Below are positions 1 to 26,016 of a stretch of 26,016 nt of DNA, piece by piece. A model generated the notes under the pieces. The model worked only from the letters and a program-made list of their open reading frames with translations. It had not been told where the DNA came from and ran no database searches. How positions within the stretch are numbered: position 1 is the first letter of the stretch; each line of letters opens with the position of its first letter. Where the stretch lies: positions 1 through 26,016 of the IMG/VR virus record IMGVR_UViG_3300043446_000264. One strand, given 5' to 3'. This stretch comes from a virus. The translations under genes were made by a program, and so were the position numbers.

Positions 1-1216
1 CGGTGCGATATGGGGCTTGCTGCGCGTTGATGATGTCAAACAACTCGCGTTGTTGCCTCATCTGATCCAGCGCCGTTTGCCGCTGCAACTCTGCTGCTCT
101 GTTTGCGGCATTTGCGCTGAGAGAGCCGCTAAATAGCGATCCAAGACCAGACAGCAATCCTGCAAGACCGGTTCCCGTCGACAACCCACCAAGCAAGCCG
201 CCAAGTCCACCGCCAACGCCGCCGCCTCCGCCGCCACCCGTACCGCCACCGACGCCGCCACCCGTACCGCCACCCGTACCGCCGCCCGTACCGCCGCCCG
301 TACCGCCTCCCGTACCGCCGCCCGTACCGCCTCCCATTCCAGTGCCCCCGGTGGGCAACAGTGTGCCTCCTGACCCTACTTTGACGCCAGCATCCCCAAG
401 ACCGCCAAGAGTGGTCAGTCCACCCAGGCCCGTCATCACATTTGTGCCAGTTACGGTTGCCCCAAGCGGCAAACCGGTCAGCGGGTTAAAGCCTGCCAAA
501 GTGCCAGCACCAGGCAATACCAATCCACCAGCGGTCATCAATGCGCCACTTCCACCAACGCCGCCCGTTAAATTAAGTCCTGACCCAAGCGTGGTTGCAA
601 GACCTTGACCGCCGCCCATATAGCCAAGGTTTGTGCCTACACCACCAGTGATGCCTTGACCGGCGTTCATCAAGTCAAGGTTTGCGCCCAAATAATCGGT
701 CGGCAACCCACCGCCTAGACCAGTTGAGCTTAGGCCGGTCGTGGTGATGTTTGGCCCACGCAATCCTGTGCCTTCAGCGCCTCTAAGTCCATAGTCAAAC
801 CCACCGCCTGCGCCACCACCACCCGTGGTCGCTGCTTCCGCGCCGCCAGTCAAATCAGCGCCGCCGAATGCGCCTTGCAATCCCGCAGACAGGGCTGCAG
901 CGCCCAAAACGCCTCCTATGCCCTTCAAGGATTCATTTGGGTCGACGGTATAAGTATGGCTAAATTGGCCGCCTGGGGTAAAAACGTTGTATTGATTGCT
1001 GCCTGTTTCTTGTGCATACCCCGTCAATTGCGGCGCACCATAGATAATCTCGCCACTTTCGCCGCCGTAGCCTAAGATTGGCCGGTCATACAGCGCACTA
1101 ACACCGCCGCCCAGGTTAACGCTCATGCCCTGTTCATTGGACATAGCGGCTTGCGCCTCACTCGGATTGATGACTCGATTGACCGCGCCTTCAATGCTGT
1201 CGATTAAATCTGGCAT
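1..1216 (-). CDS. Glycine-rich virion protein, possible DNA-ejection or tail-hub protein (3' end beyond window)
   Basis: An open frame of 405 codons runs without a stop from the ATG at 1216 to the window edge; an AGAAAAGAA purine stretch just upstream can serve as a weak ribosome binding site. The start reads MPDLIDSIEGAVNRVI. The middle is extremely rich in Gly, Thr, Leu and Ala, with a (GGGT)n tract at about residues 294-327 encoded by a 12-bp DNA repeat. The last visible residues turn into a charged, probably helical segment (RAAELQRQTALDQMRQQREL) followed by APYR. Phage proteins with this plan (Gly-rich N-terminus, then a helix and an APYR/APFR-like motif) are common after P22-type neck genes and are usually called structural. 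It follows gp10-like and a 78-aa gene, where P22 has gp26, gp14 and its ejection proteins, so an ejection or tail-hub role is inferred. No catalytic motif is visible. Confidence 0.7.
   Translation of the reverse strand, partial: MPDLIDSIEGAVNRVINPSEAQAAMSNEQGMSVNLGGGVSALYDRPILGYGGESGEIIYGAPQLTGYAQETGSNQYNVFTPGGQFSHTYTVDPNESLKGIGGVLGAAALSAGLQGAFGGADLTGGAEAATTGGGGAGGGFDYGLRGAEGTGLRGPNITTTGLSSTGLGGGLPTDYLGANLDLMNAGQGITGGVGTNLGYMGGGQGLATTLGSGLNLTGGVGGSGALMTAGGLVLPGAGTLAGFNPLTGLPLGATVTGTNVMTGLGGLTTLGGLGDAGVKVGSGGTLLPTGGTGMGGGTGGGTGGGTGGGTGGGTGGGTGGGVGGGTGGGGGGGVGGGLGGLLGGLSTGTGLAGLLSGLGSLFSGSLSANAANRAAELQRQTALDQMRQQRELFDIINAQQAPYRT
237..336 (-). repeat. 12-bp tandem repeat encoding a GGGT tract
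   Basis: About eight imperfect copies of a 12-bp unit, cccgtaccgccr on the plus strand, lie in frame within the glycine-rich protein. The variable base falls at a codon third position, so nearly every copy reads Gly-Gly-Gly-Thr. Copies at the low-coordinate end degenerate to GGGV and GGGG. Such a repeat can change length by replication slippage without shifting frame. Confidence 0.85.
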
Positions 1217-1230
1217 TTCTTTTCTCCGAT

Positions 1231-1467
1231 TCAGACGTCGTAGTACGGCACTTTTTGTGGCCTGCCATTGACCGTGATGGTGATGAATCCCACCGGCGCT
1301 GCAGGCAAAGTTGCCGATCCTGCAGTGGCCGTTGATGTGCTGGTGAAGTTCAGCAAATTAAGAAAGAACTGCTGCCATGCCCGCGTCGGACGGTTTGTGG
1401 CCCTGTCCAAGAACTCGGCTTGCGGGTATGGGTTGTTCTGCGAGACTGGCGAGATTCCGGTAGACAT
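1231..1467 (-). CDS. Small structural-type protein, function unknown
   Basis: Encodes 78 residues starting [16 protein letters not shown]. Two parts can be seen: an N-terminal segment with a Trp/Phe-rich amphipathic stretch (TRAWQQFFLNLL, about residues 28-39), and a C-terminal beta-type ending VGFITITVNGRPQKVPYYDV. Short proteins ending in a similar (G/F)xxTVxVNGxxxKxPYY motif occur in tail gene clusters of many phages. It begins at the last base of the gp10-like gene and ends 14 bp before the glycine-rich virion protein, so it is co-transcribed with tail genes. A minor tail or tail-tip role is inferred from position only. Confidence 0.75.
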   Translation of the reverse strand: MSTGISPVSQNNPYPQAEFLDRATNRPTRAWQQFFLNLLNFTSTSTATAGSATLPAAPVGFITITVNGRPQKVPYYDV

Positions 1468-3458
1468 CAGTTATCCCCCTGCGTGGCTTTCAAATTCGCA
1501 GACACAATGACCGCTTTTACAGGATCGCTTACCACCACCTCGAACACGCGATCCCGCGCCATGCCAAGTCGCCGCCAAATGGCTCGGTTCTTGTACTTTC
1601 CTTGCTGCCCAATGGTTACCCAATGTTCGTTAGACCATGTGCTACCGCCATCGTTTGACCACCGCAGCATAGCCTGCGGATATGTCGTAGTGTCTTGAAT
1701 GTTGATGGTTGACACTTCGCCGAGATACAAAATTTCGTTTGGCCCAACAGTCAAAGATTCACTTGGGTAAATGGTGTACGGCGATTGGATGGTCGAAGGC
1801 TGAATTGCGCCCGTCTGTATTGACAGTCCCGTTGTGCCAACTCCTGGCTGAAACTGAATCTGGAATTCGTCAAAATACTGCCGCTGCAGATCGGCCACCA
1901 AATGCGGAGCGCGGCGAAGTCTGCGGATTTCTTGCCCGTCATCGGTGTAGTTTTGCCGATCCAGCATGTAGACCTTGCCGTTTTCGTAGTCTCCAACTAG
2001 CACCATTCCTTGAAACAGCGCACAGCAGTTGCCTCGGTGTCTCTCGTAAACGTTGTCATTGTTTACATATAGCCACTTGTGCCACATCTGGGTAGCAATG
2101 TCGTACACCCAAGTGAGATCAATTGACGGGAAAGTCACCACATAGCACTCGTGGCCTTCTAGCTGATATGTCCACGCAATAGCATCTTCTACGTTTTGAC
2201 CCGTCAGAGTGTTCTCAACGGCATGGGTTGAGATGCGCTGCGGGATGTACCCGTTCATCTGCATGATCTGCGCTTCGCCGCGATTGTTGCGGCTTACATA
2301 CGCAAACGAATTGCCCAATCGAGCCACAGAAAACACTGCAGCAATGCCGTGTTGGGTTGATGTACCGGGAATGCGCTGAAACGGGAATGGCGTCAGTCCC
2401 GCATCCACCCACACCTCGGAGGACGTTTCGCCCAGCAGGTATACCTCTCGGTGGTCAACAATCAGCGACACCAAGTTGTCCGGGCCACCATCCTTTAGTC
2501 CATAGCTCAAGGCAGGGGAAATCGGACTCAGAAAGTCAGACGATCCCCATTTTTGTGTGCCTGGATCGTTGTAAACAAAGTAATTGTCGATGATGTCAAC
2601 GGTGTTTGCGCCCGAAAACGCCCCGTCAGACGATGGAATTTGGGTGAAATTCAGTGCGTAGATGGTCGTGCTGCCCACCGTTTGCGAACTGCTGATGGTG
2701 TACGTTCCTGCGCCGCCTGAGCCGGAACCAAACGACACAATCATCGTGTTGGCAGCGATTCCTGTGCCTTGGATGGTCTGCCCAAGATACAGAGTGCCAG
2801 ATGACACCGCACTCACAGTCAATGTCGTGCCGGAAATGCTGCCGGTTACCACTGCGCCAACGGTAACGGATGACAAAGACTGAGACACCACGGTTTGCGA
2901 GATGTTGACCGTATATGTGCCCGTGCCACCCGATCCTGTGCCAAGCGCGGTGATGACCGTTTCATTTGAAACACCCACGCCAAACACTTGCTGCCCAACT
3001 GCTAATGCGCCCGTGGACACGCTGCTGACCGTTAATGTTGTGCCGGAAATGTCTCCCGTAAACACTGCCGTCGCAGGCGCAGAAATCCTCCAGGTGTACC
3101 GGTATGCGCCGTCAACAATATAGACGTTGACTCCGTTATCGGTGATGCCAACCCGTCCGGTGGAGGTATTTAGAAACCCGACAATTGCGGGCGTCAAATT
3201 GGCGGTCAGGACATAAACGTAAGGCCCACACACCACCACGCACTGCTGGCCACCAGAAACCGTGCGGATACCCCGCACTTCTGCGTAATTCAGGACTACT
3301 TTAGTGGTCAGGCCTGGGGTTGGGTAAAGCGCGACCACCCCGCGCTGACCCGGTTGTTTGTTTGGGTCAACTTCGGGGAAGAAATTGATGCACTCCTGGG
3401 CATCCTGGTAAATGCTTGGGGCTTCGTAGGATGGGCCGACAAAACCGAAATCAGGCAT
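1467..3458 (-). CDS. P22 gp10-like packaged DNA stabilization (neck) protein
   Basis: Encodes 663 residues. In P22, gp10 binds below gp4 under the portal and closes the head after packaging. Family features seen: an N-terminus of the type [20 protein letters not shown] with [10 protein letters not shown] at about residues 23-32, the [20 protein letters not shown] segment at about 279-298, a repetitive beta-rich body, and a C-terminus containing [21 protein letters not shown]22 gp10 is about 470 residues; much of the extra length here is two tandem copies of an inserted domain (residues about 132-197 and 203-268) placed between YRYTWRIS and [11 protein letters not shown]. The ATG lies inside the last codons of the HNH gene, with AAGGAAGAAGG upstream as ribosome binding site. 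Identification is confident from motifs and context. Confidence 0.9.
2655..2852 (-). repeat. Inserted beta-type domain, copy 2 (within gp10-like)
   Basis: Encodes residues about 203-268 of the gp10-like protein: [19 protein letters not shown], then [15 protein letters not shown], then [20 protein letters not shown]. It aligns end to end with the copy at 2868-3065 and with the copy in the gp4-like gene at 4647-4853. The shared frame is TGxIxGxxLTVxxxxxG, a GQ or GM turn, GTGI, T.I, GxGGxGTY, QT. Parts of the DNA are still similar between copies (both gp10 copies keep gtgccggaaatg). Confidence 0.8.
2868..3065 (-). repeat. Inserted beta-type domain, copy 1 (within gp10-like)
   Basis: Encodes residues about 132-197 of the gp10-like protein: [54 protein letters not shown]. 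Same domain as the neighbouring copy and the one in gp4-like. The repeat sits in a loop, since the flanking family sequence (YRYTWRIS before, [11 protein letters not shown] after) appears uninterrupted once both copies are removed. Confidence 0.8.
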
Positions 3459-4047
3459 GACCTTCTTCCTTGTATGACTTGCCTCTCAGCAAAGTTTTCA
3501 TGGAAGGTAGGCTTAGGCCATAGCGCTCAGCAAGCTCCCGCACACCGACACCTTCAGAGCGTAATTGTCGTACTTCTCGGGCTTGTTGCATAGTCAATTT
3601 ACACCTTGGACCTTTGCCCGATGAAAAATCTGGCGATCTGCCCCTGGCAACCTTGTCGGCCATGTTGTCGGAATGTGTGCCAACCCGTAAATGTTTGGGG
3701 TTGCAGCAACACGGGTTGTCGCAGCTATGAAGTAAAAACCCTGATTCATCGCTGCTTCTAGGTGCTTTGAGATTTATTGCGCCCGGATAAACAAGGTTGT
3801 AGATAACTCGATGCGCGTAGTAATTCAAACTGTTAATTTGAACTCGGCCATATCCTGTCTTTGTTTTGACTCCGATCCAAGGCCAACACTCATCCTCACC
3901 TCGTTTGTCAACCTTACTCCACAGCACCTCTGGCGTATTTGCCGGCCGACCAGGTGGGCGCGGGCCTTCTCCATTTTTCTTTCGCCAATAGTATGCTTTT
4001 TGATACTCACGTTGTTTACGCAGCCGTTGCAGTTCTTTCTCGTCCAT
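3451..4047 (-). CDS. HNH endonuclease, free-standing homing type
   Basis: Encodes 198 residues. The N-terminus is a basic helix (residues 1-35) with repeated KQR/KK motifs. The centre has [18 protein letters not shown] and then the HNH core HRVIYNLV...[20 protein letters not shown] (about residues 78-123), with the first His in HRV, His/Cys in HSCDNP and NPKHL, typical of the HNH_3 type. The C-terminus ([18 protein letters not shown], then [20 protein letters not shown]) looks like a DNA-binding helix-turn-helix. It has a strong ribosome binding site (AAGGAG, 7 nt before ATG) and a candidate promoter. Its last 8 nt overlap the start of gp10-like. In P22, gp4 and gp10 are adjacent, so this gene looks like an insertion. 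Such enzymes usually nick a cognate intronless allele; that activity is inferred. Confidence 0.88.
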
Positions 4048-4074
4048 GTGGATGCTCCTTGTTGTAGAACATCC

Positions 4075-4103
4075 ATCCTAATCATTTATTAGTAATCCGT
4101 CAA
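4075..4103 (-). promoter_or_regulatory. Candidate sigma-70 promoter for the HNH gene
   Basis: On the minus strand, TTGACG (4098-4103) is followed after 17 bp by TAGGAT (4075-4080): 5/6 and 4/6 matches to the consensus. It lies in the 65-bp AT-rich gap between the stop of gp4-like and the HNH start. Seen by eye; not scored against a background model. Confidence 0.45.
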
Positions 4104-4112
4104 CCTAAAGAA

Positions 4113-5096
4113 TCAACGGAAGAAACCCCCCGAAAGTATCCAGCCGGCGTCCTTGGCCTTGCCGACCAATAGGCTGTCAGGATAGCGGGCGACCTGTTGG
4201 GGCTGCATATTTGTGCGTTTTAGGTTAGAAATTGCCTGTGCTGCGTAGCCTTGGATCATGGCGATCTGTACTTGGCTGTTTTTGCCGTACATGGGCATTA
4301 GTCTCTCGGCCAACGCCCACCTCAGGGCCATGGTGTAGCCCTTGGGAAACGCTATTTCACTGTTAATCGTGTCCCATTCGCTGAAAATGGTGTTGGCAAA
4401 GATGTGCATTTCGCCTTGGGCTGGGTTTGGCCATACAAATAGATTTCCCGAATCAGCGCCAGGGTTGAAATACAATGCTTTTGGCCATGGACCGTTGAGG
4501 GTTTTCAGGCCAATCATTTCGTATTCCTGCAGGCTCAGGATGGCCACAGGGTAGTCCAGACCGCCATTCAGAATCGGCTGGCCGTTAGAGGTGGTGTTGA
4601 TCCGCACAAATGCCGAGTCAATGTTCAGCGGCTTTTGGTAGTAGCCAGTGATCGTGGTGGATGCCGCGGTCTGGTTGATGTTGACCTGGTACGTGCCCTG
4701 CTCGTTGACGTTGCCGCCAGCGCCGGTCAGAAACTCGGTGATCTTGGTGCCGGTGGTGATTCCCGTGCCACTCAGGGTCATTCCTTGCGCCACTGCGCCT
4801 GACAGAATGCCGGTAACCGTCAGCACGTTTCCGGTAATTGAGCCGGTGAACTGTGACCCGATAAAGTTGGCCGTGCTGGGCGTTGGGCCGATGGTGTACT
4901 GCGTTTGCCCCGAAATCAGCGGAAAAATAATTTCCGTGACGTTATAGACCAACAAGTTGTTGTTCGACCATTGATCAATCAACTCATTGAGCATATCGAA
5001 CGCATCTTGCGCTGCTTCCGGTGTCGGAGTCTCGCCAGCTTCCAATGCGCCGATGTCTTTTAGCGCACGGGTGATGATTTCGATGGGCTGGGTCAT
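4113..5096 (-). CDS. P22 gp4-like tail accessory (neck) protein
   Basis: Encodes 327 residues; P22 gp4 is about 166. In P22, gp4 binds the portal and starts the tail machine. The N-terminus [20 protein letters not shown], then [20 protein letters not shown], matches the helical start of this family, followed by the beta segment [16 protein letters not shown]. Residues about 82-150 are an inserted domain, the same one found twice in gp10-like. After it the family pattern resumes with [12 protein letters not shown], then [38 protein letters not shown], and a helical end with [15 protein letters not shown]. The ATG at 5096 follows the stop of the upstream gene at 5099. Length and order fit the longer gp4-type proteins of non-enteric phages plus the insert. 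Confidence 0.9.
4647..4853 (-). repeat. Inserted beta-type domain, copy in gp4-like
   Basis: Encodes residues about 82-150: [54 protein letters not shown]. Homologous to the two copies in gp10-like, with a few extra residues (NVNEQ) before GTY. It interrupts the expected link between QTQYTIGP and [12 protein letters not shown]. Confidence 0.8.
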
Positions 5097-5098
5097 AT

Positions 5099-5389
5099 TT
5101 ACACCGATACGGTAAAGGTCTCAGGAAGCCACGGAAGTCGAATTGTCTTGGCTTGAGCGCCCAGCTGCTCCTGCAGGCGGGCTTGAATGCTGTTTACACC
5201 GTCTTTTGTGGTCGCCTGGGTAATGATTGCCGCCACATCGTCCTCAGTCAGCGTGGCCAACGGGACAGCGTCAAAGTACCAGTTTCCCTCGCTCTCAACG
5301 GTGATTGGCCCATCAGTAATGGACGCAAGATACCTGGCGCCCGTTGCCGCAGCGCCATTGCCGTAAAGTTCAAGAATCTTGATCTTCAC
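5099..5389 (-). CDS. Unknown small protein of the tail-fibre cassette
   Basis: Encodes 96 residues starting from GTG in a GTGA overlap with the stop of the assembly-chaperone gene, so translation is probably coupled. Mixed alpha/beta composition: [20 protein letters not shown], then [20 protein letters not shown], an alpha segment around residues 50-75, and the ending [16 protein letters not shown]. No transmembrane segment or signal peptide. I do not recognise the family. Position between the fibre chaperone and gp4-like suggests a virion assembly role. Confidence 0.7.
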
Positions 5390-5889
5390 GGTGCGTCAGG
5401 CCAGTTAATGTCCCACGGAAAACCCGCCTGTTTGGGCACATCCCGTAAAGCCTGCCGATACGTTGCCCACACAGTTTTGTCCACCGGGGCATCCGCTACT
5501 TGGCTCCAGTCACTGTCTTTGAGCTTTTGGTTGCGCTGAGCACGCATGTTCTTGGCCTGTTCAGCGTCCTTTTGGGCTTTGTACTCAGCCTCTTGCTCAA
5601 CAGCAGTTTTGGCTGGCTCAGTAGCAGTTGCAGGCCGGTCAACAAAAACGGGGCCAAGGACGTACTTGGTGTACCACTTGCCGTCAATCTGCTCTACACC
5701 TTGACGCATGGAGTATTGGTACACCGTGCCGCCAGATGCCTGCGGGCCTTCAAACACCGGGTCTGCGCCCAGAGCCTCCAACACCTCATCAGTTGTTCTG
5801 TCCCAAGTCGGGCCGCCGTTGGCTTTGATGTAGCGCCGGAACTCATCTTCCAGCATCACTGCGCCATCGGCGCGAAGTCTGATTTCCAT
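5386..5889 (-). CDS. Phage tail-fibre assembly chaperone (APC family)
   Basis: Encodes 167 residues. The N-terminal half is a small alpha/beta region (MEIRLRADGAVMLEDEFRRY, then GGTVYQYSMRQGVEQIDGKW). The C-terminus has a charged helix (YKAQKDAEQAKNMRAQRNQK) followed by LKDSDWSQVADAPVDKTVW and YRQALRDVPKQAGFPWDINW, the hallmark of phage tail assembly chaperones (RNxxLxxSDWTQ...YRQALRD...PxxP.WP). Such proteins help fold or trimerise fibres and are encoded right after them, as here. GGAGCAAAC before ATG is a good ribosome binding site; it starts 10 bp after the 682-aa fibre gene. Confidence 0.85.
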   Translation of the reverse strand: MEIRLRADGAVMLEDEFRRYIKANGGPTWDRTTDEVLEALGADPVFEGPQASGGTVYQYSMRQGVEQIDGKWYTKYVLGPVFVDRPATATEPAKTAVEQEAEYKAQKDAEQAKNMRAQRNQKLKDSDWSQVADAPVDKTVWATYRQALRDVPKQAGFPWDINWPDAP

Positions 5890-5898
5890 GTTTGCTCC

Positions 5899-7947
5899 TT
5901 ATGCGATGGCAAGCGCTATGTACGAAACGCCGTTGGTGTTGACGCCTGTTAGTTTGGATTCGTCCACAGCAAATCCGCTAGACACTGTTGTGCAAGCACC
6001 AGTTGTTGCAGATTCTGCCGCAGTGCTGTTCAAGGCAAGCCACGGGTCTGTGCTGGTTGTCATGCCACGAGCCGTGTCAAAAACAAGCCAGTTTCCAGTT
6101 GTGCTGGTTGCTTTTATAAGAACAAACCGCGCACCCCCTGTAAAATCACAATTAATGGTTTGCGTTGAGCCGTTGCCAGTAAAACTTGTTACTTTGCTCA
6201 CGCCGGGGCAGGAGGCAAAGAGGTAAGCGACATATGTTCCACCGCTTAAATTGACACCAGAACTTGTACCAACAGTGAATACAGATGACGTTGGTGCAGT
6301 GTCATTCCATGTACTTGTCTGAGCGCTTGACGCTACTGTTTGATCCAGCAATAACCGATTTGTCCAGCCGTTGGGCGTGTTTCCAACAACCCAGCTTCTG
6401 GCAACGTTGCGTTGCTTCACAATCATCAACTCAGGCGCAACACCCAAGTTATGCGTCACAGTCGTTGCAGAACCCGTCCCCGTATAGCACACCACATCAA
6501 AGAAGCCGGGGGCGCGGGTAAATAGATAGTTAATGTATTCCTGCCCGGAAGCGTTTGTTACCGTAACCGCTCCTCCAGTACCGACTTTTACCCCGCTCAT
6601 TACATCCCAAGGATTAGATTGCAAAGCGGCAGTGCCAGCACCGCTTTGAGCATCAGTAGCGGAAGACAACAGGAAGTTGTTATAAGTTATTCGCGCTGCC
6701 CAAAATGGAGTTTGCGTAATAACCGTGTTTCTGTTTTTTATAATTGCAAGATCAGAAACACCTGAAGACCCCGCAACCGTAGTGTTTGCGCTAGTTCCAC
6801 TACGTGCTACCGGGCTGAACACACTCGTCCCACTCGTCGGCGTTTTCATCGGGCCGCGACGGATGGCGATGTAGATGTAGGTGTTGTTTGCCGGGTAGTT
6901 AACGTCGTTGTATCCGTTTCCATTTGGATCAACCGTGAACCCGGTAGCATTGAAATCTATGTAAGGCGTGTTTGTAAACTCGGCCCCGCTAGTGTTCGCC
7001 AAAAGAGTTGCGTCGTTGCCGCCAGTTGGAACCCCGCGCATATTGTCAAACATTACCCAGTTGGTTGGCCCACTGCCCGCGCCGCTTTGAGTGGCGGCCT
7101 TAATCAAAACAAACTGAGGCTCCCATCCCAGATTGATGCTTGGTTTGCTCGGGTAAGAACTCGTATAACTCCCGCACGAAATCACATTGTCCGTACCAGT
7201 AAGGCCAAAGCCTCCTGCGTTGTGGGCGAATAGGTAGGCGACGTAGGTTGCGCCGTTAACATTAGTCAGTGTTGATCCACCGCCAGCGCCATCAGACCCA
7301 AGCGTGAATGATGTGGATGATACGGACGAAACTGTGTAAGAAGGCCCAGAGGTTTGCGCGGCAGTAGTGTTTAAAAATACCCTGTAATCTTCAGGCCCAA
7401 CGCCGCCGTTTAAAGACCTATGATACACAGCCCAATCACTAGTGCTATCAGTGCGTTTAAAAATAATGCACCCCGGTGTAGACCCTAGGCTATGGTTAAT
7501 CACTTTCCCAGTTAATCCATTCCCCGTATACGTCACCACATCAAAGAACTTCGGCTGCTTGCGGAAGGTCCATGAGGCGTAGGTGTAGGCGCTCGTATTG
7601 ATTGACACGTTTGTGCCAATTGAAAAACCGTTGGTATTAAAAGACGTGACGTACCCAAGACCTGTCCAGTCTTGTTGGGCGTTGGTTAGGTTTTGCTGCA
7701 AACCATTGGTAATCCCGCGTGCGCTGTCAACGCAGCGCCAATCTTCCGCAGGGCTGCTGCGCTGCTTGATCCATACCATGCCGCCTTTGGTGGACAGATC
7801 GACGCCGTTATTGAACGTCTGGTTTGCTCCAGTGCCAGTGTAGAGGTACGTCGAAAAGACGTCCTCGATGTAGGTGGCAACGCCGGTCTTGGCAAATTGC
7901 CCGTAGCCTTGCGATGACAGCGAACCCTCTGCTGCAATAATCGGCAT
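5899..7947 (-). CDS. Large tail-fibre/receptor-binding protein with six tandem repeats
   Basis: Encodes 682 residues built from about six diverged copies of a 100-115 residue unit. Each unit tends to have a phenotype (F/Y)TGxG...(H/N)xLGxxPxxxIxK, then W.V(F/Y)(D/H)...G, then a beta stretch ending TYVAYLFA or an equivalent. Clear copies begin near VVTYTGNGLTGKVINHSLGS and VVCYTGTGSATTVTHNLGVA; more diverged ones begin near YTGTGANQTF, ISCGSYTSSY, SGTSANTTVA and TSFTGNGSTQTI. The start MPIIAAEGSLSSQGYGQFAK is a short adaptor-like segment. No signal peptide. It lies among fibre genes and right before the fibre chaperone, which supports a host-contact role; the receptor cannot be inferred. Confidence 0.82.
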   Translation of the reverse strand: MPIIAAEGSLSSQGYGQFAKTGVATYIEDVFSTYLYTGTGANQTFNNGVDLSTKGGMVWIKQRSSPAEDWRCVDSARGITNGLQQNLTNAQQDWTGLGYVTSFNTNGFSIGTNVSINTSAYTYASWTFRKQPKFFDVVTYTGNGLTGKVINHSLGSTPGCIIFKRTDSTSDWAVYHRSLNGGVGPEDYRVFLNTTAAQTSGPSYTVSSVSSTSFTLGSDGAGGGSTLTNVNGATYVAYLFAHNAGGFGLTGTDNVISCGSYTSSYPSKPSINLGWEPQFVLIKAATQSGAGSGPTNWVMFDNMRGVPTGGNDATLLANTSGAEFTNTPYIDFNATGFTVDPNGNGYNDVNYPANNTYIYIAIRRGPMKTPTSGTSVFSPVARSGTSANTTVAGSSGVSDLAIIKNRNTVITQTPFWAARITYNNFLLSSATDAQSGAGTAALQSNPWDVMSGVKVGTGGAVTVTNASGQEYINYLFTRAPGFFDVVCYTGTGSATTVTHNLGVAPELMIVKQRNVARSWVVGNTPNGWTNRLLLDQTVASSAQTSTWNDTAPTSSVFTVGTSSGVNLSGGTYVAYLFASCPGVSKVTSFTGNGSTQTINCDFTGGARFVLIKATSTTGNWLVFDTARGMTTSTDPWLALNSTAAESATTGACTTVSSGFAVDESKLTGVNTNGVSYIALAIA

Positions 7948-7956
7948 GGTCAGTCC

Positions 7957-8676
7957 TTATGCGAACCGAGTTTGCGATGCAAACACGCTGAATGTCGCGC
8001 TGCCCGTCTTGATGATGCTGTAGACGTAGACGTCCACGCCCGATGCGTTCCCCGCAGACGGGGCTGTGCCGCCTTGCCACTTCGGGGTCACGCTTGACCC
8101 ATCAATCTGCACTGCACTGTTGTAGTACGCCGTAGAGCCTTGTGTCACCAAGAATGCCGCTGTGATGCTCTGGCCTGTAGACATCAGGGTGTTGAGGCTG
8201 GTTCCCGATGACCCACGGAAATTCACTGTCCAGTTTGCCGAGGCGTTCGTGGTGTAGAACAGGACGCTTTGGGTGGTGACGTCGTAGTTGATGGTGCCGG
8301 TTGCGGCTGTTGCGCTGACCGTGGCGACCTCTGCTGCGTCATTCAGCACCATCGCTAGGGCACTGGATGTGCCGCTGAAGGTTTGTGTGCCGGTAAAGGT
8401 TCCTGCGTTGGCAAATCGAGGGACAACCGTGGTGTCGATTGCCACGCTGCCGGTTGAGGTAATCGTGGAGAACGACATCCCCGTACCCGCAGATACGGAT
8501 GTGACCGTACCGCTACCCACCGATCCGAACGACAATACGCCAGATCCGTTGGTAATCAAGGCCTGTCCGTTTGTACCGTCTGCGCTCGGCAGAGTGAAGG
8601 TAACCGTGGATGCGGTGTTTGGGCCTGCCAAATTGACAGCGCCGCCCAAGTTGGCCTGGAAAACTAGTTGTCCCAT
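7957..8676 (-). CDS. Tail fibre protein (short)
   Basis: Encodes 239 residues. The N-terminus MGQLVFQANLGGAVNLAGPN followed by STVTFTLPSADGTNGQALIT, then GSGVLSFGSVG, is the Gly/Ser/Thr-rich beta linker common near the N-terminus of phage fibres (TLPxADGTxGQxLxTNGSGxLSF). A TFTGTQTFSGTSSALA segment follows, and the C-terminus (about residues 115-239) looks like a compact beta domain with WTVNFRGSSGTSLNTLMSTG and GVDVYVYSIIKTGSATF. AAGGAAACGAC lies before the ATG. It is sandwiched between two larger fibre genes, so it may form part of the same hetero-complex. Confidence 0.8.
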   Translation of the reverse strand: MGQLVFQANLGGAVNLAGPNTASTVTFTLPSADGTNGQALITNGSGVLSFGSVGSGTVTSVSAGTGMSFSTITSTGSVAIDTTVVPRFANAGTFTGTQTFSGTSSALAMVLNDAAEVATVSATAATGTINYDVTTQSVLFYTTNASANWTVNFRGSSGTSLNTLMSTGQSITAAFLVTQGSTAYYNSAVQIDGSSVTPKWQGGTAPSAGNASGVDVYVYSIIKTGSATFSVFASQTRFA

Positions 8677-8685
8677 GTCGTTTCC

Positions 8686-10854
8686 TTACGGTGCAATGAT
8701 GAGCTGGTTAGCGGTCAACGCGCCCGTGCTCGGGTTGAATTTGAGCTTGGTTGAACTGACGTATTCGGTGGTCAGGTTGCCAGTGGTGGTCGCGGCGAAC
8801 AGGATGTACCGCGTTGCGTTCGTCGTGGTGTCATCCGTCACCGTGGCATAGGCCGTAGGCGTTGTCCAGGTCGGCGCTCCCGATCCGTTGGACGTCAGAA
8901 CTTGGCCAGACGTTCCAGCGCTGGTGAAGGCATATGCCGTGCCGGTTCCGTATGCCACAGCCCCTGCGGTTGGGGTGGCCGTGCCGTTCGTGCCGCCTTG
9001 TCCAATCGCCACCTGGCCAATGATGTAGCCAGTATCGATTGACTTGTTGTCAGGGACGATCAGCAGCTTACCGTTGTTTGTGTTGCTATACAAACAAACG
9101 CCCATGTGAACCGCATAGTTCGGGGTGGACGGTTCTGTCTGCGTCAGCGCTCCAGGCGTTGTGGCCGAAAGATAGATGTTCTGGCCAGCGGTCAGGCCTG
9201 CCGTGTTGACGTTTTCCACGGTTCCGTAAATGACCACGTACCCGTCGCTATTGTTGGGAATGTCTTGAACGGTAACGCCGATGACTTGAGATGACGTGTA
9301 GGAGTTTGCCTGGGCAAGAATGATGTTGCCAATCTGTCCCGTTGATCCCGAGATGTAGACCACCTGACCCTTGGTAATCGTTGATCCGGTGGAGTTTCTG
9401 ACCTGTTGCTGCAGCTGGGCGCCGACACGAACGATGTTGTTCGTCGTGTCGTTGTAGTAGGACAATGTGGCCGTGCCGCTGTCGTACCACATCCGTCCAG
9501 CGGTGTAGGTGGGCGCTCCATTGGCTGTCCACGTTGCGTAATTGCTGACACTTGGGTTTGCCAACGTCAGGGCCGTTACCGTGGTCGTGGTGCTGCCAAG
9601 GCTGATTGATGTCGACCCGAGCGTGAAGCTCGAGGTGGTCAGCGCAGACGGTGGAATGCCCGAGAAATTGGTGCCGGTAAGCGTCGGGGTGGTTGTCCAC
9701 GCCAATCCGCTGTTGGACTGCAGCACGCCATTGGATGCGCTCAGGAACGATGTTGCGCCTGCTCCGGTCTGATACGGCAGCGCGTTAGCTGTTCCACCGG
9801 CCAGATTGGTCGCTGTCGTGGCGGTTGTGGCGCTTCCCGCGGTTGTGGCGGTGGCCGCGTTGCCGCCGATGGACAAGCCGCTTGCCGTGCCCGTTAAACC
9901 CGTTCCTGGCCCACTAAATTGGGTATTTGCGGTGATCGTCGTGCCCGTAACCGCTGCCGCGGTGCTGCCGCCAATCGTTGTGCCATCAATTGATCCACCC
10001 GTAATCGCTACGTTTGAGGCGTTTTGGGTAGACATCGTGCCAAGGCCCGAGACTTGGGTGTTGGCAATCGCAATCGGAGTCGTTGCGGCGAGCGTCAGCT
10101 GCCCCTGCGCGTTAACCGTGAAGGTCGCCACGCTTGAGGATGATCCGTAGCTGTTGGCGGTAACTCCAGTATTGGTGATGCTGAACTGATACCCGGCAAG
10201 CGTCAGTCCTGTGCCCGCGGTGTAGGTCGCCGCAACTGAGAAATTTGACCAGTTGACCGCACTTGAACCAAGCGTGCCGCCAGGCTGTGCGGAACAGTAC
10301 CATGCCGACCCTGCCAGAGTAGCACCCGATTCCACGAACACAAGCGCGGAGACCAGTTCATCCCAAGCATTTGCATCGTTTGCCCTCGTCCAACCACTAG
10401 ACGCCGCCACATAAATGCCGTTTTCAGCCGCTGCGCTCTGGTTTTTCACCAGCACACGCATTCCAGCGGTCAGGCTAGAAGTCCAATCGCCTCCTGCCTG
10501 CGTTCCAAGGCCAGAAAGCGTGATGTTGGCCGTGGTTCCGTAGTTGACAGGCGGCTTCCACGAAATCCCAGCCACATAGTTGTCCACGTACGCCTTGTTA
10601 GCGACGTCTGTCGCTCCTGTGGGCGTTGCGGCAACCGTGGCGCTAGTAAATGCGCCCGTAGATGGGGTTGTTGCACCGATCGGCGAGCTGTCAATCGTGC
10701 TGCTGGTGATGTGCAGACCAGATTGATTAGGGTCAATCGTTGCGGTGAACGGCTGGCCCTGGCCAATAAACGTCTGAAACGTACCGTTGACGTTAAATAA
10801 CGCCTGTACGGGCAGAAGGTTCTGCGTACTTGTCAGGGCTGTTTGGTTAGACAT
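8686..10854 (-). CDS. Long tail fibre protein
   Basis: Encodes 722 residues. The N-terminus (STQNLLPVQALFNVNGTFQT) resembles that of the next gene upstream, and probably anchors the fibre to the virion. Then come IGATTPSTGAFTSATVAATP and DVANKAYVDNYVAGISWKPP, followed by a domain with AGMRVLVKNQSAAAENGIYV, GWTRANDANAWDELVSALVF and WYCSAQPGG (about residues 128-200), frequent in phage fibres. The middle is Ala/Thr/Gly repeat shaft. Near the C-terminus is VRNSTGSTITKGQVVYISGS ... GVTVQDIPNNSDGYVVIYG ... NYAVHMGVCLYS (about residues 485-605), another fibre-associated domain, then a GQVAIGQGGTN linker and a TLPxx-type ending. No enzymatic motif is visible. Confidence 0.87.
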   Translation of the reverse strand: MSNQTALTSTQNLLPVQALFNVNGTFQTFIGQGQPFTATIDPNQSGLHITSSTIDSSPIGATTPSTGAFTSATVAATPTGATDVANKAYVDNYVAGISWKPPVNYGTTANITLSGLGTQAGGDWTSSLTAGMRVLVKNQSAAAENGIYVAASSGWTRANDANAWDELVSALVFVESGATLAGSAWYCSAQPGGTLGSSAVNWSNFSVAATYTAGTGLTLAGYQFSITNTGVTANSYGSSSSVATFTVNAQGQLTLAATTPIAIANTQVSGLGTMSTQNASNVAITGGSIDGTTIGGSTAAAVTGTTITANTQFSGPGTGLTGTASGLSIGGNAATATTAGSATTATTATNLAGGTANALPYQTGAGATSFLSASNGVLQSNSGLAWTTTPTLTGTNFSGIPPSALTTSSFTLGSTSISLGSTTTTVTALTLANPSVSNYATWTANGAPTYTAGRMWYDSGTATLSYYNDTTNNIVRVGAQLQQQVRNSTGSTITKGQVVYISGSTGQIGNIILAQANSYTSSQVIGVTVQDIPNNSDGYVVIYGTVENVNTAGLTAGQNIYLSATTPGALTQTEPSTPNYAVHMGVCLYSNTNNGKLLIVPDNKSIDTGYIIGQVAIGQGGTNGTATPTAGAVAYGTGTAYAFTSAGTSGQVLTSNGSGAPTWTTPTAYATVTDDTTTNATRYILFAATTTGNLTTEYVSSTKLKFNPSTGALTANQLIIAP

Positions 10855-10855
10855 T

Positions 10856-11209
10856 TCAGTTCACGATGATGTAGTTGATCGTCGTGGTTGCCGTGGCATC
10901 TGCATTCCCGGTAATCGTGAATGATCCGTTGCCGACAACCACACGAACTGACGTCAGGGTATCGTCCAAGGTCGCCACAGTCGCCACCACCACGCTAGAC
11001 GTCGTGACGTTGGCGTTTGTGATGGTTTTTGCCCCTTGTGCCGCTGCAATAGTGGTCTTGCCCCCAATAACAGACGGGGACAACGGCGGCAGGAAAACCG
11101 CGCCTCCAGGCCCAATCAGGCCAGTACAGACGCCAGCGCTGTTAAACGACGCCTGAACGGGGACGATGTTCGTGGTTTGGGTGGACGCAACTTGGTTGGT
11201 GTAGCCCAT
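10856..11209 (-). CDS. Short fibre/appendage protein sharing the long fibre's N-terminal anchor
   Basis: Encodes 117 residues. The N-terminal 35 residues (ASTQTTNIVPVQASFNSAG, then TGLIGPGG) parallel those of the 722-aa fibre (TSTQNLLPVQALFNVNG, then FIGQGQ). After a Pro-rich link (FLPPLSPSVIGG) the rest is beta-prone Val/Thr-rich sequence ending NADATATTTINYIIVN. AGGGGC lies before the ATG. The shared N-terminus suggests both attach to the same virion site or interact with each other. Function is unproven. Confidence 0.72.
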   Translation of the reverse strand: MGYTNQVASTQTTNIVPVQASFNSAGVCTGLIGPGGAVFLPPLSPSVIGGKTTIAAAQGAKTITNANVTTSSVVVATVATLDDTLTSVRVVVGNGSFTITGNADATATTTINYIIVN

Positions 11210-11218
11210 TTCTGCCCC

Positions 11219-11554
11219 TTAATTGCCGATCGGCGTCACAAATAGGGTTGCGGTCTCGCCCGACGCGGTAATTGCGCCGACATAGTACGGAACCGCGGGA
11301 ACCACGATGGCCACCGGCTGGATCATCCCGCCAGGCAGCACAAAGTCACCAGGATTGGTTGCCGGGAGAGTCGCGCCAATGCTTGCGTTCGTGGTGCTGA
11401 ACGTCACCGCGCAAGGTTTGGTGCCGGTATTCAGGAAAGATGCGTAATTGGTTTGGTCGGGAGATGTGGTCTTGATAAGACCCGAGGTCACTCCGGTATC
11501 CGTGACGCTCAATTTGGTGGTCTGACCGACGATGCGGAAGGATTGGGAAATCAC
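11219..11554 (-). CDS. Probable minor structural protein, function unknown
   Basis: Encodes 111 residues from a GTG start preceded by AAAGGGG at good spacing. All-beta-looking sequence: SFRIVGQTTKLSVTDTG, then FLNTGTKPCAVTFSTTNASI, PGDFVLPGGMIQPVAIVVPA, ending ETATLFVTPIGN. It is the first gene after the terminator that follows the capsid genes and is followed within 10 bp by the first fibre gene. It may be a base-plate-like adaptor or a decoration protein; I do not recognise the family. Confidence 0.65.
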   Translation of the reverse strand: MISQSFRIVGQTTKLSVTDTGVTSGLIKTTSPDQTNYASFLNTGTKPCAVTFSTTNASIGATLPATNPGDFVLPGGMIQPVAIVVPAVPYYVGAITASGETATLFVTPIGN

Positions 11555-11600
11555 AGAGTGCCCCTTTAGAAGTCAATAAATTGTAGCGTTTACAAGAGAA

Positions 11601-11630
11601 AAAGCCACCCTCTTTTGGAAGGTGGCCTTT
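11601..11630 (-). terminator. Rho-independent terminator after the capsid genes
   Basis: On the minus strand, GCCACC (11621-11626) pairs with GGTGGC (11604-11609) around an 11-nt loop, and the stem is followed by TTTTT CTCTT. Flanking AAA and TTT can extend the stem past a bulged G. It lies 19 bp after the stop of the gene at 11649. Confidence 0.8.
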
Positions 11631-11648
11631 CCCTTTACCCCATGTCAA

Positions 11649-12068
11649 TCAAGACGATTGGCTGAAGTCGTAACCGAAAACGTAGACGTCAACGGTTCCG
11701 GTGACAGCCGTGCCAACCCGCAGATACAGGTTCTGCGAGGTTTGTGCAGCGGTAGACGCCACGGTGCGCTGAGACACCACGGTGCTGCCGGTCACGCCGG
11801 TCAGGACAGCGTTGGACACAATTGCCGTGCCGCCACCAGAAGGTGCCGTAAACACGCCAACGTAGCCGGTGGACACATCTGCCGATGCGTTGGTCACGAT
11901 GACTTGGTAAACCGAGTACGTCGTGCTGTTGTTGATCGGCAGGGTTGCAGCATCACCAGTTTGGCCCAGGCTCACACCTTGCGCGGATGCCAGAAGGCGC
12001 AGCGCTTGGTTGGTGCCCAGGTTTGACGGGTGGGTGCTGGTAGTAGTTGCTGGCCCAGGATTAGACAT
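11649..12068 (-). CDS. Probable capsid-associated (decoration) protein
   Basis: Encodes 139 residues. The N-terminal 20 residues are Thr/Pro/Ser-rich and flexible; the rest is a compact beta-type domain with TGDAATLPINNSTTYSVYQV, VSTGYVGVFTAPSGGGTAIV, VVSQRTVASTAAQTSQNLYL, ending TGTVDVYVFGYDF. Proteins with this pattern (GDxxxLPINNS.Y.V...VFTA.SGGGTAIV...QRTVAST) are found right after coat genes in several phages and are usually called structural. TAGGAGGG before the ATG is a strong ribosome binding site, consistent with high expression. Decoration is inferred from position, size and composition; a spike or adaptor role is possible. Confidence 0.75.
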   Translation of the reverse strand: MSNPGPATTTSTHPSNLGTNQALRLLASAQGVSLGQTGDAATLPINNSTTYSVYQVIVTNASADVSTGYVGVFTAPSGGGTAIVSNAVLTGVTGSTVVSQRTVASTAAQTSQNLYLRVGTAVTGTVDVYVFGYDFSQSS

Positions 12069-12086
12069 TTTTGAGTCCCTCCTAAT

Positions 12087-13325
12087 TTACGCTGCCACGC
12101 GGCAAGCAAGTTCCGGATATAGCGGTGCCCAACCATACAGCACATCAATACGGGTCGGGATCGAATCGTTATTGATGGTGTACTGACGCACCACACGCAT
12201 CGACAGACCGATTTCCTTGTCGGAAGCGCGGCCTGCGAAGTGAACGCCCTCGGGCAGTTCAAGATCAGCACATGCAAGCGTGAACGCATTGCGGTGCATG
12301 ATGATGTTCTGCGGCGAAACAGCGCCCGTCTTGTTGAAGAAGTTGACGGTAGCGGTCGAGCTGGTCGTGGGGATGCTGACGTTCTGGAATTGACCAGCGG
12401 TAATCACCGCGGGGCTAACCACAACAGACAACGTAGTGCCCGTGCCAGAAACGGCCTGCTTTACCACAAAGTTACGGAGCTTGTTGCTGCCGTAGGCTTG
12501 GCGGTTCTGCGGGTTGACAGCGTACACACCATCAATGGTGATGACGTCGCCAGCGTTCAGGCTCACAGCGCCAGTAGCGGTAATGCTGATGGTGCTGCTC
12601 GAAGCCCAACCAGAAGTCAGGAAACCCGTGCCGGTGGTCGTGTTGTTGGTAGCAGTACCAGCAAACGAACCAAAGGTCTGAGAAACCACGTTCTGATCCA
12701 TCTTCCAGTTCATGCCACCGGAATCACGGCCCATCAAACCCTTCTTGTACTGCTCAGAAATCTCCGTTTGGGGATTGAACAGACCTTTCAGGGCGTTGAC
12801 GATCGTGGCCGAGGTGAACGGCTCAACGATACAAGAACGACGGCCATCACGCGGTGCGCCTTCAGCGTCCAGGTAAGCCTGGGCGGTCAGGTAGGTGATA
12901 AGGTCGCTCGGCGGCGTGCCAGCAGTACCAACAATGTTGGCGGTTTGCAGCGCAGCCAGAGACAGACCATCACGGTCAATCTTGTTTGCGATTGCAGCCA
13001 CTGCGGGCTTCAGCACGCGATCCGAGAACATATCCAGCGAAAGCGCCAAGTCTTGAGTGGTGAATTGGGTGTCGACGTGGAATTGGGTACTCAGGGTCAC
13101 GGGCACGCTGGTTTCGTTGAAATCTTCAACGTTCAGCGCAGGGCCGGTAGTACCGATGAAACGGCCCGGGCGACGGACGTTGACCGTGTTACCGATCTTC
13201 GCGCCGACAACCGCGAACTGGTCATCATAGTTGCGATCAACCTCCGAGGTGAAGGTCAGTTCGTTTTCCAAGACCATCAACGCTTCGTTGGTGATCTTGG
13301 AGATAGTTAGCAATTGGTTTGCCAT
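12087..13325 (-). CDS. Major capsid protein, P22 coat type
   Basis: Encodes 412 residues (P22 coat is 430). HK97-fold coat protein that forms the icosahedral shell. Family signs: N-terminus LTISKITNEALMVLENELTF, then DRNYDDQFAVVGAKIGNTVN and RRPGRF (about residues 30-56), the E-loop/N-arm region FIGTTGPALNVEDFNETSVP, SLDMFSDRVLKPAVAAIANK, then VEPFTSATIVNALKGLFNP and GMNWKMDQNV. Residues about 225-335 are a Ser/Thr/Gly-rich beta region in the position of the P22 insertion domain. The C-terminus has NIIMHRNAFTLACADLELPE and SMRVVRQYTINNDSIPTRID. TGGAGT precedes the ATG. It follows scaffold, as in P22. Confidence 0.95.
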   Translation of the reverse strand: MANQLLTISKITNEALMVLENELTFTSEVDRNYDDQFAVVGAKIGNTVNVRRPGRFIGTTGPALNVEDFNETSVPVTLSTQFHVDTQFTTQDLALSLDMFSDRVLKPAVAAIANKIDRDGLSLAALQTANIVGTAGTPPSDLITYLTAQAYLDAEGAPRDGRRSCIVEPFTSATIVNALKGLFNPQTEISEQYKKGLMGRDSGGMNWKMDQNVVSQTFGSFAGTATNNTTTGTGFLTSGWASSSTISITATGAVSLNAGDVITIDGVYAVNPQNRQAYGSNKLRNFVVKQAVSGTGTTLSVVVSPAVITAGQFQNVSIPTTSSTATVNFFNKTGAVSPQNIIMHRNAFTLACADLELPEGVHFAGRASDKEIGLSMRVVRQYTINNDSIPTRIDVLYGWAPLYPELACRVAA

Positions 13326-13338
13326 TTCTAGACTCCAA

Positions 13339-13354
13339 AAAGATTAGGTTTAGC
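13339..13354 (-). repeat. 16-bp inverted repeat, arm A (scaffold gene 3' end)
   Basis: Plus-strand aaagattaggtttagc is the exact reverse complement of gctaaacctaatcttt at 14182-14197. This arm spans the scaffold stop codon. Locally, AAAGATT and AATCTTT on the minus strand can also form a 7-bp AT-rich hairpin around the stop codon, followed by two more Ts. Confidence 0.6.
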
Positions 13355-14258
13355 GAATCTTTCCGGCCTTTCGTGCTTCTTTCCATGCCTGATATGTCCC
13401 GTGGAATTCACCGTTGGCGGTGATGGGCAAGTCAGCTTTTCCATTAGCGCGAATGGGCTGGATTGGTTCTGGTGCTTTGCTTTTTGCCACAGTCGGTTTC
13501 TCGGGTTTAGCCTCGAATCTCGCTTCCAGTTTGCCCAACTCAGCCAACGCTCTTACAGGCGGCATGTCTGACAGTCGCTTGATGACGTCCGGGTTCTCAG
13601 CGAAGTGATACAGGAGTTTTGGCCCCACCTCACTTGTGAGCATTGCATCCCTGATGTGGTCAGGGACAGGAACATCACTTGCGCTTGCCAGCATTGCGTC
13701 AAAGTCCGGTAGCTCCGCTTTAGCCGCTTCAACTCGTTGCAGCCAGGAATTGATGACCTTTTGCTGCTCCGCTTGTGCTCTTGCCTGTGCTTCTGCTGCC
13801 TTCTCTTGTGCAAGGCGCTGTTCAACGCGGTAATCCGTGAGTGCTTTTGCGTATTCAAAAGCGTCTTGGAACTGATGCGGTTGCGGTTCTTGCTCAGGCT
13901 GCGGCGCTACGGGTGTTGGCGCTGCCCTCTGCTCAAGTTCCTTTAGGCGTCGTTCCAAGGTTTCCCTTGCTTCGCGTTCCCGCTGGGCCTCGGCCCGTGC
14001 TTCTTCGCGTTGCTTGGTGATCTCGGAAAACCGTTTTTCGAGTTTTGGGTTCTGTTTGCGCTCCTCTTGTGGTTTAGCGGCCTCTGCTTCTTTAGGTTCA
14101 CTCTGTTCTGGCTCAGGTTCTGGCTCGGATGCGGGTTCCTCTACGGGTTCCGCATTCGCCTCAGTCTGCGGCTCAGCCTCAGCTAAACCTAATCTTTCTG
14201 CATAAAACTCCGCTGCGTTGTCGCTCGTCAAAACTGACGATGCTTGTTTGTCCGACAT
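13350..14258 (-). CDS. Scaffolding protein
   Basis: Encodes 302 residues (P22 gp8 is 303). Internal scaffold that directs coat assembly and leaves before DNA entry. Sequence signs: an N-terminal acidic Pro/Glu-rich segment (about residues 29-66, repeated EPEP/EPxE), a long charged coiled coil (about 68-112 and again about 145-180, rich in E, R, A, Q), a central region with NSWLQRVEAAKAELPDFDAM and VPVPDHIRDAMLTSEVGPKL that recurs in phage scaffolds, and a short basic C-terminus (AWKEARKAGKIR) as expected for the coat-binding helix-turn-helix. It sits between portal and coat, as in P22, behind a strong candidate promoter. No protease motif is visible. Confidence 0.9.
   Translation of the reverse strand: MSDKQASSVLTSDNAAEFYAERLGLAEAEPQTEANAEPVEEPASEPEPEPEQSEPKEAEAAKPQEERKQNPKLEKRFSEITKQREEARAEAQREREARETLERRLKELEQRAAPTPVAPQPEQEPQPHQFQDAFEYAKALTDYRVEQRLAQEKAAEAQARAQAEQQKVINSWLQRVEAAKAELPDFDAMLASASDVPVPDHIRDAMLTSEVGPKLLYHFAENPDVIKRLSDMPPVRALAELGKLEARFEAKPEKPTVAKSKAPEPIQPIRANGKADLPITANGEFHGTYQAWKEARKAGKIR
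14182..14197 (-). repeat. 16-bp inverted repeat, arm B (scaffold gene 5' region)
   Basis: Plus-strand gctaaacctaatcttt, encoding part of ERLGLA near the scaffold N-terminus, is the exact reverse complement of the arm at 13339-13354, about 830 bp away. The two arms bracket nearly the whole scaffold coding region. Confidence 0.6.
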
Positions 14259-14278
14259 AGGTTTCCCTAAGAATTTGC

Positions 14279-14295
14279 CCCGTGTGCCTCACGGG
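14279..14295 (-). other. Hairpin near the 5' end of the scaffold/coat transcript
   Basis: On the minus strand CCCGTG, a 5-nt loop (AGGCA) and CACGGG form a 6-bp GC-rich stem. It starts about 6 nt after the expected transcription start of the promoter at 14308-14336 and has no following T run, so it is more likely an mRNA-stabilising or processing element than a terminator. Confidence 0.5.
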
Positions 14296-14307
14296 TAAGG
14301 TTTACAA

Positions 14308-14336
14308 ACTATATCCGTCCCCGTTTATTGCGTCAA
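14308..14336 (-). promoter_or_regulatory. Strong candidate sigma-70 promoter for scaffold and coat genes
   Basis: On the minus strand TTGACG (14331-14336), a 17-bp spacer and TATAGT (14308-14313): 5/6 and 5/6 consensus matches at optimal spacing. The -35 box overlaps the last portal codons; the start would be near 14301, leaving a leader of about 40 nt before the scaffold ATG. This is the best promoter seen in the leftward late genes. Confidence 0.6.
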
Positions 14337-16457
14337 TTGCCTAAACGGGTTTCCTGCCTGCTCAATATCCTGCACGGCAAATGCCATTGCGCGGGCCTGT
14401 TCTGCGTTTCGACGGTCGATTTCGGCATTGAGGCGGCTGGTATCCATGTGATGCAGCATCAATTCCATGATTGCCTCAATTTCCATCTTGTTCTGGCTGG
14501 TAATGGCGCGGGTGTTCTGGTCGTTGACCTTGACTTCTGCCATCGTTTCCGTGTTGTGCGCCCGAGCCGTGACGTCCATGAGCTTGCGCTTGGTTTCGGC
14601 GTCTTGCTTGACCTGCTCAATGTCTTGGCGCTGCTTGATGGTCATTTGCAGGGCTTGAATCTGCTGCGCCATCTGCTCCATCTGCTGTTTGCTCTGCAGC
14701 AGTTGCATCTGAACTTGCGGCGGGACGTCAGATTTCTCGTCAATCTGCGCCAAGGGATTGATCGCGGCCAGCCGGTCGGCAATCATGTCAGCACCGGGGA
14801 AATCCATGTTTCGGAACACCAGATCGCCCGCGACCTCAAATAGTTTCTGGTTTGACCCCACTAGCGGCATCATGGCATCCACGGCGGCCTCCCGCTTGGA
14901 GTTGTAGCCTGGGCCGGTTTCCATTACCACATCGTACTTGCCTACGGTGACGTCATTCAGCACGCGCCAGACGCCTTGCTCGTCCTGTTTGCGCTCGTTG
15001 ATGCTCACCATATCTGGCTTGCCGTCTGCCCCAATGATCCGCATGATGCGGTGGGTGTCGTAGATTTTCGGGATCAGATCAAGGCAAACCTTGCCGATGT
15101 GGGCAATGGATTTTGTCAGATTGTCGTAGAAATCGAAGTTGGTCAAATCCATTTGCTGAATCTGACCGTTAAGTGCTTTGCCGCTGATGTTGCCTTGCTT
15201 CAGTTGAGCAGGGTCAAAAATGCCCATTAGGGTCTTGATGTCATCGTCGATGGTGGCGGCGGCAGCAAGAATGCCTGCGGGCGGCGGCTCGGGCTGCAGA
15301 CGCGACGGCGTTGGGGCGGGTCGGCCCTCAATGTCCGTCTGTTTGTACTTCAGCACGGGCAGCGACTTGACGTTGGCTTGCGCCCAATCCCCTTCGTGGC
15401 CCTCGTCTTGGCCCTCTGCCAATAGCCATTTGGCCTTTGGTGCGAGCGCAACCGATTCCGTCAGACTGGTCTGCCAGAAGTTATACATGCGCTGGACGTC
15501 CTTGCCGTGGCGCACCATGCCGAATTTCTTGCGCTTGTCGCCAATGACCACCTGCCGCCCGTATACTGGCACGATGGGAATGTATTTCCCAGGCCACTCT
15601 TTTTCCTCAAGGATTTCGATGGCAGTCAGCTTGCAGTATTTGATGTACTTTCGGTACGTAGATCGGCGGTCAATCTCGTAGATACCCGCCGAGTCCATGC
15701 TTTCCTCGCTTGGCAAGTCCTCTTTGAACACCGTTGTGCCGTCTGACAGCATGACCAACTCGGTCTTTTTGCGCTCGGTGTAGAAGTATTCGGCGATCCG
15801 AATGTCCTCTTTAGTGATCCACTCCGACTGGCTATCGCCCGTGCCGCGTTGGGTAAAGCTGTCCACTTCTGCGCCAGGGTACAGGTCTTTGAACACCTTT
15901 TTCGGCATCATCATGGTAATCAGACATTCTTCCGCGTCTGATCCGTCCGGCGCTACCGAATTGATGTCGTAGTAAACAGTAAACGGGTTATCCACAGGAT
16001 CAATGAAGATTTCCTGCTCAAAACTGTCCTCGCTTATGTAGTCCGTCCGAACACGGATAAAGCCCCACCCGCAGCGCACGGCATAGTCCGCAGCCGTGTC
16101 GTAGGCGTTGTCAGCGTTGCTGTTGACTTCAATGTGGCGAACGATGCCTTGGATAACTTCGGCAACCTTAGCGTCCGACTCGTTGTTGACGCCGTGAACC
16201 TTGACGCGCGGGCGCTGTTGGCGCATCTGGTTAACCACTTGACGGCAGTAACCGTCCAGCTTGTTGATGGTCAGGACGGGACGGGATTCCAGATTGCGGC
16301 TGTTTTGCAGTTCCACGGGCCATTGGTCGCCGTTGACGAACTTCAAGTCCTCAAGCGCCTCTTGGCGGTTCATGGTGTCCGCGTCATTCGCCATCTTCAA
16401 GAACTTCTTTGCCTTGTCGATGCGCGGATCGTAGTCGCTCAGGCTGGCGTCATCCAT
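14325..16457 (-). CDS. Portal protein, P22 gp1 type
   Basis: Encodes 710 residues (P22 gp1 is 725). Dodecameric ring at the packaging vertex. Signs: N-terminus RIDKAKKFLKMANDADTMNR and ALEDLKFVNGDQWP, then RPVLTINKLDGYCRQVVNQM, VNSNADNAYDTAADYAVRCG followed by WGFIRVRTDY, FIDPVDNPFTVYYDINSVAP, a wing region with EWPGKYIPIVPVYG and RHGKDVQRMYNFWQTSLTES, and a C-terminal Gln/Glu/Met-rich coiled coil (about residues 585-640) as in the P22 barrel. The ATG at 16457 is preferred over the upstream in-frame TTG at 16472 because GGGGTAAAT lies just before it; it starts 3 nt after the terminase stop. Confidence 0.95.
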   Translation of the reverse strand: MDDASLSDYDPRIDKAKKFLKMANDADTMNRQEALEDLKFVNGDQWPVELQNSRNLESRPVLTINKLDGYCRQVVNQMRQQRPRVKVHGVNNESDAKVAEVIQGIVRHIEVNSNADNAYDTAADYAVRCGWGFIRVRTDYISEDSFEQEIFIDPVDNPFTVYYDINSVAPDGSDAEECLITMMMPKKVFKDLYPGAEVDSFTQRGTGDSQSEWITKEDIRIAEYFYTERKKTELVMLSDGTTVFKEDLPSEESMDSAGIYEIDRRSTYRKYIKYCKLTAIEILEEKEWPGKYIPIVPVYGRQVVIGDKRKKFGMVRHGKDVQRMYNFWQTSLTESVALAPKAKWLLAEGQDEGHEGDWAQANVKSLPVLKYKQTDIEGRPAPTPSRLQPEPPPAGILAAAATIDDDIKTLMGIFDPAQLKQGNISGKALNGQIQQMDLTNFDFYDNLTKSIAHIGKVCLDLIPKIYDTHRIMRIIGADGKPDMVSINERKQDEQGVWRVLNDVTVGKYDVVMETGPGYNSKREAAVDAMMPLVGSNQKLFEVAGDLVFRNMDFPGADMIADRLAAINPLAQIDEKSDVPPQVQMQLLQSKQQMEQMAQQIQALQMTIKQRQDIEQVKQDAETKRKLMDVTARAHNTETMAEVKVNDQNTRAITSQNKMEIEAIMELMLHHMDTSRLNAEIDRRNAEQARAMAFAVQDIEQAGNPFRQLTQ

Positions 16458-16459
16458 AT

Positions 16460-17734
16460 TTACCCCATCCAAGAGTGCTGTCCGGCGTATAGCTGGACGT
16501 TGGGTTTCGGCGGGCGAACTTTCCTCGGCTCGTTCACCATCAGTCCGATCATTCTAAATGCGTCTGCGCCGTGTGAATAGTGGTCGTGCAAGGGTTGGCG
16601 GCTGAATTGGCCGGTATCGGGGTCTACCTCGTACCGGTAATGCCTCAATGCTTCAAGTCCCTCATGGCAATTTTCCCTGTCGAAATAGCATGAACGGAAT
16701 AGCGTCCTGGCCGCGTTGATGCTGTCGGCCACGGGAGTGCGCGGGATGATTCGGGTTTTGTAACCCGCTGCTCTGACGATTTCCTCGATGCTGCGTCCGT
16801 TGGCGGCAAGGGTTTTGTTTTCTGCATCATGGGGCAACCACAGGGTGTCGTAGATATACCCGAATGTCTGCATTGATGCCAGATATTCAGACATCGTTTT
16901 CTGCGTGCCCTCAAGGTAACGAATCAGGCGGGTTTCCATGCCAATGAACTGCAGGAACCAGATTGCCGTGGCGTCCGACCAGCCCAGGTCAAAGATGGCA
17001 TGGACGGGTTTGGATGGGTCATAGGGAACCCGAGTGATGCGCTGCTCAAACTCTGCCATCTGCAGTTCGCGGGCAAAGATCGCGCCGTCCACCGTTTGAC
17101 GGCACATGCCCTCCCACACCGTCCGGTAAGCCTCGGGGTCGCGGTGCTTTAAGGCGTCTTTTTCGGCCCTCAGCGTTTCGGGAAACCAAGGGTTGTCCTG
17201 CCAGTTAATCTTGACCACCACCGACCCGTCAGGCGGGTTCACCACAAACCGCTGGTAAGTCTCGTCCGTTTCCAGTTCCGGGTTGAACGTGACCCAAATC
17301 TCGCTGGCTTCCTTGCGGATCGTCGGAATCAGGGTGTTCCAACTCATGCGGCTGACTGTTTGGGCTTCCTCCACCCAACAGACGTCCACGCCTTCGTATG
17401 ACTTTACGTTGGCGACGTTGTTCTTTAGGCCCACGAAGTTGAACTCGCTGCCGTTTACGCCCCTGATCTGCGCCTGGGTGATCTCATAGAACGTATCCAG
17501 ACCAAGAGCCTGTATCTGATCGCACAGCAGTTTGTGGACGGAATCCTTGATGGATGTCTGAAATTCGCGGGCGCACAGTACGCGCAGGGGCTTTTGCGCC
17601 CCCAAGATCAGAAGCGCTCTGGCAACGCCCCATGATTTTGCCCCGCCTCGGCCTCCGTACAGGACTTTATAGCGTGCGGGTTTGAATAGACATTGCAGCT
17701 TGACCGGAAACTCGGCCTTGGCAACGTTATTCAT
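16460..17734 (-). CDS. terL: Terminase large subunit (Terminase_3 type)
   Basis: Encodes 424 residues. Packaging ATPase and nuclease. Walker A YGGRGGAKS (26-34), Walker B VDVCWVEEA (116-124, with the catalytic EE), coupling motif TFNPE (149-153). RNase-H-like nuclease acids are likely D249 in FDLGWSDATA, D303 in LPHDAENKT and D391 in SHGADAFR. Length is close to SPP1/PBSX-type TerL (about 420-430), shorter than P22 gp2 (499), so the motor type is not the P22 one although the head is P22-like. The ATG overlaps the small subunit stop by 8 nt. Confidence 0.95.
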   Translation of the reverse strand: MNNVAKAEFPVKLQCLFKPARYKVLYGGRGGAKSWGVARALLILGAQKPLRVLCAREFQTSIKDSVHKLLCDQIQALGLDTFYEITQAQIRGVNGSEFNFVGLKNNVANVKSYEGVDVCWVEEAQTVSRMSWNTLIPTIRKEASEIWVTFNPELETDETYQRFVVNPPDGSVVVKINWQDNPWFPETLRAEKDALKHRDPEAYRTVWEGMCRQTVDGAIFARELQMAEFEQRITRVPYDPSKPVHAIFDLGWSDATAIWFLQFIGMETRLIRYLEGTQKTMSEYLASMQTFGYIYDTLWLPHDAENKTLAANGRSIEEIVRAAGYKTRIIPRTPVADSINAARTLFRSCYFDRENCHEGLEALRHYRYEVDPDTGQFSRQPLHDHYSHGADAFRMIGLMVNEPRKVRPPKPNVQLYAGQHSWMG

Positions 17735-18077
17735 TGGGCTTTACAAAGGAAACTTGGATGCCCTGCAGCGGCTCCCCGTCCGCGCCGGTTACCTCGTTCT
17801 TCACGGTCTCAGACCACCGCATTTGCGCTTTTGTCCACCAAATCAGGCAGGTTGTGTCGCCTGCCATAGCCTTGCTGAACAGCGTTTTGGCGATCTGCCC
17901 GTTGGCTTTAGCCTTGCCCGCGTCCAGTTCGGCTCGATAGTATTTCCGCAGGGTTTTGTCATCAATCCCAACAAGAATGGCGATCTGCTCGTGCGGCAAG
18001 CCTAACCCGCTGGTACTTTCTACCAGTTTCCGGGATTCTGCCGTTGGTTCGTGCGGCTCTTGCGGATAGATGGGCAT
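17727..18077 (-). CDS. Terminase small subunit (probable)
   Basis: Encodes 116 residues. DNA-recognition subunit that selects phage DNA for packaging. A helix-turn-helix lies at about residues 24-50 (LGLPHEQIAILVGIDDKTLR, then KYYRAELDAG). It is followed by a helical oligomerisation-type segment (ANGQIAKTLFSKAMAGDTTC, then LIWWTKAQMRW), a pattern seen repeatedly in small terminases, and a short C-terminal tail (GIQVSFVKPNE) that may contact TerL. It overlaps terL by 8 nt. No clear ribosome binding site is visible before the ATG, only an A-rich stretch. Confidence 0.85.
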   Translation of the reverse strand: MPIYPQEPHEPTAESRKLVESTSGLGLPHEQIAILVGIDDKTLRKYYRAELDAGKAKANGQIAKTLFSKAMAGDTTCLIWWTKAQMRWSETVKNEVTGADGEPLQGIQVSFVKPNE

Positions 18078-18099
18078 TTTTTTAAGGGGAACTCGGTAA

Positions 18100-18129
18100 A
18101 TTTTAGGTACATTCTGCTGGCGCGGTCAA
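18100..18129 (-). promoter_or_regulatory. Candidate sigma-70 promoter for the terminase genes
   Basis: On the minus strand TTGACC (18124-18129), an 18-bp spacer and TAAAAT (18100-18105): 5/6 and 5/6 matches. It lies at the 3' end of the methyltransferase gene; its -10 box contains that gene's stop codon, and the start would be near 18093, about 16 nt before the TerS ATG. Confidence 0.5.
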
Positions 18130-19350
18130 CAGAACGGCCTTTTTGCCGGTGAAATCTTCCCATCGTTTGACGATGACGTCGCAGTATTTGGGGTCTAGTT
18201 CCATTCCGTAACATTGCCGTTTCAATTTCTCGGCGGCAATGATCGTTGTCCCCGTTCCGCAAAATGGCTCATAGAACGTCTTTGCTGTGTTGCACAATTT
18301 GTCCATAACCCACTCCGGCACATGAACTGGCATGGTTGCGGCATGAACTGAAGCAAATTCATTATTGCGTTGCGGTGGTGCGGTATATACCGATTGAATT
18401 GTTCCGCGCCAATTGCTGCATGGAATAGATCGACTGGCATTGTCATCGCCAAATACAACCATCCACTCATATCTTGATGCCATCACACCAGATGCCATTT
18501 GCGGCGCAGCGTGCCCTTTATCCCAAGTAACAATATCACACAGTTTCTCTATTCTGTCGTTAATCCACCGCATCAATTGACGTTTGTTTCCCGCCAACGG
18601 TTGCACATTGACAACCCACCCACTACTGACACATGTCAACGACGTACTCCACCAACCATCCATCAAGTCTGCCCATGATTCAGAATCATCCCTATGCGTT
18701 TCATAAGCGTTCTTTTTCGTTTTCATGGCCTTGTTGCCACTTAAACCTGCGGATTGGCCCAAAGCATATGGCGGCGAAGTAAAGCAAATGTCGGCCTTTT
18801 GCCCGTCCATCAGCCTGTCCACCGCATCTATGCTGGTGCTGTCCCCGCACATCAGCCGGTGCTTGCCCAACTGGTAAATGTCCCCTAACTTGGTCTTGGG
18901 TTCTTCGGGTACGGGCGGTGTTTCGTCCTCGTCTGTCAGCCCCGCGGTGACTTCTTCGGGGTCGAGGGCTTCAATTTCATCCAGGCTGAAGCCGGTCAGT
19001 TCTAGATCAAACCCCAAGTCTTTTAGCTGGTCGAACTCAATTTTTAGCAGGTCATTGTCCCAACCGGCGTTCAGCGCCAGCTTGTTGTCGGCAATGATGT
19101 ATGCCTTTTTCTGCGCTTCGGTCAGGTCTTTAAGCTCGATCGTTGGCACTTCGGTGTGCCCGAGCTTACGCGCGGCCATCAGTCTGCCGTGGCCTGCGAT
19201 GATTCCGTTTGTCCCGTCCACCAGGATCGGGTTAGTCCAGCCAAATTCCTTAATGCTGGCCGCTATTTGAGCGACTTGTTCGTCACTGTGGGTGCGGCTG
19301 TTGTTAGCGTAAGGGATTAGTTCTGCGACCTTTTTGACGGTGATTTTCAC
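18103..19350 (-). CDS. DNA methyltransferase with N-terminal ParB-like domain
   Basis: Encodes 415 residues from a GTG start in a GTGA overlap. Residues about 1-95 are a ParB/Srx-like domain: [64 protein letters not shown]. Residues about 155-405 are an amino-methyltransferase: motif IV TSPPY (191-195) comes first and the SAM-binding motif EPFCGTGTT (361-369) last, followed by [20 protein letters not shown], the order of the beta class (N4-cytosine or N6-adenine). It probably modifies phage DNA against host restriction. No cognate nuclease is seen. The central part (about 18330-18780), holding the likely target-recognition region, has visibly lower G+C than the two ends. Confidence 0.9.
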
Positions 19351-19490
19351 TTCTTTTTGGGCTTTTTCTCTGCTTCGCGCTTCACGGAGTAGGCGATTGC
19401 AACCGCTTGTTTCGGCGGCTTGCCTGCCTTAATTTCCGTCTTGATGTTCTCTTTCAGAGCTTCCTTGGTCTTGCTGTGCTTTAGCGGCAT
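19347..19490 (-). CDS. Small Lys-rich protein, DUF6496-like
   Basis: Encodes 47 residues starting [20 protein letters not shown], then [20 protein letters not shown], and a Lys-rich end. This matches the pattern MPLKxGxSxKxxxxNIxxxxxxGxPxKQAVAIAxS of tiny phage proteins of unknown function (DUF6496 by memory). It overlaps the 64-aa gene upstream by 62 nt and the methyltransferase start by GTGA. Strongly basic, no transmembrane segment; nucleic acid binding is only a guess. Confidence 0.75.
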
Positions 19491-19623
19491 TTTTGGACTC
19501 CATTTGTGTAATCAAGTGTTTACAGAACATCAGTGCGCCGTTGATGGTCGCAGCCTGCATCTCTGCTTGCTTCAGTTGCGTCTCTAGGTTCTTCTGTTCG
19601 TTTTGCAGTTCTTCCAGAGTCAT
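19429..19623 (-). CDS. Small coiled-coil protein
   Basis: Encodes 64 residues. [20 protein letters not shown], then [20 protein letters not shown], is a clear coiled coil covering about residues 2-45, followed by a polar Gln/Ser/Glu-rich tail. The start ATG overlaps the previous stop as TAATG, so it is likely translated by re-initiation. Many phages carry a short EELxxExxxLExQxxQxxxxxxxxxGAxxxxxxLI protein of unknown role. The 3' end overlaps the next gene by 62 nt. Confidence 0.7.
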
Positions 19624-19895
19624 TAGCAGTTCCAGTTCTTCAGTGATGCCTTAGCGCGTTCTGCAGGGCCTTTGGAGTGCTTGACCACGCCTTCCATTCT
19701 GGCGCAGAAGCTGGCTTTGCGTGCCTTGTCTTTTTCGGTCTTGGGGTTCGGAGCCGGTGGCTTCAGATTGGCATTGTTCTTGGCGTTGTACTCTGCCCTG
19801 CCCTTGGCGGTCATTCCTGCGCCCTTTTCTGTCGGGTTGTAGGTCTTGTCCTTGCCCGTGGTCTTGTGCGGGATCGGCTTGTCGTGCTTTTTCAT
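19623..19895 (-). CDS. Small Lys-rich phage protein of a conserved aquatic-phage family
   Basis: Encodes 90 residues. MKKHDKPIPHKTTGKDKTYN followed by PTEKGAGMTAKGRAEYNAKN, and near the end KARKASFCARMEGVVKHSKG then a KNWNC terminus. The pattern KxIPHKTTGKxKxYxPTxKGAGMTAKGxxxYxxxN...RxxSFCARMxG...WxC is shared by small proteins in many phages, with unknown function. Very basic. ATGA overlap with the upstream gene and TAATG with the downstream one. Confidence 0.8.
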   Translation of the reverse strand: MKKHDKPIPHKTTGKDKTYNPTEKGAGMTAKGRAEYNAKNNANLKPPAPNPKTEKDKARKASFCARMEGVVKHSKGPAERAKASLKNWNC

Positions 19896-20053
19896 TTCTT
19901 TTTCGCTGTTTTGGCAGCGTCCTTGAATGCTTGGGCAGTGGGTGCGCCTTTGGTTCCCGGCTTCCGCATCTTTTCTACGGGCTTGCCTTCGGCTTTTTCA
20001 CGCTCAATGCGCTCGCGTTTGGCATGGATGTTTGCGTACAGTCCTGGTTTCAT
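19892..20053 (-). CDS. Small basic phage protein
   Basis: Encodes 53 residues when started at the ATG at 20053, in an ATGA overlap with the GroES-like stop: MKPGLYANIHAKRERIEREK, then AEGKPVEKMRKPGTKGAPTA, and the Lys-rich end KDAAKTAKKK. An upstream in-frame ATG (20128) would add 25 residues that overlap the GroES-like gene and read like out-of-frame sequence, so it is rejected. The MKxGLYANIHAKR...MRKPGxKGAPTxxAF pattern is common in phages; function unknown. It is one of a run of coupled basic mini-proteins. Confidence 0.8.
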   Translation of the reverse strand: MKPGLYANIHAKRERIEREKAEGKPVEKMRKPGTKGAPTAQAFKDAAKTAKKK

Positions 20054-20307
20054 GGTTCCACCACCGCGCAGATGTCGGCCTCTTGGATGATTTGGTAGTC
20101 CTGACCATCTATGGTGTGGACGGGCCACTTCAGATAGTCGCCGTTGCCATACTTAATGAAGTCCCCGACTGCCGCCTGGTCAACGTCAGGGCCGATGGCG
20201 ACGATTTTCCCCTCGTTGAAGGGTTCTTTGTTGTCTGTCCAGATCAGGTCGCTCAGTTGGCGCACCGTGGGCTTGACAACTACTCTGTCTCTCAGAGGTT
20301 TAAGCAT
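20050..20307 (-). CDS. GroES-like co-chaperonin
   Basis: Encodes 85 residues (bacterial GroES is about 97). MLKPLRDRVVVKP matches the GroES start (LxDRVxVKxxE). SDLIWTDNKEPF replaces the mobile loop; LIW is in the place of the hydrophobic IVL/IIL tripeptide that docks on GroEL. Next come EGKIVAIGPD (GEVLAVG in GroES), VGDFIKYGNGDYLKWPVHTI (VGDxVxFxxGYGxKxxxID) and the ending YQIIQEADICAVVEP (VLIMxESDILAIVE). It should cap host GroEL, as T4 gp31 does. P22-type coat folding is known to depend on GroEL/ES, which fits its presence beside such a head module. Overlaps: 8 nt upstream, ATGA downstream. Confidence 0.85.
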   Translation of the reverse strand: MLKPLRDRVVVKPTVRQLSDLIWTDNKEPFNEGKIVAIGPDVDQAAVGDFIKYGNGDYLKWPVHTIDGQDYQIIQEADICAVVEP

Positions 20308-20518
20308 TTTTCTTTGGCCTTCCAGGTTTGCGTTTTGGTTCTTCCGTTGGAATTACCAGAACTTCTTTTGGTTGGAATGTGGTGTCCACTTCCCGAGGCC
20401 AGAATTCCCCGCACCATTCGTTTCGGTGACGCGCTTGGTACACGGGGAATCGTCGACACTGCCCCAATTGGGTGTGATCGACAAAATACTTGCAATCAAT
20501 ACAATGATTATCAGCCAT
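20300..20518 (-). CDS. Small Cys-rich protein with AT-hook-like tail
   Basis: Encodes 72 residues. N-terminal part: C6-x2-C9-KYF, GQC21RRFP and EWC36GEFWP, a four-cysteine pattern (CxxCKYF...CRR.P...WCGEF) well known in small phage proteins and probably zinc- or cluster-binding. The C-terminus ends PKRKPGRPKKNA, with a GRP core flanked by basic residues like an AT-hook that binds AT-rich minor grooves. It overlaps the GroES-like start by 8 nt. The binding functions are inferred. Confidence 0.75.
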   Translation of the reverse strand: MADNHCIDCKYFVDHTQLGQCRRFPVYQARHRNEWCGEFWPREVDTTFQPKEVLVIPTEEPKRKPGRPKKNA

Positions 20519-20579
20519 TTCTGTCCTGTCAGGAATGGTCAGAGTCGGTGGCCTGCGGCATCAGGCTCACCGGCTCGTC

Positions 20580-20888
20580 TTAGCCGCGCATGTGGCTGTA
20601 GACGCACTTCTCGCCCATGTGACCTTTCATATCACCCAAGCGACCATCATGCTTGCCGTGGTCACCAGCACGGCCAGCACCGTCCATCGCGCCCATGCCA
20701 ACGCCGCCCACGATTGCCGCGCGGCGCTCACCGCTGCGGTCACTCGAAGTTGCGCCTTTTGGCGGGGTTGCGCCCGTGGTGCTCGGCACGCCTGTCGTGT
20801 CGACCTTGGAGGCACTGACACGTTTTTCGCCCGTCGAATCGCTCGATTTAGCGCCTTTCGGCAGCTTTTCCATGTTGTAGTAGCCCAT
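20580..20888 (-). CDS. Hypothetical Gly/Lys/Ser-rich protein
   Basis: Encodes 102 residues: GYYNMEKLPKGAKSSDSTGE, an SASKVDTTGVPSTTGA linker, a second KGATSSDRSGERRAAIVGG segment resembling the first (KGAKSSDSTGEKR), then Gly/His/Asp-rich sequence with HGKHDGRLGDMKGHMG. AAGGA lies 7 nt before the ATG. Low complexity suggests a disordered protein. Family not recognised. A promoter candidate lies just upstream. After its stop a further 16 in-frame codons are open up to a TGA just before the next gene, in sequence that can form a bulged hairpin (minus-strand GGTG-A-GCCTG / CAGGCCACC) without a T run. Confidence 0.6.
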   Translation of the reverse strand: MGYYNMEKLPKGAKSSDSTGEKRVSASKVDTTGVPSTTGATPPKGATSSDRSGERRAAIVGGVGMGAMDGAGRAGDHGKHDGRLGDMKGHMGEKCVYSHMRG

Positions 20889-20920
20889 TTTTCCATCCTT
20901 GCAAGGTTAGTGGAGTCTTG

Positions 20921-20948
20921 ATTCTCGCGGGTTTTTGGGGCTTGTCAA
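20921..20948 (-). promoter_or_regulatory. Candidate promoter for the small-protein/GroES-like cluster
   Basis: On the minus strand TTGACA (20943-20948, full consensus), a 16-bp spacer and GAGAAT (20921-20926, 4/6). It overlaps the stop of the winged-helix gene; the start would be near 20914, about 26 nt before the next ATG. Confidence 0.4.
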
Positions 20949-21229
20949 TATGGGATGGCGGCGATCCATTCCCGTTCTTGACGCCCTGATCGGCTGCGGA
21001 CTGTCTTGCCTGTCGGGATCGCCAATCCTTCCTGCTCTAGCTCTTTCATGCGCTTTCCAACCTGATGCGGCTCTAGCCCTGCCCTGACCGCCAACTCACT
21101 GACACCGCATGGGCCTTGCATCAGACACTGCGCGATACGCTCTCGGTGCTTTCTGGCAAGTTCTTTGGCGCTTTCTGCGGCCATGTGAGAGGTTATCGGG
21201 TCGGTGTTTCGCGCTTTCGGTTCAAACAT
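20945..21229 (-). CDS. Winged-helix DNA-binding protein
   Basis: Encodes 94 residues. N-terminal ARNTDPITSHMAAESAKELA is typical of a small phage family; residues about 28-75 form a winged helix (HRERIAQCLMQGPCGVSELA, VRAGLEPHQVGKRMKELEQE, GLAIPTGKTVRSRSGRQERE, where the last part is the wing), ending WIAAIPY. It may be a regulator acting between early recombination genes and later genes. Its start lies inside the 46-aa membrane protein gene, read in another frame. Confidence 0.75.
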   Translation of the reverse strand: MFEPKARNTDPITSHMAAESAKELARKHRERIAQCLMQGPCGVSELAVRAGLEPHQVGKRMKELEQEGLAIPTGKTVRSRSGRQEREWIAAIPY

Positions 21230-21333
21230 TGTTGCCTCTTAATTCGGTTAATGATGGAAATTCCTGCAGCAATGACAATAATCCACAGGGCCATGCAAAT
21301 GAAAAACATCACCCATTCGCGCGGCCCGTACAT
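21193..21333 (-). CDS. Small single-span membrane protein
   Basis: Encodes 46 residues starting MYGPREWVMFFICMALWIIV. One hydrophobic helix covers about residues 8-29, followed by a basic C-terminal tail (NRIKRQQCLNRKRETPTR), so the tail should stay in the cytoplasm. The ATG is in an ATGA overlap with the upstream gene's stop. The last 37 nt overlap the winged-helix gene. Too short for the usual length cut-offs. A holin-like or membrane-signalling role is possible, but nothing lytic lies nearby; function unknown. Confidence 0.6.
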   Translation of the reverse strand: MYGPREWVMFFICMALWIIVIAAGISIINRIKRQQCLNRKRETPTR

Positions 21334-21557
21334 CAGAAATCCTCATCAGGCGGGAATTCGTCCTTCGGGCGCGGCTGGTTCAGATACGCCCAACCCTGCC
21401 AACCTCCGTCTGCAATCGGGATGCAGTCTAGCTTCAGCATCGGGCCACTCTTGGTTTCGATGACTGAACCGATGCGCTGGTAGCGGTTCTTGTCCTCGCC
21501 ATTCTGGTTTTTATACGTGCCGGTTTTAACGGTCACCTCGTAAATGGTCTTGCTCAT
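21333..21557 (-). CDS. Possible small ssDNA-binding-like protein of the recombination module
   Basis: Encodes 74 residues. KTIYEVTVKTGTYKNQNGED, then KNRYQRIGSVIETKSGPMLK, LDCIPIADGGWQGWAYLNQP, and an acidic tail RPKDEFPPDEDF. A short beta protein with KNRYxxIGxVxE...MLKLxxIP is common beside phage recombinases. The beta core followed by a flexible acidic tail ending in Phe recalls the C-terminal peptide of SSB proteins. It overlaps the YqaJ-like gene by ATGA. SSB-like function is inferred only from shape and context. Confidence 0.7.
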   Translation of the reverse strand: MSKTIYEVTVKTGTYKNQNGEDKNRYQRIGSVIETKSGPMLKLDCIPIADGGWQGWAYLNQPRPKDEFPPDEDF

Positions 21558-22153
21558 ATAAGTTCCTTCAATTTGCTAATCTTTTCGTCCACTTCTGATA
21601 AGAATTTTATTACTTCCTTTTCCATTTCTCCTATTTTTTTGTCATCCCGGTTTACCCGAATCACACAAATCTGTAAGCCTTCGGGCATTCGTGGGTCAAA
21701 GCTGACGAAATCGCACCACTTTCGGTTGGTGCAGGCCATCTGCCACTGCATCTGGCCGATGTAGTCCGCGTCCGGTGTCTTGGTCAGCAAGGTATCCAAG
21801 TGGGTTGCGGTGTTGGGGCATTTAATCTCGACCAGCCCGTCAGCCCCCACAAGCCCATCAGGGGATGCGCCTGCCATCGGGATGACCGGATGGTCAACCA
21901 GGCCGGTTTCATCGACCAGAACCCCGTTTCTGGCCTCGTATGCGGCCCTTGCGAACGGTTCCTGGTCCGTGCCCCACTGCATCGCTGCGTTCATGAATGC
22001 GTCTGGCTTTTGTTGGGTCATGCGCTCGATGACCAATTGAGCCATGTAGTTGCGTCTGGCCGCGGTGGTCTTGCCGGCCAGGACGTCCTTGATTCGGCTG
22101 GCGGTGACCTTGCCCAGCCTGGCGGCAAACCATTCGTCTGTTTTCTGTTCCAT
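21554..22153 (-). CDS. YqaJ/lambda-Exo-like recombination exonuclease
   Basis: Encodes 199 residues. Digests one strand of double-stranded DNA ends for single-strand annealing. Motifs: KTDEWFAARLGKVTASRIKD (2-22 region, with the conserved W and the GKxTAS motif), WGTDQEPFARAAYEAR (E in GxxxEPxAR), GASPDGLVGADGLVEIKCPN with the catalytic D and ExK (about residues 95-115), and YIGQMQWQMACTNRKWCDFV (QxQWQM). All key residues of the PD-(D/E)XK YqaJ fold are present. The ATG overlaps the upstream stop as TAATG. The ERF-type annealing protein it should work with is encoded two genes upstream. Confidence 0.93.
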   Translation of the reverse strand: MEQKTDEWFAARLGKVTASRIKDVLAGKTTAARRNYMAQLVIERMTQQKPDAFMNAAMQWGTDQEPFARAAYEARNGVLVDETGLVDHPVIPMAGASPDGLVGADGLVEIKCPNTATHLDTLLTKTPDADYIGQMQWQMACTNRKWCDFVSFDPRMPEGLQICVIRVNRDDKKIGEMEKEVIKFLSEVDEKISKLKELI

Positions 22154-22653
22154 TATCCTGCGTCCTTAATGATGTTCTCGAAATGATCTTCAGTAATCTT
22201 GTAATGCTCGGGAAGCTGGCATTTGGCGTCGCGGTGCTGGCTCACAGCGATTGAATTGTCTGGCAGGACATAAGACACGGTGTTGTGAAATTCCCTCATG
22301 TCATACACCGATTCGTAAATGCCGAGTGCGCTTTCCGTGGCCCACTGCCAATCGTCCAGAAGCTCGCACACGCTGTCCATTGCCAGTTGCGCCCGTTTGC
22401 CAATGATGGTGTTGCGCTTGGGCTTGAGTAACCAGTAACCCTCGTAACTGGTCGGCAGCGTGAACCCAGACCGGACGATCTTTTCTTTGTAGATCAATCC
22501 CAGACCCTTGCGTTCCTGTCTCACGATTGCCTCGGCGTTTTCTTTTGCCAGCAATTCGCGCTTGGCTTTCAGCGCCCGTTCTTTTGCGGCTCTGAATTTT
22601 TCTGCGGCAAACCCTGCGAATCCGGGCGGTAATAGGTAATGTTTTCTGTTCAT
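22153..22653 (-). CDS. Hypothetical protein between ERF and exonuclease genes
   Basis: Encodes 166 residues. N-terminus MNRKHYLLPPGFAGFAAEKF, then a long basic helix (about residues 20-50: RAAKERALKAKRELLAKENA), then SGFTLPTSYEGYWLLKPKRN, and a C-terminal alpha/beta half with ESVYDMREFHNTVSYVLPDN and SIAVSQHRDAKCQLPEHYKI. No motif recognised. ATGA overlap with ERF and TAATG with the exonuclease gene. This tight coupling suggests a recombination accessory role, as P22 abc genes have beside erf, but no similarity to Abc proteins is visible. Confidence 0.8.
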   Translation of the reverse strand: MNRKHYLLPPGFAGFAAEKFRAAKERALKAKRELLAKENAEAIVRQERKGLGLIYKEKIVRSGFTLPTSYEGYWLLKPKRNTIIGKRAQLAMDSVCELLDDWQWATESALGIYESVYDMREFHNTVSYVLPDNSIAVSQHRDAKCQLPEHYKITEDHFENIIKDAG

Positions 22654-23222
22654 TTCTGCAGCTCCGCTTTGCGTTTGTTCTTGGCCACGATGATCTTGGC
22701 CTGCAGAACCTGGTCGCCAACCGTAAGACCGTAGGCCTCTTTGTAGAGGTCTTTTAGCTCGTCCTCAGTCTGTGCGGCTTCCATCGCTAGGATCAGGTCG
22801 GCAACCTTGCTGGCCACCTTTTCGTTGGCAGGCTGACTGATGGCCGGCTTGAGCTTGGCGGCGTTTCCGTCATCATCTTCCGGTGCGATACCGCACGCTG
22901 CCATCAGGCTGTAGCGGCGTGCGTAGGTTAGCGCCGATCCGTACCCCTGCGGATCTTGTTTGGCCGCGGGAACGTGCAGCTTGCCGGCGCTGTAGATTTC
23001 ACCGGATTCGTGAACAAACACGGTTTCCACAATCACCCCGTCTTGGCACTCATGCATCTGCTGGATCAGGGCGATGCCGTTGCTGTTTAGGCTGTCAATC
23101 ACTGCCTCCACACACGCAGCCAGATCCGCATATTTGCTGCGGAAATGGGGGTTGGTGCTGGACTTCAGTGCTGGCCCGAAGGCCTTCTGTGCTTTCACTA
23201 GACTGCTTGCAATGTTCTTCAT
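22650..23222 (-). CDS. erf: ERF-family single-strand annealing protein
   Basis: Encodes 190 residues. Binds and anneals single-stranded DNA; the P22 Erf type. KNIASSLVKAQKAFGPALKS, then NPHFRSKYADLAACVEAVID and SLNSNGIALIQQM are the family's N-terminal pattern (NPxFxSKYAxLxxxxxxIxxxLxxxGLxxxQ), followed by ETVFVHESGEIYSAGKLHVP, and the conserved KQDPQGYGSALTYARRYSLM then AACGIAPEDDDGNAA. A helical C-terminus (about 130-190) follows. The ATG at 23222 is chosen over the in-frame TTG at 23234 because GAGGAACATT fits as its ribosome binding site. Confidence 0.92.
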   Translation of the reverse strand: MKNIASSLVKAQKAFGPALKSSTNPHFRSKYADLAACVEAVIDSLNSNGIALIQQMHECQDGVIVETVFVHESGEIYSAGKLHVPAAKQDPQGYGSALTYARRYSLMAACGIAPEDDDGNAAKLKPAISQPANEKVASKVADLILAMEAAQTEDELKDLYKEAYGLTVGDQVLQAKIIVAKNKRKAELQK

Positions 23223-23264
23223 AATGTTCCTCAATTTGGACTGTTTGGTAATACTGCTCTTGGC

Positions 23265-23489
23265 TCATTTCACACGCTCAAGGTGGACCTTCTTCTTGTC
23301 GTACTCGGCCAGGATGGAATCCACTTCCTCCATTGCTGCGTTCAGTACGCCCACCAGCTCGCGGACCTTAGCGTTTAAAAGACCTACTTGGTAGGCCAGC
23401 CTGTCGGTCTGGTCGGCCACGCCCTCGCGGTAGTGTTGGCGGGCAATTGAGTCAATCGTGCTGATGATGGTTTCTGCGTTGGGTTTCAT
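23265..23489 (-). CDS. Small coiled-coil early protein
   Basis: Encodes 74 residues from the ATG at 23489, which has AGGAGA upstream. KPNAETIISTIDSIARQHYR, then a long helix RLAYQVGLLNAKVRELVGVL and NAAMEEVDSILAEYDKKKVH. It resembles a simple coiled coil. A longer form from the ATG at 23558 (23 more residues; AGGGAGG upstream) is possible, but that extension runs across the conserved mini-gene in another frame, so the short form is preferred. Family not recognised. Confidence 0.65.
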   Translation of the reverse strand: MKPNAETIISTIDSIARQHYREGVADQTDRLAYQVGLLNAKVRELVGVLNAAMEEVDSILAEYDKKKVHLERVK

Positions 23490-23551
23490 TTGCTTTCTCC
23501 TATGGGTTTCCATCCAAATCTGCGCCAGGTCGCCTGTACGTCGGTCTGCAA
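23486..23551 (-). CDS. Hidden mini-gene with the conserved TDVQATWRRFGWKP peptide (start uncertain, possibly frameshifted)
   Basis: This frame encodes QTDVQATWRRFGWKPIGESK and ends in a TGA that overlaps the ATG of the next gene (ATGA). It could start at TTG 23551, 11 nt after AGGGAGG. Alternatively it starts at the ATG at 23558, which has ideal spacing to that site and overlaps the previous stop as ATGA; then one base must be removed or skipped at the CCC run (23553-23555, complementary to ggg in the plus strand) to reach this frame. The peptide matches the C-terminus of the 62-aa protein at 24000-24188, with 6 of 7 base differences synonymous and the seventh Arg/Lys, which indicates selection on the protein. 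Function unknown. Confidence 0.45.
   Translation of the reverse strand: MQTDVQATWRRFGWKPIGESK
23505..23547 (-). repeat. 43-bp diverged direct repeat, copy A
   Basis: Matches 24025-24067 at 36 of 43 positions. It encodes the TDVQATWR(R)FGWKP motif in the mini-gene frame. Confidence 0.85.
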
Positions 23552-23554
23552 GGG

Positions 23555-23818
23555 TCATTCTGCCTCCCTAGTGGCTGCAACGTCCTCCAGGATGTAATCC
23601 TGAATTTTCTGGGTAAGCTCTGGGGGAAATAATTTTCCCTTCATGTGTTCATTCCTAAGCCACCCGTCCAGACCCTGCCACAACCAGCACCGCTCGGGGT
23701 TCGGCACATGAGCCATTGCCCACATGAAGGCCAGAGCATCGGAGAGATTCCGAAAGTCTCGATGCGAATGAAATGAATGGGGGTCAAACCCCATATGTAC
23801 GCGATAACCTGTTCTCAT
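23555..23818 (-). CDS. Hypothetical early protein
   Basis: Encodes 87 residues: RTGYRVHMGFDPHSFHSHRD, then FRNLSDALAFMWAMAHVPNP, RCWLWQGLDGWLRNEHMKGK, a helical end with QKIQDYILEDVAATREAE. It is Trp/His-rich, alpha-type and soluble. AAGG precedes the ATG, which overlaps the upstream stop as ATGA. Reading past its TGA stop leads in frame into the mini-gene peptide, so an ancestral fusion or stop readthrough is conceivable. Family not recognised. Confidence 0.7.
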   Translation of the reverse strand: MRTGYRVHMGFDPHSFHSHRDFRNLSDALAFMWAMAHVPNPERCWLWQGLDGWLRNEHMKGKLFPPELTQKIQDYILEDVAATREAE

Positions 23819-24003
23819 GGTCTGCCTTTAGAGTCGAGCGCGGCACGGCGCAGGGTTTCCATTTCGTCCTCATATTCTTCGGGTATCAGCTCGGCGTTCA
23901 ACGCATCAAGTTTGGCTGCGTCAGCATAGGCTGCGTCGATTGCGTCAATCTCGGCCTTAAACGCAGCTTCCTGCTGTTCGGTCATGTTGGGATGCCATTT
24001 CAT
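23815..24003 (-). CDS. Small acidic early protein
   Basis: Encodes 62 residues: MKWHPNMTEQQEAAFKAEID followed by AIDAAYADAAKLDALNAELI and a very acidic PEEYEDEMETLRR segment. Helical and strongly acidic. AAAGGA lies 7 nt before the ATG; ATGA overlaps at both ends. Small acidic early phage proteins often inhibit host proteins or mimic DNA, but there is no direct sign of this here. Confidence 0.65.
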   Translation of the reverse strand: MKWHPNMTEQQEAAFKAEIDAIDAAYADAAKLDALNAELIPEEYEDEMETLRRAALDSKGRP

Positions 24004-24188
24004 GCTGCTGTCCTTTCAGCTAAAGGTTTCCATCCGAATTTGCGCCAGGTTGCTTGCACATCCGTCTTTGCCGCTGGCGTGTAGGCAAAAGACGGGTCTA
24101 GGATTGATTTCGGAGTCGTTCGAGGTGGTTCTGCAACTTTGTAGTCATCAGATCGTCGGATTGGTAGAACGTTGCGCTTAGTACCCAT
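24000..24188 (-). CDS. Small early protein with C-terminal TDVQATWRKFGWKP motif
   Basis: Encodes 62 residues. A basic N-terminus (MGTKRNVLPIRRSDDYKVAE), then TTPKSILDPSFAYTPAAKTD, and VQATWRKFGWKPLAERTAA. The (S)xLDPxFxYxPAxxTD(I/V)xxT(F/W) pattern recurs at the C-termini of small early proteins in many phages. GAGGGA precedes the ATG at good spacing. The first 91 nt overlap the 60-aa gene upstream in another frame. Role unknown. Confidence 0.7.
   Translation of the reverse strand: MGTKRNVLPIRRSDDYKVAEPPRTTPKSILDPSFAYTPAAKTDVQATWRKFGWKPLAERTAA
24025..24067 (-). repeat. 43-bp diverged direct repeat, copy B
   Basis: Partner of 23505-23547; encodes the end of the 62-aa protein (TDVQATWRKFGWKP). 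Confidence 0.85.
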
Positions 24189-24280
24189 TGGTTGTCCCTC
24201 TTGATGTAGACGTCAGTTTGTCCGTCCAGGCTGTTGCCCGTGCTGACGGTGCGGATGGTGTCGGTGATTACGGTTTCCAT
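24098..24280 (-). CDS. Small hypothetical early protein
   Basis: Encodes 60 residues from the ATG at 24280: METVITDTIRTVSTGNSLDG, then QTDVYIKRDNQWVLSATFYQ, ending in a basic helix TTKLQNHLERLRNQS. Looks like a small beta-plus-helix fold. The start overlaps the 38-aa membrane protein by 13 nt; its own ribosome binding site is weak, so coupling is likely. An upstream ATG (24331) gives a His-rich extension that coincides with the membrane protein gene in another frame, so it is rejected. The last 91 nt overlap the next gene. Confidence 0.6.
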   Translation of the reverse strand: METVITDTIRTVSTGNSLDGQTDVYIKRDNQWVLSATFYQSDDLMTTKLQNHLERLRNQS

Positions 24281-24384
24281 ACCAGTACGTCCAGAATGAT
24301 TGTGATGATGCCGGCAGCACATGCCGCCCAAATAACATAGTCAATACGGCGCATCGGGGAGTTTGTCGCGTTGCTGTCTTGCAT
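24268..24384 (-). CDS. Tiny single-span membrane protein
   Basis: Encodes 38 residues: MQDSNATNSPMRRIDYVIWA, then a hydrophobic helix (about residues 16-36: YVIWAACAAGIITIILDVL), ending VWKP. AGGAG lies 8 nt before the ATG. The basic pair MRR before the helix suggests a cytoplasmic N-terminus. Too short for usual gene callers. Function unknown; such proteins in early operons sometimes act on the host membrane or on superinfection. Confidence 0.55.
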   Translation of the reverse strand: MQDSNATNSPMRRIDYVIWAACAAGIITIILDVLVWKP

Positions 24385-24448
24385 AGTCTTGCTCCTGTTT
24401 GGGTGTCCAAGGAATAGGCCCGCCGGGTGGCGGGAACGGCCAGGTCAT
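24341..24448 (-). CDS. Tiny Pro-rich early protein
   Basis: Encodes 35 residues: MTWPFPPPGGPIPWTPKQEQ then DYARQQRDKLPDAPY. The ATG overlaps the upstream stop as ATGA. The PPPGGPIPWTP(K/E)Q start is reminiscent of tiny phage proteins with a W-P-rich beginning and a short helix. No separate ribosome binding site is evident. It overlaps the next gene by 44 nt. Confidence rests on the coupling and non-random composition. Confidence 0.5.
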   Translation of the reverse strand: MTWPFPPPGGPIPWTPKQEQDYARQQRDKLPDAPY

Positions 24449-24612
24449 GCTGCCAACCATTGCTCGTAAGTCAGAAGGGGCGCGCCATTGCGGGTAATAT
24501 CACCGCCTTTGCCGTTGTCGGCGCATGCCAGATAAATTTGATATTCCTGGTCATTGGTTCCGCGTTGTTGCGTTTGCCAATCAGCGTTGGGGATAAGCGC
24601 TTGGTTTTCCAT
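24445..24612 (-). CDS. First leftward early gene, small hypothetical protein
   Basis: Encodes 55 residues: MENQALIPNADWQTQQRGTN, then DQEYQIYLACADNGKGGDIT and NGAPLLTYEQWLAA. The LLTYxxWL ending is common in tiny phage proteins. AGGAG lies 7 nt before the ATG at 24612. It is the first gene behind the leftward promoter, so it should be expressed at once after infection. Function unknown. Confidence 0.65.
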   Translation of the reverse strand: MENQALIPNADWQTQQRGTNDQEYQIYLACADNGKGGDITRNGAPLLTYEQWLAA

Positions 24613-24653
24613 CTCATTGCTCCTAAAAGACCGCGACGTTGCGGCATGGGTGT

Positions 24654-24682
24654 AATGTAAGCCTGCTTAATGCTGCCGTCAA
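24654..24682 (-). promoter_or_regulatory. Candidate leftward early promoter (PL-like)
   Basis: On the minus strand TTGACG (24677-24682), a 17-bp spacer and TACATT (24654-24659, 4/6). Operator 1 lies in the spacer and touches the -10 box, so a bound repressor would block RNA polymerase. The start would be near 24647, giving a leader of about 35 nt. Confidence 0.55.
24658..24669. promoter_or_regulatory. Operator site 1
   Basis: TAAGCCTGCTTA: perfect inverted repeat TAAGC-CT-GCTTA, one of three copies in the divergent control region. It overlaps the leftward promoter. Confidence 0.75.
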
Positions 24683-24703
24683 CAACTAAATTGCAAAAGA
24701 GTG

Positions 24704-24715
24704 TAAGCCTGCTTA
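24704..24715. promoter_or_regulatory. Operator site 2
   Basis: TAAGCCTGCTTA, identical to site 1, 46 bp away. It lies upstream of the Cro-like gene, about two helical turns (21 bp) from site 3. Confidence 0.75.
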
Positions 24716-24724
24716 GTTGTGTCG

Positions 24725-24736
24725 TAAGCCTGCTAA
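24725..24736. promoter_or_regulatory. Operator site 3
   Basis: TAAGCCTGCTAA, one mismatch in the second half-site. It ends 9 bp before the ATG of the Cro-like gene and overlaps its likely -10 box, so binding should shut this gene off. Confidence 0.7.
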
Positions 24737-24739
24737 ACT
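24734..24739 (+). promoter_or_regulatory. Possible -10 box for a leaderless cro-like transcript
   Basis: TAAACT (4/6 match to TATAAT) ends 6 bp before the ATG at 24746, so transcription would start at or next to the start codon. No good -35 box lies at 16-18 bp. There is no ribosome binding site before the ATG, and an in-frame stop (TAA 24734-24736) excludes an upstream start. Confidence 0.35.
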
Positions 24740-24745
24740 GTCGGC

Positions 24746-24901
24746 ATGGAAACGAAACGTGCGATTGAACTGGCGGGCGGCGCATCGGCCCTGGCGCGGC
24801 TGTTGGGTATCTCAAGTGCTGCTGTCAGCCAGTGGGGAGATGAAGTGCCGACTGCCCGGGTGTGGCAGTTGCGTGTTCTCAAGCCGGAATGGTTTGCCTG
24901 A
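24746..24901 (+). CDS. Cro-like helix-turn-helix repressor
   Basis: Encodes 51 residues: METKRAIELAGGASALARLL, then GISSAAVSQWGDEVPTARVW and QLRVLKPEWFA. The helix-turn-helix (about residues 13-31: ALARLLGISSAAVSQW) matches the P22 Cro type (AVAKALGISDAAVSQW), followed by the usual VPxxRVWQLRVLKP. P22 Cro is 61 residues, so this one lacks the C-terminal tail. It should bind the three TAAGCCTGCTTA-type sites just upstream and control both directions. No Shine-Dalgarno sequence precedes the ATG. The family is also called YdaS-like; a longer CI partner is not encoded on the other side, which is unusual. Confidence 0.85.
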   Translation: METKRAIELAGGASALARLLGISSAAVSQWGDEVPTARVWQLRVLKPEWFA

Positions 24902-24946
24902 CCGTTTCGGGTTTGTCGTAGGCAACTAGCTCTGAAAGGACTTGCA

Positions 24947-25096
24947 ATGAAAAAGGCTCTTATTGGCATCTGGCTCGCAACCGTGGCCTCTTTGGTGTGG
25001 GCAAACTGCACCACTCACACGTACTTCGTCAATGGCAAAACGGTGATGTGTACTACTTGCTGCTACGGGTCGAACTGCACCACTAACTGTTTTTAA
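24947..25096 (+). CDS. Small secreted Cys-rich peptide
   Basis: Encodes 49 residues. An Sec-type signal peptide (MKKALIGIWLATVASLVWA) with likely cleavage after VWA at residue 19 leaves about 30 residues with six cysteines at 21, 35, 38, 39, 44 and 48 (pattern CTT..., CTTCCYGSNCTTNCF). GAAAGGA precedes the ATG. It lies between cro and replication genes, an early position. Disulfide-rich exported peptides with TCxTCCYGNxCTTxCF endings occur in some proteobacterial phages; function unknown. Periplasmic location is inferred. Confidence 0.75.
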   Translation: MKKALIGIWLATVASLVWANCTTHTYFVNGKTVMCTTCCYGSNCTTNCF

Positions 25097-25102
25097 GTCG
25101 GC

Positions 25103-25288
25103 ATGAAGTATTGGCCTGGAACGAACATCCCGAAGTCGGAACACACTGATTTCAACTGGCGCGGCAAGCCTTGCGTGATTGATTGGCCCAAGGCTCCGCA
25201 CATCAAGGCCACCACTGAGTTTTTGCCGTTCCATCGGGTCATCCCGACAGCGCCACATATCATTCGACAACCGCAAAAAACGCGGTAA
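25103..25288 (+). CDS. Small hypothetical protein
   Basis: Encodes 61 residues: MKYWPGTNIPKSEHTDFNWR, then GKPCVIDWPKAPHIKATTEF and a Pro/His/Arg-rich end. The MKYWPGTNIxKSxxxxFxWRGKP start is reminiscent of small phage proteins found before replication genes. No strong ribosome binding site, but it starts 6 bp after the peptide gene, so translation may be coupled. Function unknown. Confidence 0.6.
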   Translation: MKYWPGTNIPKSEHTDFNWRGKPCVIDWPKAPHIKATTEFLPFHRVIPTAPHIIRQPQKTR

Positions 25289-25308
25289 GATGTTGCGAAA
25301 CCCGGCTA

Positions 25309-25387
25309 CCGAGGAAGTCATGAGCCTCGGGAAAAGCGATCAGACCCCGCCTGCCGTTGGTTTCCTTCTAGGGTCTACCAAGGGTCT
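25309..25387 (+). promoter_or_regulatory. Structured RNA leader candidate before the DUF1376 gene
   Basis: Two stems are visible. CCGAGG (25309-25314) pairs with CCTCGG (25325-25330) around a 10-nt loop. AGACCC (25342-25347) can pair with either of two GGGTCT copies, at 25371-25376 or 25382-25387. The second copy overlaps AAGGG, the probable ribosome binding site of the gene at 25391, so the two pairings would leave that site free or hidden. No start-like codon exists in the upstream in-frame extension, so the region is probably untranslated in that frame. Confidence 0.4.
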
Positions 25388-25390
25388 GCC

Positions 25391-25894
25391 ATGCATTACT
25401 ACCCCCATCACATCGGGGATTTCATCAAGGACACGGCGCATCTAAACGATGCCCAGGCCATGACGTACTTGCGTCTTATGTGGCGTTACTACCTTGATGA
25501 ACAACCCCTGTCCGGCAGCATTGAGGACATCGCATTTGCCGTTCGATCTGACGAACAAACCGTGCGTCTGTTGCTGCGTCACTTTTTTGAACAAGATGTG
25601 GATAAGTGGCGTCACACCCGAATTGACAAAGAAATTGCCGAATATCGCTTGAAGTCTCTCAAGGCCCAAAAAAGTGCGAACGCACGTTGGAACAATGCGA
25701 CCGCTATGCGAACGCATACCGACCGCAATGCGAACGAACCGAAAAACGATGCTAACCAAGAACCAAGAACCAATAACCATAGGTCTTTGAAAAAAGACCC
25801 TGCCGTGCTGAAAGCCGAAGCAGACTCACGCAACGCTGCGCCGATGCCTGCTGAAATCAAGGCCAAGCTCGATGCCATCAGGAAAGCCGTATGA
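25391..25894 (+). CDS. DUF1376 family replication-region protein
   Basis: Encodes 167 residues. MHYYPHHIGDFIKDTAHLND, then AQAMTYLRLMWRYYLDEQPL, DIAFAVRSDEQTVRLLLRHF and a linker WRHTRIDKEIAEYRLKS is the DUF1376 domain (YyxxxxGDyxxdTxhLsxxexgaYlrLl), a winged-helix-like domain found at the N-terminus of phage replication proteins in the place of lambda O. The C-terminal half is Asn/Lys/Ala-rich and probably disordered, with a short helix at the end. It likely helps start replication; the origin may lie within or next to it. AAGGG precedes the ATG. ATGA overlap with the next gene. Confidence 0.88.
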   Translation: MHYYPHHIGDFIKDTAHLNDAQAMTYLRLMWRYYLDEQPLSGSIEDIAFAVRSDEQTVRLLLRHFFEQDVDKWRHTRIDKEIAEYRLKSLKAQKSANARWNNATAMRTHTDRNANEPKNDANQEPRTNNHRSLKKDPAVLKAEADSRNAAPMPAEIKAKLDAIRKAV

Positions 25895-26016
25895 CCCGTG
25901 AAGAAGCAAACCGCATCCTTGACAACCTCAAAGAAGGCCGCGACTACCCGCTGGCGGTCATCAACCGATGCCTTGACTACACAGGAGATCGAGCACATGC
26001 GCCAATGCGAAGCGCG
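25891..26016 (+). CDS. Small replication-region protein (cut by window end)
   Basis: An open frame of 42 codons runs off the right edge: MTREEANRILDNLKEGRDYP, then LAVINRCLDYTGDRA. It is coupled to the DUF1376 gene by ATGA. The EANRILDxxxxGxxxPxxxINxxLxxTGD pattern is familiar from short phage proteins following replication initiators. A further possible start (AGGAG, then ATG at 25997) in another frame lies inside its last codons, so this frame may stop soon after the edge. Confidence 0.6.
   Translation, partial: MTREEANRILDNLKEGRDYPLAVINRCLDYTGDRAHAPMRSA

Follow-up and report, generated by a model that had tools for sequence, protein, structure and literature searches.

Results

The window, i.e. 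the whole stretch of 26,016 nucleotides that was analysed, encodes a gp10-like and a gp4-like neck protein, which between them hold three copies of a module of about 65 residues. The features are as follows.

1467..3458, minus strand: gp10-like packaged-DNA stabilisation / head closure Hc3 protein, 663 aa, with two modules (phrog_578, P22 gp10 profile, VIA)
2658..2849, minus strand: module 10B, gp10-like residues 204-267 (88.9 bits; predicted strands)
2874..3062, minus strand: module 10A, gp10-like residues 133-195 (86.9 bits; predicted strands)
3451-4047: HNH endonuclease gene, between the gp10-like and gp4-like genes
4113..5096, minus strand: gp4-like head-tail adaptor, 327 aa, with one module (phrog_12985, SU10_adaptor, VIA)
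4647..4850, minus strand: module 4, gp4-like residues 83-150 (76.0 bits; predicted strands; VIA)

The sequence-only reading had presented positions 2655-4853 as one feature; this stretch is not continuous, since the HNH endonuclease gene separates the two neck genes. Matches of sequence and model support P22-type cores for both proteins. The gp10-like protein matches phrog_578 (E 2e-100) and the P22 gp10 profile (E 6.6e-6), and its model superposes on P22 gp10 in 8eap (VIA Z 33.8, 384 residues, 3.0 A). The gp4-like protein matches phrog_12985 (E 8.4e-40) and Pfam SU10_adaptor (35.9 bits, cut-off 27), and its model superposes on 8u10 chain m, taken as P22 gp4 on the strength of chain length (VIA Z 14.2, 111 residues, 2.2 A). 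With genes for P22_portal (E 4.3e-175) and P22_CoatProtein (E 6.1e-36) in the same record, a P22-like morphogenetic module is present.

The likeness of the three copies is far above chance, in agreement with the module that had been proposed from the letters. Pairwise alignment scores are 181, 141 and 145, compared to best scores of 77, 83 and 75 in 2000 shuffles of each pair. The bit scores listed above were obtained with profile rows that leave out both the window and L012, the nearest relative, from a row set originally gathered with the window modules as seed; the same profile has no match at E<=10 among 1000 shuffled proteins. The boundaries first read by eye (~132-197, ~203-268 and ~82-150) lie close to those of the profile. 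With module 10B as query, the 26 kb record yields three places at E<=0.1, and no fourth copy at that threshold. The conserved residues are mainly glycine and threonine, in which no binding site is evident from the alignment.

The three segments are insertions into the gp4 and gp10 cores, as follows from relatives that lack them. Both modules are absent from 9 of the 29 aligned gp10 rows, and in 83 module-less gp10 proteins the two core halves are only 11-14 residues apart. The gp4 of Rhodoferax phage P26218 is without the gp4 insert, and P22 gp4 and gp10 align to the window cores without any module. The family sequence hence resumes after each insert, as had been claimed. Predicted strands fall at residues 131-150, 156-159, 168-171 and 180-199 in module 10A, at 202-221, 228-230, 239-243 and 251-268 in module 10B, and at 80-99, 107-109, 118-124 and 134-152 in module 4 (numbering of the respective protein), i.e. 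in equal order in all three copies of what is predicted to be a small beta-rich domain. The sequence-only reading had named two outcomes that would speak against it, segments that always belong to the core fold and differing predicted structures; given the insertions and the equal predicted strand order, neither was encountered as far as tested.

Fold searches took the whole proteins as query and were dominated by the cores; among the best 50 matches to the gp10-like model, none covers a module alone. The best solved match to the module part of the gp4-like model is 8eci chain 1, annotated 'Decoration protein', from Arthrobacter phage Bridgette, of which residues 7-77 superpose on module 4 (VIA Z 6.7, 65 residues, 2.1 A, 23% identity). 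This Z is middling, since the same table lists P1 and phiKZ baseplate chains at 6.6 and barrels of translation factors at 6.2-6.5. The PBR31 variant of the Bridgette protein has a faint sequence likeness to the module that is not significant (E 9.8), and the Bridgette protein is absent from the matches of profile A5.

Searches of Pfam, NCBIfam and PDB sequences with the module gave nothing significant. No Ig-like family reaches the Pfam cut-off, the nearest being Big_6 (E 0.76, below cut-off), and carbohydrate-binding module families are absent from the family matches. PHROG models 21413 and 38233 contain the module, in each case as one stretch of a longer profile. In tblastn searches with the module, at least two and at least one phage records were matched, and no plasmids; these counts are floors, because BLAST's low-complexity filter was on. 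No published description was found in the literature searched, a weak negative, since a domain without a name cannot be searched for by name.

That the module is special to the neck is not supported. The domain is also present in phrog_3287 virion proteins, in tail-fibre-like proteins and in a baseplate wedge protein. In four apparently mutually related prophage regions of myophage type (G028, G030, G031 and G032), its carriers side by side are a minor head (phrog_2122), a terminator-type (phrog_1876), a sheath (phrog_205) and a baseplate wedge (phrog_6) protein. Taken together, its carriers belong to several structural classes of the virion, as do those of phage Ig-like domains. Decoration of more than one layer is not general: on any one contig, 10 of 17 bacterial genomes show the module in just one frame, and a single match is all that 9 of 28 records contain.

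Within P22-type necks the arrangement is common, and not unusual as the sequence-only reading had it. Among 159 distinct loci at which both genes are complete, collected in three scans of which two were queried with the module itself, gp4 carries the module at 157 and gp10 at 76. Module numbers vary from one to two in gp4 and from none to four in gp10, the latter having none at 83 loci, two at 64, three at nine and four at three; gp10 with exactly one module was not found among the 159. At 81 loci gp4 has one or two modules and gp10 has none. On the tree, copy number changes seven times in gp10 and eight times in gp4, and the none-or-at-least-two pattern of gp10 amounts to a single change. Pooled dN/dS is 0.07-0.11 for modules and 0.04-0.06 for cores; purifying selection would best explain modules so far below 1.

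By parsimony, gp4 likely gained the module first, and gp10 later and once. Two copies within a genome resemble each other no more closely than two taken from different genomes, and recent copying within the genome, part of the spread originally envisaged, is therefore unsupported. The first sequence set gives firm clades for the individual sites; in a wider set their local support is weak (10A 0.30, 10B 0.76, gp4 0.95), and in the free tree of a 90-row test set neither 10A nor 10B holds together. Under the AU test, a tandem duplication giving 10A and 10B (p 0.46) is not rejected, nor is a single capture shared by the three sites (p 0.19).

Discussion

Based on the distribution of the insert and comparisons to known systems, we lean towards a promiscuous virion-surface decoration domain, with weak multivalent adhesion as its likeliest job. 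Its occurrence in head, neck, tail-sheath and baseplate proteins of widely differing phages makes a general-purpose role in decorating the particle probable. Phages would slot this small beta-rich domain into loops, or onto ends, of many structural proteins. In the phage of the window, the modules would project outwards from the adaptor ring (gp4) and from the next ring (gp10), and P22 copy numbers (12 gp4 and 6 gp10), if valid here, would ring the neck with 12 + 12 modules. By weak multivalent binding to polysaccharide or some other surface, they may add to the avidity of the receptor-binding proteins.

We place adhesion ahead of local stabilisation, the main rival, as the likeliest role. As a structural clamp, which we consider rather doubtful, the modules would brace the neck, with the capsid vertex or the seats of the tailspikes as possible points of support, or would bridge the 12-fold gp4 and 6-fold gp10 rings (12 x 1 modules opposite 6 x 2). 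Such a role agrees with roseophage R4C, where the Ig-like attachment domain of the adaptor contacts the capsid and the authors, in the available part of their report, favour local stability over adsorption (PMC10276861), and the solved look-alike is itself a decoration protein, a class that often cements capsids (PMC7602432, in part). The 12 gp4 and 6 gp10 of P22 (PMC8402733, in part), together with the lack of any single-module gp10, would fit a bridge. However, the 81 loci with modules in gp4 and none in gp10 imply that 12:6 matching is not required, and these loci, the varying copy numbers and the single change behind the gp10 pattern weaken such a match as a rule. Sheath, baseplate and fibre-like proteins carry the module too, where a ring mismatch does not apply.

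A near-neutral passenger, i.e. a harmless insertion spread by recombination in Gly/Thr-rich repeats, would account for the many unrelated host proteins and the repeated copy-number changes, but appears improbable in view of the low dN/dS of the modules, their near-constant presence in gp4 (most scans being module-based) and the lack of visible recent homogenisation between sites. The near-universality in gp4 among the loci sampled would also fit an ordinary elaboration of the gp4/gp10 core fold, with no mobile domain; this is very improbable and disfavoured by the module-less relatives, namely P22 gp4 and gp10, P26218 gp4 and 83 of 159 gp10, and by the other protein families that carry the module.

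Returning to surface decoration, a broader and more tentative reading is that one unnamed beta-rich domain serves as a coating unit widely shared by tailed phages. Some virions would carry it layer after layer, from the head via the neck terminator and the sheath to the baseplate, and a separate P22-like lineage would carry it on both neck rings. If true, this would represent a multivalent coat of one chemistry and a non-Ig counterpart of phage Ig-like domains. The results point to a widespread phage domain without a name in the family libraries searched, and show that a domain can be accommodated at a site in each of the adaptor, hub, sheath and terminator-type proteins. Surface binding, if true, would matter for the retention of phages on hosts or particles, and the module would help to annotate hypothetical proteins of environmental phages.

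Compared to P22, the core folds of gp4 and gp10 are alike, whereas the P22 proteins lack modules. The Bridgette protein superposes on the gp4 module at a middling score, but is a separate decoration protein without significant sequence relation. Roseophage R4C provides an Ig-like domain on an adaptor, which is dodecameric and bears it as a peripheral accessory beta domain; in the available part of PMC10276861, that domain is N-terminal, belongs to a siphophage adaptor and contacts the capsid around the fivefold vertex. The 936 lactococcal phages carry carbohydrate-binding modules in the neck passage structure, major tail protein and Dit, with host binding shown by fluorescent fusions (PMC6669499, in part). 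Modules on neck and tail layers of one virion are the common feature, with the binding tests made in the 936 phages; as far as that source extends, theirs are named CBM types in other proteins, and their neck modules end triple-helix fibres, in contrast to modules inside gp4 and gp10. A parallel in distribution is the phage Ig-like domain, likewise small, beta-rich and promiscuous among several virion protein classes, often peripheral and suspected of a role in adsorption, with fibres, baseplate, tail tube, major capsid and Hoc as carriers (PMC9022992, in part, citing Fraser et al. 2006). Unlike these, the present module matches no Ig family at cut-off and, beyond the carriers named there, occurs in gp10, terminator-type and sheath proteins.

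Results

The P22-type portal and coat are also found in the 26,016-base virus record that makes up the window, which carries the neck genes and modules listed here (module boundaries from the profile).

1467-3458, minus strand: gp10-like protein (packaged-DNA stabilisation/head closure), 663 aa
3451-4047, minus strand: HNH endonuclease gene between the gp4- and gp10-like genes, overlapping the gp10 start by 8 bases
4113-5096, minus strand: gp4-like protein (head-tail adaptor), 327 aa
gp10 residues 133-195: first gp10 module (10A)
gp10 residues 204-267: second gp10 module (10B)
gp4 residues 83-150: gp4 module

The gp10-like protein matches phrog_578 (head closure Hc3, PHROG) and P22 gp10 (profile E 6.6e-6), and its predicted fold (mean pLDDT 73.9; below 50 at residues 1-45, 514-553 and 583-663) agrees with that of P22 gp10 (VIA Z 33.8, 384 residues). 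The gp4-like protein matches phrog_12985 and Pfam SU10_adaptor; its model (mean pLDDT 74.2) aligns with an 8u10 chain, taken as P22 gp4 from its length (Z 14.2, 111 residues, 2.2 A). The HNH endonuclease may be a free-standing homing endonuclease; in phage MW202674, an annotated endonuclease likewise lies between the gp4 and gp10 genes.

Each of the three module pairs aligns with a score 1.7 to 2.4 times as high as the best from 2000 shuffles. With a profile whose rows leave out the window and its nearest relative, the modules score 76-89 bits, and the same profile matches none of 1000 shuffled proteins. The segment from about 131 to about 271 is absent from 9 of 29 aligned gp10 sequences, which share 56-64% identity with the window protein; in phages MW202520 and MW202674, gp4 has its module and gp10 has none, and the gp4 of Rhodoferax phage P26218 has no module. 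Judged from these alignments, the modules in gp4 and gp10 are insertions, and the module-less gp10 and P26218 gp4 bear out the sequence-only reading of three insertions in two neck proteins. At the gp4 insertion site, the Xanthomonas phage PBR31 adaptor (L006 5045-5995) has a segment of similar length that is missed by the module profile and looks like a diverged module.

Compared by strand order and length, the predicted structures of the three segments agree in strand order: strands fall at 80-99, 107-109, 118-124 and 134-152 in the gp4 module, at 131-150, 156-159, 168-171 and 180-199 in 10A, and at 202-221, 228-230, 239-243 and 251-268 in 10B (mean pLDDT of ten-residue blocks over the modules 75-94 in gp10, 58-92 in gp4). 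Over its module, the gp4 model has its best solved match in 8eci chain 1, named Decoration protein (Z 6.7, 65 residues, 2.1 A, 23% identity). Because baseplate chains of P1 and phiKZ (6.6) and barrels of translation factors (6.2-6.5) score nearly as high, this match is a lead to possible homology rather than proof.

In the first viral-contig scan, a relative was encoded in at least 401 of 600 candidate stretches, the best 80 of which were taken on. A total of 244 loci was assembled from the window, four named phages, two module-based scans and one gp10-core scan; both genes are whole in 195, of which 159 are distinct, and the 49 remaining from the 244 were left uncounted. Among the 159, 141 loci have a single module in gp4, 16 have two, and in 2 (P26218 and PBR31) none was detected. 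For gp10, 83 loci are without a module, 64 have two, 9 three and 3 four, and 0 of 159 have exactly one. These are not population frequencies, because two scans found loci through the module and the best 80 of the third lean to module-less gp10. On a tree of gp10 cores built with the insert excluded, presence of gp10 modules is one change (branch support 99), and since the outgroup phages lack them, a single gain is the simplest reading. For presence, the none-or-at-least-two pattern of gp10 traces to this one change. Module number changes 7 times in gp10, gain included, and 8 times in gp4. By parsimony, gp4 would have been decorated first and gp10 later.

From locus pairs with gp10-core pS 0.05-0.40, the pooled dN/dS of gp10 comes to 0.064 in the core (66 pairs) and, with 24 pairs for each module, to 0.106 in 10A and 0.069 in 10B; in gp4 it is 0.038 over the core (66 pairs) and 0.076 over the module (43 pairs). 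These values are descriptive, as the pairs are non-independent. By this measure, the modules are constrained, somewhat less so than their host proteins.

Among 165 distinct modules, clades follow the site: 48/48 for the first gp10 site, 41/42 for the second and 56/56 for gp4 (local support 0.96, 0.88 and 0.87). Mean distances within the same genome versus different genomes are 0.418 and 0.424 for 10A-10B, 0.450 and 0.463 for 10A-4, and 0.482 and 0.475 for 10B-4. With such similar distances and clades by site, the proposed spread by copying within the genome is not supported for its recent part. For the older history, a thinned set of 230 modules, 146 from other proteins, gives best clades of 24/27 (10A), 24/26 (10B) and 31/31 plus one other (gp4), with local support of 0.30, 0.76 and 0.95, and does not join 10A and 10B as one group. 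In a 90-row test set, only gp4 held together in the free tree, and the AU test rejected none of 10A alone (p 0.34), 10B alone (0.71), 10A+10B (0.46) and all three sites (0.19).

By core match, 129 of 365 module-bearing open frames, a set that includes window copies and overlapping contigs, are neither gp4- nor gp10-like. PHROGs were used to scan nine other hosts, of which phage record MW202545 supplied one and viral contigs the other eight. Three of them, L030, L041 and L081, are virion structural proteins of phrog_3287; their modules lie at frame residues 120, 194 and 220, and their flanks differ by eye. Of the others, L032 falls into the baseplate wedge family phrog_438, L044 and L047 have matches to tail-fibre families in the parts outside the module, and L031 hits several families, both virion and unknown; the scan gave no clear host family for L084 and L007. 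The module stretch itself matches phrog_21413 in 9/9 hosts and phrog_38233 in 8/9, L032 being the exception among the matches listed. In the L047/L059 lineage, gp10 is bare and the module lies in the fibre-like protein of 481 residues encoded directly downstream. In L081 (2176-4290), a weak endosialidase beta-barrel match precedes the module (PF12195, E 3.8e-5, below cut-off).

Several modules each are carried by very long or repeat-rich proteins of L134, L125, L191 and the bacterial genome G042: a Bacteroidota protein (open frame 2296 aa) has five, a Chloroflexi frame six, a viral frame of 6481 residues three, and a G042 frame of 3847 residues two.

A genome scan gave 72 loci, and 17 of the genomes behind them were searched whole. 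The module occurs in neighbouring genes in 7 (G027-G033); the other 10 have a single module-bearing frame on any one contig. Module-bearing frames of six of the seven were scanned for families.

Families of module-bearing proteins in six bacterial genomes. The terminator name comes from NCBIfam NF047498 on the G028 protein, phrog_1876 carrying no function; some minor head, terminator-type and baseplate copies are weak (up to E 6e-4).
G028 Rhizobium rhizogenes, G030 Rhizobium sp. ASV20, G032 Bradyrhizobium oropedii: minor head (phrog_2122), terminator-type (phrog_1876), tail sheath (phrog_205), baseplate wedge (phrog_6)
G031 Paraburkholderia elongata: phrog_2122, phrog_1876, phrog_205 and phrog_6 proteins, esterase-like protein
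G029 R. freirei: virion structural (phrog_3645), terminator-type, sheath, baseplate wedge
G027 Sulfuritalea MAG, 18 kb contig: minor head, head (phrog_1912), terminator-type, sheath, 208-residue frame without family

The families and their order are shared, which suggests a single broad myophage lineage; these genomes are therefore not independent cases. The G030 sheath has similar sequences in 142 phage records, the best 15 of which, some annotated as tail sheath and others as hypothetical, align with it in two pieces covering 73-81%, consistent with an insert in this sheath too.

Elsewhere in the window, all on the minus strand, 2-1216 is a very glycine-rich frame with GGGTGG repeats that runs off the record end and has no match to Pfam or PHROG at E 0.001; 5899-7947 encodes 682 residues that include three DUF7483 stretches and are tail-fibre-like by PHROG; and the 722-residue product of 8686-10854 partly matches a head decoration PHROG (phrog_2647) and unknown families.

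Discussion

The anatomy described here fits a promiscuous decoration domain. Sheath and baseplate proteins are exposed on the virion; from this and from the loop site of the inserts, we infer that the modules would face outward on the neck. Adhesive decoration is the reading that we somewhat favour. The nearest tested precedent for adhesion is found in 936 phages, with carbohydrate-binding modules on neck and tail (PMC6669499). That the modules instead act as a clamp, bracing the neck, seems rather unlikely to us; its nearest precedent is the stabilising role proposed for the R4C adaptor (PMC10276861). Domain shuffling in neck passage structures has already been published (PMC10684548). The known kind of domain nearest to the module is that of the phage Ig-like domains (PMC9022992).

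Follow-up and report, generated by a model that had tools for sequence, protein, structure and literature searches.

A repeated peptide in a phage genome probably marks the insertion of two genes at the core of a small conserved gene

The window analyzed here, a viral DNA stretch of 26,016 nt (positions 1 to 26,016 of IMG/VR record IMGVR_UViG_3300043446_000264), carries a 14-residue peptide twice, in copies designated A and B. We consider it highly probable that recombination placed a two-gene segment, encoding proteins of 62 and 87 aa, at the core of a small phage gene, and that copy A represents the displaced 3' end of that gene. Judged from sequence searches, the repeated peptide appears to be the conserved core of a widespread and apparently undescribed small phage protein. 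The relevant features of the window are as follows.

22650-23234, minus strand: ERF single-strand annealing protein (Pfam ERF, 9e-22; PHROG 2324, 1e-43)
23265-23489, minus strand: 74-aa gene, coiled-coil-like; the ATG here is also the start in its relatives, where it directly follows the motif gene
23486-23551, minus strand: copy A, open frame from TTG to TGA, probably the last ~18 codons of a family gene (TDVQATWRRFGWKPIGESK), as judged from HMM, comparison with the closest relative L137 and removal of the repeat unit
23493-23547, minus strand: direct repeat, copy A side, 55 nt, from the repeat search
23497-23501, minus strand: AGGAG, probable ribosome-binding site of the 74-aa gene, 7 nt before ATG 23489
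23555-23818, minus strand: 87-aa ORF, proposed inserted gene 2, absent from L137
23563-23569, minus strand: AGGGAGG ahead of ATG 23558 and TTG 23551
23815-24003, minus strand: 62-aa acidic ORF, proposed inserted gene 1, absent from L137
24000-24188, minus strand: copy B, ORF of a complete 62-aa family member (HMM score 62 bits)
24013-24067, minus strand: direct repeat, copy B side, 55 nt, 80% identical to 23493-23547 at a spacing of 520

The two copies of the repeat differ almost only at synonymous positions

The initial annotation had described a repeat in which nearly all differences are synonymous, and this repeat is real: positions 23505-23547 and 24025-24067 lie 520 bp apart and are identical at 36 of 43 bases, and a repeat search extends the match to 55 nt. 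A chance origin was ruled out by shuffling, as a comparable repeat at offsets of 50-3000 occurred in 0 of 20 shuffled windows and once in the real window. The reported pattern, in which six of seven differences are synonymous and the remaining one is an Arg/Lys exchange, holds, but the total does not: over the 14 whole codons there are eight differences, seven of them synonymous. The earlier count was one short because the quoted stretch ends one base before the end of the last codon. When eight changes were placed in the 14 codons in a selection-free simulation, at most one amino-acid change resulted in only ~0.02% of cases, and both sequences, or their ancestors, were therefore selected as protein.

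The peptide is the core of a widespread small phage protein family

A relatives search in IMG/VR yielded nine small proteins sharing the core of copy B, TD[VI]xxTWR[RK][FY]GWxP. Using a degenerate DNA pattern that encodes D[VI]xxTWR[RK][FY]GW, we matched at least 120 viral stretches, and the family core is present on more than 100 viral contigs. The same scan of 257 billion bases of bacterial and archaeal genomes returned five stretches, among them family-like genes in Limnobacter (L134) and Prosthecobacter (L133); the other three look like chance matches. In an alignment of 49 members, six columns of the core (D, T, W, G, W, and P) are invariant, whereas the N- and C-terminal parts of the proteins are highly variable. 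These data bear out the earlier proposal that the peptide is under selection and portable, as it recurs in many small phage proteins with differing ends. Both copies in the window carry the core motif, and the family HMM scores copy B at 62 bits and copy A at 46 bits.

Members of the family also share an aromatic element ahead of the core (e.g., DPxFxYxPAA). Among 91 distinct members, 78 fit the pattern used for this element and the remaining 13 have an aromatic residue nearby, so that all 91 keep one ~5-10 positions before the core. Copy B includes this element, with the repeated peptide forming its C-terminal core. The shortest other member found (L114, ~30 aa) has kept it as well. Genomes typically carry a single family gene: one real motif copy was present in 49 of the 50 records searched whole and none in the remaining one, these records having been counted as deposited and often being fragments. 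The window follows this rule, with one complete motif gene and one fragment.

The family was unmatched in Pfam, NCBIfam, and PDB, and its peptide strings were absent from the papers searched. Two PHROGs were each weakly matched by just one of the 49 members. With no curated-model match beyond these, the family looks undescribed in Pfam, NCBIfam, PHROGs, and PDB. The genes downstream of the motif gene vary, with ERF as the biggest group, and point to no single function. AlphaFold2, run on copy B and 49 relatives, predicted a chain that is mostly extended, apart from a short helix at the core (residues 44-50), at a pTM of 0.28, which is too low to warrant a fold search. The analysis thus brings to light a strongly conserved small-protein family in the early/recombination region of environmental phages. 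Its invariant TW-R-x-x-GW-x-P core makes it attractive for functional testing.

Relatives carry one undivided gene where copy A lies

Relatives of the locus were gathered via the downstream ERF annealing protein and via the 74-aa gene located between copy A and ERF. The closest relative, L137 (IMGVR_UViG_3300047557_000428), has an ERF protein 77% identical to that of the window and one neighboring gene at 92%, shares the motif, 74-aa, and ERF genes, and is colinear with the window to either side of the insert. It has no insert but a single intact motif gene of 58 aa, whose 3' end extends over the ATG of the 74-aa gene. The window has the 62-aa and 87-aa ORFs between these two genes, and copy A stands directly before the 74-aa gene. 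The N-terminal half of copy B is colinear with the L137 motif gene and its front resembles the front of that gene, while the tail of copy A (PIGESK) resembles the L137 tail (PINES).

The 74-aa search gave 11 loci with a motif gene upstream, representing about three independent lineages (L137; L138/L223; the L076 group). At these loci the distance from the motif stop to the start of the 74-aa gene is -1 to +17 nt, and an insert is present in 0 of 11. In other ERF-linked phages, the motif gene adjoins ERF itself. Copy A thus stands where the intact gene of relatives ends. When the two cores in the window are joined at matching bases, exactly 520 bp drop out and the product, MGTKRNVLPIRRSDDYKVAEPPRTTPKSILDPSFAYTPAAKTDVQATWRRFGWKPIGESK, is an intact 60-aa family protein with an ATGA junction that runs into the 74-aa start. 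Removal of this repeat unit thus restores the gene arrangement of the relatives, as expected for an insertion that duplicated a gene end, and raises the alignment score to L137, which now aligns over the junction, from 249 to 435. Taken together, the sequence comparisons suggest that a family gene was severed and that copy A is most likely its 3' end, still in the native position.

Copies A and B are as distant as genes from two phages

The cores of copies A and B were compared over 39 bases, of which 32 are identical. When the 113 distinct family cores are paired, those pairs that differ by no more than one amino acid have a median of 31 identical bases out of 39, and the core of L049 is nearer to each copy (34/39 to A and 35/39 to B) than the copies are to each other. 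By this measure, the two copies are as far apart as genes from two different phages. Because they are no closer than that, the synonymous pattern most likely stems from selection on two intact ancestral genes and not from present translation of copy A. The initial annotation had taken the pattern as a sign that copy A is translated, a conclusion that does not follow from differences of normal between-phage size. More generally, two copies may differ at synonymous sites only without both being translated; genes that were selected apart and then joined give the same pattern.

Alternative readings of copy A

The sequence details given earlier for copy A were accurate. It follows the stop codon of the 87-aa ORF, is open from TTG 23551 to the TGA at 23488-23486, which forms an ATGA overlap with the ATG of the next gene at 23489, and AGGGAGG is present at 23569-23563, before ATG 23558. 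The open frame, the upstream AGGGAGG, the ATGA coupling to the 74-aa gene, and the almost exclusively synonymous differences from copy B could indicate a functional mini-protein of ~18-23 residues with an active core, which would start at TTG 23551 or, if the contig contains an extra base, at ATG 23558. We regard this as distinctly unlikely. The synonymous pattern is family-wide and of the usual size between phages, an inherited gene end would be expected to show the ATGA overlap, and the TTG is 11 nt from the Shine-Dalgarno sequence. Moreover, the frame has a stop just upstream, four codons before QTD, copy A lacks the aromatic residue kept in all 91 other members checked, and even the shortest other member found is longer. 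Joining ATG 23558 to copy A would take a one-base change. Translation of copy A by itself, as a micro-protein consisting of little more than the family core peptide, is very unlikely; if real, it would make the core alone a working, portable module. The proposed mini-gene, whether translated by itself or joined by a frameshift, is thus unsupported, and copy A is better read as a severed 3' end at the position of the relatives' intact gene. As sequenced, ATG 23558 is in frame with the 74-aa gene and opens a 97-aa ORF, in which the copy A stretch, read in the other frame, would form a 23-residue N-terminal extension of the 74-aa protein. AGGGAGG precedes this start, which overlaps the stop of the 87-aa gene. 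In relatives of the 74-aa protein, however, the alignment begins at Met 23489, with the end of a motif gene or other sequence upstream, and AGGAG stands 7 nt ahead of that ATG; we consider the extension very improbable. The same AGGAG (23501-23497) suggests a reason for the persistence of the DNA: as it lies inside the tail of copy A, this tail has probably been retained as the carrier of the ribosome-binding site of the 74-aa gene.

Two other histories would also account for the repeat. An old duplication of the motif gene within the genome, followed by decay of one copy and arrival of the flanking genes in between, would explain two copies in one genome with the same orientation and frame; because third positions are near saturation, the 39-base comparison has little power against such a duplication if it was kept under selection. 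Such a duplication nevertheless seems unlikely, given that 49 of 50 records hold one copy, that each copy matches other phages better than its partner, and that only the 3' end is doubled, within a 520-bp unit that is exactly removable. It is also possible that the order was reversed and that the relatives lost the two genes by recombination between the repeats. This would need several losses, and parsimony favors insertion.

A proposed route of insertion

In the simplest reading of a core and tail on both sides, a two-gene insert split the motif gene at its core. Copy B would then consist of the native front joined to an equivalent core and tail, and copy A would be the displaced native 3' end, still directly before the 74-aa gene. 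The two cores would derive from separate genes, each intact and under selection and probably belonging to different phages. Two motif genes may have recombined at their conserved core, which would have joined the native front to an incoming tail and the genes following it. A second join would have linked the native core to the end of the 87-aa gene. We infer from the comparisons the order of events, a foreign donor, which of the two cores is incoming, and the reason for retention.

According to Pfam and PHROG matches, the phage encodes ERF and a YqaJ-type exonuclease, the kind of pair that recombines short, imperfect homologies in other phages. Motif genes also look mosaic, because that of L138 begins with MEQYYQTVQLEE, a peptide that the window encodes in another small ORF (g23095). 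Pfam, PHROG, and relatives searches found no relative of the 62-aa ORF, with weak matches only in PHROG, and no convincing relative of the 87-aa ORF. The sole match in searches for a donor of the inserted genes was a weak one to the 87-aa ORF in G011 (E 6e-4 over 37 residues), and no genome with the order motif-62-87 was found in the relatives searches. The window is the one insert-bearing genome known.

Other features of the region

A 57-aa ORF with the start peptide MSQEQYYQTVQIEEHYEEH (23095-23268, minus strand) overlaps the ERF start in another frame; several relatives have this start peptide ahead of ERF, and the L138 motif gene has it as its N-terminus. Upstream of copy B, a 35-aa ORF, MTWPFPPPGGPIPWTPKQEQDYARQQRDKLPDAPY (24336-24443, minus strand), is conserved, with 40 matches among the collected loci, and occurs, unannotated, in Limnohabitans phage DC33. 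It is a better candidate for a missed micro-protein than copy A. The Limnohabitans match and the family member in a Limnobacter alexandrii contig that is probably prophage (L134, 984-1226, minus strand) hint at Burkholderiales hosts. Three copies of a GTAAGCCTGCTTA-like repeat (24656-24741) lie just upstream of a divergent 51-aa ORF (24746, plus strand). By eye, this ORF looks like a Cro-type repressor, and the repeats are probable operators.

Comparison with known systems

Phage mosaicism and moron-type insertions are known in lambdoid and other tailed phages. The window resembles such insertions in having foreign-looking small genes between otherwise colinear genes, with junctions at gene borders, but differs in that its junction lies inside a short conserved coding core and has left a 55-nt imperfect direct repeat. 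Integrative elements that insert into the 3' end of a gene regenerate that end through attachment-site duplication. Likewise, the gene in the window has gained a replacement 3' end and the original survives at the far side of the insert, whereas the repeats are just 80% identical and the insert consists of only two small ORFs. Neither an integrase nor a tRNA gene was found. Homologous exchange by the phage's own ERF/YqaJ-type recombination appears more plausible than attachment-site integration.
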